A DNA stretch of 64,000 nt from NCBI GenBank assembly GCA_905612355.1, contig CAJQRU010000019.1:1-64000 (forward strand), given 5' to 3'. Below are positions 1-64,000 of this stretch, piece after piece. The notes under the pieces are model-generated. The model was not told where the DNA came from, did no database searches, and was given only the letters and a program-made list of their open reading frames with translations. The stretch's first letter is position 1. Every line of letters starts with the position of its first letter. The DNA is from an uncultured Gammaproteobacteria bacterium. GTDB lineage: Bacteria; Pseudomonadota; Gammaproteobacteria; Arenicellales; UBA868. Both the position numbers and the translations under genes were made by a program.

Positions 1-76
1 GGTTTTCAAGTTGGCACCGTGATTTATAGACAGACGAAATAACCCCAAGGTAGCCATAACGTCGGCCACCTCGAGC

Positions 77-1333
77 TTAAAATACGGTGCCGGTCAGTTT
101 GAGCGTGAGTGGGGGTGCGCCATTTTTCCTTTTTTCTTTTGCCAGTCGACGGCCGGCTGACCAAGTTCCGCCCTGCAGCATGCGGGCGAGAGGAAAAGCA
201 GGGGTGTTTACTCCAAGACAGTTTCTCACCAGCGGTGCCAACTCATCGAGGAGCGCAACGGTCAGCGCCCTCCATTCGACGATAGGTTCCGAGTCGGGTG
301 CTAGCGGTTGATCGCAAAGACTCGGATCGACTGGAAGAATAACGCCACTGTCGATTAAAAGGCCGCCATTGCGATACTCAGCAAGGCCGGTTAGGCCATC
401 CAACTCAGTCACCACAATCCCCCCCCATTCCAGAGGTTCGAGAAGTGAGTAAACGAGCCATTGACTGAGCTTGTGAAAGGGCACCAGGCCGCTAGCGAAT
501 TGCGCCTGATCTGCTGCGGGGTGGCACCCGACATCGCCCAGTGGCTGGTCGTTGTAATAAAGCCCTTGGGGCCAGATCGAGTTCAGTTTTCGCAACACGT
601 GGGACAAAAGTTCGTCTGCCCGAATGGTATCGCCATCGATACCATTCAAGACTAGGTCGGCGGGGCGTTCCAGAACATCTGCACGTGACGGGTGGGACAG
701 CGCGTGACCGAGCGCATTTAACAACGTCACTCGCTCGTTAATCCCCGGTAGTGTATTGCCCTCGGTGACTTGCAAACCCGTTTGGAGTTGACTCGCGTCC
801 AGTCGAGACAGTGCGGCACTATCGACGCGATGGCGTTGGCCAGGATCAGACGAAAAAAGGCCGCTGTCAAACATTCGCAGGCTGGCAACAGCCAGCCCCT
901 CAGAGCGCTCGTATTGTGTTTGGGTGATTTCATCTCGATAGCGCCATGCGCCACCGGCCCCCGCATCAAGTAGCACGCTGACGACACTCAAATCAATAGC
1001 GACGCGGGAGTATTCAAGGTCGCCCGGAACAGGTTTGCCTAGTGTTGTCTTGGTTAAGTCACCCGCGCGCGTCTCGAAATGTCGCCATCGGCTGTGGTAA
1101 GGCACATCAAGGTCTGGGTAATTAGAACGCGTTTCGTTGGCGACTAGCGTGGCACAAGCGGGTAGCGCATCAAGATTGACTCGAAAATGTGTCAGTCCAT
1201 CGGACCTGGCTGCCTCAAGAACCCAATGGCAGCGCTCACGCACTGCGCTGGCCGACAGAAGCGACAACGCCGCGGCGACTGACTCTGAATCAGTAACTTT
1301 CGAGCTGTCGACCACGGGTCTTGGCAAGGTCAT
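77..1333 (-). CDS. DUF1688 / URC4 (urg3)-family uracil catabolism protein
   Basis: ORF 77..1405 (-). Internal ATG at about 1333 is the likelier start. Translation (AVRERCHWVLEAARSDGLTHFRVNLDAL...YRNGGLLIDSGV) resembles the DUF1688 family, and it sits directly downstream of a URC1-like gene. Confidence 0.75.
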   Translation of the reverse strand: MTLPRPVVDSSKVTDSESVAAALSLLSASAVRERCHWVLEAARSDGLTHFRVNLDALPACATLVANETRSNYPDLDVPYHSRWRHFETRAGDLTKTTLGKPVPGDLEYSRVAIDLSVVSVLLDAGAGGAWRYRDEITQTQYERSEGLAVASLRMFDSGLFSSDPGQRHRVDSAALSRLDASQLQTGLQVTEGNTLPGINERVTLLNALGHALSHPSRADVLERPADLVLNGIDGDTIRADELLSHVLRKLNSIWPQGLYYNDQPLGDVGCHPAADQAQFASGLVPFHKLSQWLVYSLLEPLEWGGIVVTELDGLTGLAEYRNGGLLIDSGVILPVDPSLCDQPLAPDSEPIVEWRALTVALLDELAPLVRNCLGVNTPAFPLARMLQGGTWSAGRRLAKEKRKNGAPPLTLKLTGTVF

Positions 1334-2558
1334 CCTCGGAGAGGACGTCACCGGAAGTGAAATAACCGGCTGCTTTCTTGGCTTCCATCTCGACTTGGGC
1401 GTCATCTGGAATTAAGGCGTCAGGAAGCGATACGCGTTCGCCCACTTGGATACCTTGAGCCACTAGAGCGTCGTACTTCATATTACTCATGGAGACGAAG
1501 CGATCGATCCGAGTGATACCCAACCAGTTCAGAACATCGGGCATGAGTTCCTGGAAACGCACATCCTGAACGCCGGCCACGCACTCGGTGCGTTCGAAAT
1601 AAGCGTCAGCCCGATCACCGCCAATTTGGCGTTTGCGGGCGTTGTAGACGAGGAACTTGGTCACTTCACCCAATGCGCGTCCTTCCTTGCGGTTATAGAC
1701 CACGAGTCCCACGCCATCCTTTTGTGCTTCGCGGACGCATTCTTCTATACCGTGAACAAGATAGGGGCGACAGGTGCAGATATCCGATCCGAACACGTCC
1801 GATCCATTGCACTCGTCATGGACTCGACAGGTCAGGCGATGTCTTTCATCGACAAGATATTCTGGGTTGCCGAAGATATATACCGTGGCGCCGCCGATGG
1901 GAGGTAGAAATACCTTCAGATCATTGCGTGTGACAAGGTCTGAGAACATACCGCCAGTTTGTTCATAAAGAATGCGGCGCAAATCGTGTTCTTCCAGATC
2001 AAAACGCGCTGCCACGCCTGGCAGATGCCAGACCGGCTCCAGTGCGACTTTAGTGACGTTGATTTCACCGCTTTCAAGCAGAATAGCCCCATCGGGTGTT
2101 AAGCCTGATGTGTTTGCATGCATTAGCTCAGGCAAAGAGAGCCGAGCCCGCGTGACGGCAATGCTGGGGCGGATGTCCAGGCCATTGCGGAGTTCTGTCT
2201 CGAAACATTCCGTGACGAGGTGGCCGTACGGGTCAAGCGAGACGATGCGATGGGGCTCCGACCATTGTCGATGCGGCCCAATCGATGTAACGGGTGCGGT
2301 ATTCGTCAGGTCAGGGCGGTGTGATGGATCAAGCGCGCCGGCGGCCACGGCCAGTGCTCGGTAAATTGAATACGAACCAGAATGGGTGCCAATGGCGTTG
2401 TGGCGGCCTTCTGCAGTCAGGTTGGTGACAATAGGTCCGCGGCTTCCCGGATTGTCAGCGCCCCAGTTAATTGGAATAGGGGACTGTCCCCCGCTGGGAT
2501 GCGAGTTAAGGACAATATGCCGACGTCGGTTGTGTTTATCAGATGCTTCAGTCGCCAT
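1290..2558 (-). CDS. GTP cyclohydrolase II-like protein, URC1 type (uracil catabolism)
   Basis: ORF 1290..2684; start placed at MATEASDK. Contains the RibA-like zinc/GTP region (CRVHDECNGSDVFGSDICTCRPYL, YNRKEGRALGEV) with a long N-terminal extension, as in URC1. Confidence 0.8.
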   Translation of the reverse strand: MATEASDKHNRRRHIVLNSHPSGGQSPIPINWGADNPGSRGPIVTNLTAEGRHNAIGTHSGSYSIYRALAVAAGALDPSHRPDLTNTAPVTSIGPHRQWSEPHRIVSLDPYGHLVTECFETELRNGLDIRPSIAVTRARLSLPELMHANTSGLTPDGAILLESGEINVTKVALEPVWHLPGVAARFDLEEHDLRRILYEQTGGMFSDLVTRNDLKVFLPPIGGATVYIFGNPEYLVDERHRLTCRVHDECNGSDVFGSDICTCRPYLVHGIEECVREAQKDGVGLVVYNRKEGRALGEVTKFLVYNARKRQIGGDRADAYFERTECVAGVQDVRFQELMPDVLNWLGITRIDRFVSMSNMKYDALVAQGIQVGERVSLPDALIPDDAQVEMEAKKAAGYFTSGDVLSEDDLAKTRGRQLESY

Positions 2559-2726
2559 TACCCGTTTGCCTGTAGTGCTTACGGTATCAGCAGGGAGAAG
2601 CGAGCTCACTCTACGCGCCGATACCTGACAGGTCAACCGGCGGCTCTGACTGAATGGTGCTAAGGAATTGTGCGGGGGGTACAATCAAACGCAGGCAAGA
2701 GCAACATTAGAGATGAGGAGAACGAC

Positions 2727-3839
2727 ATGGTCGCAAGCCGCGCTGCGGTCGCCCACCAGGCGGGCAAGCCGCTCACTGTCGAAACGATCGAAGTGCAGGG
2801 TCCGCGTGAAGGGGAAGTGCTCGTTGAGATTAAGGCAACGGGTATCTGTCATACCGACGCCTTTACGCTGTCTGGAGCAGATCCAGAGGGACTCTTCCCA
2901 TCAGTCCTGGGCCATGAAGGGGCCGGAGTTGTTGTAGACACAGGTGCTGGCGTCACCAGTGTTAAGAAGGGCGATCACGTTATTCCGCTCTATACCCCGG
3001 AGTGCCGCCAGTGCGATTACTGCACATCCGGTCGTACGAATCTGTGTCAGGCCATTCGGGAAACACAGGGCCAAGGATTGATGCCAGACGAGACCAGTCG
3101 TCTGTCACTGAATGGGGATCGGTTATTCCATTACATGGGGACATCGACATTCTCGAACTATACGGTCTTGCCGGAAATTGCAGTGGCAAAGATCAGAGAA
3201 GATGCGCCCTTTGACAAGGTTTGCTACATCGGCTGTGGTGTAACGACCGGTATCGGCGCTGTGATCAACACGGCCAAAGTCAGGCCCGGCTCAAATGTTG
3301 TGGTCTTCGGTTTGGGCGGCATCGGGTTGAATGTGGTGCAGGGTGCAAGGATGGTCGGTGCAAACAGGATCGTCGGGGTTGACTTGAATCCCGAGCGCGA
3401 AGTGTTGGCCCGACAGTTCGGTGTGACAGATTTTGTTAATCCGAGTGAACTCGAAGGAGATTTAGTGGCGTATCTCGTTGAGTTGACTGGTGGAGGTGCC
3501 GATTACAGTTTTGAATGTATCGGTAATGTGGAGGTCATGCGTCAGGCACTTGAATGTTGCCACAAGGGCTGGGGCGAGAGCATCATCATCGGTGTTGCTC
3601 CATCTGGTGCTGAAATCTCGACTCGACCGTTTCAGTTGGTAACCGGCCGGGTATGGCGGGGCACTGCGTTTGGTGGTGCGCGAGGCCGAACCGAGGTGCC
3701 TAAAATTGTCGACTGGTATATGGAAGGCAAGATCAATATTGACGATCTGATCACCCACACCATGCCTCTAGAGGATATCAACAGTGCTTTTGACTTGATG
3801 CACGAAGGCAAATCGATTCGAAGCGTTGTTCTTTATTGA
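2727..3839 (+). CDS. frmA: S-(hydroxymethyl)glutathione dehydrogenase / class III alcohol dehydrogenase
   Basis: Zn-ADH signatures [36 protein letters not shown]. Start MVASRAAV is preceded by a GAGGAG RBS. Confidence 0.93.
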
Positions 3840-3871
3840 GTGAGGTTGACGTATCAGCTCGGCGGATTAAA

Positions 3872-5125
3872 TCAGGGAATCACATCAGAAAGAGTCACGG
3901 TTACGGTGTCAACCGTGTTGACAGTTACAGGTCGGGTTACGCCGATGATATCACCACGGGTCGGCATGGCATTGCCGGTTCGTGATATGCGGGCAACGAT
4001 CTCTACCTGTTCGACGTCGGAAAGTTTCTGACTTGGCATCACAGCCAAACTGTCATCGAGGATAACGCGCAGCGGAAATTCAACCGCGCGACGACGTGTG
4101 ATTGCAATGGGCATTTTGCTCCCGCCGATGGGCCGAGCGTAGACAAACACGGTGTCGGTGGTGCTGACCATTTGCTCCACGGCTGGATCTAGCTCGACAA
4201 GAATTGAGAGTCGTGCCGGGGGTGCTGAGGAGTTCAGAGCTGAGTCAGTGCTTGATGTGGATGATAGTGTGACGCCAGACGTCGCGGCTCGAGACTGGGC
4301 TGAAGCGATCATGGCAGTAACCTCTTTATGCGCCTCCTTGTTGTCGACAACCAGTCCCTGCAGGTGGGTCAAGTAAACGAGAGCTGTGGAGAGATCATGT
4401 TTTTCATCTGCGGCCATTGCCGCTAACCATAGTGCCTGTATTTGGTTCGGGTTGATTTGGAGTGCCCGTTCAAGGAGGGCAGTCGGTTTGCCCGTTAGAT
4501 CCCCATTGTTCGCCATCGCCAGTGCGTCCGCATAACGTGCCAGCAGATCTGCATTATTTTCATCAAGCGCTTGCCATCGTTCGAACAAGGGCACAGCATC
4601 GGCATAGCGACGTAGACTCATATAGGCATTTGTGAGTAGCAAGAGGCCGCGTAGATCATCCGGGTTCTGGGTGACTTTTTTTTCCAGCTGTTCGATTAGG
4701 ACCGCTACCGGCGGCAGTTTCTTTTCACTGATAGTCTTAGGCGAGGCGGCTGGGGTGTAATCGGACATTAGGACTTCGGGTGTTCCGAACATCAGATAAA
4801 GGCCGGCCGCCGCGAAGGGGAAAATCAAACCGATCAACACGGCGGTTGGAAGGGCGCTCCGGTTTGGTGGTCCATGGACAACGTCGTCGCCTATATCGGA
4901 CAACAAAGCTCGTTCGAGCTCAGAGCGGGCGCTAGGGTAGTCGGCCGCATCAAGGCGTCCAGAGGCCACATCGGAGTCAAGTTCTATTAGCCGATGACGG
5001 GCAAGCTCCAGGTTGACCTCGCGCCCACTGGGGCCACCGGTGGAAACCGAGCGTAGCAGCGGTAACAGTATCAGGATTAAGGCAATGAGCAGCAGCGTTC
5101 CGGACAACGCAAGAAAAATGATCAT
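3872..5125 (-). CDS. ccmI: c-type cytochrome biogenesis protein CcmI (TPR)
   Basis: N-terminal TM segment (MIIFLALSGTLLLIALILILLPLL), TPR region and CcmI C-terminal domain. Last gene of the ccm cluster and overlaps ccmH by 4 bp. Confidence 0.88.
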   Translation of the reverse strand: MIIFLALSGTLLLIALILILLPLLRSVSTGGPSGREVNLELARHRLIELDSDVASGRLDAADYPSARSELERALLSDIGDDVVHGPPNRSALPTAVLIGLIFPFAAAGLYLMFGTPEVLMSDYTPAASPKTISEKKLPPVAVLIEQLEKKVTQNPDDLRGLLLLTNAYMSLRRYADAVPLFERWQALDENNADLLARYADALAMANNGDLTGKPTALLERALQINPNQIQALWLAAMAADEKHDLSTALVYLTHLQGLVVDNKEAHKEVTAMIASAQSRAATSGVTLSSTSSTDSALNSSAPPARLSILVELDPAVEQMVSTTDTVFVYARPIGGSKMPIAITRRRAVEFPLRVILDDSLAVMPSQKLSDVEQVEIVARISRTGNAMPTRGDIIGVTRPVTVNTVDTVTVTLSDVIP

Positions 5126-5607
5126 TGATCTTTCTGTGGTGTGTTCAGCAACGTCTTCAATCGCTGTTGTTCGCCGGTTGACAAGGTCGGTTTCGGATGT
5201 GTTCGACGGCCCGTGGTGCGAACAAAAATGACCAAGCCAAGGGCCAGCATGAGCGCGGGCCCGCTCCACAGGAGCATTGTTCTCATTCGAAGAGGTGGCC
5301 GATAGAGAATGAAGTCTCCGTAGCGATCGACCATGAAACGGATAATTGAATCATCACTCTCACCCGATTCGATCAGTTGGTGGGTTTTCAAACGGAGATC
5401 ACGCGCGAGTTCGGCGTTGGAGTCTGCGAGGGTTTGATTTTGGCAAACCAGGCAGCGCAGTTCATTGATTAGGCGGTAATAGCGAGATTCATAGGGCGCT
5501 TGACTGAAGTTAAGTTCTTCGGTAGCGAGCGCCGCAGTGCCTGTCGCCAATACAAAAACTATCGAGATGGTTACCCGGCTGACAAAAGTCGGGTATCGGT
5601 CAATCAT
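5122..5607 (-). CDS. ccmH: cytochrome c-type biogenesis protein CcmH
   Basis: LRCLVCQNQTLADSNAELARDLR motif, signal peptide and C-terminal TM segment. Confidence 0.92.
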   Translation of the reverse strand: MIDRYPTFVSRVTISIVFVLATGTAALATEELNFSQAPYESRYYRLINELRCLVCQNQTLADSNAELARDLRLKTHQLIESGESDDSIIRFMVDRYGDFILYRPPLRMRTMLLWSGPALMLALGLVIFVRTTGRRTHPKPTLSTGEQQRLKTLLNTPQKDQ

Positions 5608-5629
5608 CCTAAAGCACTGTCGTTTCAAT

Positions 5630-7612
5630 CTAAATGCCAACGGACGGCGTGGTTACGGTACTCGGGGAGCGGTTACGAATGCCTGACGGCAACCGGTATC
5701 GGCGATCAAATCCTGCAATGAGCCCACCGATGGCAATGAGCAGGGCGCCGAGCCAGATCCAGCGAATAAAGGGTTTGAGGTAGAGTCGCAGGCCCCAACT
5801 GCGCCCGTCATCCAGCGGTTCGCCCAGTGAAACATACAGATCACGCATTAAGCCAGCTTCTATACCGGCTTCGGTCATTGGATTTCGTTGGATTTGATAA
5901 GTCCGCTTTTCGGGTTCTAATCGACTAACGGGAAGACCGTCCTTCAACACGGTGATAACGCCTCGTTGGGCCAGATAATTAGGCCCCCGAACATCGATGA
6001 CGCCGTCGAAGCGAAAGTCATAGCCTCCTATTAATTGGTGATCCCCCGGTGCCATTCGGACCTGCTTTTCAACGCTAAACGCTGAGGTCAGAGCAATACC
6101 GATGGCGAAAACACCGACTCCAACATGCGCTAGGGTCATCCCGTAAAAACTTGAAGGCGTGTTTCGAAGACGCCGCCAGCGATTACCCCCGGACGTGCGA
6201 CTCCATACCCCCACCACCGCGGTCGCAAAAGTCCAGACGCCAAGGGTCACGCCGAAGATCGCAACGCTTGAATAATGAGGCATGTTGAAGACTGGCCATA
6301 ACACACCAATAACAAAGCTGATCAGGAGTACGGGGGTCAAGATCCATAAAAGCCGCTTGATCTTATCTTGTTTCCAGCGGATGACTGAGGCTGTGCCAAG
6401 GAGCAGGACCAGCGGGGCAGTCAACGGAACAAAGACACTATTGAAATAGGGTGCGCCGACGGAGATTTTTCCAAGTCCTAGCGCATCCATAACGAGTGGA
6501 TACAAGGTGCCGAGCAGAATGGTGGCTGTGGTCACCATCAGCAGAATGTTATTAATCAGGATGAGTGATTCTCGAGATATCGGTGATGTCACCAAGGTAG
6601 AACGCACCGAGGGCGCGCGCCAGGCGTACAACCCAAGGGATAAGCCCACCACTAGAGATAAAAAGATCAGAATGAAAACACCGCGGGCGGGGTCGTTGGC
6701 AAAAGCGTGTACTGAGGTCAGGATACCAGAGCGGACCAGAAAGGTTCCCAGCAGTGACAATGAAAACGCGACCAGTGCTAAGAGTACGGTCCAGGCTTTA
6801 AATACGCCACGTTTCTCCGTCGCTGCCAGTGAATGCACTAGGGCAGTCCCAACCAGCCACGGCATAAAGGATGCATTTTCAACGGGGTCCCAGAACCACC
6901 AGCCGCCCCAGCCCAGTTCGTTGTACGCCCACCAACTGCCCAGAGCAATTCCAATGGTTAAAAAACTCCAGGCAAACAGAGTCCATGGCCTGGACCAGCG
7001 CGCCCACGCGCCGTCAAGACGACCGGCCAGAAGGGCGGCGATGCCGAATGCAAAAGGCACAGAAAAGCCGACGTAACCCAAATAGAGGATTGGCGGATGT
7101 ATCGCGAGGCCCGGATCCTGCAACAACGGATTGAGATCATTGCCCTCCAGTGGAATGGGAAATTGACGCGCGAAAGGGCTGGAGGTCATGATGATGAAGA
7201 GAAGAAAACCAGTGCTCACTAGTCCCATTACCGCGATGACGCGGGCCCGCATTTCCTGGGGTATAGCCGAACTGTATCTCTCAACAGCGCCAGTCCATCC
7301 AGCGAGGATCAGTGCCCACAGCAATAAGGATCCCTCGTGCCCCGCCCAGACGCCGGAGATCAGATAAATCACTGGCAGTTGGGTGTTCGAGTTAAACGCG
7401 ACATAGCGAACAGAGAAATCATGGCTTAGAAATGACACGGTTAGGCAGGCATAGGCTAAGCCAACAAAAACTAGTTGAGACCAGGCGGCTGAGCGAGCCA
7501 GGTTCATCCAATGGCCGTGGTTACGGTGTGCGCCCAGTAGTGGGAATGTGCCCTGCACAATGGCGCACAGAAGGGCAAGTATCAGGCTAAAGGTACCGAG
7601 TTCGGGAATCAT
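5630..7612 (-). CDS. ccmF: heme lyase CcmF/NrfE family
   Basis: 660 aa polytopic protein with WAYNELGWGGWWFWDPVENASFMPWL (WWD domain). Confidence 0.95.
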   Translation of the reverse strand: MIPELGTFSLILALLCAIVQGTFPLLGAHRNHGHWMNLARSAAWSQLVFVGLAYACLTVSFLSHDFSVRYVAFNSNTQLPVIYLISGVWAGHEGSLLLWALILAGWTGAVERYSSAIPQEMRARVIAVMGLVSTGFLLFIIMTSSPFARQFPIPLEGNDLNPLLQDPGLAIHPPILYLGYVGFSVPFAFGIAALLAGRLDGAWARWSRPWTLFAWSFLTIGIALGSWWAYNELGWGGWWFWDPVENASFMPWLVGTALVHSLAATEKRGVFKAWTVLLALVAFSLSLLGTFLVRSGILTSVHAFANDPARGVFILIFLSLVVGLSLGLYAWRAPSVRSTLVTSPISRESLILINNILLMVTTATILLGTLYPLVMDALGLGKISVGAPYFNSVFVPLTAPLVLLLGTASVIRWKQDKIKRLLWILTPVLLISFVIGVLWPVFNMPHYSSVAIFGVTLGVWTFATAVVGVWSRTSGGNRWRRLRNTPSSFYGMTLAHVGVGVFAIGIALTSAFSVEKQVRMAPGDHQLIGGYDFRFDGVIDVRGPNYLAQRGVITVLKDGLPVSRLEPEKRTYQIQRNPMTEAGIEAGLMRDLYVSLGEPLDDGRSWGLRLYLKPFIRWIWLGALLIAIGGLIAGFDRRYRLPSGIRNRSPSTVTTPSVGI

Positions 7613-8043
7613 TGATCGACCGCCATCACTTTGCGTAGGGCATCATTAACCTCTGGTGGCATATAGGTTTCATCATGCTTGGCAAGGACTTGCTGTGCTA
7701 AAAACCTGCCGCTCGAATCGAGTTTTCCTTGCGTGACGATACCTTGTCCTTCCCGGAAAAGATCGGGAAGTATGCCTTCATATGCGACGGTAACCTGTTC
7801 GGCCAAGTCGGTTAGGACAAAAGTGACTCCGAGGTTCTCCCCACGTTGAATGCTCCCGGACACGACCATTCCTCCGAGTCGAATGGTCGTGTTAGACGGT
7901 GCGGTGCCGTCGACAATCTGGGAGGGGGAAAAGAAAAGATTGATATTCTCCCGCAGGGCCAACAGCGCCAGACCTGTTGCGATGGTGCAGCCGACCACAA
8001 TCAACCCGACCATGATCAGTCGTTGGCGGCGTCTCGGCGTCAA
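7609..8043 (-). CDS. ccmE: cytochrome c maturation protein CcmE (heme chaperone)
   Basis: TM helix then beta-barrel with LAKHDETYMPPEV (heme-binding His context). TTG start overlaps the end of ccmD. Confidence 0.92.
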   Translation of the reverse strand: MTPRRRQRLIMVGLIVVGCTIATGLALLALRENINLFFSPSQIVDGTAPSNTTIRLGGMVVSGSIQRGENLGVTFVLTDLAEQVTVAYEGILPDLFREGQGIVTQGKLDSSGRFLAQQVLAKHDETYMPPEVNDALRKVMAVDQ

Positions 8044-8198
8044 TCAGAAGGTCCTTGTTGAGAGTTACTGAGGGTGCGAAGTAGCGTTCTAAGGTTGGTG
8101 ATAGAGAACGCCACAGTGCCGCCAAGCACGACAACGCACAGAAAGTACGCCGACCATACATAAGCGCCGTATCCGCCCATAGCAAAAAATTCGCGCAT
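8040..8198 (-). CDS. ccmD: heme exporter protein CcmD (52 aa)
   Basis: Translated by hand: MREFFAMGGYGAYVWSAYFLCVVVLGGTVAFSITNLRTLLRTLSNSQQGPSD. Position between ccmC and ccmE and the MGGYGAYVW motif are typical. Below the size cutoff of the ORF track. Confidence 0.92.
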   Translation of the reverse strand: MREFFAMGGYGAYVWSAYFLCVVVLGGTVAFSITNLRTLLRTLSNSQQGPSD

Positions 8199-8980
8199 TA
8201 TCTTGCCGGAGACAGGGTTTTGACCCAGGACGCGCGCTTTTCTTGTTTCAATAGACCGGCCCGGACGCCTAGCATCAGCACGGTTAAGTAATGCATTTTG
8301 AATGCAATGCCCATAATCAGCAACGGCACGAGCATGTCAATATGGATAGAGGGTGCGCCAAGCTTGGTCACTGTGGCACCTTGGTGCAAAGTGTTCCACC
8401 ATTCAACTGAGTAATGAATGATCGGCAGGTTAACGAGGCCGACCAGGGCGAGAACGGCGCCAGCACGGCCCGCTGTCCGACGGTCATCGATTGCAGAATC
8501 CAGTGCAAGATAACCGAGGTAGAGCAGTAACAGCACCAATTCTGAAGTCAGACGTGCGTCCCATACCCACCAGGCGCCCCACATGGGCTTCCCCCAGATT
8601 GAACCGGTTGCCAGAGCCAGGAAAGTGTAGGTGGCTCCGATGAGTGCACTGGTTCGGGCCACGATGAAGCCGACTTTGATATGCCAGATGAGACCGACAG
8701 CGCCGGCGATGGCAAACACGACATAGACCGCCATTGACAACCATGCGGCAGGAACGTGTACAAAGATAATCCGATAAGCGTGACCCTGTTGGTAGTCAGG
8801 AGGCGCGACTACTAGCGCACCGTAAAGTCCGATTCCAAAACACGCGACAGCGGCCCAGGCAAACCACGGCGTTAGCTGTGTTGCGAGCCGATAAACAGAT
8901 GGCGGGGATCCTAGCCGATGGAAAGCAGTGCCTAGGGAAATATCAGAGTGGCCGGATTGGTCAGATCGAGGTAATGACAT
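8198..8980 (-). CDS. ccmC: heme ABC transporter permease CcmC
   Basis: WGKPMWGAWWVWDARLTSELVLLLLYLGY tryptophan-rich WWD motif; IIFVHVPAAWLSM. Confidence 0.94.
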   Translation of the reverse strand: MSLPRSDQSGHSDISLGTAFHRLGSPPSVYRLATQLTPWFAWAAVACFGIGLYGALVVAPPDYQQGHAYRIIFVHVPAAWLSMAVYVVFAIAGAVGLIWHIKVGFIVARTSALIGATYTFLALATGSIWGKPMWGAWWVWDARLTSELVLLLLYLGYLALDSAIDDRRTAGRAGAVLALVGLVNLPIIHYSVEWWNTLHQGATVTKLGAPSIHIDMLVPLLIMGIAFKMHYLTVLMLGVRAGLLKQEKRASWVKTLSPAR

Positions 8981-9005
8981 CGATACAAGACGCGCGAGTG
9001 GCGCC

Positions 9006-9932
9006 TCACTCCATCGGCAGGTCGAGATGTTGTAAATCGTTTAACAGTTGCTGACCATGATCTTCCGCTAACCCGACTAGCGGGGGGCGCAGCGTCTGCC
9101 ATGGAGAGTCGTCGTAAAATGTGGCCGCATAGTGTTTCAGCGCCGCAATGGCCGGGTAGGCTACGAAGGCTTCTCTGATGCGATTGGCCTTTTCCTGCAG
9201 GATCGGTGCATTGCCATCACTCGCAATGAAGCTGTCATAGATGCGTCGAATGCCCGTTGGGTTGGCATTCGCGGTGGCCGAAATGCACCCAACACAACCG
9301 TTCTGAAGGCCAGTCAATAAGAAAGTTTCTGCGCCGGGAAAGATCGCCAACTGGGGAAACCGATTCGACAAAGACAGGGTGTTATCAAGGTCGCCGGAAC
9401 TGTCTTTTACGCCTGCAATGACTTCGGGAAAGCGAGTAACCAGATTATTGATCAAATCTCCAGAAATTGGGATCTGGGACACCGGCGGAATATGATAGAG
9501 AAAGACGTTGAGCGACGTATCGGAAACGCCTTCTATCATGTTCGAATAACTCATTAACAGTCCATCGTCTGATGCGTTCTTGTAATAAAACGGGGGTAAC
9601 ACCAGTGTGTGGTGGCACCCGTTGGCAAGCGCATGACGTGTCAGTTCGATGGTGTCAGGTAGAGCGCAGCAGCCTGTGCCGATCATTAATTGCGCCGGAG
9701 TGACCCCGCTCTTCAGAACGGCTTCGAGCGCGACCATGCGTTCTTTCACTGAAAACGAATTGGCTTCACCCGTCGTGCCGAATAGCGCCACACCGTGACA
9801 GCCAGACGCCAGTAGGTGTTGTACATGTCTGCTGAGTCTGGTGGTGTCGATCGATAGCTGATCGTCGAGCGGTGTTAATGCAGGGCTCCATACGCCATGC
9901 GCAGGAAAGGTATCAAAGCGGTTGTCAGTCAT
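9006..9932 (-). CDS. dihydrodipicolinate synthase (DapA) family lyase/aldolase
   Basis: GVALFGTTGEANSFSVKER, YHIPPVSQ, GVKDSSGD; class I aldolase DHDPS-family motifs. Confidence 0.85.
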   Translation of the reverse strand: MTDNRFDTFPAHGVWSPALTPLDDQLSIDTTRLSRHVQHLLASGCHGVALFGTTGEANSFSVKERMVALEAVLKSGVTPAQLMIGTGCCALPDTIELTRHALANGCHHTLVLPPFYYKNASDDGLLMSYSNMIEGVSDTSLNVFLYHIPPVSQIPISGDLINNLVTRFPEVIAGVKDSSGDLDNTLSLSNRFPQLAIFPGAETFLLTGLQNGCVGCISATANANPTGIRRIYDSFIASDGNAPILQEKANRIREAFVAYPAIAALKHYAATFYDDSPWQTLRPPLVGLAEDHGQQLLNDLQHLDLPME

Positions 9933-9951
9933 TGTGGTTCGACTCCATGTC

Positions 9952-11625
9952 TCAGAACAGACCTTCTACTTGGCCCGCGTCGTCTATACGTATGCTGTTG
10001 GCTGCAGGAACACGCGGCAGGCCGGGCATGGTCATAATCTCTCCACAGATAACGACCACAAAGCCAGCACCCGCTGCCAGGCGAACTTCCCGCACTGGTA
10101 TCTGGTGCCCGCTCGGCGCGCCAAGGAGTGTCGGGTCGGTAGAGAAACTGTACTGTGTTTTGGCCATGCAGACCGGAAGATTACCAAAACCATCCGCCTC
10201 GAGTTGGCTTAGCTGTTGGTGGACACGTTTGTCGAGAAGGATGTCCTCGGCGCCATAAATCTGTTGAGCGACCGTCCGAATCTTGTCCGCGAGCGGTAGC
10301 GCATCCTCGTAGAGTGGAGTGAAGTCTGCCTTTCCACTGTCGGCTAGCGCCACCACTTGATGGGCCAACGCTTCCGCCCCGGCGCCGCCATCGGCCCAGT
10401 GATGACAATCAACAGCATCAATGTTCGCGGCGGCACAAAGTTCCTGCAATGCGGCCCGTTCTTCGTCTGTGTCGGCCGAAAAACCGTTGATGGCCACGAT
10501 TACGGGCACACCAAATTGACCAATATTGTGGATGTGGCGAGCCAAGTTGACGAATCCCCTGCGTACGGCATCGGCATTCGGCTCATTTAACTGGTTTCGG
10601 GCAATGCCACCGTGGAACTTGAGCGCCCGTATGGTTGCAACCACAACCGCTGCATCAGGGCGCAGCCCCGACTTTCGACATTTGATATTGAAAAACTTTT
10701 CGGCACCAAGATCGGCGCCAAAGCCCGCTTCGGTGACAACGTAGTCACCCAGACCCAGCGCTGCCCGTGTCGCGATAACCGAATTGCATCCATGGGCAAT
10801 GTTGGCGAACGGTCCGCCATGTATCAACGCCGGAGTGTGTTCAAGGGTCTGGACCAGATTCGGCCTTAGGGCGTCTCGAAGTAGCACCGTCATCGGACCT
10901 TCCGCTTTTAAATCCCGGGCATAGATCGGTTCGCGTGCTCGCGTGTACCCGACAATGATATTGGCTAATCGTTGTTGTAGGTCATCTACGTTCTCAGCCA
11001 GGCAGAAAATCGCCATCACTTCAGATGCGACTGTGATGTCAAAGCCGGATTCGCGGGGAAACCCGTTTGCAATGCCGCCCAGCGAGGCGGTGATCTGACG
11101 AAGGGCACGATCATTCATGTCCACTACGCGACGCCAGGTGATACGGCGCGAGTCAAAATCGAGATCGTTTTTCCAGTAAATATGATTATCAATCAGGGCA
11201 GAGAGCAGGTTGTGTGCGGTACCAATCGCGTGAAAATCGCCGGTAAAGTGAAGGTTGATGTCTTCCATAGGGACAACCTGGGCATAGCCTCCCCCCGCCG
11301 CCCCGCCTTTCATCCCGAAACAGGGCCCAAGGCTGGGTTCGCGAAGGCAAACCACCGCTTTTTTACCAATGCGGGTGAGGCCGTCGCTTAATCCAACGGA
11401 GGTGGTTGTTTTGCCTTCACCGGCGGGTGTCGGAGTCATTGCCGTGACCAGTATCAGGCGCCCCGGCGTCGCGGTTTTGGCCTGCTCGACGCATTCCAGT
11501 GAAAGCTTCGCTTTGTCATGACCAAAAGGCACGAGTTGTTGCCAGTCAAGCCCGAGTTTTTCGCTGATGTCGCGAATCGGTTGGCCATTGTTGGCGCGGG
11601 CAATTTCAATGTCGGTCAACGCCAT
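9952..11625 (-). CDS. fhs: formate--tetrahydrofolate ligase
   Basis: [55 protein letters not shown]; full-length 557 aa. Confidence 0.97.
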
Positions 11626-11840
11626 CGGGAATCTCCTGTTGTTTTTGTTCGGTCGAACCTGCGAGTCGATTAACCGATGCTCGTGTCCTTGGATCCTCGG
11701 ATCCTACAACCGTGAACTGTATTCGATTTTCCAGGGTAAGGTAAGGTATTCAACGACCGGTGTGAGCATCGAATGCGACCGCGGCAATAGGTAAGTTCCA
11801 GTTGCGATAACACTTTACCCATGTGAGATAATGGTTTGAA

Positions 11841-12533
11841 ATGAGTTTGAACCAATCACCACTTTACACGCGGGATATGGTGAATGAATTCGATTGGCTG
11901 GCGCACCTAAATACCTCACCCCTGGGCCAGGATCAGTTGCGATGTGCTCTTTCAAGTCTCTCGAGGCAAGGCATGGTTTCGGCAGCTTGTCTCGAGAAGG
12001 ATGTGTGCCAGGCACTGGTGCGACTTGTCGATGCTTTGCCATTTCGTCCCGCTCGCCCTGTGACGGGCTCGTCGACCAGCCTAGTTTTTCAAGACTTTCA
12101 ACTTTGTTACGATGTGCCGGTGACTCACGCATTATGCGGTCTCGCCGAATCATTAGGGCAATTATTCCGCGCGGCGCTGTCGTGTGACTCGCTGGTCGAG
12201 GAGCCGACTGCATTCAGGTTTAATGACCTCATTGTCCAGCGTTATCCCGCGGGATGCCGAGGAATCTCACCTCATCGCGATCATGCCCATTACGTGGTGG
12301 TTGTCGCGATTCTCGTGCTGAGCGGTGATGGCGAGTTCTGTGTCTGTCAAGACCGTTCTGGCGGCACTGCTGTAGAGATATCCGCCAGACCAGGTGACCT
12401 GGTGCTGATGCGTGCACCGGGGCTGCGGGGTGCCGGACCTAGGCCATTTCACCTGTTGCGCAACGTGACTCGTTGCCGGCGAACGGTTGGTTTGCGTTAC
12501 GATGTTGAGAAAGGTGCTGGTGGACTGAAATGA
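11841..12533 (+). CDS. putative 2OG-Fe(II) oxygenase-like protein
   Basis: HRD (HxD) facial-triad-like motif in SPHRDHAHY, later RPFHLLRN...RRTVGLRYD resembling the distal His/Arg of 2OG oxygenases. 4-bp overlap with the downstream MoxR gene. Confidence 0.55.
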   Translation: MSLNQSPLYTRDMVNEFDWLAHLNTSPLGQDQLRCALSSLSRQGMVSAACLEKDVCQALVRLVDALPFRPARPVTGSSTSLVFQDFQLCYDVPVTHALCGLAESLGQLFRAALSCDSLVEEPTAFRFNDLIVQRYPAGCRGISPHRDHAHYVVVVAILVLSGDGEFCVCQDRSGGTAVEISARPGDLVLMRAPGLRGAGPRPFHLLRNVTRCRRTVGLRYDVEKGAGGLK

Positions 12534-13507
12534 CTGACTCGACACGAAGAGAGTTTTCTGGAAATCCGGGTCGTGTTGACACCGCAGATGACTCTATTGG
12601 AGAAACGGTAGCGCGGGTTCTGAGTCTGATCAATGAGGTCATTCTAGGAAAGCCATTGCAGGCAAAGCTTGCCCTCAGTTGCATGGTGGCTGGCGGGCAT
12701 CTCTTGATTGAAGATGTTCCCGGGGTCGGTAAGACGACACTGGGCCAAGTATTGGCTCGTGTATTGGGGCTGGAACTGTCCCGCATACAATTTACAAGTG
12801 ATTTGTTGCCCGCTGACATCGTGGGTATCGGTGTTTATCGCAGCGCGACCGAGTCGTTTCGTTTTCAGCCTGGGCCAATTTTTTCCGAGGTGGTGTTGGC
12901 CGATGAGTTGAATCGGGCTACGCCGAAGGCACAGAGCGCTCTTTTAGAAGCGATGGAAGAGCATCAGGTGACTGTCGATGGTGAGTCCCATGTACTGCCG
13001 ACACCATTCTTCGTCATCGCCACGCAAAATCCGATGAACCAAGTGGGGACTTTCCCATTGCCTGAATCCCAACTGGATCGATTCATGATGCGCATCGGGA
13101 TCGGATATCCTGACCCGTTGGCTGAAAAACAATTGCTGACTCGTCCGGACACACGGATTATCCTCAGCGGATTAGCGCCATTGATGAGCGCAGATAAGGT
13201 TATCGAGTTACAGGCCGCCGCCGCTTCTGTTCATACCAGCGTTGCTTTGGTTGATTATGCGCAGGCCCTGCTTGCTGCGTCTCGTCGTTCGCCCTGGCTT
13301 TTGCAGGGTCTGTCACCACGTGCTGGCATCGCGTTAGTTCGTGCTGCCAGGGCGTGGGCCCTTCTCAATGGGCAGGACCACGTTGTGCCCGAAGACCTCC
13401 AGCAAGTGGCAGCGGCTGTTCTCGATCATCGATTACAGCCAGCCGAGCGAGAGGTGCCGGCCGGTGGCCTTGCGGAACGCCTTATCCGGGAAACTGATAT
13501 TCCCTGA
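12530..13507 (+). CDS. MoxR-family AAA ATPase
   Basis: Walker A EDVPGVGKTTL, ADELNRATPKAQSALLEAMEE, ATQNPMNQVGTFPLPESQLDRF. Confidence 0.95.
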   Translation: MTDSTRREFSGNPGRVDTADDSIGETVARVLSLINEVILGKPLQAKLALSCMVAGGHLLIEDVPGVGKTTLGQVLARVLGLELSRIQFTSDLLPADIVGIGVYRSATESFRFQPGPIFSEVVLADELNRATPKAQSALLEAMEEHQVTVDGESHVLPTPFFVIATQNPMNQVGTFPLPESQLDRFMMRIGIGYPDPLAEKQLLTRPDTRIILSGLAPLMSADKVIELQAAAASVHTSVALVDYAQALLAASRRSPWLLQGLSPRAGIALVRAARAWALLNGQDHVVPEDLQQVAAAVLDHRLQPAEREVPAGGLAERLIRETDIP

Positions 13508-13513
13508 GCAAAA

Positions 13514-14431
13514 GTGATGGCAGACCCGGTTTCGATCATGTTCCACCGGCGCTATGTCTATATGTTGCCGACCGGGCCAGGTTTTTTGTTTGGATTCAGT
13601 ACATTGGCCATGCTGTTGGTCGCGACTAATTACAGCAATGGGCTAGCTCACGGGTTCTGCTTTTTATTGGCCGGCGTTGTCATCGTGTCCATGTTGTATA
13701 CGCAGCGTAATTTGCAGGGGCTGACCGTGTCTGCCGTACCGGCGGCGCCTGTTTTTGCTGGGCAGCGCGCGTGTTTCCCGTTGATGTTTTCCACCTTTGA
13801 TCAAGTTCCCAGGCTGTCTTTATGGCTAGAAAAGGATGCGCATCCGGTAGCGTTTTCTGTTCAGCCCGGGCAACCGGTGCGCCGAAACGTTAGCGTATCG
13901 ACAACAAGGCGGGGTCGTGTGCCTATACCAGCAGTTCGAGTGGCCAGCGCTTATCCCCTGGGGCTTTTCTTTGCGTGGTCACGGCGTATCGAGTTAGCCA
14001 GAGATTGTGTTGTTTTTCCTGAACCCAGTGCGCCGTTGCCGTTTCCCGACTTTCAGGCTGACCTGCCTGTTGGCAGCGGTGTGGTGCGGTCTGATGGGGA
14101 CGATTTTCAAGGTTTTCGCGAGTACCGAGTAGGGGATTCTTATCGTCATATTGATTGGAAATCGTTGCCACGGAGCAACACGCTTCAGGTGAAAATATTT
14201 GCGGCTTCGCATGACAGGGAACGCTGGTTTGACCTCGTACACGCGCCTGGGCCGGGGCTCGAACGTCAGTTGAGCCAGTTATGCCGATGGATTATCGATG
14301 CTGAAGTGCAACAGTTACATTACGGTCTGCGGTTGGGGCCAGTAGTCCTTGCCCCAGGCACTGGCCACAGCCACAAGTTGCGTTGTTTAACGCTGCTGGC
14401 ACTGTACCCGCTGACGATTGATCCTGCGTGA
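13514..14431 (+). CDS. DUF58 domain-containing protein
   Basis: Two N-terminal TM helices and FQGFREYRVGDSYRHIDWKSLPRSNTLQVK. Confidence 0.92.
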   Translation: MMADPVSIMFHRRYVYMLPTGPGFLFGFSTLAMLLVATNYSNGLAHGFCFLLAGVVIVSMLYTQRNLQGLTVSAVPAAPVFAGQRACFPLMFSTFDQVPRLSLWLEKDAHPVAFSVQPGQPVRRNVSVSTTRRGRVPIPAVRVASAYPLGLFFAWSRRIELARDCVVFPEPSAPLPFPDFQADLPVGSGVVRSDGDDFQGFREYRVGDSYRHIDWKSLPRSNTLQVKIFAASHDRERWFDLVHAPGPGLERQLSQLCRWIIDAEVQQLHYGLRLGPVVLAPGTGHSHKLRCLTLLALYPLTIDPA

Positions 14432-16457
14432 CATGATTCGTTCTCTGGTTCAAAGCTATCGGACGTTGCGCCCGTTTGCTCCTGTTGCCCCGTATCCGAG
14501 GCAGGGCGCTGTGCTGCTGCTGCTAGTGGCTACTGTGTTGGTTGTTCAGTTGCATCCGTTGGTTCCCCCATGGTGGGTCCGATTGATAGCGATTAGTTTG
14601 TGTTTATGGAGAGTGGGTATCGAACGGGTTGGTTGGCCGATGCCGTCTCGTTTTTTACGATGGGCGCTGACTGGAGCTGTGTGTGTGACTGTTCTGAGTC
14701 AGTTTCATGGGTTGCACGGCCGGGATGCCGGGACTGTTTTCCTCATGTTATTGATCGGCTTGAAAGGGCTTGAAATGCGCCATTACCGAGATGTCATGGT
14801 GGTGGTTTTTCTGGTGTGGTGGGTTACCTTGACGGGGTTTCTTTTTTCGCAATCTCCAATGACGGCCGCCTGCGGTTTGTTGAGCGGCGGACTGGCCTTG
14901 ACTGCCTTGATGCGCATGAACCAGTCCAGCTTGACCCCGCGGGGGCGGGCTGCCCATGACGCTGTCGGTATGCTGTCCTTGGCGCTGCCCATTATGTTGG
15001 GACTGTATCTCTTGTTTCCTCGAATACAAGGAGGGCTGTGGGGAGTCCCCAATGACCCATTGGTCGGTCGCATGGGCTTAACTGAGGAAGTCAGTCCGGG
15101 GTCAATTCTGCATCTGCTAGAAAACGATGAAGTTGCATTTCGGGCGCAATTTGATGGGCCCGCACCTCCGGTGGAAGAGCGATACTGGCGCGCCTTGGTG
15201 TTGGAATCGACGGATGGCCGTACGTGGCGTCGTGGTGTCATGAAAGACCAATCAACGTCTCTTGAGTTGATGCAGGAGTCAAAACCGATCCGATACACGA
15301 CGACCTTTGAACCGAGTAACAAGAAATGGTTGCCGGTATTGGACTGGCCGGTCACTGTGCCGCCCGGCACTCGCAGTGGTTACGGCCACGTGTTGGCATC
15401 GACAACCAATCTGTTGAGTTCATTACGATTGGAATTGACATCTGACCGGGTTTTATCAACCGCACGATTGGGGGAGGTTGAGAGGCGGGCTAATTTGCAA
15501 CTCGCTATCCCGCCGACCCCTCGGGTAAATGGCTTGGTTGCTCAATGGCGATCGCTGGCTTCTGGTCCTGCCGAAGTGGTACGTCGTGCTTTGGGGCACT
15601 TTCGGTCCGAGTCCTTTTATTACAGTCTTTCACCGACGTCTCTTGGTGATCGACCGGTAGACGAGTTTATGTTTGATACGAGGGAAGGGTACTGTGAACA
15701 TTATGCGAGTGCTTTCACGACGTTGATGCGGGTTGCGGGTATTCCCGCTCGGATGGTGGTCGGGTACATGGGTGGAGAAGTCAATGACGTGCTTGGTTAT
15801 GTTGTGGTTCGACAATCCGATGCGCACGCATGGTCGGAGGTGTGGCTTCCCGCGTCGGGTTGGACTCGAGTTGATCCCACGGCTGCGATTGCGCCTGAGC
15901 GGATTCGTTACGGAATCGATCTGCTTCGATCAATCGACGCGTTGGGTTGGTCTATTGGCGGTGTGCCTCGAGATGCGATGTTGGGATTATTGCAACGAGG
16001 TCACTGGGATAACGGACTGCGGTGGGTCAAACACCGTTTTGATGCAGCAAATTATGGTTGGAACAAATGGGTGATGGATTTTGGCCCTGAACAGCAGTTT
16101 GTGTTTTTTCGAACAGTCGGTTTGGATCAGTTTGGCCGTCCTCTTTTGCTCTTGCTGTTGGTTATTGTGGTCGGGTTGCTGTTATGGGTTGGGCACGGGC
16201 TACTTTCCATGGGGCAGTTGACCAACGATCCCCTGCAGCGAGCTTACAACTATTTTCTCAGGCGCATGGGGAGGTTGGGTCTGACAAAGCATTCGTTTGA
16301 GGGGCCCTTAGATTTCGCCGAGCGTGCCATTCAAGAATGTCCTAATCGCGAGCGATCGATACGAACGGTGACAGAACGTTACGTTGCCGCTCGCTATGGT
16401 CTATCGCAGCCAGTGTCCGTGGCCAATGAAATACGACGTCTGACGCGATCGTTGTGA
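14418..16457 (+). CDS. TgpA-like transglutaminase (DUF3488 + transglutaminase core)
   Basis: N-terminal TM bundle, transglutaminase triad region (EYCEHYASAFTTLMRVAGIPARMVVGY, DAHAWSEVWLPASGWTRVDPTAAI). Follows MoxR and DUF58 genes. Confidence 0.93.
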   Translation: MILRDMIRSLVQSYRTLRPFAPVAPYPRQGAVLLLLVATVLVVQLHPLVPPWWVRLIAISLCLWRVGIERVGWPMPSRFLRWALTGAVCVTVLSQFHGLHGRDAGTVFLMLLIGLKGLEMRHYRDVMVVVFLVWWVTLTGFLFSQSPMTAACGLLSGGLALTALMRMNQSSLTPRGRAAHDAVGMLSLALPIMLGLYLLFPRIQGGLWGVPNDPLVGRMGLTEEVSPGSILHLLENDEVAFRAQFDGPAPPVEERYWRALVLESTDGRTWRRGVMKDQSTSLELMQESKPIRYTTTFEPSNKKWLPVLDWPVTVPPGTRSGYGHVLASTTNLLSSLRLELTSDRVLSTARLGEVERRANLQLAIPPTPRVNGLVAQWRSLASGPAEVVRRALGHFRSESFYYSLSPTSLGDRPVDEFMFDTREGYCEHYASAFTTLMRVAGIPARMVVGYMGGEVNDVLGYVVVRQSDAHAWSEVWLPASGWTRVDPTAAIAPERIRYGIDLLRSIDALGWSIGGVPRDAMLGLLQRGHWDNGLRWVKHRFDAANYGWNKWVMDFGPEQQFVFFRTVGLDQFGRPLLLLLLVIVVGLLLWVGHGLLSMGQLTNDPLQRAYNYFLRRMGRLGLTKHSFEGPLDFAERAIQECPNRERSIRTVTERYVAARYGLSQPVSVANEIRRLTRSL

Positions 16458-16510
16458 TGCATAGCTTCTCTCGATTGCTGGCCCGTCCGTGGGTTTGCTT
16501 CATGTACCAG

Positions 16511-16921
16511 TTATTTTTCTTGAAAATAAGTGTTACGGACTCGCTCATAAACACGTTTAGCGGTGGTAATGCTGATCCCGGCCTGATTCGCGGTGACTTC
16601 TAGCGCCTTCGCCTGGGTGGAATGTGCTCGCGCCCGTTCAATGCGGGCGTAGAGCACGATGTCGGCGGCCACGCGCGGAAAAGCGTGCCCCTGGTCGGGC
16701 GCGAAATAAGGGCGGGGATCGAAGCCTTGGGCAAGAATCTGCAGTATGGCGGCAACACTCGCTGCTTCATCGACGTTGAGTGGGTCGTTTCGAGCAATTT
16801 TATCTGCAAGTGATTGAAGTTGTTCTTCCAATGTTGGTAATCCTTTATGACTGGGTTTGACCACTATCTGGATAATTAGACGCGGATATACTCGGGTGTG
16901 ATTAAGTATTGATGACCACAA
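16511..16921 (-). CDS. conserved-looking hypothetical protein (small, helical)
   Basis: Open frame in an otherwise non-coding gap. Compositionally plausible (LEEQLQSLADKIARNDPLNVDEAASVAAILQILAQGFDPRPYF). Start uncertain, family not recognised. Confidence 0.5.
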   Translation of the reverse strand: MWSSILNHTRVYPRLIIQIVVKPSHKGLPTLEEQLQSLADKIARNDPLNVDEAASVAAILQILAQGFDPRPYFAPDQGHAFPRVAADIVLYARIERARAHSTQAKALEVTANQAGISITTAKRVYERVRNTYFQEK

Positions 16922-16930
16922 GGAGGTTGT

Positions 16931-17413
16931 GTGAAGTTCAAAGAGTTTGTGACTCCCATCGGAGCGCGTTATTTCGAAGATTACGAGGCCGATTGTACTT
17001 ATGATTGTGGGCAGCGATTAGTATTGGAGAGCGAAATCATTGAATTTGCGCAACGTTATGACCCGCAACCCTTTCATATTGATCCCCTGGAGGCGGGGCA
17101 TTCTATTTATGGAGGCCTGATCGCAAGTGGTTGGCATACGGGTGCGTTGACAATGCGGTTGCTGGTAGAGAATTATGTGTCGACGGTGGCAAGCTTGGGG
17201 TCGCCTGGTATCGAGACATTGCGTTGGCCTGCGCCAGTGCGCCCGGGAGACACCCTGGCTGTAACAGTTGAAGTGCTTGAGACACGGGTTTCCCAGTCAA
17301 AACCGGATCGCGGTATCGTGCGCTCCGAGGTCCGTACCGTTAATCAAAAAGGGGTGCAAGTGATGGGATTGGTGTCTGCTAATTTTTTCCTGCGCCGAAA
17401 CACGGTTGGGTAG
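16931..17413 (+). CDS. MaoC-family dehydratase
   Basis: Hot-dog fold signature FAQRYDPQPFHIDPLEA...YGGLIASGWHT. Confidence 0.9.
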   Translation: MKFKEFVTPIGARYFEDYEADCTYDCGQRLVLESEIIEFAQRYDPQPFHIDPLEAGHSIYGGLIASGWHTGALTMRLLVENYVSTVASLGSPGIETLRWPAPVRPGDTLAVTVEVLETRVSQSKPDRGIVRSEVRTVNQKGVQVMGLVSANFFLRRNTVG

Positions 17414-17445
17414 GATGTATATCGAGATACAAGGAAGATAAGACA

Positions 17446-18684
17446 ATGAATGAGTTACGGGTAAATCGAGAACGGTTGTGGGACAGCCTGATGCAAATGG
17501 CTGAAATCGGTGCGACCGAAAACGGTGGGTCGTGTCGCCTGGCGTTGTCGGATGAAGACAAAGTCGGTCGGGATCTCTTCATTGATTGGTGCAAGGGTGC
17601 GGGTTGTTCAATAGAGATTGATCGCATGGGAAATATCTTTGCCACTCGCGCGGGCCGTTCCAATCGGCTCCCCGTTGCTACGGGTAGCCACCTGGATACG
17701 CAGCCTCACGGCGGGCGTTTCGATGGGGTTTATGGCGTTTTGGCAGGTCTAGAAGTCATTCGCTCGTTGAACGATCACCATGTTGAGACCGAGGCTGCGA
17801 TCGAGGTGATTGTCTGGACCAATGAAGAGGGGTGCCGTTTTGCGCCAGCGATGGTTGCTTCGGGTGTTTACGCTGGTCTCTTTGAATTGGATTATGCGCT
17901 CGAGCGTGCCGATGAGAGGGGTGTCACCATGGGTGCGGAGCTTGAACGCATCGGCTATGCAGGTGATCGACCCTGTGGGGAGCATGCCCTCGGTTCTTTG
18001 TTTGAGGCGCATATTGAGCAGGGACCGATACTGGAGCAGGCCGACGATACGATTGGTGTTGTTACCGGGGCGCAGGGAACGCGCTGGTACACGGTATCGA
18101 TTACGGGTCAGGACGCTCACGCCGGACCGACACCCATGGTTGGTCGGCGAGATGCGGTCGTTGCTGCAGCGGCATTGATTCAATCAGTGGAGCGCATTGC
18201 GCATGAAAGACCCCCGCAGGCCGTTGGTACGGTGGGGGCTTTGACGGTTAGTCCGAATTCCCAAAACACAATTGCCGGCCACGTTGAACTTCGAGTGGAT
18301 ATGCGGCATCCAGACGCTCAGATAATGACCGAAATGGATGGTGCGCTCAGAGATAGTGCAGCGATGATTGCTGAGGCGCGCAGTGTCGTGATCAATGTCG
18401 ATGATATCTGGTACAAACCTCCGGTGGTCTTCGACAGCGATTGCATTGCGTCGGTTCGGGAGGCGGCTGCGGCGCTGGGGTATTCTCACCGGGACATTGT
18501 CTCGGGGGCGGGTCACGATGCCTGTCAGGTCTGTTCCGTCGCACCGACCGCGATGATATTTGTCCCCTGTGCCGGTGGTCTTAGTCACAATGAAGCGGAG
18601 AGTGCCAAACCTGAAGATCTCGAAGCAGGTTGTAATGTACTGCTCAACGCCATGGTGGAACGTTCAGGAGTCGTCGAATCATGA
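17446..18684 (+). CDS. Zn-dependent M20-family amidohydrolase (N-carbamoyl-L-amino acid hydrolase / allantoate amidohydrolase family)
   Basis: GSHLDTQPHGGRFDGVYGVLAGLEV, WTNEEGCRFAPAMVASGVYAG, FEAHIEQGPILE, SGAGHDACQVC. Confidence 0.9.
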   Translation: MNELRVNRERLWDSLMQMAEIGATENGGSCRLALSDEDKVGRDLFIDWCKGAGCSIEIDRMGNIFATRAGRSNRLPVATGSHLDTQPHGGRFDGVYGVLAGLEVIRSLNDHHVETEAAIEVIVWTNEEGCRFAPAMVASGVYAGLFELDYALERADERGVTMGAELERIGYAGDRPCGEHALGSLFEAHIEQGPILEQADDTIGVVTGAQGTRWYTVSITGQDAHAGPTPMVGRRDAVVAAAALIQSVERIAHERPPQAVGTVGALTVSPNSQNTIAGHVELRVDMRHPDAQIMTEMDGALRDSAAMIAEARSVVINVDDIWYKPPVVFDSDCIASVREAAAALGYSHRDIVSGAGHDACQVCSVAPTAMIFVPCAGGLSHNEAESAKPEDLEAGCNVLLNAMVERSGVVES

Positions 18685-19430
18685 CCCGCGGCCTTTGTAT
18701 TGTTACCGGCGCCAGTCGGGGTATTGGCGCTGCGACGGCAATTGCGGCTGCCAAGGCCGGGTGGGATGTTGCGGTGAACTATGTTGCCAATCGAGGTGCT
18801 GCTACCCAAGTGGTTAACGAGATTCGCGAGTGCGGAAGAAAAGCCATCGCCATTCAGGCGGATGTCGCTCAGGAAGTGAATGTCATGCGCTTGTTTAAGC
18901 AGGCGGAAGATGAACTGGGCGCCGTCACGGCACTCGTGAATAACGCCGGCACCACAGGTAAGATCACTCGCGTCGAGGATATGTCCAGCGAGGCGATGAA
19001 GTCCGTGCTTGAACTGAATGTGTTAGCGACGATGATTTGCTCGCGAGAGGCGGTTCGACGGATGTCGACCAAGCGCGGCGGCGGGGGTGGAGTGATCGTG
19101 AACGTGTCATCAATTGCACCACGCATCGGATCTGCCAATGAATTTGTTCACTATGCAGCGTCCAAGGGCGCTGTCGATGTTTGGACCGTTGGACTCGCGC
19201 GTGAAGTAGCCGGCGAGGGTATACGGGTAAATGCAGTTGCCCCCGGCATGATCAATACTGAATTGCATGCAGCAGCAGGTGATCCGGAACGAGCGCACCG
19301 CAATGCGCCATCGATCCCGATGGGTCGGGCGGCGGAACCACGGGAGGTCGCGTCTGCCATTGTGTGGCTGTTAGGTGACGAAGCCACTTACTGCGCTGGT
19401 GCTATTCTGGAGGTGAGTGGTGGCCGCTGA
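18681..19430 (+). CDS. SDR-family NAD(P)-dependent oxidoreductase
   Basis: TGASRGIG, NNAG, YAASKGAV motifs. Confidence 0.95.
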   Translation: MTRGLCIVTGASRGIGAATAIAAAKAGWDVAVNYVANRGAATQVVNEIRECGRKAIAIQADVAQEVNVMRLFKQAEDELGAVTALVNNAGTTGKITRVEDMSSEAMKSVLELNVLATMICSREAVRRMSTKRGGGGGVIVNVSSIAPRIGSANEFVHYAASKGAVDVWTVGLAREVAGEGIRVNAVAPGMINTELHAAAGDPERAHRNAPSIPMGRAAEPREVASAIVWLLGDEATYCAGAILEVSGGR

Positions 19431-19472
19431 AGCGATCTCTAACCGTAGTAGGTAGCCGACAACCGCGCAGCG

Positions 19473-20519
19473 TCAGTCGGTGTGATCAAACTCAGGTATG
19501 ACCTTTTCTATAAAGAGTTCTAGCGAGCGTTTCTGTTCTTTGAACCCGAGACCAAGACTTGCGTAATAGATGAAGTGATCGACGCCGAGGTCTTTGTATT
19601 GGTTTAGTTTTTGAATGACCTCATCAGGTGTGCCGAAGAGTAGATTGTCGTGCAGCATCTGTCGGTCATATTCATCCCGGTTTTCCACGGAGGCAAGATC
19701 AATCGCTGCTGGGAAGCCGTTGTGGACACCACCCATGTTCTTGAACAGATTTTCAAACTGTCTAAGCTGTCTTACCGCAGCCTCTACCGGGACTGTCCAT
19801 TGGTCCGCTGAATCGTAGACACAGGTATGCCGCATGGTCGAAAAAATGGGTCGCGATTTTCCAGGGTTGTCCTCGAGGGCGGTTTCAAGACGTTGCACAT
19901 AAGTCTCGACTTCAGTCATTGGCCGAGTAAGCGGCCAGGACATGATATTGCAGCCGTGTTTGACCGCGTAGTCATAGGTGACGGGAGCCCGTGCAGCGAC
20001 CCACACCGGTGGGTGGGGTTGTTGCAAAGGTTTGGGGACCGATGTGGCGGTTGGAAATGACCAGAATTCGCCCTCGTGAGCATAGTCCCCAGCCCACAGT
20101 GCTTTAACCGCGGGCAGCATCTCCTGCATATAGCGGTAACCTTTTGACTGTTTAAGGCCGGGATGCATGCGGTCAAATTCTCTTTGATAGGCGCCAGAGC
20201 CAATCCCAAATTCGAGTCGACCGTCACTGTAGATGTCGAGCAGGGCAGCTTCGCCGGCGACGTTAATCGGGTGCCAGTACGGCGCGACGACAACCCCGGT
20301 GCCCAGACGGATTCGTGAAGTGTGTGCGGCCCACCAGGTCAGTATCTGAAAAGGATTGGGCGCGATAGTCATTTCAAGCGCGTGATGCTCAGCTGCCCAG
20401 ACAATATAAAAGCCACCCTCGTCGGCCATTTTCACCATATCGAGGGTATGACGTTCGACCGCGGGCATGCCGACCTCTGGAGAGAGGCGTTCCATATTGA
20501 TGGCAAGATGAAATTTCAT
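19473..20519 (-). CDS. LLM class flavin-dependent oxidoreductase (luciferase-like)
   Basis: WAAEHHALEMTIAPNPFQILTWWAAHTSRIRLGTGVVVAPYWHP; bacterial luciferase-family features. Confidence 0.9.
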   Translation of the reverse strand: MKFHLAINMERLSPEVGMPAVERHTLDMVKMADEGGFYIVWAAEHHALEMTIAPNPFQILTWWAAHTSRIRLGTGVVVAPYWHPINVAGEAALLDIYSDGRLEFGIGSGAYQREFDRMHPGLKQSKGYRYMQEMLPAVKALWAGDYAHEGEFWSFPTATSVPKPLQQPHPPVWVAARAPVTYDYAVKHGCNIMSWPLTRPMTEVETYVQRLETALEDNPGKSRPIFSTMRHTCVYDSADQWTVPVEAAVRQLRQFENLFKNMGGVHNGFPAAIDLASVENRDEYDRQMLHDNLLFGTPDEVIQKLNQYKDLGVDHFIYYASLGLGFKEQKRSLELFIEKVIPEFDHTD

Positions 20520-20618
20520 CGGTTTGGCATGAGTTCAATGACCAGTGGGTATTTAACCAACAATTGCGTGGTAAGAGGTGGCCGTGGGTCGGTCGCGGGC
20601 AGATCCATGTCGGCCTTG

Positions 20619-21932
20619 TTACCGTTTTCCTTCCGGGATGAGGCCCTGCGGCGCGAATCGAAGCGCTAGTAACAGGACGAGGCCCATGGTCATCAGGCGC
20701 ATATGGGCCGCATTTTCCATTAAATGGTGACGAAGTGCACTGTCGGTGTCCATGCCTGCGGTGATCAGATCCATCAATGCAAGACCGATTGGCTCCGCTT
20801 CGATCCAGAAGAACCAGATAACGAAACCGCCGATTACGGAGCCGAGATTGTTGCCGGATCCGCCTACGATCACCATAACCCAGATGAGAAAAGTAAATCG
20901 TAGTGGTTGGTAAGATGCGGGCGTGAATTGACCATCAAGCGTTGTCAACATGGCGCCGGCTATGCCGATAACGGCGGACCCTAGGACAAACACTTGGAGA
21001 TGTCGCCAAGTGATGTCCTTCCCCATGGCACTGGCGGCGATTTCGTTATCACGAATGGCACGCATCATCCGACCCCAAGGGGATTTTAGCGCGGTCTCGG
21101 ACAACCAAAAGACGACCAGCAGTACGCTAAGGAAGAGTGCCGCATAACTCAATTTTACGACGATAGATGATGCCTCGATCACGGGTATACCGAGTCGTTC
21201 TGCCCACGTCTGAACCCATACCGCACTCTGAAGGTCTATTTCGTAAGGCACTGGTCGTGCTAATCCATTGACATTCTTGACGCCACGCGTGAGCCAATCT
21301 TCGTTTTTTAAGAAATAGATGATGATCTCGGAGATGCCGAGGGTTGCGATGGCGAGGTAATCTGATCGCAACCCGAGCGCGATTTTCCCTACTACCCAGG
21401 CGGCGCCCGCGGCGAAGGCCCCCCCGACTAGCCACGAAAATAAAATAGGAAGGCCAAATCCGCCAAGGAAGCCAGTTTTAGCCGGTTCCACCGCTTCGAT
21501 AGCCGCGATGCCAGGATCGACAGTCACCCGCATGACAGCATAGCCAGCGGCGACTACTGCGCCGGTCAACCAGTAGCGTTTTTTTCCCCAATTTGCTGTT
21601 TTAAGCCAAGTCACTACGGCTATGCCGATCGAAATGCCGCCGAAGCACAGGCCAAGTATCGTGCGGCTCCCGCCTGCTTGCCAAGCCTCCGGCACTGGCG
21701 GCACGGAGACGAGGATTGCGGCGAGGCCTCCAAGCGCTGTAAAACCCATCACGCCGGCGTTGAAGAGGCCGGCATATCCCCATTGGATGTTGACCCCAAG
21801 AGTCATGATGGCTGAAATGAGGCAGAGGTTGAGAATTGTCAACGCAACGTTCCAACTTTGTATCAGACCCACCATGATCAGTAGCATCATCATGATGCTA
21901 AACAACGACAAATGCTTTATTCGTGGGGTCAT
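20619..21932 (-). CDS. livM: branched-chain amino acid ABC transporter permease (LivM type)
   Basis: Polytopic protein; LGISEIIIYFLKNEDWLTRG, GRMMRAIRDNEIAASAMGKD, FLIWVMVIVGGSGNNLGSVIG. Confidence 0.9.
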   Translation of the reverse strand: MTPRIKHLSLFSIMMMLLIMVGLIQSWNVALTILNLCLISAIMTLGVNIQWGYAGLFNAGVMGFTALGGLAAILVSVPPVPEAWQAGGSRTILGLCFGGISIGIAVVTWLKTANWGKKRYWLTGAVVAAGYAVMRVTVDPGIAAIEAVEPAKTGFLGGFGLPILFSWLVGGAFAAGAAWVVGKIALGLRSDYLAIATLGISEIIIYFLKNEDWLTRGVKNVNGLARPVPYEIDLQSAVWVQTWAERLGIPVIEASSIVVKLSYAALFLSVLLVVFWLSETALKSPWGRMMRAIRDNEIAASAMGKDITWRHLQVFVLGSAVIGIAGAMLTTLDGQFTPASYQPLRFTFLIWVMVIVGGSGNNLGSVIGGFVIWFFWIEAEPIGLALMDLITAGMDTDSALRHHLMENAAHMRLMTMGLVLLLALRFAPQGLIPEGKR

Positions 21933-22957
21933 AACGTTCGCCCACTGAATAACCCGGTCGGTTTTATCAGGAGCACAATCACCAGGATCATAAAAGAGAC
22001 GGCAAATTTGTAGTCGGTAGATAGAAGTTGAACAAGTCCGTCGGGTGCAAACCCACTGGGTAGTAGATAGGCCAGTACTTTCTTATATGCAAACGTCACG
22101 AATAATTCAGAAAAAGCAATAACAAACCCTCCTGCAATTGCTCCAAAAGGATTGCCAATTCCGCCTACGATAGCAGAGGCAAAAATCGGTAACAGTAATT
22201 GAAGAAACGTAAATGGCTTATAACTTTTGTCCAAGCCATAGAGTGTTCCCGCGATACATGCCAGGGCGCCAGTGATGATCCAGGTAACCATGACCACACG
22301 TTCCGGGTTAATTCCTGAAAGCAGTGCCAGGTCTTCATTATCGGAATAGGCGCGCATCGATTTTCCGGCTCGAGTCTTATTAAGAAACCAGAACAGAACA
22401 CATACAATGATCACGGCAGTGACAACAGTAATGCTTTGTGAGGTTTTGATGGCAAGACCTTGATCTAAGCCTGTCATTGCCTTGAAGGTTCCAGCCTTCA
22501 AGATGAAACGGGTGCCGTCGTTAAATACCTGATCGTTCGGACCGATGATGAAGCGAATCAGGCCGCCGAGTAAGAACATTAGACCGACGGAAACGATGAG
22601 ATAAGTGACCGGCTGTGTCTTTTCTTGCCGGTAATAACGGTATACCAATCGATCAGTGACCAGGCACAGGCCAATCGTGATTGCAATGCCCACTGGGAGG
22701 GCCAATAGTGCCGTTGGCAGTGGTCCCAGGCTGATGCCCCTTGCTTGCAGCGCCCAGGTTACCAGTATCGTCGCCATCGCCCCGAACGACATAGTTTCAC
22801 CGTGGGCAAAGTTGGAAAACCGCAGTACCCCGTAAACCAGGGTGACGCCAAGTGCGCCCAGTGCCAGTTGACTCCCGTAGGCAAGGCCGGGAACGATGGC
22901 GAAGTTACTCAACAGTGCCAGTACGTTAAGAAAATCTGTCACCTGACTAGCCGCCAA
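21929..22957 (-). CDS. livH: branched-chain amino acid ABC transporter permease (LivH type)
   Basis: VYGVLRFSNFAHGETMSFGA, GKSMRAYSDNEDLALLSGINPERV, FASAIVGGIGNPFGAIAGG. Confidence 0.92.
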   Translation of the reverse strand: MAASQVTDFLNVLALLSNFAIVPGLAYGSQLALGALGVTLVYGVLRFSNFAHGETMSFGAMATILVTWALQARGISLGPLPTALLALPVGIAITIGLCLVTDRLVYRYYRQEKTQPVTYLIVSVGLMFLLGGLIRFIIGPNDQVFNDGTRFILKAGTFKAMTGLDQGLAIKTSQSITVVTAVIIVCVLFWFLNKTRAGKSMRAYSDNEDLALLSGINPERVVMVTWIITGALACIAGTLYGLDKSYKPFTFLQLLLPIFASAIVGGIGNPFGAIAGGFVIAFSELFVTFAYKKVLAYLLPSGFAPDGLVQLLSTDYKFAVSFMILVIVLLIKPTGLFSGRTL

Positions 22958-23651
22958 GAAATGCTTTACGAACGTTTGGGTTTGCCAGTAATGCGCTACC
23001 CGTATCGGTATATCGATTGCTGCCCTGTACCAGAACGTACCCCTTGTCGGCGATGCTAAGCGCTTGTTTGGCGTTTTGTTCTACCATTAGGATAGCAATG
23101 CCTGATCGGGCTATTTCAATAATCCGATCAAACAGTTCGTCCATCACGATGGGCGACACGCCGGCGGTCGGTTCATCCAACATCAAAACCTGGGGTTGGG
23201 TCATCAGTGCGCGGCCTACCGCCACCTGTTGGCGTTGTCCTCCGGAGAGTTCTCCGGCTGCTTGGCTGCGTTTTTCTTTTAGGACAGGAAAGAGGTCAAA
23301 GACCTGGGTTAGGGTATCGGAGAAATCATCCCGCCGAATAAAAGCGCCCATTTCTAGGTTCTCTTGCACTGTGAGCGAGGTAAAGACGTTGTTGTTTTGA
23401 GGAACGAAGCCCATTCCGTAACGTACTCGCTCTTGTGGTTTTAAGTGGGTGATGTCCTTGTCGCCCATCAAAACGCTTCCCTTGCGTAAAGGCAGCATAC
23501 CGAACACCGCTTTCATCGCAGTGGATTTACCAGCGCCGTTTGGGCCCACCACAACCGCGATTTCGCCTTGCTCCACGCCAATGGTGCAGGTGTGAAGGAT
23601 GTCGGAGCCTCCATAGCCTGCGGACATCTCCTTGCCAATTAGAAAACTCAT
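22947..23651 (-). CDS. livF: branched-chain amino acid ABC transporter ATP-binding protein (LivF type)
   Basis: Walker A VGPNGAGKSTAMK, signature LSGGQRQQVAVGRAL, Walker B MLDEPTAG. Confidence 0.93.
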   Translation of the reverse strand: MSFLIGKEMSAGYGGSDILHTCTIGVEQGEIAVVVGPNGAGKSTAMKAVFGMLPLRKGSVLMGDKDITHLKPQERVRYGMGFVPQNNNVFTSLTVQENLEMGAFIRRDDFSDTLTQVFDLFPVLKEKRSQAAGELSGGQRQQVAVGRALMTQPQVLMLDEPTAGVSPIVMDELFDRIIEIARSGIAILMVEQNAKQALSIADKGYVLVQGSNRYTDTGSALLANPNVRKAFLGG

Positions 23652-24427
23652 TGATGTGTGTTACGTGTTTTATGGCCGGCACCAAGATAAGACTCAATAA
23701 CGGAGTTATTGGCCATAACCTCCTGCGCGGAACCCGTCGTCAGCACTCCACCTTCGGCCATGACGATGACCGGATCACACAGCTTGCTGATGAACTCCAT
23801 GTCATGTTCGATCATGCAGAAGGTGTATCCGTGCTCCTGATTGAGTCGCAAGATGGCATCAGCAATTCTGTTGAGGAGCGTTCGGTTGACGCCGGCACCA
23901 ACTTCGTCGAGAAAGACGATCTTGGCTTGCCCCATCATGGCTCGCCCCAGTTCGAGTAGCTTTTTCTGGCCGCCGGAGAGGTTGCCTGCAAATTCGTTAG
24001 CGACTGATGTCAGTTCAAGGAAATCGATGACTTCATCTGCTTGTTGTCGGATAGCCAGTTCTTGATCGTGCACAGTCCTGGGGCGAAGCCACGTATCAAT
24101 GAGTCGTTCTCCCGGCTGGTTTGCAGGGACCATCATGAGATTTTCCTGCACCGTCAGCGTCGCAAATTCGTGGGCAATCTGAAAGGTGCGTAACAGCCCT
24201 TTAGCGAAGAGTTGGTGGGGTTTAAGGCCAGTAATCTCCTCGTTTTCCAAATAGATGTGGCCGGCGGTGGGAGGGTAGACGCCCGCAATCACATTAAACA
24301 GGGTGGTTTTGCCCGCACCATTCGGCCCGATGAGGCCGGTAATGGTGCCTTGCTCAACAGTTAGGGATACATCGTTGACTGCGTGAATGCCCCCAAACTG
24401 TTTGTGGAGGTGTTCGACAACAATCAC
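23648..24427 (-). CDS. livG: branched-chain amino acid ABC transporter ATP-binding protein (LivG type)
   Basis: Walker A IGPNGAGKTTLFNVI, LSGGQKKLLELGRAMM, FLDEVGAGVN. Confidence 0.93.
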   Translation of the reverse strand: MIVVEHLHKQFGGIHAVNDVSLTVEQGTITGLIGPNGAGKTTLFNVIAGVYPPTAGHIYLENEEITGLKPHQLFAKGLLRTFQIAHEFATLTVQENLMMVPANQPGERLIDTWLRPRTVHDQELAIRQQADEVIDFLELTSVANEFAGNLSGGQKKLLELGRAMMGQAKIVFLDEVGAGVNRTLLNRIADAILRLNQEHGYTFCMIEHDMEFISKLCDPVIVMAEGGVLTTGSAQEVMANNSVIESYLGAGHKTRNTHQ

Positions 24428-24445
24428 GGTGGCAACGTCGAAAGC

Positions 24446-24475
24446 GAAACGGCCCGGGAATACCCGGACCGTTTC
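24446..24475 (-). terminator. strong intra-operon hairpin between the binding-protein gene and livG
   Basis: Inverted repeat GAAACGGCCCGGG / CCCGGACCGTTTC (12 of 13 positions paired) with a 4-nt loop in the 58-bp gap between 24427 and 24486. Only a weak T-rich tail on the minus strand. Confidence 0.55.
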
Positions 24476-24485
24476 TTTGGGTGGG

Positions 24486-25682
24486 TTAGCGGAAACGAAC
24501 GGTTGTGTTCTTGCCGCCTTTAACGAGTATTTCTTTATAGTTGCCAGCCGATTCGCCAGCCCCGATTAATTCCACGGCAGAGGCACCAACGTAGTCAACG
24601 TCACCGCCGCCAGCAATGATCTTGAGGGCTTTGCCGAGTTCACCGGGAAAGATTTTCTGGCCCGGTGCGTTAGCAACAGACATGACCTTACCTTTAAACG
24701 CCTGGCTATCGGTTGAATTGGCCGCCTGCATAGCCATGATGATCAACGCCGCAGCGTCGTAGGATTCCGGTGCGAAGGGACCTGACTTAAAGCCCGCTGC
24801 GCTCGCCATTTTTTCAAACGTCGCTGCACCCGGACTATCCGTTCCTGGCACATCACCAATTGATCCATTTAGACCGTCACCAATGGCCGCTGGCAGACTG
24901 TCGCCAATCATGCCATCGGGCAGGTAGAACACGTCAAATGCGCCTGTGTCGAGGGATGCCTGGATGATGCCTTTACCACCTTGATCAAGATAACCCGCTA
25001 CAATCAGAATTTCTCCACCTGCCTGAGCCAATGCCGCGACTTCGGCACCGTAGTCACCTTTGCCGTCTTCATGTGAGACGTTAATCGTGACTTTTCCACC
25101 GACCTTTTTGAAGTTGGTTTCAATACTGTCAGCAAGACCTTTGCCGTAGTCATTGTTGGTGTAAGTGATTGCTGCTGATTTGTAACCTTGATCTTTTAAT
25201 ATGGCCGCGACCACCTGTCCCTGACGAGCGTCTGAGGGGGCCGTCCGGAAAAAGAGCCCGTTATCTGCAACCGTTGAGAGTGCGGGCGATGTGGCAGAGG
25301 GCGAGATCATGACAACGCCATTAGCCATGGCAACATTTTGCAGAATAGCCGTCGTGACGCCTGAACAGTCGGCACCCATAATGGCGTTGACTTTGTCAGA
25401 TGTAATCAGGCGTTCGGCCACAGCCGTTGCCGCCGCAGAATCGATGCAGGTGGAATCACCACGGACCACCTCGATTTTTGATCCGCCCATAAAGGAACCA
25501 CTGTCGTTCACTTCCGAAATCGCCAGTTCAGCCCCTGCCGCCATGGCCGGTGTCAGCGATTCAATGGGCCCGGTAAAACCTAGAATAATTCCGATCTTAA
25601 CGTCATCGGCTACGGCTGGGCCGGTAAGCAGCGTCGCCGCTGCCAAAGCCAGAAATACTTTCCTCATCAGAGTTCTCCTCAA
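24486..25682 (-). CDS. ABC transporter substrate-binding protein (Leu/Ile/Val-binding family)
   Basis: Signal peptide, then DVKIGIILGFTGPIESLTPAMAAGAELAISEVN; type I periplasmic binding fold. Start may be MRKVFLALAAATLL (25667). Confidence 0.93.
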   Translation of the reverse strand: MRRTLMRKVFLALAAATLLTGPAVADDVKIGIILGFTGPIESLTPAMAAGAELAISEVNDSGSFMGGSKIEVVRGDSTCIDSAAATAVAERLITSDKVNAIMGADCSGVTTAILQNVAMANGVVMISPSATSPALSTVADNGLFFRTAPSDARQGQVVAAILKDQGYKSAAITYTNNDYGKGLADSIETNFKKVGGKVTINVSHEDGKGDYGAEVAALAQAGGEILIVAGYLDQGGKGIIQASLDTGAFDVFYLPDGMIGDSLPAAIGDGLNGSIGDVPGTDSPGAATFEKMASAAGFKSGPFAPESYDAAALIIMAMQAANSTDSQAFKGKVMSVANAPGQKIFPGELGKALKIIAGGGDVDYVGASAVELIGAGESAGNYKEILVKGGKNTTVRFR

Positions 25683-25836
25683 AATAGAGTTTGTTCTACC
25701 CTGGCCTTCGGTTCATGTCGGTCAGTTTCGGCCGGGGAGGGGAAAATTATACACAGTGCCCGGTGGATTGGGGTAATTGAGGGGTCTGTTCGGGGCTTCT
25801 CGTGTGGAGTGTTTCGAGGAATGCGTGAAACTGGCG

Positions 25837-25925
25837 ATAGCACATAGCACATAGCACATAGCACATAGCACATAGCACATAGCACATAGCACATAGCACA
25901 TAGCACATAGCACATAGCACATAGC
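25837..25925. repeat. perfect heptanucleotide tandem repeat (ATAGCAC)n, about 12.7 copies
   Basis: Read directly: ATAGCACATAGCAC... uninterrupted over 89 bp, in the intergenic region between divergent genes. Confidence 0.98.
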
Positions 25926-26007
25926 GACAGGAGGCCAGTGTAGCGTCGAACATCCGTGCGCAGAACGGCTCGTTATAATGACGGGTGTTTCATGGCTAGA
26001 GAATGAT

Positions 26008-26877
26008 CGGATGATTGAAAAGCGTCTTTTTGGGCGGACAGGTCACTGGAGCACTGCGACCATATTCGGTGCAGCAGCCCTTAAGAACGTAAGCCAGTCG
26101 GTCGCCGATAGAACCCTGGATGTGTTGCTTGAGTATGGGGTGAATCATATTGATACCGCACCTGCCTACGGCGATTCTGAAAAACGGGTAGGCCGTTGGA
26201 TGCCGGCGCATCGCGACCTGTTCTTTTTAGCAACTAAGACGCGGCAACGAACTTACGCACAGGCTAAGGTTGAATTACATCGCTCGCTTGAGCGGCTGCG
26301 GGTAGATCAGGTAGATCTGATTCAGATGCACGCGTTGTACCATCCTGACGAATGGGATACAGCGATGGCCGACGATGGTGCGTTGCAGGCGCTGATTGAG
26401 GCGCGTGAAGAGGGTCTTGTTCGCTTTATTGGGGTTACTGGACACGGCTGGACGATTGCCGCGATGCATCGCCGTAGTCTCGAACGATTTGGTTTTGATA
26501 GTGTCTTGTTACCGTACACGCCTTCGATGCAGAAAAATGAGCGTTACTCACGTGAGTTTGAATGGTTATTGTCGACCTGTCGTGAACGGGGGGTTGCGGT
26601 TCAGACCATAAAGGCCATTGCTCGGGGTCCTTGGGCTGGAAGGGAAGAGACATACAACACCTGGTACCAGCCGTTAGACCAGCCATGGGAGATTGATCAA
26701 TCGGTTCATTGGGCGCTTGGGAGGAAAGAAATTTTCTTGAACACGGTCGGTGATGTGAATTTATTGCCGCGAGTGCTGGATGCCGCTGCGCGATATGCGA
26801 ATCAGCTGGAGTCTATTGATATAAACGAACTGCAATCTCGTGGCCGTCTTTCCTCTTTATTTGGTATTGGCACATGA
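26008..26877 (+). CDS. aldo/keto reductase family protein
   Basis: [63 protein letters not shown] opens at 25978; likely start [11 protein letters not shown]. Confidence 0.9.
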
Positions 26878-26959
26878 CATTGATCGACCCCACAATGTAT
26901 TTGCTGATCAGTCATCTGTACTTGTGCGATCGGTTGCCCTGAATTGGTATTACACCACT

Positions 26960-27805
26960 ATGACCGACAGCCGTCTTAGGTTTCTTATTGTCGGGGCAGG
27001 ACGCGGGGGCACCAGTTTGTTGATGGGGTTGCTGGACGCGCATTCTCGACTAGAGGTTGGACTCGAACGACACACGGTTGAATGCCTCATGGGGCATGGA
27101 TTGGGGGTTCCCACGGCTGACATTCGGAAGGATCTGGCACAGGTTCGTTCAGCGCAATTTCGTGCGGCGTGTGATAACGATGCGGCGCAACATCCGGCCG
27201 TGGCGTGGGGTAACAAGATCACGACTGAACAGATCTATGGGCTCGAGGATCAGAACTTTGCTAACCCCGGCCAGGTTGATGTGCTGAAGATTTTGTTTGA
27301 AGGGTATCTTTCCGATGTCATTGTTATATTTATTCTGCGTGATGGCAGAACCTGTGTGCGGTCAAAGTTGGCCAGAACCACGCAACAATTAGCGCATGCC
27401 TGCGCGCGGTGGCGGTACTCGGTACAAGTCATGGATTACCTTGAACGTTACCATGCGAATACAGTGACGGTTCGTTATGAGGAGTTGGTTAAAAATCCAC
27501 AGACTGTATTGCGGAATCTTTGCGATGTCTTAGATGTTGAGTTTGAACCCAATATGCTGGTCGGGGTAGCGAATGAGAAGTTACCGGATGAATATCGAAG
27601 TGATCGCATTTCAAAGGCGAGCTTATCCTTCGCGGGTGCGCCGGTGCTGGCGTTTCCGTTGTTGATGGATGAACTGCGTCGTCTCGGGTATATCAGTCCC
27701 GCGCGTTTCTGGATGGGGCGACTCACCTACAGCCGTTGGAGTCCGTTACTGTTCTTGGTGGTAGGCGCTATTGCGGTGATGAGCGTGCAGTCTTTTCTAG
27801 GTTAG
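26960..27805 (+). CDS. sulfotransferase-family protein with C-terminal hydrophobic segment
   Basis: 5'-PSB-loop-like FLIVGAGRGGTSLLMGLLDAHSRLEVGLE and VTVRYEELVKNPQTVLRNLCDVLDVEF. C-terminal LLFLVVGAIAVMSVQSFL. Confidence 0.8.
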   Translation: MTDSRLRFLIVGAGRGGTSLLMGLLDAHSRLEVGLERHTVECLMGHGLGVPTADIRKDLAQVRSAQFRAACDNDAAQHPAVAWGNKITTEQIYGLEDQNFANPGQVDVLKILFEGYLSDVIVIFILRDGRTCVRSKLARTTQQLAHACARWRYSVQVMDYLERYHANTVTVRYEELVKNPQTVLRNLCDVLDVEFEPNMLVGVANEKLPDEYRSDRISKASLSFAGAPVLAFPLLMDELRRLGYISPARFWMGRLTYSRWSPLLFLVVGAIAVMSVQSFLG

Positions 27806-28185
27806 TGATCGACCGGGACAGGAAGTTCTGTGTAGAAACAGCTCTTGAAGCCGTGACCACAGATGGGAAAGTCGGCCGTGGTTTCGAACAATACAGTGTC
27901 ATTGTCGCAATCGACTTTAACTCGACAAATAGCCACGAACTGGCCATCGTCTTCTCCCATGATCCAGACGCGATTTAGCGTCCGTCGATACAAGGTGAGG
28001 ATGCCGGTTTTACAAGAAATTTCCCATGCCTGCTGATTAAGGAATCCCACCATCAAGACTTCGTGGGTATAAGCGTGCTGGAGAACAAAAGGAGCCAGGC
28101 CACCCATCTTGTCAAAATCTAACTCACTTGGTGTGAAGTGGTGGGTGCCTGTTGGCACCGAGTATTGCGGATTGTGATTAGTCAT
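27802..28185 (-). CDS. phosphoribosyl-AMP cyclohydrolase (HisI)-like protein, divergent
   Basis: VDCDNDTVLFETT...ICGHGFKSCFY aligns by eye with the HisI metal-binding region (DCDxD ... C ... SCF). No other his genes are nearby. Confidence 0.75.
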   Translation of the reverse strand: MTNHNPQYSVPTGTHHFTPSELDFDKMGGLAPFVLQHAYTHEVLMVGFLNQQAWEISCKTGILTLYRRTLNRVWIMGEDDGQFVAICRVKVDCDNDTVLFETTADFPICGHGFKSCFYTELPVPVDH

Positions 28186-28227
28186 TTGAGGTGGTCAAAG
28201 AAAATTAGCGAAGATAGTGTTTGTTTT

Positions 28228-28944
28228 TCAGGCAAAACGATTCATCTCGTTAGCCAGAGTTTGGGTCGCCGCATGAGGATCACTCGCGGCGCAGATACGA
28301 CGACCGATGATCGCCCGCCGTGTCGCAATACCCTGGGCGGCCTGGAAGGACTCTGTGATGGAGCCGCCCAGTGGGCCGATTCCGGTGACGTAAAGCACGG
28401 GTTCAATGACGTGTGTAAGCAACCATTCGCTGCGTCGTTGGATATTCTCAGGTTCATTAGCCGGGAGGACAAAATGTGTTGCTCCGAGCTCTGCAGCAAG
28501 CGCCATGATGCGATCGACGGTATCGTCAGCCAGATAGCCCCCGCCGCTGATGGCGTAGTCGGGTATTGGGATATGACCGCCAACGACCGGGTCGAGGCCA
28601 GCGTTTAGGCTGTGGGTAACAAACTCCCGCACCGCGGTAGGGCCTGCGACTGGGAAGAGTATGAGTCCGCTGACCCCAGTTTGTTCGCAGATTCGAACAA
28701 ATCCGCCGGCGCTGTCGGGCATGTCTGCTCCGGCTTTTTGGTGATCATAGATGACGGGCTTTTCGGTGAACTCCCGAATGGCTTTAACGGCATTAAAAAG
28801 GCCGATATGAAGCACTGCGTGCATGCCCAGTTTGTATTCGACGACTTCGTCGATGTCACAGGTGGCGTCGACGACACGTTTCAGATCATCGAGCGTCTCT
28901 AGATCGAGTGCGGGTACCAGTCCGAGCGACTGCATAGATTTCAT
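28228..28944 (-). CDS. orotidine 5'-phosphate decarboxylase / HUMPS-family protein
   Basis: LVPALDLETLDDL, EYKLGMHAVL, PVIYDHQKAGADMPD (Lys/Asp catalytic region), YVTGIGPLGG, RRAIIGRRI. Beta/alpha barrel OMPDC-like. Confidence 0.72.
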   Translation of the reverse strand: MKSMQSLGLVPALDLETLDDLKRVVDATCDIDEVVEYKLGMHAVLHIGLFNAVKAIREFTEKPVIYDHQKAGADMPDSAGGFVRICEQTGVSGLILFPVAGPTAVREFVTHSLNAGLDPVVGGHIPIPDYAISGGGYLADDTVDRIMALAAELGATHFVLPANEPENIQRRSEWLLTHVIEPVLYVTGIGPLGGSITESFQAAQGIATRRAIIGRRICAASDPHAATQTLANEMNRFA

Positions 28945-29029
28945 CCTGATTGATGTAATAGATTGGACTGTGCCTGCCTCGTGTGGTGATTTTCAACCAC
29001 GATGTTATTGGGGAAGGGGCTCAAAGCCA

Positions 29030-29709
29030 CTATCCATTGCCCGCAGTCGATAGCGGATGACAGATATCGCGCAACAGTCGTTGATTCGGTTCGATGAGTT
29101 CACCCGCCCGAATCACCTAGGCCGGAATCAGTCGTTGGTCCACGGTTAAGGTTTCTGCTTGCCCGTCTGACAGCATCCATGGCCCCTGTTCGCAATTGAG
29201 TATCGTAATGTCGGCACGGGAGCCAACCGCCAGTGTGCCGATTTCATTCTCTTCGCGAATCAGTTGGGCGGGGTGATAGGTGGTTCGTGCAATCACGTCT
29301 TCTAAAGTCATGCCAAGGCCCCATAGACGGGTCATTACGCCACAAAGGCTGTAATCAAGTTTGCTGTCGTCATGGTAGCCGTTGAAATCTGCGTGTACAT
29401 CGCTACTGATAGTGTGGGGAAGAATCCCCGCTGCCAGCATGCGCGATGCAATGGCATAGCTGAAGTTCAGTCCATACCCGATATCAAAGTGGATACCTTT
29501 CTCGAGGGCTTCGAACACCGCCGGTGGAATAGATTGACTTTGGCCCATGATCCCATCGGGCATCGCGCTGTAAACATGGGCTAAGGTGTCGCCGGGGCGC
29601 AGCAGTGAAACGGCTTGTTTTAGTACGGTCTCGGCGCCTGGCCGTGTCCCTTAAACCCGGACAAGGGGTCGATCAACAGATCGCCGGTAATCAGGAGATC
29701 ACAGTCCAC
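29030..29709 (-). pseudogene. decayed amidohydrolase/deacetylase (dihydroorotase-like) gene
   Basis: N-terminal fragment VDCDLLITGDLLIDPLSGFKGHGQ (frame 1) joins GAETVLKQAVSLLRPGDTLAHVYSAMPDGIMGQ...RADITILNCE...TLTVDQRLIPA (frame 2) with the middle missing. After an in-frame TAG (29117-29119) the frame continues VIRAGELIEPNQRLL. Confidence 0.8.
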
Positions 29710-29804
29710 AATCAGAAATGGTCGGATCAATAGTAATGGGGCCCAGCGGACAACCTACCATAAGGGTGAATGCAATATACAAAGCAATTTTGCCGCGTTC
29801 GTTG

Positions 29805-30155
29805 TTACGGGCATATCGGGATTTCACCTGGAAACGCATGCTGGTGGTTGTGGTCCACTGGAATGGGGATAACCCGGATAATGGCCGTCATGGGCAGTGT
29901 GTCATAAAGGTGCGGAAACAGGGCACCGTCTCTCGCTGGTTCCCAGGTGATGGACAAATGAGTAGCATCCACAGTGACTAAGACTAAATCGCGTTGCCCG
30001 ACAAAATGACGAGCAGCCGTCTGCGCAACTTGTTCGGCAGTAGAGAAGTGAATGTAGCCATCGATGAGGTCGATGCCCCATCCTTCAAAATTACCGCGTG
30101 TTGTGGCTTTTTTCCAAATTGATGCGGGACAGATTTTGTAGATGAGGTTAACCAT
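29805..30155 (-). CDS. DUF952 domain-containing protein
   Basis: MVNLIYKICPASIWKKATTRGNFEGWGIDLIDGYIHFSTAEQV; DUF952 signature GYIHFST. Confidence 0.85.
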   Translation of the reverse strand: MVNLIYKICPASIWKKATTRGNFEGWGIDLIDGYIHFSTAEQVAQTAARHFVGQRDLVLVTVDATHLSITWEPARDGALFPHLYDTLPMTAIIRVIPIPVDHNHQHAFPGEIPICP

Positions 30156-30156
30156 G

Positions 30157-30939
30157 ATGAGCGATATTACTTTGGCTTTTGAGCGGACTGGATCTGGCCC
30201 GCCTCTTATTATCCTGCATGGTTTGTTTGGTTCATCGACCAACTGGGGGTCTATTGCACATTGTTTAACGAAGTCTTATTCCGTTGATAGGATTGATCTT
30301 AGAAATCACGGTGCCTCGCCATGGCACGATACGATGGATTACCTGGCCATGGCAGATGACGTCAAGCAGTTCATCGAACAGCACCAATTAGAAAACCCAA
30401 TCCTGCTAGGACACAGTATGGGTGGTAAGGTGGCGATGGTGTTGGCCGTGCGTTATCCAGCGCTGGTTAAGGCGCTTGTTGTCGTTGACATTGCCCCGGT
30501 GACAACAGATGCCCGGCATACCAGCGTCGTGCTCGCATTGCGCAATCTGAATCTCGCAGCGGTGAGGAGTCGGCGTGACGCGGAGAGGGTATTGTTTTTT
30601 GACATTCCAGATGCCAGTTTGCGCCAGTTTCTCCTTCAAAATCTAATGCGGCGGGAAACAGGCTATGTCTGGCGCATCAATCTTCAAGCGCTCGCCGACA
30701 ATATGACGGTGTTGGCGGGCTTTCCCGTGTTACCAGGTTGTTATTCCGGTCCGACACTCTTTGTGCGTGGCGGTGATTCCAAGTACGTTGAAATCAAGCA
30801 CGAGCCAGTGATTCGAAAAATGTTTCCGGGTTCAGCCATTCGGACCATTGCTCGTGCGGGCCATTGGCTTCACGCTGAAAAACCACAGGAATTTCTGTGT
30901 GAATTGGAGGCATTTCTGGGGTCGAATATTACGAATTAA
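30157..30939 (+). CDS. alpha/beta hydrolase (YbfF-like esterase family)
   Basis: ILHGLFGSSTNWGSI, LLGHSMGGKVAM nucleophile elbow, AGHWLHAEKPQEF. Start at 30154 or 30157. Confidence 0.9.
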   Translation: MSDITLAFERTGSGPPLIILHGLFGSSTNWGSIAHCLTKSYSVDRIDLRNHGASPWHDTMDYLAMADDVKQFIEQHQLENPILLGHSMGGKVAMVLAVRYPALVKALVVVDIAPVTTDARHTSVVLALRNLNLAAVRSRRDAERVLFFDIPDASLRQFLLQNLMRRETGYVWRINLQALADNMTVLAGFPVLPGCYSGPTLFVRGGDSKYVEIKHEPVIRKMFPGSAIRTIARAGHWLHAEKPQEFLCELEAFLGSNITN

Positions 30940-31186
30940 TTTCTGTACAAGTGGATACCTCTGGTATCTGAGTTATGGGTGTGTGGCGGCATGGGGCAGC
31001 TCGATATGCTGCGGGTTGGTTGTGACCGTTTAAAGCACAGTAAAAATGAATAAGCTAATAGTAGATCGTTATTTGTTATATTTATGTGTATGACAGCGAC
31101 TATACGCAGTCTTAAAAATCTTCTTCATTAAGGAGTTGGAATAGCTGTTATTAATGGCATAGGACACATTTTTTAGATATTTAAAA

Positions 31187-32086
31187 ATGGCGATCATTAG
31201 CTACCTCAATAGTTTTCCGGCCCCTAATGCGTTAGATATTTTGGCGCGCGACGGCCAACACGAAGTGATTCGAATAGACGGCAATGATTCTGATCAAAGG
31301 AACTTCGATATTTTGGGCGCAGCTAATGCTTATCAGTGCGTTGGGGCGCGTGATGAGGTGCTGGTTTCACTGCGGGTTGATGCAGAGTTTTTGCAGCAGA
31401 CACCAAATTTGTTAGTAGTGTCAGCCAGTGGATCCGGTGTTGATGTTTTTGATCTTCCCGCCTGTACGAAGGCGGGCGTACTAGCGGTGAATCAGGCAGG
31501 GGGTAACGCCGAATCTGTCGCTGAACATGCGATTTCCATGATGATTGGATTGCAAAAACATATCAGTGCAGCGGATCGTGCACTCAGGTCAGGTTGGAGC
31601 GGCTCTAGGCTGAGTTTCACGGTGCGCGACCTATTTGGTAAAACGATGGGCATTGTCGGATTGGGCAATATAGGCAAGAGGCTTGCCCAGATATGTCGAG
31701 AGGGGTTTCGTTGTCAGGTATTAGCGACTGATCCTTATCTTTCCCTGGAAGAAATCAGAACAAGGGGGGCTGAGCCGGTAGATTTCGATGCTTTGCTACA
31801 GGCATCAGACATTATTTCAGTGCACACCCCGCTCACTGAAGTGACCCGCGGCATGTTTAACGAAAGTGCATTTTCAAAGATGAGAAAAGGTGCAATATTT
31901 GTTACCACGGCGCACGGCTCTATACACGACGAGCAGGATTTAGCTGACGCGCTAGCGTCGGGACACCTTAGTGGTGCGGGATTGGATGTGTGGGAGATGG
32001 AGCCTCCCGTCAAAGACCATCCGCTTTTGAAGATGGACAATGTCATTGCGACACCGCATAACCACACCCTTTGGTGGTCGCGTTAA
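31187..32086 (+). CDS. D-2-hydroxyacid dehydrogenase family protein, C-terminally truncated
   Basis: GIVGLGNIGKRLAQI, SVHTPLTEVTRGMF, GAGLDVWEMEPP, then ends abruptly at ATPHNHTLWWSR* where the family normally continues. Confidence 0.8.
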   Translation: MAIISYLNSFPAPNALDILARDGQHEVIRIDGNDSDQRNFDILGAANAYQCVGARDEVLVSLRVDAEFLQQTPNLLVVSASGSGVDVFDLPACTKAGVLAVNQAGGNAESVAEHAISMMIGLQKHISAADRALRSGWSGSRLSFTVRDLFGKTMGIVGLGNIGKRLAQICREGFRCQVLATDPYLSLEEIRTRGAEPVDFDALLQASDIISVHTPLTEVTRGMFNESAFSKMRKGAIFVTTAHGSIHDEQDLADALASGHLSGAGLDVWEMEPPVKDHPLLKMDNVIATPHNHTLWWSR

Positions 32087-32100
32087 GCTGGGTTTCGCCG

Positions 32101-33213
32101 TTGTCTTCAAGTCTTGTCGTTTCCCGGCGTAATCGCCGCACACCCTATACCGATCGGGTTGAGGCATGTGGTGTTCAGGATTATTCCATCGTTAACCACA
32201 TGTTGTTGCCAAAATCTTTCAATCGTAGTGTTGAAGAAGACTATTGGCATCTTAAGACACAGGTGCAACTCTGGGATGTCTCCTGTCAACGGCAGGTGGA
32301 GTTGCGTGGTCCAGATGCGGAACGTTTGGCGCAATGGATGACACCGCGAGACCTGTCACATATGAAAGTTGGCCAGTGCTTTTATGCACCGTTGGTCGAT
32401 GAGGCGGCGGGACTATTAAACGACCCCGTCATATTAAAGCGGTCACCGAACCGGTTTTGGTTCTCTATTGCTGATTCTGATATTTTGCTTTGGGCGACGG
32501 GCCTCGCATTGGGCATGGGCCTGGATATCGAAGTCACTGAGCCAGACGTATCACCGCTTGCGGTCCAAGGGCCTCGGGCCGAAGATCTTGTCGCTCTCGT
32601 GTTTGGTGAAGAAGTCAGGTCGCTTCTTTATTTTCAGTTTCTTGAATTGCCGTTTGCTGGCCGTCGTCTCGTGGTGGCGCGTTCTGGATACAGCAAACAG
32701 GCGGGATTTGAGATATACCTCGATGACAGCGCATTGGGCGGTCTGTTGTGGGATACGCTGTGGGAATCAGGCGCCATGTTTGATGTGGCCGCCGGCTGTC
32801 CCAATCTGATCGAAAGGGTGGAAGGTGGCTTGCTCTCGTACGGTAACGAGATGACCCGCGAGAATAACCCGTTCGAGATCAATCTAGATCGATTCTGCCG
32901 GGTAGATGGAAAAGTGGACTATGTGGGTCGGGTTGCCCTGCAGGAAATCGCAACATCGGGTCCTAGTCAACGGATTCGCGGCATTGTTTTCGAGGGTCGA
33001 CCTTGCCCTCCCTGTGCTGCGCCTTGGCCGATGACGATCGATGAAAAGGTTGTCGGACAGGTAACGACGGCAATCTGGTCACCTGCGTTCAAGAAGAATA
33101 TCGCTTTGGGCATGGTCACAAAAGACCATTGGACGTTCGGTCAGGCAGTTGATATTAACCTTCCAGACGGCGGGACCAAGCGGGGTAAGCTATGTCAGTT
33201 ACCGTTACGCTGA
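32101..33213 (+). CDS. GcvT-family aminomethyltransferase-like protein resembling dimethylsulfoniopropionate demethylase DmdA
   Basis: SRRNRRTPYTDRVEACGVQDYSIVNHMLLPKSFNRSVEEDYWHLKTQVQLWDVSCQRQVELRG...CPNLIERVEGGLLSYGNEMTRENNPFE matches recalled DmdA/GcvT-like sequence patterns. ORF opens at 32071; TTG at 32101 is a plausible start. Confidence 0.68.
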   Translation: MSSSLVVSRRNRRTPYTDRVEACGVQDYSIVNHMLLPKSFNRSVEEDYWHLKTQVQLWDVSCQRQVELRGPDAERLAQWMTPRDLSHMKVGQCFYAPLVDEAAGLLNDPVILKRSPNRFWFSIADSDILLWATGLALGMGLDIEVTEPDVSPLAVQGPRAEDLVALVFGEEVRSLLYFQFLELPFAGRRLVVARSGYSKQAGFEIYLDDSALGGLLWDTLWESGAMFDVAAGCPNLIERVEGGLLSYGNEMTRENNPFEINLDRFCRVDGKVDYVGRVALQEIATSGPSQRIRGIVFEGRPCPPCAAPWPMTIDEKVVGQVTTAIWSPAFKKNIALGMVTKDHWTFGQAVDINLPDGGTKRGKLCQLPLR

Positions 33214-33387
33214 GAGTTGGTCTGAACACTGCGATGGGTCGTATAGAGCGTGTAAGGCTACTTTTATTTGAGTCGACTGCGCGGAAACCCAGAGCAGTGA
33301 CGGGCGATAGGGAAATCACGTTGCTATCCGATATCTTCTGTGGGTGCTCTGGCGAGTGTTTGTTATGGTCAGAAAGGTCATAACGAG

Positions 33388-33990
33388 ATGACTACGGGTG
33401 TTAGGGTTAGAGCGGCCACTGAATGCGATATTTCCGGCCTCGCGTATGTGCTGATGGTGGCCTCTGGCGGTGTGATGGAGGCGATTTATCATGACGTCAT
33501 GCCGGGGCAGGGGGCCAAACAGGTTATCGAACGGTTGTTTTCTCGCGTTGGGGCTTCTACGGCGCTAGCGAATTGTTGGATTGCCGAATATGAAGGACAA
33601 GTAGTGGGGGGACTAAATGCCTTTTCGTTAGCGTTGTTTGATGCAGAACCGTCTAACCCTTGGCTGCGAGAGGATCGTCAGGGTCTCTTGACACCTTTTA
33701 GAGCACTGTTCAACGACGTCGGCTGTGATGAAGCTTATTACGTGAGGGCAGTAGCGGTTTATTCCAAGTTTCGTGGCTTGGGTGTGGGTGACGCGCTCAT
33801 GGCACAGGCACATAACGCTACCCGGATTAACCGTTTTTCCAGGACATGCCTGGCTGTTTTTGCTGACAATACGTTAGCGGTGGAGTTTTACACGCGCTTG
33901 GGATACACCGTGGTCGCGCGCCATCCCGCCCCCACGCATCGACTGATGCGCTACCAGGGCGACACCTTGTTGTTGGTTCGAGAGCTCTGA
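33388..33990 (+). CDS. GNAT-family N-acetyltransferase
   Basis: YYVRAVAVYSKFRGLGVGDALMAQAH (acetyl-CoA binding motif), AVEFYTRLGYTVV. Confidence 0.88.
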   Translation: MTTGVRVRAATECDISGLAYVLMVASGGVMEAIYHDVMPGQGAKQVIERLFSRVGASTALANCWIAEYEGQVVGGLNAFSLALFDAEPSNPWLREDRQGLLTPFRALFNDVGCDEAYYVRAVAVYSKFRGLGVGDALMAQAHNATRINRFSRTCLAVFADNTLAVEFYTRLGYTVVARHPAPTHRLMRYQGDTLLLVREL

Positions 33991-34102
33991 AGCAGATCAA
34001 TCACGTGGGCTGTGTAGTGAAGGATGGTCGTTGGCGTCCAGCCTCGACAATAATGATGTGTATTAACACTAAAGAAGATGCAAGCACGGAAGGAGGAGCC
34101 TC

Positions 34103-34456
34103 ATGCTGATCGAGGTGATTGCGTTTCAGTTGCCAGAGGAGATGATATGAGAAGAACTCATAAAAAATTATGAGGAGACCACTGACAAGTGGAGAAGCAT
34201 CAGGGAACTGATGCGTAAGAGTCACATCTGCGATGCTGATTCCCGTCTAGACGGTGGTGTTTATTATTGGAAGTCAGTAGCAGCGACGGCTGATGAATAG
34301 TATGGAGTGGACTGGCGTCAATTGGTAAGAGACCTCTACGGAAGTGATCCAGTGGTCCGTCGCTTTGAAGTACCTATTGTTGCGGACAATGGGCAGGATA
34401 AAACGATAACGATTTTAAATCGATGGCTTTGTTGCAGTCTTTGCTTGGCGAGGTAA
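34103..34456 (+). pseudogene. pseudogene of a small YdhR-like monooxygenase-type protein (two in-frame stops)
   Basis: Single frame: MLIEVIAFQLPEEMI*EELIKNYEETTDKWRSIRELMRKSHICDADSRLDGGVYYWKSVAATADE*YGVDWRQLVRDLYGSDPVVRRFEVPIVADNGQDKTITILNRWLCCSLCLAR*. AGGAGGAG RBS upstream; TGA at 34148, TAG at 34298. Confidence 0.75.
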
Positions 34457-34512
34457 AGAGCAGATCGGTTGACTTCTTATCCGATGGCGTTGTGTAAGAT
34501 CCACGATCGCCC

Positions 34513-35148
34513 TTACACGCGTCGCTCTACCGCTGTCGGCAGAGTCGTGAGTCGGCGCATTTCGCCGGTTGTTAATACGTTCGGGTTCTTAAGGTAATCC
34601 AGCATCATGTCTGTCCTGTCGAGTCCCCAAAAAAGCGCGTTGTTAATGGAAAACGTGGGAACCCCATAAACGCCGAGGGCGATGGCCTGTTCGGTATTCT
34701 GACGTAGGTCATCTTTGACAGAGGCAGCAGAAATCAGGTCGTTAGCATTCGGAAGGTTAGCTTCGAGTGTGAGTTGATGGAAACCCTCCTCGGTATGCGC
34801 GTCTTTCCCTTGTCCCCAGATATAGTTAAAAATCAGATCCACCACCTCGTGGGTGGTGTTTAGTGCGATGGCAAGACGCAGAGAGTTAAGTGGGTTGAAT
34901 GGGTGAGCGGGGGGTGTTTTGAAGGGGATACCATGTTGTTCGGCATACCAGTGGCAATACTGGTATGTGTCTGTTCGTTTGGCCGGGATTTCCGCGGGGC
35001 CTTTTTGACCCCAGTGATTGAGCAGGCCGGCAAATAAAATTGGAACCAAGCGCACATCAAGAGAGTTCGGTAGGCGCTGGAAAGTTCTGAACTGAAGATA
35101 AGAAAACGGCGAGATGAAATCAAAATACCAGTTAGCTGAATGATTCAT
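34513..35148 (-). CDS. 2-hydroxychromene-2-carboxylate isomerase / DsbA-family protein
   Basis: WYFDFISPFSYLQF, GVYGVPTFSINNALFWGLDRTDMM. Confidence 0.88.
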   Translation of the reverse strand: MNHSANWYFDFISPFSYLQFRTFQRLPNSLDVRLVPILFAGLLNHWGQKGPAEIPAKRTDTYQYCHWYAEQHGIPFKTPPAHPFNPLNSLRLAIALNTTHEVVDLIFNYIWGQGKDAHTEEGFHQLTLEANLPNANDLISAASVKDDLRQNTEQAIALGVYGVPTFSINNALFWGLDRTDMMLDYLKNPNVLTTGEMRRLTTLPTAVERRV

Positions 35149-35272
35149 GTCGGACTCCGTACGTGTTTCGTTGGTGATTCGAAATTCAGGGAAGGGGAGA
35201 TCTGAGTTGGAAGATTGACGCAGGGACTTGGGATATCCAAAGAAGTATTTTTCGATTGCGCTGATCGATCGA

Positions 35273-36415
35273 TCAGCGCAGGGTGCGAGCGAAAGCGCGG
35301 ATATCGTCGATGAGTAACTCGGGTTCCTCTAGCGCCGCAAAATGACCGCCACGCGGCATCTCTGACCAGTGGGTAATATTGTAGAGCCGTTCTACGTAAG
35401 ATCTCGGTGGCCAAGCGAGTAGTTCCGCTGGGAAGAGCGCGGCCGCAGTGGGCACTTCGATGCGTCGATTGTCCGTCGATAATAGACGGCCACCTTCCTC
35501 CCGTCTTCCATAGTAGATCCAAGAGGCAGTGTTGAAGGTTTTAGTGACAAGATAGACCATGATGTTGGTTAGTAGAGAGTCTTTCGTATGGGCACTCTCA
35601 ATGTTGTCGCCATCGGTATCTGACCACGAGTTAAATTTCTCAATAATCCAGGCAGCCACACCGACCGGGCTATCCATCATTGCGTAACTTAAGGTCTGTG
35701 GTTTGGTGGCCTGCTGTGTTCGATAGCCGTTCTCCAGCGACTGATCGTGCTCAAATTGAGCTGCCCAGGCTTCTTCTTCAGGACCGTGCGGGCCATCGGG
35801 ATGGCGCATGGTCAAAATATTGATATGAATAGCCTGGCAGGCAGGTGCGTGCTCGAAACCAAGCCAGCTTGAGATGGCGCCACCCCAATCTCCTCCTTGT
35901 GCCAGGTAGTTTGGGTATCCGAGGACGTCGGTCATCAATCTGTTGAAGAGGTCGGCCATCTTGCGTGGGCCCATCGGCCGCCTTGGGCGGCCTGAGAACC
36001 CAAATCCGGGCAAGGACGGTACGATGACATCGAAAGCATCGTCCACACTCCCACCAAAACGTTGCGGGTGGGCCAGTGGTTGGATGATGTCCAGAAATTC
36101 GACGATGCTACCGGGCCAGCCATGGCTAATAATCAAAGGTAAGGGCGAGGGTCCATCTCCTTTCTCTTGAATAAAATGCAGGTCGATCCCCTGCACCGGA
36201 GCAATGAAGTGGGAGAAGCAGTTGATCGCAGCTTCCTGTTTTCGCCAGTCGAATTCATTTATCCAGTAAGCGCACAATTCCTTCATATAACCAAGATGGG
36301 TGCCGTAAGCCCAGCCACCGTCATCTGGCATTTCGTGCCAGGGGTAATCTGCGACTTGCGTGCGAATCTGCTCCAGGGTTGTATCAGGAACGTCTATTCG
36401 AAACGGATGGATCAC
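35273..36415 (-). CDS. epoxide hydrolase family (N-terminal EHN domain + alpha/beta hydrolase)
   Basis: MIHPFRIDVPDTTLEQIRTQVADYPW, ISHGWPGSIVEFLDIIQPL, GGDWGGAISSWLG. Confidence 0.92.
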   Translation of the reverse strand: MIHPFRIDVPDTTLEQIRTQVADYPWHEMPDDGGWAYGTHLGYMKELCAYWINEFDWRKQEAAINCFSHFIAPVQGIDLHFIQEKGDGPSPLPLIISHGWPGSIVEFLDIIQPLAHPQRFGGSVDDAFDVIVPSLPGFGFSGRPRRPMGPRKMADLFNRLMTDVLGYPNYLAQGGDWGGAISSWLGFEHAPACQAIHINILTMRHPDGPHGPEEEAWAAQFEHDQSLENGYRTQQATKPQTLSYAMMDSPVGVAAWIIEKFNSWSDTDGDNIESAHTKDSLLTNIMVYLVTKTFNTASWIYYGRREEGGRLLSTDNRRIEVPTAAALFPAELLAWPPRSYVERLYNITHWSEMPRGGHFAALEEPELLIDDIRAFARTLR

Positions 36416-36796
36416 GACCGGGTCTCAAAGTGATTTTTTCTAGTCATTTATTTAACGATGGTTTCATCAGTGGTTCAGTGTCAGGGTTGGCCCATGAGTG
36501 TTTCTTTTTGCCACCGCGGTACTTATAGCATTTACCGGACTGCTCGAGTTTGTGAGCTATCGACGGGTAACCAACTGGCAGCGAAACTAGCCCAACGTGT
36601 TATAGCAGCTGGTCGTTCCAGGTCTCGTTTTGTCGCGTGTTAGGTGCCTACAGCCCATAAATTACCCGAAATGAACACGAGTAAAGCGGTGTTCGGTACA
36701 ATTTCGGTGCAGCCGACGGATAAATACAGACTAATCTAGCGGCCAGACAATGACCCTTATGGGTTCCAACATTTTACTGATCCAGGTGGTAACGCG

Positions 36797-37417
36797 ATGG
36801 ATATATTTGATGTGATTTACAACTGCCGCTCGATGCGGCGCCTTGATGAGAAACCGGTGCCCACGGAGTTGTTGGTTGAGTTGGTCGGGGCGGCTAACCA
36901 GGCGCCTTCTGGATCCAATATACAAATGGCGCGTTGGTTGGTAGTCACTGATGCTGGGGTCAAGAAAGACTTGGCTAAGTTAAATAGAAAGGGCGTCGAA
37001 AATTATATTGGGCCAAAGAAAACAAGGCCTGCGGCGTTACCGCATCAATCAAAAGAAAAGCGTTCGAGAATGTTGGATGCGGTGATCTGGCAGATGGAGC
37101 ACATGGCGTCGGTACCGGCGATTGTTATGGCGTGCATGGACTTTGGAGAGCCAGTGAATGACACAATGATGAGTCGCGGCGGTGGATCCATATGGCCAGG
37201 TGTTCAGAACCTCTTGCTGTCAGCCAGAGCATTGGGGTTGGGCGCAACACCGACCACTCTGGGGTTACGGGATCGGCAGGCAGTTGCTGAGGTGCTCAAT
37301 TTGCCGAGTACCATGGCAGCATTTTGTCTTATCCCCGTGGGTTATCCATTGGGTCGGTTCGGGACTGTGGTCAGAAAGCCGTTAGACGAAGTCATGCGCT
37401 GGGATCAATGGAGCTGA
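36797..37417 (+). CDS. nitroreductase family protein
   Basis: MDIFDVIYNCRSMRRLDEKPVPTELLVELVGAANQAPSGSNIQMARWLVV. Confidence 0.9.
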   Translation: MDIFDVIYNCRSMRRLDEKPVPTELLVELVGAANQAPSGSNIQMARWLVVTDAGVKKDLAKLNRKGVENYIGPKKTRPAALPHQSKEKRSRMLDAVIWQMEHMASVPAIVMACMDFGEPVNDTMMSRGGGSIWPGVQNLLLSARALGLGATPTTLGLRDRQAVAEVLNLPSTMAAFCLIPVGYPLGRFGTVVRKPLDEVMRWDQWS

Positions 37418-37442
37418 GATTGGCTGATGCCATGACTTGGAT

Positions 37443-38372
37443 CTAATCGATGAGCGTTAATCGATAACCAACCCTTGGGAAATGGAGTGCCATTTCGCCA
37501 CACTGGTTGTTATTGATCGATAGAGAAACGGTCTCTTTGCTCACTGAGCGGACCTGTCCTTTGATGGGCGTTTCTCCACTGTCGGTGACAGGAGAGATAC
37601 AGGCGTTCATTCCCGGTTGAATGCCCTGTGGATCTCTCGGGTCGGATTGTTCCTCGCCCACGGGCAGGGCGTCTTTGGCGATATCGAGCGCATCTTTGGG
37701 AGACATTGGGGTGGGGTAGCCATGGCCTACGGCTTTCATGCGTACGGCCCAGGCGTTGAGTAGTGGAAATTCAGATAAGAAGTCCTCGGCTGATGCGTAG
37801 CGTTCGGATATAAACCAGACAATAAACCATGCCAGAAGATCTGGAAGACCGGGGGCATCTCCAAGGACATACGGGCGACCCGTTTCAAAGCGCTTCTCCA
37901 ACCAGCCCAATTGGGGCCGAAGTTGGGCCAGCGTGTGTGGGAGATCTTCCGCTTCTTCAGCGAAGTTGCCCGTTGGCCCAAGATAAAGGCGCGCACGATC
38001 AGAAACCAATGCGGGAGGCAGCGATTCTGCAACCGGAGCAAATGCCACGCGGAGCGCCAGATCAAACAGGGGGCCGTCAGTCCATCGGGACAGAGCAAAA
38101 GGCAGGCCCGAACCTTGATTAGGAAAAAATGTCGGCTCTGGAAAGCGTTTTTCAAGCTCGCTAAAAATGCACTGTGTATCACAATACATATCGGCACCAA
38201 TTTGCATAACCGGGATTCGCCTATAACCGCCGGTCATAGCAAATAATTCTGGACGATCAGGAAGCCGATTTTGTTCTACCGAGTACCAGGTAAGTTGTTT
38301 AAGACCAAGGCCTGTTCGCACTTTCTCCGACACGGGGGACGCGGGATAGTGGTGAAGAATGATCTGTGCCAT
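37443..38372 (-). CDS. glutathione S-transferase family protein with C-terminal extension
   Basis: N-terminal thioredoxin-like fold (LHHYPASPVSEKVRTGLGLKQL), GGYRRIPVMQIG, all-alpha C-domain, plus about 80 extra residues. Confidence 0.8.
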   Translation of the reverse strand: MAQIILHHYPASPVSEKVRTGLGLKQLTWYSVEQNRLPDRPELFAMTGGYRRIPVMQIGADMYCDTQCIFSELEKRFPEPTFFPNQGSGLPFALSRWTDGPLFDLALRVAFAPVAESLPPALVSDRARLYLGPTGNFAEEAEDLPHTLAQLRPQLGWLEKRFETGRPYVLGDAPGLPDLLAWFIVWFISERYASAEDFLSEFPLLNAWAVRMKAVGHGYPTPMSPKDALDIAKDALPVGEEQSDPRDPQGIQPGMNACISPVTDSGETPIKGQVRSVSKETVSLSINNNQCGEMALHFPRVGYRLTLID

Positions 38373-38488
38373 GTCAGTAAATCGCTCCTGATTTTGAATG
38401 CACGATGGAAGTTTGAATCGAATGCGGGCTGCCGCCCTCGCTCGGCTCGATGGGGCTACCCCTCAGTAGGTGAGGCCGCTATACGTTG

Positions 38489-39130
38489 TTACCAGGGAGG
38501 CGGCTGCCCCCAACGGTCCCACGAGGTGGTTGCGCTGGTGGGCAGTCGGCTCGTTGGTCCAAATGTTCCGCGTGGATAACCAATGGGGATACAACAGTGA
38601 AATTCCATTTCTTCGGGTACTTCGAACATTGCGTTGACGCGGTCCATCACTTGTGGATGGAGCGTAGTCAGAACGCTACCAATGCCGAGTGCGCGTGCTG
38701 CCAGCAGTAGATTCTGAACTCCAGGAAAGGTAGACGAAGCGGCCACTCCTGATTGTTCTGAATAGACTAGAATAATGGTGGGTGCATTGATCATTTCATC
38801 GGCTAATAGTGCGGGCAAGCGGTAGACCGAGTTCTCTGGAATGTCGGCCTTGCTGGTCCAGCCATAAGCATCACGGCGTTTGGCCCACCAGGCTTCAAAG
38901 TACAGTTTGCCAAATTCACAGATAGCGTCACTGTCACGGATTACGAGGTAACGAGCGGGTTGAGCATTACCCCCGTTCGGTGCTTTGGAAGCGGCGTTCA
39001 AGATGATTTGTAACTGTGCGTCGGAAAGCGGACGATCGGGGTCGAGGCGACGCGTTGCACGTTGACTAAACATGGCTTCGCCGATCGGCATTGCCAGTTC
39101 CGGTGGGGAGTCGAGGCGTACCATATTCAT
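38489..39130 (-). CDS. nitroreductase family protein
   Basis: MFSQRATRRLDPDRPLSDAQLQIILNAASKAPNGGNAQPARYLVI. Confidence 0.9.
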   Translation of the reverse strand: MNMVRLDSPPELAMPIGEAMFSQRATRRLDPDRPLSDAQLQIILNAASKAPNGGNAQPARYLVIRDSDAICEFGKLYFEAWWAKRRDAYGWTSKADIPENSVYRLPALLADEMINAPTIILVYSEQSGVAASSTFPGVQNLLLAARALGIGSVLTTLHPQVMDRVNAMFEVPEEMEFHCCIPIGYPRGTFGPTSRLPTSATTSWDRWGQPPPW

Positions 39131-39649
39131 TGTAGTTTTCCTTTAGATTTGAGCATGTGTTAGGTATACAGTGAAATGGGTGTTATTGGTCTGGATCAAC
39201 CAAACCCACTAAATCATATGGTGAAGATCAGTTCAAAGAACTCGGGATTGAGTAAAGCAAAGAGGATAGCAGGTCATGCCCGCAAAGTTTCGTTCTAATG
39301 TTTTGAAATCATTAATATTTTATTCATTTGCGCATATTCTTCGGCCACACCAAAGAATAGTTATGTTGAGCTGTTGTTAAGAACGATGATGCCCATCGAG
39401 AAGTTTTGTCAGTCCTAAAATTGTCGCAGGTCAGATAGTAATTACCGCATTTTTTTAAGAAATACAGAAACATATCCAATACGCGATCTCCTTTGTCCTA
39501 TCACCTTGGAGCAAAAGGAAACCCCGGTAACGGGCAGTGTCGGTTAAGATATCCATGACCAATTGATCGTCGTTTCTTTGATGTTTGTAGTCTTAGAATG
39601 CAGACCGTTCATATGGCGCAGACTAAAGTGCCTACAGGAGTTCGTTAAC

Positions 39650-41038
39650 ATGGTTGAAAAAATACCCATTGATCTGCTTATTGATAATGGAACGGTAGTC
39701 ACTATCGATAAAGAGCGCCGGGTTATTCGAAACGGTGCTGTTGCGATCAAGAAAAATAAAATAAAGGAGGTCGGTAAGGCTCGGTTGCTCAAAGCCAAGT
39801 ATTCAGCTAAGCGTGTTTATGACGCCAAAAATAAGCTGATCATGCCAGGGTTAATCAATTCTCATCTTCATTTTTATCATCACATGCATCGGGGATTGTC
39901 TCCAGAGACATTGAATGGTTTGGGGTGGTCTGATTTTGTACATAGACGAGTGGCGACGGTTGTCGATCCTCAGGATGAAATTTGGGGAGGTCTTGGCACG
40001 TTATTGGAGACATTAAAAACTGGCGTGACTACTTTTCTTGAGGCGGGTTCCTATAACCTGGCCGAAACCATCGAGGGAGTGGCCAAAATTGGTATGCGAG
40101 GTTTGATGGGAAGACGCTCCTTTGATCATGTCAGTCAGGGGCACGACATGTTAGTTGACTCAACGCAGAAGTGCTTGGCTGCGAATGAGGCTTTCATGAA
40201 GGACTATCAGGACGGTGTTGGCTTGGTAAAGCCGTGCATCGTTCTTGTTGGTATGGGCCGTTGCTCTGATACGCTTTACCGTAAATCGAAGGAGATGGCG
40301 GATGATTACGGCACTGTACTTCACATGCATCAAGCGAACATGCTGGAAAACATCCAGGAAGCGATGGCGTTGCATGGTGAACGCCCTGTTGAACATCTCT
40401 ACAACATAGGGGTGCTGGGTTCAAACGTGGTTATGGTTCATATGGTGCATGTGAATCAGAAAGAAATTGGAATGTTGGCGAAATCGAAGGCTAATGTGGT
40501 GCACTGCCCGAACACGGCGATGAAACTTTCGTACGGAATGGCTGCGTTTGGTCGTTTTACTGAAATGTCGCAAGCGGGGGTTAACGTTGCAATTGGGACC
40601 GATGCTTCAGATTGTTCGAACTTTAACGATATGGTTCGACTAATTTACTTAGCAGCGGTAACCCCCAAAGACTATCGTTATGATCCGGCAGCCGGCTCTG
40701 CCGAGAAAGCGTTGGAAATGGCGACGATTAACGGGGCTATTGCGTTGAATATGCAGAAAGAAATTGGATCATTGGAGGCGGGAAAGAAAGCTGATGTCGC
40801 AATCTTCGACATGCATCGTCCAGACTGGGTGCCGTTGTATAACGAGTTGCAAAACTTGGTTTACTCGGCGCAAGGCAATAGTTGTGAAAGTGTAATTATC
40901 GATGGCAATTTCGTTATGGAGAAGAGAAAGGTGTTAACCATAGATGAAGAAGAAGTCGTGGATCGAGTGCAATTCCAGGCCAAGAAGATGCTTAAGAAGA
41001 CGAAAATCCCGATATATAGTGAATGGAAGTGGAGTTGA
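39650..41038 (+). CDS. amidohydrolase family protein (cytosine deaminase/chlorohydrolase type)
   Basis: LIMPGLINSHLHFYHHMHRG, HMHQANMLEN, VHCPNTAMKLSYGMAAFGRFTEMSQAGVNVAIGTDASDCSN. Confidence 0.9.
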   Translation: MVEKIPIDLLIDNGTVVTIDKERRVIRNGAVAIKKNKIKEVGKARLLKAKYSAKRVYDAKNKLIMPGLINSHLHFYHHMHRGLSPETLNGLGWSDFVHRRVATVVDPQDEIWGGLGTLLETLKTGVTTFLEAGSYNLAETIEGVAKIGMRGLMGRRSFDHVSQGHDMLVDSTQKCLAANEAFMKDYQDGVGLVKPCIVLVGMGRCSDTLYRKSKEMADDYGTVLHMHQANMLENIQEAMALHGERPVEHLYNIGVLGSNVVMVHMVHVNQKEIGMLAKSKANVVHCPNTAMKLSYGMAAFGRFTEMSQAGVNVAIGTDASDCSNFNDMVRLIYLAAVTPKDYRYDPAAGSAEKALEMATINGAIALNMQKEIGSLEAGKKADVAIFDMHRPDWVPLYNELQNLVYSAQGNSCESVIIDGNFVMEKRKVLTIDEEEVVDRVQFQAKKMLKKTKIPIYSEWKWS

Positions 41039-41105
41039 GTCGTGTTTGCCGACCTTTTCTAAGTATGTCTAACTGACCAAATGCGTGACAGGAGCTGTGA
41101 CGATC

Positions 41106-41981
41106 ATGACATCCCCAGGCGAAGAACGAAGTTACAAGGAAATACTTTTTGAAGTTCAAAACAACACGGCCTGGGTCACGATCAATCGACCTGAGAGTCG
41201 CAATGCCTTTAGAGAGCAAACTCTTGATGAGCTGGCAGAGGCGCTTAAGTCAACGCGCGAGGATCCATCAATAGCAGTTTCTGTAGTTACTGGGGCTGGC
41301 GACAAGGCTTTTTCAGCCGGGGGAGATTTCCATGCCATGATGCGCTTGAACAAGGCCAACTCTTACATGTGGAACGATCGGATGCTGAATCTTGCGATGA
41401 CCATTCGTGGACTTCCGATACCGGTTATTGCAATGGTGCACGGTCCTTGTGTTGGCGGTGGGCATGAACTCGCACTCTGGTGTGATTTGGTTATAGCTGC
41501 CGACGACGCGATATTTGGTCAGACTGGCGCTCGAGTCGGTGCCTGCCCGACGGTTGGGGCGACTCAGTATATCCCTCGCTTGATTGGCGAACGCCTTGCT
41601 CGCGAGATGATTTTCCTGTGTCGAACATTTAAGGCGCACGAAGCCGTGGAGGTGGGGCTTATTAATCGCGTTGTTCCGAAGGCGGAGTTACGGAAAGCAA
41701 CCGAGGAGTGGTGTGAAGCAATTAAAGGATTCAGCGGTCAGACGATTCGCGCAACGAAGAAATCGTTGAATTTTGAATCGGATCAACTTTACGCCTCTTG
41801 GCAGCAAGGAATGGAACTGTTGGCGAATATATGGGGCACTGAGGAGTCGATTGAAGGGATGCAGGCGTTTCTTGACAAACGCAAACCCGATTTTCAGCAG
41901 TTTCGGGAGCGTAACCGTGGGATTATGGATGAATATCTGGCCGGTCTAGATCGAGATGAAAATCAGGCACGTCGCAAATAG
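41106..41981 (+). CDS. enoyl-CoA hydratase/isomerase family protein
   Basis: RPESRNAFREQTLDELAEAL, FSAGGDFHAM, GPCVGGGHELALWCDLVIAADDAIFGQTGARVG. Confidence 0.93.
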   Translation: MTSPGEERSYKEILFEVQNNTAWVTINRPESRNAFREQTLDELAEALKSTREDPSIAVSVVTGAGDKAFSAGGDFHAMMRLNKANSYMWNDRMLNLAMTIRGLPIPVIAMVHGPCVGGGHELALWCDLVIAADDAIFGQTGARVGACPTVGATQYIPRLIGERLAREMIFLCRTFKAHEAVEVGLINRVVPKAELRKATEEWCEAIKGFSGQTIRATKKSLNFESDQLYASWQQGMELLANIWGTEESIEGMQAFLDKRKPDFQQFRERNRGIMDEYLAGLDRDENQARRK

Positions 41982-42072
41982 AACGGTGATGATGGCGAGA
42001 TTGTTGGTTCTGTTTGAAGCCTGTTAGAAAACAGCTATCGTTGCTGGACAACACGGGCGCTCAAAAGAAAGA

Positions 42073-43272
42073 ATGAAGCAGACGACGGGCGCGTTAGAGG
42101 GACTTCGTGTGTTGGATCTCACACGCATTCTTGCCGGTCCTTACTGCACGATGTTGTTGGGTGATATGGGGGCATCGGTAATTAAGGTGGAGCAGCCAGG
42201 GAAGGGTGACGACACGCGCGCCTGGGGACCTCCTTTTGCTGGTTCCGAGTCAGCCTATAACCTAGGTGTTAATCGTAATAAACGTAGCATGACGCTGGAC
42301 CTGAAGACGCCTGAGGGCGTTGAAATTCTGAAACGACTTGCTGCCGGCGCTGATGTTTTGATTGATAACTTCAAGCCGGGCACGATTGAACGGTTTGGTA
42401 TTGACCAAGCATGGCGCGAGTCCCTCGCTCCCAAGTTAGTTCATTGTCAGATCAGTGGATATGGGACTTCCGGTCCCAAGGGCGGCAAGCCGGGTTACGA
42501 TTTCATCCTGCAGGCAGAGACAGGCCTGATGAGTATTACGGGTGAGATTAATGGCGGGCCCATGAAAATGGGGGTGGCGATTGTTGATATCTGTACAGGA
42601 ATGTATGCGAGTAATGCAATCCTTGCTGCGCTGATGGCCCGCGATCGCCTGGGTAGAGGTCAGCGCGTTGAGATTTGTTTGCATGATACCGGGATTGCAA
42701 TGCTGAGCTATGTCGCCTCTGCCTATCTCGTCGATGGTCAAATGCCGGAGCGTTATGGCAATGGGCATCCCAATATAGTGCCTTATCGTGCTTACCCCAC
42801 TGGCGACGGACAACTGGTGATTACGGTAGCTAACGACAACCAATTTCTTCGATTTAGCGAATTGCTTGGACATGAGGAATGGACGGTTGATCCACGGTTT
42901 CGTCGTAATCGTGATCGCGTCGCGAATCGAGATGAAATCGATCAGCTTATTTGTGACGAACTCGTAAAGCAGGAGTGCGGTTATTGGATCAATCTTCTGG
43001 AAGCTGCAGATATTCCCTGTTCCCGAATCAACAGCGTTCCGGAAGCGCTTAGTAGCGCCCAAGTAGCAGCGCGTGAGCTTGTGGTGACGGCTGACCATCC
43101 TGATTTGACTGATTTAAAAATACCTGGAATTCCATTTCGATTTGATCAAACGCCCGCTGGGGTTCATCGACATCCACCTAAATTAGGAGAACATACAACT
43201 GAGATCCTTCGCGAGGAACTTCAGTTTACTGAGCAAGACATCGCTGAACTTCGGGCAAGAAGGGTGATCTAA
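42073..43272 (+). CDS. CaiB/BaiF-family CoA transferase
   Basis: LEGLRVLDLTRILAGPYCTMLLGDMGASVIKVEQPGKGDDTRAWGPPF, NRNKRSMTLDLKTPEG. Confidence 0.95.
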   Translation: MKQTTGALEGLRVLDLTRILAGPYCTMLLGDMGASVIKVEQPGKGDDTRAWGPPFAGSESAYNLGVNRNKRSMTLDLKTPEGVEILKRLAAGADVLIDNFKPGTIERFGIDQAWRESLAPKLVHCQISGYGTSGPKGGKPGYDFILQAETGLMSITGEINGGPMKMGVAIVDICTGMYASNAILAALMARDRLGRGQRVEICLHDTGIAMLSYVASAYLVDGQMPERYGNGHPNIVPYRAYPTGDGQLVITVANDNQFLRFSELLGHEEWTVDPRFRRNRDRVANRDEIDQLICDELVKQECGYWINLLEAADIPCSRINSVPEALSSAQVAARELVVTADHPDLTDLKIPGIPFRFDQTPAGVHRHPPKLGEHTTEILREELQFTEQDIAELRARRVI

Positions 43273-43727
43273 AGCGTTTACTAAAGGTGTTTGGGTGCAG
43301 GAAAAATTTGTCCCTTACTTAAGCAGTTGATTGCTGGGGTTAGTCTGACTGTCGGGCTTCCCATGCGTAGTTGGCCTCAGGCACCCTGACCTGTTGAGAC
43401 GTACAACAGTGGTGAGTTAATTCAGTCTACGGCAGTGTGCGTAGGGCGCAAGGGTGATTCCCTAATGGTCGGTACCTTGTCAGCATTGTGTCATAACGTT
43501 CTCAGCTAACACTGCAGGTTCCGAAATCTGAATGTTTAAGTGTTTGTAGTGAACGCAGAGTGTTGGACAAAGATGAAAGGGAGTGGGCCCCGAAGGAACC
43601 GGGTGTTTCAGTGCATGCACATCTTTCGTTGGTCTTTTCAAAGGTGTTTGTAATCAGGCTGCTAGCTGTTTGGCTGATTTGGTCGGGTCGTGGTAAATGA
43701 CCGGTAAGATGGTCTAACTATGACAAT

Positions 43728-43755
43728 CCCCAACACCGATGGACTGGTGTTGGGG
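43728..43755. terminator. perfect 10-bp hairpin (CCCCAACACC-N8-GGTGTTGGGG), possible terminator
   Basis: Read directly. Lies 3' of the minus-strand GFA-family gene. No clear U-tract. Confidence 0.4.
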
Positions 43756-43780
43756 AGTTGAGCAGCTGTGTTGATCCAGC

Positions 43781-44218
43781 TTAAGTGGAATCTGGCCAGA
43801 CGAAATCAGGGTGTAGGCCTTCGTGAACGGGACGGCCATCATCCGGGGTTTGAACGCCAGTGGCCGGATCAAAAAAAGCATGGTAGGTCGCTGGCATATT
43901 GGCTGATTCATGCCCCATTAGATTCGGGACAATGACGCGGATTCGTCCTTGTTTATCATCAAGCATGATGGGGGTGCCACAGCTCGCGCACGTGCATAAT
44001 TCAAGCGGTCCATCCGGGTTTTCCGCGTTAAACGGCTGTCGATTCAGGCTGTCTGGGTTGTCCACTTCCAGGTCTGCGTGATTAAAGAAAACGACATGAG
44101 TCGTGTCCTGCCCAGTAACACGTTTGCAGATAGAGCAGTGGCAGGTGTGACTGTCTATTGGTTCGCTATTTGAATGAGTATGAATATGGTCACAGCCCCC
44201 AGCATGTTTGTGTGACAT
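43781..44218 (-). CDS. GFA (glutathione-dependent formaldehyde-activating / CENP-V) family protein
   Basis: HTCHCSICKRVTGQD and CTCASCGTPI zinc-ligand motifs. Confidence 0.8.
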   Translation of the reverse strand: MSHKHAGGCDHIHTHSNSEPIDSHTCHCSICKRVTGQDTTHVVFFNHADLEVDNPDSLNRQPFNAENPDGPLELCTCASCGTPIMLDDKQGRIRVIVPNLMGHESANMPATYHAFFDPATGVQTPDDGRPVHEGLHPDFVWPDST

Positions 44219-44777
44219 CGCTTGTTACCTCTCTCAATTGATGTGAGCTTATCGCCGATAACGATATCGACGAGGTGGTGCGCTAAAGCGCCTTCATTAT
44301 AGCGACCAGTAGGGGGTTACTGGCAACTTCCGGTTATGGAAATGACGAAAGAAAAGAATAGAAAATGAAAACAAAACGGGCCCAATGAGCGCACGTCTTT
44401 GCCGACATTGTTGTTAGTTTTAGGTGCTCTCCGTATGCCCTAAGAGAACGATCATGAAATGAATGCTTTATACAAGCGTTGGTTGCGCACGGTTGTTCGG
44501 GAATTCAATTGAGTGGTTGTCATTGACTGACATTCATTTGACCCAAGATGAGTGAGCGAGGTTAAAACAGATAAAAGTTGAGTGCTGGTTTGAGGTGGCG
44601 GTGTTACCGATAAAAAAAGCGAGTCATCGATGTCAATTGCTAGTACCAGCATGCAGGCGGCGGGAAAGCGTATCGAGGTTGTCATCCCTTGGCTTGCTCT
44701 ATTGTGGATGGACCCGGTGAAACTTCGAAAGTGCCTATGAGCATCTCTCCCGCAAGCAGAGGCAGGACGCGCAAGCG

Positions 44778-45377
44778 CTAAGATGGACCTTGTCTTGCGT
44801 TGTAGACGGGGGCGCCACTGTTAGCGAAGTAACGCAAACCCGCAAGTGCTTCTTCGTGGCACACGCCGACGGTAACGCTAATGCCACGTTGTTCGAGTTC
44901 TTCTTGCCAATTGTCACGCAACGGCCCTTCGTCGAAACCCGTGATGTCCTCCACCTTGCAGCCCGCTCCGGCAATCACCAGTGAAGTGATTCCGGACCAG
45001 ATCGTTGCGCCATAACACATCGCACAAGGCCTCCAATTGACTACCAGTTGATGTGCAGGCACGTTGGGCGCACCAAGATCGAAAGTTTGTAATTGTTTTT
45101 GTGCAAGCGACAGCGCTACGATTTCGGCGTGCGCTGAAGAACAAAGATGCGGGATCACACGATTGACTCCAATGACCACCGGCCGACCCGTATCGAGTTC
45201 AAATACACCAGCGGCGAAAGGTCCACCAGTTTGTTCTTCGGTGTTACGCCGGGCAAACCGAAGTACTTCACGCATGCGGTCCTCTATGGTTTCGTAGGTC
45301 GGTTTAAGATTTTTGTTTTCGTTTATTGCCCACGCTGGCAAGGTTAAAGAAAAGGAATAGTCGTTTGAAGTTGCCAT
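44778..45377 (-). CDS. nucleoside/cytidine deaminase-like protein (CDA fold)
   Basis: SSAHAEIVAL (HAE) and WRPCAMCYGATIWSGI (PCxxC) zinc motifs. Confidence 0.88.
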   Translation of the reverse strand: MATSNDYSFSLTLPAWAINENKNLKPTYETIEDRMREVLRFARRNTEEQTGGPFAAGVFELDTGRPVVIGVNRVIPHLCSSAHAEIVALSLAQKQLQTFDLGAPNVPAHQLVVNWRPCAMCYGATIWSGITSLVIAGAGCKVEDITGFDEGPLRDNWQEELEQRGISVTVGVCHEEALAGLRYFANSGAPVYNARQGPS

Positions 45378-46174
45378 GGAAAGTGACCTATCAGATTGAA
45401 CTCAATGCAAACGGCGGCGGCATGGCAGGCCTTGATTGCCATCCTTGCGTGGACGAAGGATACCAAGTCTCCGGTTTTAATGGAGTGATTTACAGACATA
45501 GATCTAAGGGTCTAGTGCCTCAGTTCAGGAATCCCCTGATATCGGGGATGGTTCAACGTGACGTTTTTCTTTTTGCGTGCCCCAACCGACCCATCCATAA
45601 GAATCTCTAGCGCAACATGGTGTGACATGAAAGGTCTGCCTTCAATCCTATTGCGGGTGTTTTGTGTTGGGGCGGGTGTGGAGTCAGGTCGGTGTTCCGA
45701 ATTCTGATGACAGCGGCAAGTTCTAGTGATATGCCAAGGTTTGAGGTTGCATCGGTTGGTGGTGGCACTTTGGCGGTATAGCGTTGGGTTTAAAATGCTG
45801 CCTATGCCCGCGCTGGGCCGTCGGTATTAAACTAGGGTCTTAATGGCAATCATTCGTCGTCGGGGGCATATGGGCAACCGCCTATGTATCTATCGTCTAA
45901 TGGTTCTAGGCGGGTCATTTCATTCATCAAGCCACGCGGACTAAAATATCAATATCAATATCAACGACAGGGGTTTTTAGAATGCCGAAGCCCTGATTGA
46001 TAACTTCTGGTACGAAACAGTGTTATCCAAATAATCAATGTGACATTGATGCCACAAGAAAAAGATACTTCTGCACCCTTTACGAAGGATACTAAGTCAC
46101 CAATACCTTATTGATTGGGGTCGTTGTGAATAGTCACATGGACAACCGACAATGCGACTATTAGGAAATAATAC

Positions 46175-47134
46175 ATGACAGAAAATATTTATCCGGTCGA
46201 ACTGACCGCGCCGGACATTGAGCCTTACCGGACAGGTAATACAGGCGTTGAGTTTGTTACGACCTTCGATAGTGGTACAGCGGGCCCACATGTGATGATT
46301 AATGCCGTCACCCACGGCAATGAAATCTGTGGTGCCATTGCGCTGGATGCATTGCTCAAGGCCGATGTGCGCCCTGTCCAAGGCAAACTCACACTTGGCT
46401 TTATCAACCACATGGCTTTTCAGACTTTTGATCCACAGGCCCCGGATTTGTCCAGGTTTGTCGATGAAGATTTCAATCGCGTGTGGGTTGAGGAGCGGTT
46501 GGACGGAGCCGAGGACACAGTCGAATTACGCCGCGCCCGTGAGCTTCGCCCTATCTTCGATTCGGTAGATTTGCTTCTGGACATTCATTCCATGGGGACC
46601 AACTCTGGGGCGCTGATGATCTGCAACGGGCTGGAAAAGGAGCGTACATTCAGTCGAATGGTTAACTTCCCGGCCTTTATCATGTGTGGCTCGGGACATG
46701 TTGTTGGCAAACGCTTGATCGAATACACCCCGTTCAATGATGTGAATAACAACAAGGTCGCGTTATTAGTCGAATGTGGTCAGCACTGGGCTGCAGCGAC
46801 TGGTATAGCGGCGTTGGATACGGCGCTGCATTTTCTGCGTGCTGCGAAGACAGTATCTCCAGTATTTATCGAAGAACACCTGTCGGACGTTGCAACTAAT
46901 CCGCCAGCGGCACAAATGTGGGACGTCACAGGCGGCGTTATCGCAGAAACCGATGATTTCGAATTCGTTAAACCCTTTGCTGGTATGGAAATCATCGAAA
47001 CAGCAGAAACGGTCATTGCTAATGATGGCGACACACCGATCGTCACGCCCTACGATCACTGCCTGTTGATGATGCCCAATCACAAGCCGGGCAAGGGCAT
47101 GCGTAAGTTGCGTCTGTGTCGGCGTGTTGGGTAA
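46175..47134 (+). CDS. succinylglutamate desuccinylase/aspartoacylase family (M14-like)
   Basis: NAVTHGNEICGAIALD, DEDFNRVW, LLLDIHSMGT, VALLVECGQHW. Confidence 0.9.
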   Translation: MTENIYPVELTAPDIEPYRTGNTGVEFVTTFDSGTAGPHVMINAVTHGNEICGAIALDALLKADVRPVQGKLTLGFINHMAFQTFDPQAPDLSRFVDEDFNRVWVEERLDGAEDTVELRRARELRPIFDSVDLLLDIHSMGTNSGALMICNGLEKERTFSRMVNFPAFIMCGSGHVVGKRLIEYTPFNDVNNNKVALLVECGQHWAAATGIAALDTALHFLRAAKTVSPVFIEEHLSDVATNPPAAQMWDVTGGVIAETDDFEFVKPFAGMEIIETAETVIANDGDTPIVTPYDHCLLMMPNHKPGKGMRKLRLCRRVG

Positions 47135-47348
47135 ACGCGTTCTTTGAGAACGACAAGGCCGCTTTGAGGAAAATAACAGAAGTTTCGACGCCATTTTTTC
47201 TTATGCCACTGTTGAAGCAAAGCCTTTGTGTGTTGACTGACAAGGCACCGTAGCAACCCGGTTCCCTGCGCTTTGGTCAAGGGAAATTGTTGTGGGCGCT
47301 ACCGTTAGGACGCGGTTCATCAGGTTCCTAGCCAACCCTGGGGAGTGA

Positions 47349-47852
47349 ATGGTGCCAACGCGGTTCAACTATCTTAGGCAGGACTCCCCGCTGACTTTGG
47401 CTGAAGGTCTCGAGGAATATTCGGCGAGTTATCCTTTTCTCAACACAAACGACGGCTCAACTGAAGCGAGTGCCTGGTTCAGGTGCCATGATCTGACGCA
47501 TGTGGTGTTTGGCACCATTCCCTTTGAAATCAGGGGGGAAACCATCAATGATTTGTGGACGATATTCGGATCAGATGTCACGCTTAAAGAATATTGGCAA
47601 TTCTTCAGAGTCACTAACATCAGCTATAGCACAGTGATCAAGAGTTACGACAGAAAACATGGTGGGCGACTGAGAGTGTATGGGGCGATGTTGAAACAAT
47701 TCCCGGTAGGGCTTATGACCATTGTTCGTGCATTGAAGATGAAGAAAAAATGGCCGTGGCATGATTCCGAACTGTATTTGCATCAGGCGCTATGGCAGAC
47801 AAGAGAAGAATTTGGCATCAGGGTCATCAATCCAGGTTCTAATCCCAGATAA
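47349..47852 (+). CDS. Coq4-like protein
   Basis: HDLTHVVFGTIPFEIRGE (HDxxH metal-ligand motif of Coq4 family). Confidence 0.65.
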   Translation: MVPTRFNYLRQDSPLTLAEGLEEYSASYPFLNTNDGSTEASAWFRCHDLTHVVFGTIPFEIRGETINDLWTIFGSDVTLKEYWQFFRVTNISYSTVIKSYDRKHGGRLRVYGAMLKQFPVGLMTIVRALKMKKKWPWHDSELYLHQALWQTREEFGIRVINPGSNPR

Positions 47853-47992
47853 GATCGCTCGTCAGGGGTGTCTTGGCAGTTATTGACGATGACCATGAAA
47901 AACAGCCACCGAAGCATAAGACAGAGACAGTAGATATCCCCGATGCAATGACGAAGTTCATACGTGTTGTTCGAGTGGTTGCAATAGCTACG

Positions 47993-48058
47993 CTACTTCT
48001 GCGCTGAATCCTCGGCTTCAACGTGTGTGTAGCGGTCTTGTTCTACGAAATCACAACC
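47993..48058 (-). pseudogene. tyrosine recombinase C-terminal remnant (copy C)
   Basis: Reverse-strand reading GCDFVEQDRYTHVEAEDSAQK* resembles the RYTH(L)xAEDxAxK C-terminus of phage-type integrases. Confidence 0.5.
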
Positions 48059-48090
48059 GTCGGTGCGGGGTCAGTTTCTCATCGTAGTCA

Positions 48091-49317
48091 TCACGTAGAG
48101 GGGATTCGAATCCGTGAAAGCTGCCAGGTCATGAGAAGGGCTGCGAAAGAGACCATCAGCATAATTTGGAAAATGACCTGATAATTTCCAAAAACATCAT
48201 AAACGATACCCCCGGCGTAGGCCCCAAGACCACCTGCGCCATGATGAACCATCGCGACGATACCCGTGAGCATCCCCAAGTGGGCAGTGCCGAAATACTT
48301 ACGAACGAAGACAATGGTTAACGGTGCTGTGATCCAGAACGTAAAACCGTAAACCAGGGCAAAGCCGATGATCGCAACAACCGATGTAGTGACCGTAATC
48401 AAACCGAAGAGCACGATGCGTATTAAGAAACAGATGAGTGTCGGCAACATCGGACCGAATCGGTCGGACACAAATCCGGTCATTAGTACTCCAGCGAGTC
48501 CAACTAACCCCATCAATGCAAAAAGGTTGCCGGACGCAACGGGCCCCATCCCTTGATCACGCGCAAAGGCGACCACGTGGGTGGCTACAAAAAAATCCTG
48601 GAATCCACACATGGCGTAGATCACGAGCAAATACCAGAGCTTCGAGTCTCGCAGTAGGCCCGAAAGCTTTAATTCGAATTTGGCACTGCCTAAAGGTTCA
48701 TTCGGCATTCCGGGACCTGGTAGTGCAGGCTCTGGAATTGACAACAACGCTAATGGCACGATCAACAGTAGGCCAAGCGCTGCCAGCACCAGAAAAGCCC
48801 CCCGCCAGCCAATGGTCTCGAGCTGTGACGTGAGCAGTAATATGATGACCAGCTGTCCGGCGCCCATTCCTGATATTGCAATGCTGTTTGCCAATCCGAG
48901 GTGCTTAGGGAACCATCGGCTAATCATCACACCAATGGGTGCGATGGAGGTGCCTGCCGTAGCGAGAGCGAACAGTACTCCGTAAAGCACGACCGCCTGT
49001 GCGGGCGTTTGGATCACGCTCATGAGGGCGACGCTTGCACTTGATAGTAGAACCGAGGCGAGCAGTACGGTGCGAATACGGTATCGATCCACCAGTCGAC
49101 CGATGACGGGGAGCACCACAGCGGAAACGACCATGAACAACGTGACCGTCAATGATAATGTGGCACGGGTCCAGTTCAGATCGTCTGCCATCGGTTTCAA
49201 CATGAGGCCCATGGTGAACCGCGATCCGCCGTTATAGAGCAGAAGCACAAAACCAGTGGCGAGAATGAAAGTGGCGCTCAGGGTCTTGGATTTCATTGAT
49301 CGCGAATCATCAGGCAC
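48091..49317 (-). CDS. MFS transporter (oxalate/formate antiporter-like)
   Basis: 12-TM pattern; GGSRFTMGLMLKPMADDLNWTRATLS, GRLVDRYRIRTVL. Confidence 0.88.
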   Translation of the reverse strand: MPDDSRSMKSKTLSATFILATGFVLLLYNGGSRFTMGLMLKPMADDLNWTRATLSLTVTLFMVVSAVVLPVIGRLVDRYRIRTVLLASVLLSSASVALMSVIQTPAQAVVLYGVLFALATAGTSIAPIGVMISRWFPKHLGLANSIAISGMGAGQLVIILLLTSQLETIGWRGAFLVLAALGLLLIVPLALLSIPEPALPGPGMPNEPLGSAKFELKLSGLLRDSKLWYLLVIYAMCGFQDFFVATHVVAFARDQGMGPVASGNLFALMGLVGLAGVLMTGFVSDRFGPMLPTLICFLIRIVLFGLITVTTSVVAIIGFALVYGFTFWITAPLTIVFVRKYFGTAHLGMLTGIVAMVHHGAGGLGAYAGGIVYDVFGNYQVIFQIMLMVSFAALLMTWQLSRIRIPST

Positions 49318-49588
49318 AAATCGATCCCTGTGAGTTTACCGTCCGACCAGATAGAGGGTTGGACGAGCAGTCTGAGAGTTGGTTTACGGATTGTAGGGAA
49401 ATGTACTGGATTGGCCGTGTCGCTGTGAAATTGTGGTACCGCGATAAATGCAACTTTCGACTGTGATCGCGATCACCAACACCAGAGTAGTAGATGGTTG
49501 CATAGTTATCGGCATCAATAGCCCAATGAGTCCCATAACGATCATCGGTTAAATGAGGGTAAATTCCTTCTGAAAGCGTTTAATATTT

Positions 49589-50275
49589 TTGTCTTTTTTA
49601 GTCGCTTGGATAGTGTTTTTTTTTGATACGGACAAGGTCAATTATTGTAATAATCACCATCCTGTTTCCGCAGAGCTATTTATAATGGAGACCCTTTCCG
49701 AACAGGGGGATTACCGTGCCCAGTTCAATCTGGGTTTGATGTACTACAACGGACAAGGTGTTCTGCAGGACGATAAGACTGCCCTGAAGGGGTGCACCCT
49801 TACTGCCGAACAGGGGAGTTACCGTGCTCAATTCAATTTAACACCTCAGTTCGATTTTAACGGCGATGGCCGAATCGATACGGCAGATGGCGTTGTTGTG
49901 GGTGGAAGTACGATTGGTTATGCGGCACGCAAGGTCGAAGGCAAAGGCCTACTTACCGCGCCTTCGGTGAGCGGTAATGTCCATTTCGCACCCAGCAGTG
50001 GCGTAAAAAAGACGGAAGATATGACTAAGACGGCGCTAGTCGATTCTGATGCAAATAATAGCGGTCGCATTTCGTGGGAGGAACTCACTCCGAGGGAAGT
50101 CACCGCACCGACGACTCCTGTGGTCACTACTGACACTGAGACTGCCACTGCCACTGCCACTGCCACTCCTACTACTAAGACTGCCACTCCTAGTACTGAT
50201 ACTGATACTAACACCACCACCCCTACTACTGGCACTGCCGGGCCTCCTCCTGACACTACTTCGGCGAGTGATTAA
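49589..50275 (+). CDS. chimeric protein: Sel1-repeat fragments + EF-hand-like loops + Thr-rich tail
   Basis: LSEQGDYRAQFNLGLMYYNGQGVLQDDKTAL and TAEQGSYRAQFNL (Sel1-like), DFNGDGRIDTADG and DSDANNSGRISWEEL (EF-hand/dockerin-like), low-complexity TATATATPTTKTATPSTDTDTNTTTPTTG. Start uncertain. Confidence 0.6.
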   Translation: MSFLVAWIVFFFDTDKVNYCNNHHPVSAELFIMETLSEQGDYRAQFNLGLMYYNGQGVLQDDKTALKGCTLTAEQGSYRAQFNLTPQFDFNGDGRIDTADGVVVGGSTIGYAARKVEGKGLLTAPSVSGNVHFAPSSGVKKTEDMTKTALVDSDANNSGRISWEELTPREVTAPTTPVVTTDTETATATATATPTTKTATPSTDTDTNTTTPTTGTAGPPPDTTSASD

Positions 50276-50850
50276 ACCGTTTTAGTGGGAGGCGACTTGG
50301 TCGATAGACGTTTTTGGGTCGGGTAGTTTTCCGTATAGCTCGACGGTGAAACGAGGCCGGTATGCTGGGTAAATGGACTCACGCCGGAGCAATGTCAAAT
50401 GGTGCGCTTCTAATGGATGTTCGCCGCCACACTGTGTGAGGCGCTTTTCATTGTTGATGTGGACAATGCGGCGTAAAAACGCAATGCACCTTGTGTCATT
50501 CGACTGAAAGGCTTGTACGACCACTTGCAGGAAAAAAAGACACACACCATCTAACGCATGGTGCTCCAAGTTAATCAAATGCCACTCACCCGATGTTCTA
50601 TCTAGAGTTAGGGGGCTGTGGTGTCATTAATGAAATGAGCAACGCAATGACGCGCATGAAGATCACGCACATGTTATGCGGAAAATAGAAGCGCCACGCT
50701 GATTTCGGGTTGTTGTGTTGCAGGTTAAACCCTCACTACAGAGTGAGTCCCACGCGTACAATCGTGTATTCTTGGTGACACACAATACAACCCATAACAA
50801 TTCACACTCGTATCAACCAAGTTGGAATACCACCCAGGGCCTCTAACGTT

Positions 50851-52029
50851 ATGAATATACCTACAGAGATTCAAGGTTTTGAAGATGACCTCAAGCTGTG
50901 GCGCCGCGATATCCATCAACACCCTGAACTCGGATTCGAAGAAAAAAGAACGGCCAAATTCGTCGCCGAGCAACTAGCGAAATTTGGCTGTGAGGTGCAT
51001 GCCGGTATCGGTGGTACCGGCGTTGTTGGGGTGCTGCGTAATGGTCCTGGTAATCGCTCTATCGGACTCCGCGCTGACATGGATGCTCTGCCGATACAAG
51101 AAGAAAATACCTTTGGACACTGCTCAGCGCACGATGGGAAAATGCACGCCTGCGGTCACGATGGGCACACCACAATGCTACTTGGTGCGGCGCGCTATCT
51201 CGCTGCGACTCAAAACTTTAACGGTATTGTTCATTTTATATTTCAACCTGCCGAAGAAGGCCTCGGTGGTGCACACGCTATGATGGAAGATGGATTGTTT
51301 GAGCAGTTTCCATGTGAAAGTATTTATGGGATGCACAATTGGCCGAGTATGCCCGTTGGCCAGTTCGGCATTCGAAACGGTGCACTTCTTGCTGGTGGCG
51401 CGCTTTTTGATGTCACAGTGAATGGTCGCGGCTCGCATGGTGCATTTCCGCAGCACGCTAATGACCCAGTTCTCGCTGCGAGTGAAATCGTCATGTCGCT
51501 GCAACAAATTGTGGCACGCCGTTTTGATCCGTTGGAAACGGGGGTTGTTAGTGTGACTATGTTTAAGGGCGGCGATGCCTACAACGTGATTCCCAAAGTA
51601 GCTTCAATTGGCGGGACGGCAAGAGCGTTTTCAAGAGATGGACTCGAGATGATTGAAAAAGAAATGCATCGTGTGATAACTGGTGTCGCTGCAGCCCACA
51701 ACGTCGTTGCTGAATTTGATTATCGGGTCACCTTTGCGCCCACTATCAATACGCCGCGTGAGACCGAGTTAATTGCAGATGTTGCTGCAGACTTGGTAGG
51801 TGAAGAGAAAGTTGAGCGAAACCACTATCTGATTTCAGGCTCTGAAGATTTCTCTTTCATGCTCGAGAACCGGCCGGGAGCATTTATTCTGATTGGTAAT
51901 GGAGAAGACACGTCCCCAGTACACACGCCAACCTACGAATTCAACGACAACATTCTGCCGCTCGGTAGCACCTTGTATGCAAAAATTGTTGAACGGGAAT
52001 TGGCCGCGGACAGTGCCGCATTATCATGA
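50851..52029 (+). CDS. M20 family amidohydrolase (hippurate hydrolase/IAA-amino acid hydrolase type)
   Basis: WRRDIHQHPELGFEEKRTA, GLRADMDALPIQEE, HACGHDGHTTMLLGAARYL, IFQPAEEGLGGA. Confidence 0.95.
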   Translation: MNIPTEIQGFEDDLKLWRRDIHQHPELGFEEKRTAKFVAEQLAKFGCEVHAGIGGTGVVGVLRNGPGNRSIGLRADMDALPIQEENTFGHCSAHDGKMHACGHDGHTTMLLGAARYLAATQNFNGIVHFIFQPAEEGLGGAHAMMEDGLFEQFPCESIYGMHNWPSMPVGQFGIRNGALLAGGALFDVTVNGRGSHGAFPQHANDPVLAASEIVMSLQQIVARRFDPLETGVVSVTMFKGGDAYNVIPKVASIGGTARAFSRDGLEMIEKEMHRVITGVAAAHNVVAEFDYRVTFAPTINTPRETELIADVAADLVGEEKVERNHYLISGSEDFSFMLENRPGAFILIGNGEDTSPVHTPTYEFNDNILPLGSTLYAKIVERELAADSAALS

Positions 52030-52293
52030 GAGCCCTATTCCTATGCGAATTAGGTGGTCAGGGGTCTATTTCTCACTTAAAGCGTTAGGTCGTATAGATG
52101 CGCTGTAATGAAAAAACCCTAGCGAGGAAATAGCTTCCTTCGTGAAAGGCCGAAAAGGGTAGTTATCGGCAACACGGCCAAAAAGTTACTGTGATTGCCG
52201 TAGCTGCCTGCACTGCCGCGCCGAGCCCAGTACTTGTAGGGTATGTGTATCCACACACTTTCCTCTGGTGTTTCTGGGGGAATATAGTGGGGG

Positions 52294-52761
52294 TTGGTGA
52301 TCGCGGGAGAACAAAACGTGGAGAAGAGTATTTATGCGGGATTTTGGATACGGGCGCTTGCCTCAATTATCGATACCATAATAATGGTCGTGCCCATGTT
52401 TATGTTTTTGGCGTCAATTTATCCAGATTATTTTAGTTCAGAGCTTGATCCAGGTGCTCGAATGTATCGGGGCCCCATTGATGTCGCGGTCCAGTTGGGT
52501 GTGCCGTGTTTCTATACGATTCTTTTTTGGAGATTGAAAGGCGCCACGCCAGGTAAGATGATCGTAGAAATAAAAATTGTTGATGCAAAGACCTTACTTG
52601 AGCCAAGTGTGCCTTCTCTCATAGGGCGATACTTTGCCTATTTCGTGTCCACTATTCCGCTGTGTTTGGGGTTTCTTTGGGTGGCGTGGGGTAAAGACAA
52701 AAGAGGATTCCACGACAAACTGGCTGGGACAGCAGTGATTTACCCGGGGAGAGTCAAATAG
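52294..52761 (+). CDS. RDD family membrane protein
   Basis: YAGFWIRALASIIDTIIMV...FYTILFWRLKGATPGKMIVEIKIVDAKTL...GRYFAYFVSTIPLCLGFLWVAWGKDKRGFHDKLAGTAVI. Confidence 0.88.
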   Translation: MVIAGEQNVEKSIYAGFWIRALASIIDTIIMVVPMFMFLASIYPDYFSSELDPGARMYRGPIDVAVQLGVPCFYTILFWRLKGATPGKMIVEIKIVDAKTLLEPSVPSLIGRYFAYFVSTIPLCLGFLWVAWGKDKRGFHDKLAGTAVIYPGRVK

Positions 52762-53025
52762 GCGTGCCATAAACCCAGAGGGTGGTTGACATCTTTCATA
52801 AAGCCAACAAGTGCATTGTGTCGGTCAATGCTTAAGAGATTCAGCGCGAGAAGAGGGTGATGCTACCCAGTGCTGACTTCACCTAAGGAGATGAGATGCA
52901 GTGGGATAAACCATTGTTTCGGTGGTAATAAGAATAACCGTGGCTAGAAAATGAGAGCGTGTCTCGGGGTTTCAACTGGAGAATGGGATGCTAAAGAATA
53001 ACGAGTTGGTAGGGAGGGAAAAAAG

Positions 53026-53199
53026 ATGTTAGAAATGAAAGAAGAATGTCTAAAGTGTCTCACGCCGCTTGGTTTGACATCTGAGGTAATGATTTGTTCA
53101 TATGAATGTACATACTGTCTAAAGTGTGCCGAAGAAAATAATTCGATTTGTCAAAACTGCAATGGCAACTTGCAAAAACGACCCAACAGAACTCTGTGA
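53026..53199 (+). CDS. DUF1272-like small Cys-rich protein (57 aa)
   Basis: Translated by hand: MLEMKEECLKCLTPLGLTSEVMICSYECTYCLKCAEENNSICQNCNGNLQKRPNRTL. Paired CxxC motifs, RBS AGGGAGG upstream. Not in the ORF track. Confidence 0.8.
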   Translation: MLEMKEECLKCLTPLGLTSEVMICSYECTYCLKCAEENNSICQNCNGNLQKRPNRTL

Positions 53200-53746
53200 G
53201 AAATACCAGCACATTGTTTTTTTCAAAACAGGAAAACACCGATTGAAACACTCTATTTCTAAAGCCATTGTCATTGGATTCAGTTTGTTCGCTATGCCAT
53301 CGGCTCATGCTGCGGAAGGAACGGTTACCTTTGAAGTGCTTACTCCAGAGGCAGCGCTCCAGGCCGCTAAAGCAGCATTAGCCAGCTGTAGGTCATCGGG
53401 TTATCAGGTGGCAGTAGCCGTGGTGGATCGTTTTGGTGGTATTCAGGTGGTATTGCGTGATCAGCTCGCTGCACCACGTACAGTTGACACAGCAGTTGGA
53501 AAAGCACGCACTGCGGCTGGGTTCAGAACTAACACGACTGAAATGGTGTCGCTCACTGAGGAAGGCACACCTCAAGCAGGGATTCGTAACCTGCCGGGTG
53601 TCACCGTCATTGGCGGAGGGATGCTCATAGAAGCGGCTGGTTCACTGGTCGGTGGCATTGGGGTGTCTGGAGCACCTGGCCCACATCTTGACGACGCTTG
53701 TGCTCAGGCTGGTATCGATAATATTGAAGAGCTTTTGGAGTTTTGA
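53126..53746 (+). CDS. GlcG/HbpS-family heme-binding-like protein, exported
   Basis: Signal peptide-like ISKAIVIGFSLFAMPSAHAAEG; YQVAVAVVDRFGGIQVVLRDQLAAPRTVDTAVGKARTA, PGVTVIGGGMLIEAAGSLVGGIGVSGAPG. True start is probably downstream, near 53240. Confidence 0.85.
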   Translation: MPKKIIRFVKTAMATCKNDPTELCEKYQHIVFFKTGKHRLKHSISKAIVIGFSLFAMPSAHAAEGTVTFEVLTPEAALQAAKAALASCRSSGYQVAVAVVDRFGGIQVVLRDQLAAPRTVDTAVGKARTAAGFRTNTTEMVSLTEEGTPQAGIRNLPGVTVIGGGMLIEAAGSLVGGIGVSGAPGPHLDDACAQAGIDNIEELLEF

Positions 53747-54017
53747 AGTTAACAATGGTCTTTCAAAGTGGTCTCAGACCCTAAACTTCCACATTCGAGT
53801 CATTGGGATTGGGCGATGGACTTGGTATGAAACCTCTCCCTGCACTGTCTTTTTTATTGCCTGCTAGTATGTTCGAAATGCTCGCTTTTCCTCTGTCAGT
53901 GCACGAAAAAATCCTATGAAGTATTTACTCCTTTGTATTACACGTGACTCAGGGCGCCCTGGAGATCCCAAGTGGGACATGGGTTGCCTTAACTGCTAAT
54001 TGAAAGAGGGTCCCCCG

Positions 54018-55349
54018 ATGCCTAAGACATCCACCGGATTCCTGAAGTCGCTTGATGACAGGATCGAAGGCATATTGAATGCTTGTACGGCGTGTGGGGA
54101 TTGCGTTTCTATTTGCCCTACGCTGCAAGGCGCTAACATCGAGGTCACCGATCCCAAAGGCATTGCAACGGGTGTGCTTGATATTTTACGGGATAACGGC
54201 GTGGGCCTAGACGCGTCTAGGCAATGGGCCGCTGCGTGTTGCGGAACTGGCGCGTGTCTGACGTCTTGTAGCTACGGCATTAATCCCCGCTTCATGCTAT
54301 CGATGGCGCGTCGCGTGATGAAGGAGGATACCCCGGAGGAAGATCGGCGGGTAGCGGGGAAAGAGGCGTTTAAGGGTATGACTCGCGGCGTGCGTGTCCT
54401 GTCACGACTTCAGCTTGCACCCGACTTGTTGGAGCGTCTGAGCCCATCTTCCCATCCGACACTCACAGAGCCACCGGACCTGATTTTCTACACCGGGTGT
54501 AATTTACTGAAAACACCACATATCGGCCTGTTGTGCCTCGATGTTCTGGATCGTTTAGATATCAGTTACGAAGTCTATGGTGGGCCGGCCAATTGCTGTG
54601 GCTTCTTTCAGTTGGGTGCCGGTGATATGGCCAGCGCCGGTCGGCTGGGATTTAAGACGATCGAGCGGTTCGCACAAACCAAGACCGCGGAAGTACTCTC
54701 GTGGTGTCCCTCCTGCCATCTGATCTTCGGAGAAACACATCTACCGAGCAGCGAAGCCGAACTCAAGGCCAAACCGTCGTTCGATATGACGATGTTCGCA
54801 GTCTATTTGTCCCGCCATCTAGATGCATTGCAGCCGATGATGACCAATCCGGTAAATAAACGTGTCGCATTATGCGATTTTGCGGTGGCGGAAGAAGTCA
54901 GCAAAGGGGTAGTAGCTATTCTCTCGTGCATACCTGGCATTGAAGTCATTGATCTTGGCATTGATCGCATCGCTTATACACTCATCGCAACTCGGTCTAT
55001 ACCGGAACATGGGAAAAGTATGCTGGCTAAGTCGTTGCGTGCGGCTGAGGATGCTGGCGTCACGACGCTGGCTGGAGTTTATCATTCGGACCACCGCGAG
55101 CTCAGCGCTCATGAGGGCGCCTGGCCGTACGAGATTGTCAACTTTATGGAACTGATCGGTGAGAGTATGGGAATCACGCACGTCGATTTGTTCAAGCGTC
55201 TAAAACTAATGCAGGATGTTGATGCTATTTTGGACGCGTCTCAGGAATATATTGACGACAACGAGCTCGATCTGGAAGAAGTCCGGGAAGTGGTTCTAAA
55301 GGATCTGCTGGGTGAACAGTTCTTACCGATCGATCGCAGTTGGCACTGA
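54018..55349 (+). CDS. (Fe-S)-binding protein with CCG domain (HdrB/GlcF-like)
   Basis: CTACGDCVSICPT 4Fe-4S motif, YTGCN...NCCGFF...CPSC (CCG domain); second CCG-like half degenerate. Confidence 0.85.
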   Translation: MPKTSTGFLKSLDDRIEGILNACTACGDCVSICPTLQGANIEVTDPKGIATGVLDILRDNGVGLDASRQWAAACCGTGACLTSCSYGINPRFMLSMARRVMKEDTPEEDRRVAGKEAFKGMTRGVRVLSRLQLAPDLLERLSPSSHPTLTEPPDLIFYTGCNLLKTPHIGLLCLDVLDRLDISYEVYGGPANCCGFFQLGAGDMASAGRLGFKTIERFAQTKTAEVLSWCPSCHLIFGETHLPSSEAELKAKPSFDMTMFAVYLSRHLDALQPMMTNPVNKRVALCDFAVAEEVSKGVVAILSCIPGIEVIDLGIDRIAYTLIATRSIPEHGKSMLAKSLRAAEDAGVTTLAGVYHSDHRELSAHEGAWPYEIVNFMELIGESMGITHVDLFKRLKLMQDVDAILDASQEYIDDNELDLEEVREVVLKDLLGEQFLPIDRSWH

Positions 55350-55453
55350 AAGCGATTAACTACCAAATCGTGTCGTCCGAGGAAAAGATGTCATCGGTAG
55401 ACAGCGCCCACAAAGTCAACAAGTTCACTGTGTTGGTGGAGTGTTTGCAGTCA

Positions 55454-55553
55454 CTACCCGAACTTCCTCGCTAAATTGTCTGCTCTGGAGTGTGTATAGC
55501 TGCATCAGCATTCGTGGGTCTTTATATCCCGTGATGTTGGCTACTTCTGCAGG
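55454..55553 (-). pseudogene. tyrosine recombinase C-terminal remnant (copy A), frameshifted
   Basis: Reverse strand reads PAEVANITGYKDPRMLMQ in one frame and SYTHSRADNLARKFG* in the next. Matches the PEVAxITGHKDPRML-RYTHLxAEDLA integrase pattern. Confidence 0.72.
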
Positions 55554-55659
55554 GTTTCAGATTTTCTTGCATAGCCTTCTGGTCTCGACTCCCTAACAGG
55601 AATAAGATAGCGGTAGGAAAATAATGATTCCAAGAAAAAATTAGATCTGGAGACAAATT

Positions 55660-55953
55660 ATGAGCAAATTCAGTAATGTGGTTCGGTTCAAGGTTAAGCC
55701 GGAGTGTGTTGATGACTTCCTTAAACACTTTTCTGATTTGCCGTCTTATGAGGGACTCCTTAGTCAAATATTGATCAACACGGGTGCGCAAAAGTATTGT
55801 GGAGTGGGTTTGTGGGAATCAGAAGATGCTGTGGTTGAGGCAAGGCCGGCAATGATTGCTTCGCTTGATATGCTACGCCACATGCTGGACCAAATCTCAC
55901 CGGAGATGGGGGTTACGGATGCAGTATCTGGCCCCGTTGTGGTTGATCGTTAA
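55660..55953 (+). CDS. antibiotic biosynthesis monooxygenase (ABM)-like small protein
   Basis: 97 aa, NVVRFKVKPECVDDFLKHF ... GVGLWESEDAVVEARPAMIASLDMLR. Dimeric ferredoxin-like fold pattern; no intergenic lesions. Confidence 0.6.
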   Translation: MSKFSNVVRFKVKPECVDDFLKHFSDLPSYEGLLSQILINTGAQKYCGVGLWESEDAVVEARPAMIASLDMLRHMLDQISPEMGVTDAVSGPVVVDR

Positions 55954-55957
55954 CGGT

Positions 55958-56032
55958 TTAACCGAACTTTCTCGCTAAATCCTCTGCTTTTAGGTGGGTG
56001 TAGTGTCTTAGCATCTGTGGGCGGTTATGGCC
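55958..56032 (-). pseudogene. tyrosine recombinase C-terminal remnant (copy B)
   Basis: Reverse strand reads GHNRPQMLRHYTHLKAEDLARKFG* directly downstream of an in-frame stop. Confidence 0.75.
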
Positions 56033-56437
56033 TCAGCACCGGTAGTGGAATATAGTAGTGGTATGAAGCAGTTTACTGGCACTGCTGTTATCACTGTTTT
56101 TCGTGATGCCTCTTATGGGCGTCTGAAGCGCATTCCGCGACGTATTGGGATGCGTTGACTGCAGAAGGAATTATTGACTTAGTTAAGAAGGAACAAATGG
56201 CATTACCACAGTTAAGGAAGGCAAGAAATACTATCCATACAGCAGTTTCGTTTAGATGAATGGGTTGGTTTCTTTTGCTCATGTTTTTTACGACAAGTGA
56301 CCTTGGTGCGTAGGGTGCCATGTGGTTCAATTGCTTTAGGGGGATTGATCCAGACGCTGATTCCCCCTCCCATAATCATTCAGGTCTGACGTTACATGCT
56401 CACATTAACCACTTTTAAATCAATATGAGGCTACCTG

Positions 56438-56602
56438 ATGGTAAAATCCAACTACACGTTTGAGAAACGGCAAAAAGAGTTGGCTAAAAAGAAGAAGAAA
56501 GAAGAAAAACGTCTAAAGAAACTGGCCACAACTGCCGGGAATGATCAAGCCGATCAAGCCCAATCAGACAAGGATACACCTAATATTAGTGGTGACGTTT
56601 GA
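56438..56602 (+). CDS. small Lys-rich hypothetical protein (54 aa)
   Basis: Translated by hand: MVKSNYTFEKRQKELAKKKKKEEKRLKKLATTAGNDQADQAQSDKDTPNISGDV. Immediately upstream of cspA. Not in the ORF track. Confidence 0.6.
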   Translation: MVKSNYTFEKRQKELAKKKKKEEKRLKKLATTAGNDQADQAQSDKDTPNISGDV

Positions 56603-56697
56603 TCTAGACACATGAGAATTTCACTATTCCCATTTAGAAGTGGTGACTTCAATATGGGATTCCAATTCCTTCACCGAAACAAAGTAGGGTAAGTAAC

Positions 56698-56904
56698 ATG
56701 GCAAAGGGTACAGTAAAGTGGTTTAACACAGACAAGGGCTTCGGATTTATTGCTCCGGAAGATGGTGGTAAGGATCTGTTTGTGCATCATTCCGAGATTC
56801 AGGCGGGCGGCGGATACGCAACGTTGAGCGATGGTCAAGCCGTTGAATTCGAAGTCGGTCAGACTGAAAAAGGCCCATGTGCAAAGCAAGTTATTGGCGT
56901 TTAA
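56698..56904 (+). CDS. cold shock protein (CspA family)
   Basis: [35 protein letters not shown] (RNP1/RNP2 motifs). Confidence 0.97.
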
Positions 56905-56967
56905 GCTATAACGAATAACACATTGGCATAGTAGTGAAGTTTCTAGACTCACTACTACTCACATATC

Positions 56968-57003
56968 AAAGGGGTCATGTATTACGATGTGACCCCTTTA
57001 TTT
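56968..57003 (+). terminator. Rho-independent-like terminator after the cold shock gene
   Basis: AAAGGGGTCA ... TGACCCCTTT (10-bp perfect stem, 12-nt loop) followed by ATTT. Confidence 0.75.
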
Positions 57004-57111
57004 GACTGCTTGAGTACAGTAGTTAAATAGACACCGTAATATGGGTTCTGTGGGGAAGGATCAACGCCACGGCGTGTACCTTGCTATGCGATATGCCAAT
57101 CCTCTTGGCAA

Positions 57112-57161
57112 TCACCCCAACTTTCTCGTTAAATCTTAGCGAAGCTGTTTTGGCGGGTGAA
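57112..57161 (-). pseudogene. tyrosine recombinase C-terminal remnant (copy D), degenerate
   Basis: Reverse-strand DNA CACCCGCCAAAACAGCTTCGCTAAGATTTAACGAGAAAGTTGGGGTGA is similar to copy B CACCCACCTAAAAGCAGAGGATTTAGCGAGAAAGTTCGGTTAA; residual DLTRKLG* frame. Confidence 0.5.
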
Positions 57162-57206
57162 CAAGGGCCCCCCAAAGCCCTGATTCAGTAAAAAGATCGT
57201 ACGAGA

Positions 57207-58529
57207 ATGGCATCTATGGCTAACCACGTAACGCTGGGCACCGCTTATCGGTTTTTTATGCCCCTGATCCTGATGACTGAACTCAATATGATTTCAAAGT
57301 CAGTGATCAATGCTGTATTGGCACGGTCGCCAGATCAGAGTGTGACCTTGGCCGCGTTTCACGTTGCTTTCACTCTTTATTTTGCGCTTTCGTCAAGTAC
57401 CGAAGTGGGGTCACTCATTACCCTGGCATACCTAAAGACGAAACGATCGCTAAGACCTGTCTTACGTTTCATGATAGTGATCGTTGCGGTGCCGTGGGGG
57501 ATAGCCCAGATGCTTGCGTTCACAAACTTGGGTGACTGGGTTTATGGGGGCATCTTTGGGGCGAGTCAAGAGGTCGTGTTACAGGCCAAAATTGCGACGT
57601 TCATTCTCTCGTTAAGTGCACCAATTCTGCTCATACGCTCGATCTGTTTTGGTCTGATCTTGATGCACCAACGTACTATATTTATTACCTATGCTACTTT
57701 AGTACGGTTTGTTTCCCTCGCGGTTTCCTTGATCTTGTTGCCCAGGTATTTTACCGGTGCCTCGATAGGGGCGGTTGCCCTGGTTGTGTGCATGACGGTG
57801 GAAATGATTGTCGCTCTGGCGTTTGCTCAAGGGCTATTTCGTGAGTTGCCCCGGGGTGGGGGCGATAGTACTTCCGACCCAGTCTTCTGGCGGCAGTGGC
57901 GTTTTTCTTGGCCCCTGATGTTGAACGCATCATCGGAAATGGGTGTGGTAGTTGCGATTAGTATTTTTTTGGGCAGGCTGGCCAATCCCGATCTTGCTTT
58001 GGCTGCGTTCAATATAATCTACAGCCTGGTCTGCTTATCGATGAGCCCAATGCGCAACCTGATGCAGACGGCACAAGCGATCGTCAAGTCCATAAACGAT
58101 CGGCGGCCACTGTTCGTCTTCGCTCTGCATTTGATAATCTTTTTTGGTCTGGTTGGTATCGTTCTGTTTCATACCCCGCTGGAAAAGTTTGTTTTGGTTG
58201 ATTTAATGGGGCTGCAAGTCGAGCTTAGGTATTACTGTCTACCTGCCTTGAAACTCGCATTTCTAATGTCTGTTGCATGGGCCTACTCGGCACTCTTCCG
58301 TGGGTTGTTAGCGGGTGTGAAAAACACCACGATGCTTGCAGTTTCCGGACTCTCGCGGATTGCTGTGGCGGTTCTGGTTTGCAGTATTGGGATCGGTATG
58401 GCTCAAGTCAGTGGCCCTGTGATTGGCATTGTTGGCTGGATGGCTGGCTACGCGTTGGAGGCCACATTACTTGCTATGCATTTAAAGAGTCTGGATCGGC
58501 GGCAGGGCAAAGGATCACCGGACCGGTGA
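57207..58529 (+). CDS. multidrug/oligosaccharidyl-lipid/polysaccharide exporter superfamily membrane protein (MATE/ANKH-like)
   Basis: 440 aa, about 12 TM helices. Family assignment by overall topology and pattern only. Confidence 0.6.
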   Translation: MASMANHVTLGTAYRFFMPLILMTELNMISKSVINAVLARSPDQSVTLAAFHVAFTLYFALSSSTEVGSLITLAYLKTKRSLRPVLRFMIVIVAVPWGIAQMLAFTNLGDWVYGGIFGASQEVVLQAKIATFILSLSAPILLIRSICFGLILMHQRTIFITYATLVRFVSLAVSLILLPRYFTGASIGAVALVVCMTVEMIVALAFAQGLFRELPRGGGDSTSDPVFWRQWRFSWPLMLNASSEMGVVVAISIFLGRLANPDLALAAFNIIYSLVCLSMSPMRNLMQTAQAIVKSINDRRPLFVFALHLIIFFGLVGIVLFHTPLEKFVLVDLMGLQVELRYYCLPALKLAFLMSVAWAYSALFRGLLAGVKNTTMLAVSGLSRIAVAVLVCSIGIGMAQVSGPVIGIVGWMAGYALEATLLAMHLKSLDRRQGKGSPDR

Positions 58530-58770
58530 TAGAACTTGTAAGATGTTTCTAAATCAAACGGGTATTTGGTGGTTATTCCTGAATAAGATTAGCTGCGACA
58601 CCTGATATGTGGTTGATGCATGAATGTCGCAGTTTTCTCTATAATGCGTTTTAGATAAGGATGGTTACTAAAATTCTGACGTTTCCATGTATCTCCAAGA
58701 GATACCACGATATCCATCGGGTCTGAGATCAGAAACATCTATTGATATAGTTTTAGGAGATATTAAAAAC

Positions 58771-59634
58771 ATGCGCGCAACATCAAAAATGAGAAAACTT
58801 CTTTCCGGGGATGGACTTGTGATTGCCGGGGGCGTGAATGATGCTTTAGGGGCTAGGATCATGGAAGAAGCGGGCTATGAGGCGATCTACGTATCCGGGT
58901 TCTGTGTTGAGGCTAGTTTTGGTTACCCGGATACTGGGATGTTGACGATGACGGAATTTACCGATCGGGCAGCATCAATCGTTGCGTCTACTGCCTTGCC
59001 AGTACTTTGTGACGCTGACACCGGTTTCGGCAATGCTGTGAATGTGGTCAGGACCACTCAGCAGTTTGAAAGGGCCGGAGTTGCGGGCATCCACTTGGAG
59101 GATCAATTGATGCCTAAAAAATGTGGTGCGTTCGCAGGCAAACAACTCATCCCTAAATCTGAAATGATCGGTAAGCTTCATGCAGCATTGGATTCACGGA
59201 TAGACCCCGATTTCCTGATCATTGGAAGAACTGATGCGATCAATATGGCAGGCGGTCTCCCTGAGACAATTGAGCGCGGCTCTTCTTATCTGGAAGCGGG
59301 CTGTGATCTGTTATTGGTTACTGTTCCCACGTCGGAAGAGCAGGTGCGAGGAATCTGTGAGGCGTTTCCTGGGCAGGCAGTCCTGACCATTAATGAATCT
59401 GGCGTATCTCCTGCACTACCTTTCCCAAAGTACGAAGAATATGGGCTAAAACTTGGGCTGGTCACGCTCAGTCTGACTTTCGCAGCGATTACTGCAATGC
59501 GTACAGCTGCGAGGGACATACTTAAAGATCAGGATATTAGTCAAGTGATGGCTCGAAACGATAATTGGGATAGCATTCTCGAACTAGTAGGGTTTTCTCA
59601 CATCAATGAGTTATCAGAGAAGTATCAGTCCTGA
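58771..59634 (+). CDS. isocitrate lyase/PEP mutase family protein
   Basis: DADTGFGNAVNVVRTTQQFERAGVAGIHLEDQLMPKKCGAFAGKQLI, IIGRTDAI. RBS TAGGAGA before ATG at 58771. Confidence 0.93.
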   Translation: MRATSKMRKLLSGDGLVIAGGVNDALGARIMEEAGYEAIYVSGFCVEASFGYPDTGMLTMTEFTDRAASIVASTALPVLCDADTGFGNAVNVVRTTQQFERAGVAGIHLEDQLMPKKCGAFAGKQLIPKSEMIGKLHAALDSRIDPDFLIIGRTDAINMAGGLPETIERGSSYLEAGCDLLLVTVPTSEEQVRGICEAFPGQAVLTINESGVSPALPFPKYEEYGLKLGLVTLSLTFAAITAMRTAARDILKDQDISQVMARNDNWDSILELVGFSHINELSEKYQS

Positions 59635-59651
59635 GAAAGGGCTCGCCTTGG

Positions 59652-61040
59652 CTAGCTTGATGTCTGACAGTGGACAAGACCAACCAACTCACAGGCCAGG
59701 TCAATGAGTGAAGAGGGGTCTTTTGCATCGTCTAACAATTTAATATTGTCGACCAGCATTTTAAATGCATGTTCTGGGATTTTCATCTCTCTGGAAATAA
59801 CTTGGACCATTTCAATGGCGGATTCCCAATTTAAATCGTAAGCGTCCTGAGGCGTTTCCTCCCGCCAGTGCAGTGTTTGGCCATCCGCGAGGGTTAGATA
59901 AAGTTTTGGCTGATACCGTTGACAATCAGTGTCTGGTACTACATGAATTCGATCCAATAATCCATTGATGCCAGGATCATGAAATCTGTTCATGCCCTCA
60001 TAACTGACTTCTCCCGCTATCCAGGCCAATCCTGCACAAAAAGATGCGCTCATAATTGTTTGGGGAAATGCCTCAAATGGTCCTTTATATTGGACACCAA
60101 AGAATTCTGCCTCGAAAGGGTGCATATGTATTTGTAATTTCTTTAGTGTCAGATCGTCTATTTTTTCCCTAAGTTCGATCACTCCCCGGATTATTCCCCG
60201 ATGAAACTGGCATACTGGATAAGGTTTCATGGCGACATTCATGAATTCGTACTTTTTGCCTAGTTCATCGACCAAGCGCTGATCATATTGTTTTTCAGTG
60301 CTACTAAAAGCTCTATAAAATCCTGCCGGACCGTGCAACGTCTCCCGTGACGCAGTGATTCCTGCTTTAGCATAAGCTGCGGCACGAACCCCCAGTTGCG
60401 CGGCAGTTCCCGCGTGCAGTACGTATTCCTCTGTTCCCCCATTTACGAATTCTCTTAAGCCTGAAGCATAGTTCGCGGCTAATCGCAGAGCATTGGTAGT
60501 TTCGGTGACGTTTAATGACATCAGGCGTGCGGTCGCTGCAGCCGCGCCAAAAACGCCATAGATCGATGTTGTCCGAAATCCCCGCGCGCTAGCATCGGAA
60601 GCGTGATCACGCCCTATACGTAACGCCGTCTCGTACCCGACAATAGTTGATGCAAGCACATCGGCACCCGATTTCGCCTCTTTTTCGGAGATGGCCAACA
60701 CCGCAGGTAACACTGCGACCCCTATATGCCCGGCTGGATGGGCATCTTCCTGGAGACGCGTATGCATTAAAGCGCCGTTGGCGATAACGGAGTTATCTAC
60801 ACTACAGAATCGCCCATCGAACAATCGTCGGGCATCAGATTGGTTTACTGACTCAAGAAGATCTAATGCCGCAACTATTTTTGAAACGGCTCGCGATGGT
60901 GCACCACCGATACCGATGACAATGCCATATAGAATGGCCGCTTTTGCTTTTTCTACGACAAAAGGTGGATAGTCGGAATAACGTGATTCAACGACGAAGC
61001 GTGAAAGTTGATTGAGTTTATCCATCGAATTCGCGTGCAA
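59652..61040 (-). CDS. MmgE/PrpD family protein
   Basis: VIANGALMHTRLQEDAHPAGHIGVAVLPAVLAISE; typical MmgE/PrpD active-site region. Confidence 0.92.
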   Translation of the reverse strand: MHANSMDKLNQLSRFVVESRYSDYPPFVVEKAKAAILYGIVIGIGGAPSRAVSKIVAALDLLESVNQSDARRLFDGRFCSVDNSVIANGALMHTRLQEDAHPAGHIGVAVLPAVLAISEKEAKSGADVLASTIVGYETALRIGRDHASDASARGFRTTSIYGVFGAAAATARLMSLNVTETTNALRLAANYASGLREFVNGGTEEYVLHAGTAAQLGVRAAAYAKAGITASRETLHGPAGFYRAFSSTEKQYDQRLVDELGKKYEFMNVAMKPYPVCQFHRGIIRGVIELREKIDDLTLKKLQIHMHPFEAEFFGVQYKGPFEAFPQTIMSASFCAGLAWIAGEVSYEGMNRFHDPGINGLLDRIHVVPDTDCQRYQPKLYLTLADGQTLHWREETPQDAYDLNWESAIEMVQVISREMKIPEHAFKMLVDNIKLLDDAKDPSSLIDLACELVGLVHCQTSS

Positions 61041-61105
61041 CGCTGCTAAGCAGTTCGTGCAAATTCACGGTGACCAATATTGGCACACGTCCTGGTAGAA
61101 CAGGG

Positions 61106-63241
61106 TTAGGTAACCGCAAGATTGATTATCATATTCCAGTTCTTGCCGATGTGGACTGTCCATCCGGGAGGCACCAGAGTTGTTGAGTCATATTCTTCGA
61201 CAATAATAGGTCCTGATAATGGCTCCGCGCTCAACTGTGTTCGAGTAACAATCTTAGTATTAATCGGTCCCGTTTGAGGGTCTATAACTATTTTCCTTGC
61301 ACTATTATTTTCTGCTGGGTTTGTATCTTGGTAGTCCCACGCATGGTCGTGAGCGACTTCACGCGAAACGCGTGCCAGCATGCGGCAATTTACGATCTCG
61401 AAAACAGTTGACGAACCTCGGTGCCCATAGGTGCGCTCAAACTCTTTTTCAAAAGATGCGGTGGCTTCAGTAATTAAATTGTGGTCAATTGCAAAGTCGG
61501 TTAGTGGTATCGTTATTTCCGAACTTTGCCCTAGATAGCGAATGTCCATGAAGGCAGAACAATGAACGCTGCTTTCATCAAAACCTTCTTGTTTGGCTCG
61601 AGAAATCACTTCAATGTTCATTTGTTCGAAAACAGATTGCAACAAGGGGATCTGTAATTTATCGGTGGGCATGACTACAGATCTGATCGTGTGGTGTTCG
61701 ACCTGGGCTTCTAGGAGACCGAACGCGCTAAACAAGCCTGGAGCTGGGGGAACAATTACTGTTGTAATATTCAAGGATTGCGCAACATCGCAGGCGTGCA
61801 ACGGTCCAGCTCCACCAAAGGCCATAAGAACGAATTCCGCTGGGTCGCGCCCTCTCTCGACCGAAACAGATTTTATCGCTCGCACCATATTAGAATTTGC
61901 GATCGTGTAGACACCATGTGCGGCTTCCAACACATCGAGGCCTGTGGGTTTGGCGATGTGTTCGGAAACTGCGGCCTCAGCTAAAGATGGGTTAATTTTT
62001 AAAGCACCGCCTGCTAACGAATCTGGATTGAGATATCCAAGGACGAGATTAGCGTCGGTTACAGTTGGATATTGGTTCCCGAAGCCATAGCACGCGGGTC
62101 CGGGGTCAGCTCCAGCACTGTGCGGTCCTACTCGAACGGCACCAGCGGTATCGACTTGGGCGATACTGCCACCGCCGGCGCCGACTTCAGAAATATCAAC
62201 CACGGGGATTCGTAACAGATAACCGTTACCCCGGACCAGACGACTACTCACTGATATAGGAGAACCCACTTCATATTCACCCGCCCGTAGAATTTCACCT
62301 TGCTCAATAATGGAAGCCTTGGTTGTGGTTCCACCCATATCTAGAGTGATGACGTTAGGATAGTTGCCTTTCCTAGCCACTTCGGCCGCCGCAATCACCC
62401 CGGCTGCCGGACCCGACTCAATGATGGTTACTGGTTGTTTGCTCGCCGTGACCGATGGTATGAGTCCACCGTTAGATTGCATCACCAGTATAGGCGCAGA
62501 TACGGATAACCTTTTCAAGTTCTCACGCAGTTCATCAAGGTAGTGCCCAATGAGGGGTGCTACATAGGCATTGACGACCGTTGTACTGGTTCTTTCGAAC
62601 TCCTTTATTTCAGGTAGCACCTCATGCGATAGAGAGACATATACATCCGGCAGCTCGTTTCGAATGGTTTCACCGATCTCTTGTTCGTGCGATCGATTCA
62701 TGTAGGAGTGCAACAGGCACACCGCTACAGATGTGACGGATGCGTCACGTAACCGCTGTATGGCATCGTGTAAAGAGGACTTGTCAAGAGGTGTTGAAAT
62801 GTTACCGGCAGCATCTACTCGTTCGTTAACTTCACATCGAAGAAAACGATCCACTAGGGGCGCTGGCTTTTGCCAGTTCAGATCATAGGAGAAGGGTATT
62901 CGAATGCGGCGAAGTTCGAGAACATCTCGAAACCCCTTAGTCGTAATAAGACCTGTCCGTGCTCCTTTCCGTTCCAGAATAGCATTCGTAGCGACAGTAG
63001 TCGCATGCACTATTTCATCAACTGATTCCCCATCAATGTTTTTTTGAGACAGGTATTTCTCGATTCCAGACACTATCGCCCTGGAATAATCATCAGGTGT
63101 GGATGGAACTTTCAGTTTATCGAGATGCTGATCGGCATTTGTGAATACCAAGTCAGTGAAAGTGCCGCCAATATCGACACCCACTCGCATTCCTGAGGGT
63201 AGAGGTATCATAGTTTCCGGTTTAGTTTGACTCTTTTTCAT
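61106..63241 (-). CDS. hyuA: hydantoinase A / 5-oxoprolinase-family subunit (HyuA)
   Basis: VGVDIGGTFTDLVF, NAILERKGARTGLITTKGFRDVLELRR, VITLDMGGTTTKA, AFGGAGPLHACDVA. Confidence 0.95.
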   Translation of the reverse strand: MKKSQTKPETMIPLPSGMRVGVDIGGTFTDLVFTNADQHLDKLKVPSTPDDYSRAIVSGIEKYLSQKNIDGESVDEIVHATTVATNAILERKGARTGLITTKGFRDVLELRRIRIPFSYDLNWQKPAPLVDRFLRCEVNERVDAAGNISTPLDKSSLHDAIQRLRDASVTSVAVCLLHSYMNRSHEQEIGETIRNELPDVYVSLSHEVLPEIKEFERTSTTVVNAYVAPLIGHYLDELRENLKRLSVSAPILVMQSNGGLIPSVTASKQPVTIIESGPAAGVIAAAEVARKGNYPNVITLDMGGTTTKASIIEQGEILRAGEYEVGSPISVSSRLVRGNGYLLRIPVVDISEVGAGGGSIAQVDTAGAVRVGPHSAGADPGPACYGFGNQYPTVTDANLVLGYLNPDSLAGGALKINPSLAEAAVSEHIAKPTGLDVLEAAHGVYTIANSNMVRAIKSVSVERGRDPAEFVLMAFGGAGPLHACDVAQSLNITTVIVPPAPGLFSAFGLLEAQVEHHTIRSVVMPTDKLQIPLLQSVFEQMNIEVISRAKQEGFDESSVHCSAFMDIRYLGQSSEITIPLTDFAIDHNLITEATASFEKEFERTYGHRGSSTVFEIVNCRMLARVSREVAHDHAWDYQDTNPAENNSARKIVIDPQTGPINTKIVTRTQLSAEPLSGPIIVEEYDSTTLVPPGWTVHIGKNWNMIINLAVT

Positions 63242-64000
63242 GGGCTCCCCGGAGGATTTCGGTCGCGGGTTCGTCGACAGACCACGGCGGGCCGTTCAGG
63301 CAGACGCCGTACATTTCCTCAGCGGCTTCTTTGGTCACTTTGTCATTGATGACATCCGATAAAACCAGGCTGGGGTCTCGTTCAAAAGGACTTCCATAAC
63401 CGCCAGACCCGGCGGTCGTGTGGCAGATAGATTGTCCCTTTTTTATCTGTCGCACGAATTTTGTGGGTAATTGTTCAGAACAACCTTGCTCAATTAGTTC
63501 GTTGTTAGAGGGCGCGCCTGATTTACCACCGTAAAGTCCATACGGGGGATGCATACGACGATCAGATCGAAGTTGAATTGTTGCGGACTCGCCCAGATAC
63601 GTAAGCTGTCTGCGTACAGCCATTCCACCGCGCCACTTACCAGCTCCTCCGCTGTCTGTTACTAATTCATATTTATCTACTTGCAGGGGGGATTGTTTCT
63701 CTACCATCTCGCATGGTGCATTCCCTACGTTTGCTGCAGGATTCGCTACACCGTCCAAACCATCACGATTCAGGCCTCCCCCCCAGTTGCCCATCACAGC
63801 CTCTCGAAACATATTGAAGCGCCCATCAATGTCGTAGCCAGAAATACTGTAACTCGTCGTGCCTCCCTCACCGGGTGCTCTTATGCGCTTCGGCACGGCG
63901 AAAGAAAGTGCACCAGTGATGGCATCTATAACTCGAAAGCCAGTCACGCCACGGGCTGCACAGGCACCCGGAGCCCGGGGATTGAGAATCGACCCCAGTT
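63222..64000 (-). CDS. hyuB: hydantoinase B / 5-oxoprolinase-family subunit (HyuB), 5' end outside window
   Basis: LGSILNPRAPGACAARGVTGFRVIDAITGAL continues to the window edge; SGGAGKWRGGMAVRRQL, TTAGSGGYGSPFERDP. Confidence 0.95.
   Translation of the reverse strand, partial: LGSILNPRAPGACAARGVTGFRVIDAITGALSFAVPKRIRAPGEGGTTSYSISGYDIDGRFNMFREAVMGNWGGGLNRDGLDGVANPAANVGNAPCEMVEKQSPLQVDKYELVTDSGGAGKWRGGMAVRRQLTYLGESATIQLRSDRRMHPPYGLYGGKSGAPSNNELIEQGCSEQLPTKFVRQIKKGQSICHTTAGSGGYGSPFERDPSLVLSDVINDKVTKEAAEEMYGVCLNGPPWSVDEPATEILRGAHEKESN

Follow-up and report, generated by a model that had tools for sequence, protein, structure and literature searches.

Position and rarity of the array

Between two divergently transcribed genes in the window (i.e., the whole 64-kb stretch of DNA analysed here), one heptanucleotide is repeated in tandem without interruption, which raises the question of whether its copy number modulates either gene, as in a contingency locus, or whether the array is a recent product of slippage in DNA under little constraint. 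The elements concerned are:

24486..25667, minus strand: gene for the substrate-binding protein (Peripla_BP_6) of a branched-chain-amino-acid-type ABC transporter, heading a liv-type transporter gene group
25837..25925: tandem array (ATAGCAC)12.7, or (GTGCTAT)n as seen from the minus strand
26011..26877, plus strand: aldo/keto reductase gene (PF00248), divergent from the transporter gene

The initial annotation described a perfect, uninterrupted 89-bp repeat of 12.7 copies, and our repeat analysis of the window confirmed it: period 7, 100% matches, neither indels nor mismatches, with the periodicity stopping precisely at 25837 and 25925. Its location between the divergent transporter and reductase genes was also borne out. 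The distances to these genes needed minor correction, for the reductase (85 bp; previously about 80 bp) and for the substrate-binding protein (169 bp, not 155 bp). Translation of the latter most likely begins at the ATG at 25667, preceded by a GAGGAG ribosome-binding site; the start codon of the reductase is most likely the ATG at 26011, since homologues align from there, and an in-frame ATG at 25978 overlaps its putative -10 box (see below). A sulfotransferase gene follows the reductase gene on the plus strand. Both flanking genes are ordinary metabolic ones and neither resembles the usual contingency target.

The array is the longest simple repeat of the window. In a census of 333 kb of the same genome, sampled in stretches (16% of the draft), the runner-up among perfect period-7 runs measures 16 bp and no other heptamer array of at least 2.5 copies occurs; third-order Markov simulations produced no period-7 array of three copies or more. 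The short runner-up and the empty simulations together rule out a chance origin. Two adjoining copies of ATAGCAC are absent elsewhere in the 2.14-Mb incomplete draft genome (143 contigs; estimated completeness 62%), where the assembled copy number of a perfect array may be inexact. A literature search for the repeat sequence gave no match, and a search of the window for known RNAs, riboswitches included, gave no Rfam match. Read on the minus strand, the array contains no stop codon and yields short frames of 66–78 amino acids built from MCYVLCA repeats; a coding array was nevertheless rejected, given the sister genomes that lack it. Hairpin-driven expansion was rejected likewise, neither strand folding better than shuffled sequences.

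Predicted promoters relative to the array

The initial annotation proposed that changes in repeat number would alter promoter spacing for one or both genes. On the basis of sequence and conservation, we predicted a -10 box for each gene:

25746..25751, minus strand: predicted -10 box TATAAT of the substrate-binding protein gene promoter, between this gene and the array and 85 bp from the latter
25974..25979, plus strand: predicted -10 box TATAAT of the aldo/keto reductase gene promoter, between this gene and the array and 48 bp from the latter

The minus-strand box occurs within a run of 17 bases, and the plus-strand box within a run of 21 bases; neither run differs among the four congeneric genomes compared below. 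A scan of the window for consensus promoters and terminators reported none; both boxes were missed because a fitting -35 is lacking, and no good -35 was found for either. The array would extend from roughly -62 to -150 relative to the predicted transcription start of the reductase (~25987), and from roughly -98 to -186 relative to that of the transporter (~25739). As each conserved box stands nearer to its gene than the array does, a change in copy number would affect neither predicted core promoter nor the transcripts, and, given these predicted positions, the repeat is part of no coding frame, leader or core promoter. The proposed change of promoter spacing is, therefore, not upheld. Moreover, the array is dispensable, since two sister genomes keep the genes and the boxes without it.

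In the four-genome comparison, intergenic conservation is lowest in the spacers that adjoin the array, where 16 of 25 and 41 of 60 columns are invariant, versus 28 of 30 in the -35/-10 block of the reductase. No evidently conserved operator pair was found flanking the array; two weak inverted repeats that span it are 82% complementary and lie partly in poorly conserved sequence.

Orthologous sites in related genomes

The divergent transporter/reductase gene pair was found only in four genomes of the genus, one per species: the window genome (named G000), G001 (JAKUQS01, isolate ALOHA), G002 (DUBL01) and G003 (PAWW01, labelled Acidiferrobacteraceae). We found no outgroup with this gene pair; among the family's other genera, the DNA upstream of the transporter gene aligns poorly and the reductase gene is not adjacent. 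The orthologous sites are as follows:

G000: 12.7 copies
G003: GGCG-ATAGCAC-ATAGCAC-ATAGCAT-ATAGC-GACAGG, i.e., 3.7 units, including one C-to-T variant unit
G002: GGCG-ATCGCACATACC-GACAGG, a 12-base stretch and no array
G001: ACG-AAGGCACATACC-TGCAAG, a 12-base stretch and no array

The array-less sites thus carry the kind of short seed sequence from which a neutral microsatellite could arise (ATCGCACATACC in G002 and AAGGCACATACC in G001), and the G002 stretch is two bases away from a 1.7-copy seed, ATAGCACATAGC. Repeat number also differs among close relatives, as is typical of a contingency locus (12.7 versus 3.7 copies in tracts of ~99% identity). Tandem ATAGCAC is restricted to one locus each in G000 and G003 and is absent from G001 and G002.

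The array is contained in a tract that is nearly identical in G000 and G003:

24400..27900: tract carrying the array, with 98.6–99.8% identity to G003 in every 500-bp bin

Just downstream of it, the identity is about 90–95%. The upstream side is patchier, with high identity to G003 again at 21.9–23.4 kb and 94.4% at 23.4–23.9 kb. In other parts of the genome, G000 and G003 are about 93–95% identical (88% in one stretch), and G002 is as close to G000 as G003 is, or closer. These comparisons suggest that the 24.4–27.9 kb locus is a haplotype that was shared or recombined recently. Over 21900–27900, bins with 98.6–100% identity to G003 are broken or bounded by bins with 90–95%, a mosaic which suggests recent homologous recombination between species of the genus.

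Between 25,236 and 26,247, a single base substitution and a single 2-bp indel distinguish the two genomes outside the array. The array, therefore, appears to change far faster than its flanks, nine units having been gained or lost while the latter barely altered. Nine units amount to 63 bp, or six turns of the helix at 10.5 bp each; such a match may be fortuitous, as one in three differences would keep the helical phase by chance. Two further claims of the initial annotation are supported by these data: recent expansion of the array (12.7 copies against 3.7 within a near-identical tract, and two sister genomes without it) and a slippage-prone, variable copy number (differing between orthologous loci with flanks ~99% identical). 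Copy number across the four orthologous intergenic regions was 12.7, 3.7, none and none.

Comparison with known systems

In Haemophilus influenzae, hmw1A and hmw2A carry heptanucleotide (ATCTTTC)n promoter repeats in 13–38 copies, varying between strains (PMC8262952, PMC2651432); the hmw1A array overlaps the -10 box of P2 and the -35 box of P1 and enters the leader, more repeats resulting in less adhesin (PMC8262952). The ATAGCAC array resembles these in its perfect 7-bp unit, its distance of about 100 bp from the gene downstream and its variable copy number, but it lies outside both predicted core promoters and its neighbours are metabolic genes rather than adhesin genes. By position, the nearest model is nadA of Neisseria meningitidis, where a (TAAA)n repeat upstream of the core promoter separates mapped NadR operators around an IHF site (PMC2791445); a repeat so placed could act only by spacing distal elements, and, unlike in nadA, no operator is known or evidently conserved around the ATAGCAC array. 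In Helicobacter sabA, a T-tract adjoining the -35 shifts UP-like elements (PMC4081817). Dispersed families of heptamers have also been described, with 169 sets in one Beggiatoaceae genome and 183–186 in two xanthomonads (PMC4679880, PMC4692102). The TAACTGA arrays of Beggiatoaceae (PMC4679880) and the G-rich heptamers of Xanthomonas and Nostoc (PMC4692102) are likewise intergenic and include long arrays, whereas ATAGCAC is confined to a single locus and its unit is not G-rich. With an ordinary neutral bacterial microsatellite, the array shares the single non-coding locus, the short seed and a length that differs between close relatives; it is set apart by being unusually long and perfect for the genome sample (12.7 copies versus a next heptamer run of 16 bp).

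Origin of the array

Promoter-spacing contingency is unsupported by the anatomy of the locus, and, judging from the sequence comparisons, the array between these divergent genes is most likely a microsatellite that arose recently and is nearly neutral. We put the probability that it grew by slippage from a 12-base stretch, and is probably close to neutral, at about 0.72. Two base changes would have converted a stretch like that of G002, ATCGCACATACC, into ATAGCACATAGC, thereby creating a 5-base direct repeat (ATAGC twice, 7 bp apart) at which slipped-strand mispairing could start during replication. Slippage would then have added units, up to 3.7 in G003 and 12.7 in G000, in a gap upstream of both divergent promoters that appears to be weakly constrained. 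An opposite history, in which G001 and G002 lost an array, is less likely but conceivable, since the locus was found in no more than four genomes and the gene pair in no outgroup. If the array did arise by gain, the series from seed to 3.7 and 12.7 copies across four genomes would constitute a natural record of the birth and growth of a heptanucleotide microsatellite, in a bacterium without known host-adapted pathogen status. It also serves as a warning that a long perfect repeat near promoters does not by itself make a contingency locus.

Perfect copies beside two promoters would also fit a selected contingency locus, and a nine-unit difference that keeps the helical phase might do so too. 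One form this could take is analogous to nadA: an operator or activator site would lie on the far side of the array from the reductase or transporter promoter, and copy number would tune expression by altering the distance and helical phase between site and promoter. The array, at about -150 to -62 of the predicted reductase start, is placed comparably to the nadA repeat (PMC2791445), the hmw1A/hmw2A heptamers are also about 100 bp upstream of their genes (PMC2651432), and copy number does vary among the orthologous loci. Such distal spacing is, however, unlikely, given that no evidently conserved operator pair was found around the array (the imperfect, partly poorly conserved inverted repeats being the only candidates that span it), that two sister genomes have no array and that the genes have ordinary metabolic functions. 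Still less likely is its more elaborate version, in which a new, horizontally shared contingency repeat would tune the liv-type transporter and/or the reductase by distal spacing, with favoured three-unit (21 bp) steps that preserve the helix. Alternatively, transcription could start upstream of or within the array, so that repeats would change the -35/-10 spacing or the 5′ leader as in P2 of hmw1A; the predicted -10 boxes are without a good -35, and the true promoters could be elsewhere. Yet perfect TATAAT boxes, at suitable distances and invariant in 4/4 genomes, stand between the array and each gene, the array contains neither of them and the array-less genomes retain both, which makes variation of a core promoter or leader highly improbable.

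Perfect tandem arrays are difficult for assemblers, and the copy number, or even the whole array, could stem from a short-read assembler or a strain mixture: the source is a draft assembly in 143 contigs, 62% complete, and there are ambiguous bases near the locus in G003. We nonetheless give an artefact very little credence, as the independent G003 assembly (PAWW01) shows the ATAGCAC unit at the corresponding position and with matching borders, and also has a variant unit; while a wrong copy number is possible, an entirely false array is unlikely. Finally, intergenic heptamer repeats are known in bacteria (PMC4692102, PMC4679880), and the array could belong to a dispersed family of the kind seen in cyanobacterial STRRs, Beggiatoaceae (TAACTGA) or Xanthomonas (GGGAATC), or bind a sequence-specific protein. 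Both of these readings are largely refuted by the confinement of tandem ATAGCAC to one locus in G000 and one in G003, with none in G001 and G002.

Other repeats

A second non-triplet intergenic array in G000, a perfect 11-mer (CTGGCAACGAT)5, occurs between a cinA-like gene and its neighbour (L131:8201-8255, contig C15); G001 and G002 have about one copy at that site. Two unrelated intergenic arrays, each with about one copy in sister genomes, suggest general neutral slippage in non-coding DNA. All remaining arrays in the 333-kb sample (at least 22 bp, period 5–21) have unit lengths divisible by three, which fits the expectation for coding DNA.

At 50129–50204 of the window, degenerate ACTGCC-type hexamer repeats lie in an open frame and encode a Thr/Ala-rich stretch, which is probably a linker. 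A 21-bp unit, its period divisible by three, is repeated at least four times in an open frame on contig C20 of G000 (L135:156-278). Short ATAGCAC runs of 3.7–4.7 copies also occur in three viral contigs (L112:1092-1112, L113:8047-8067 and L114:9228-9248), and are taken as unrelated, independent births; the last of these contigs carries a 66-bp TTGTTGT array as well.
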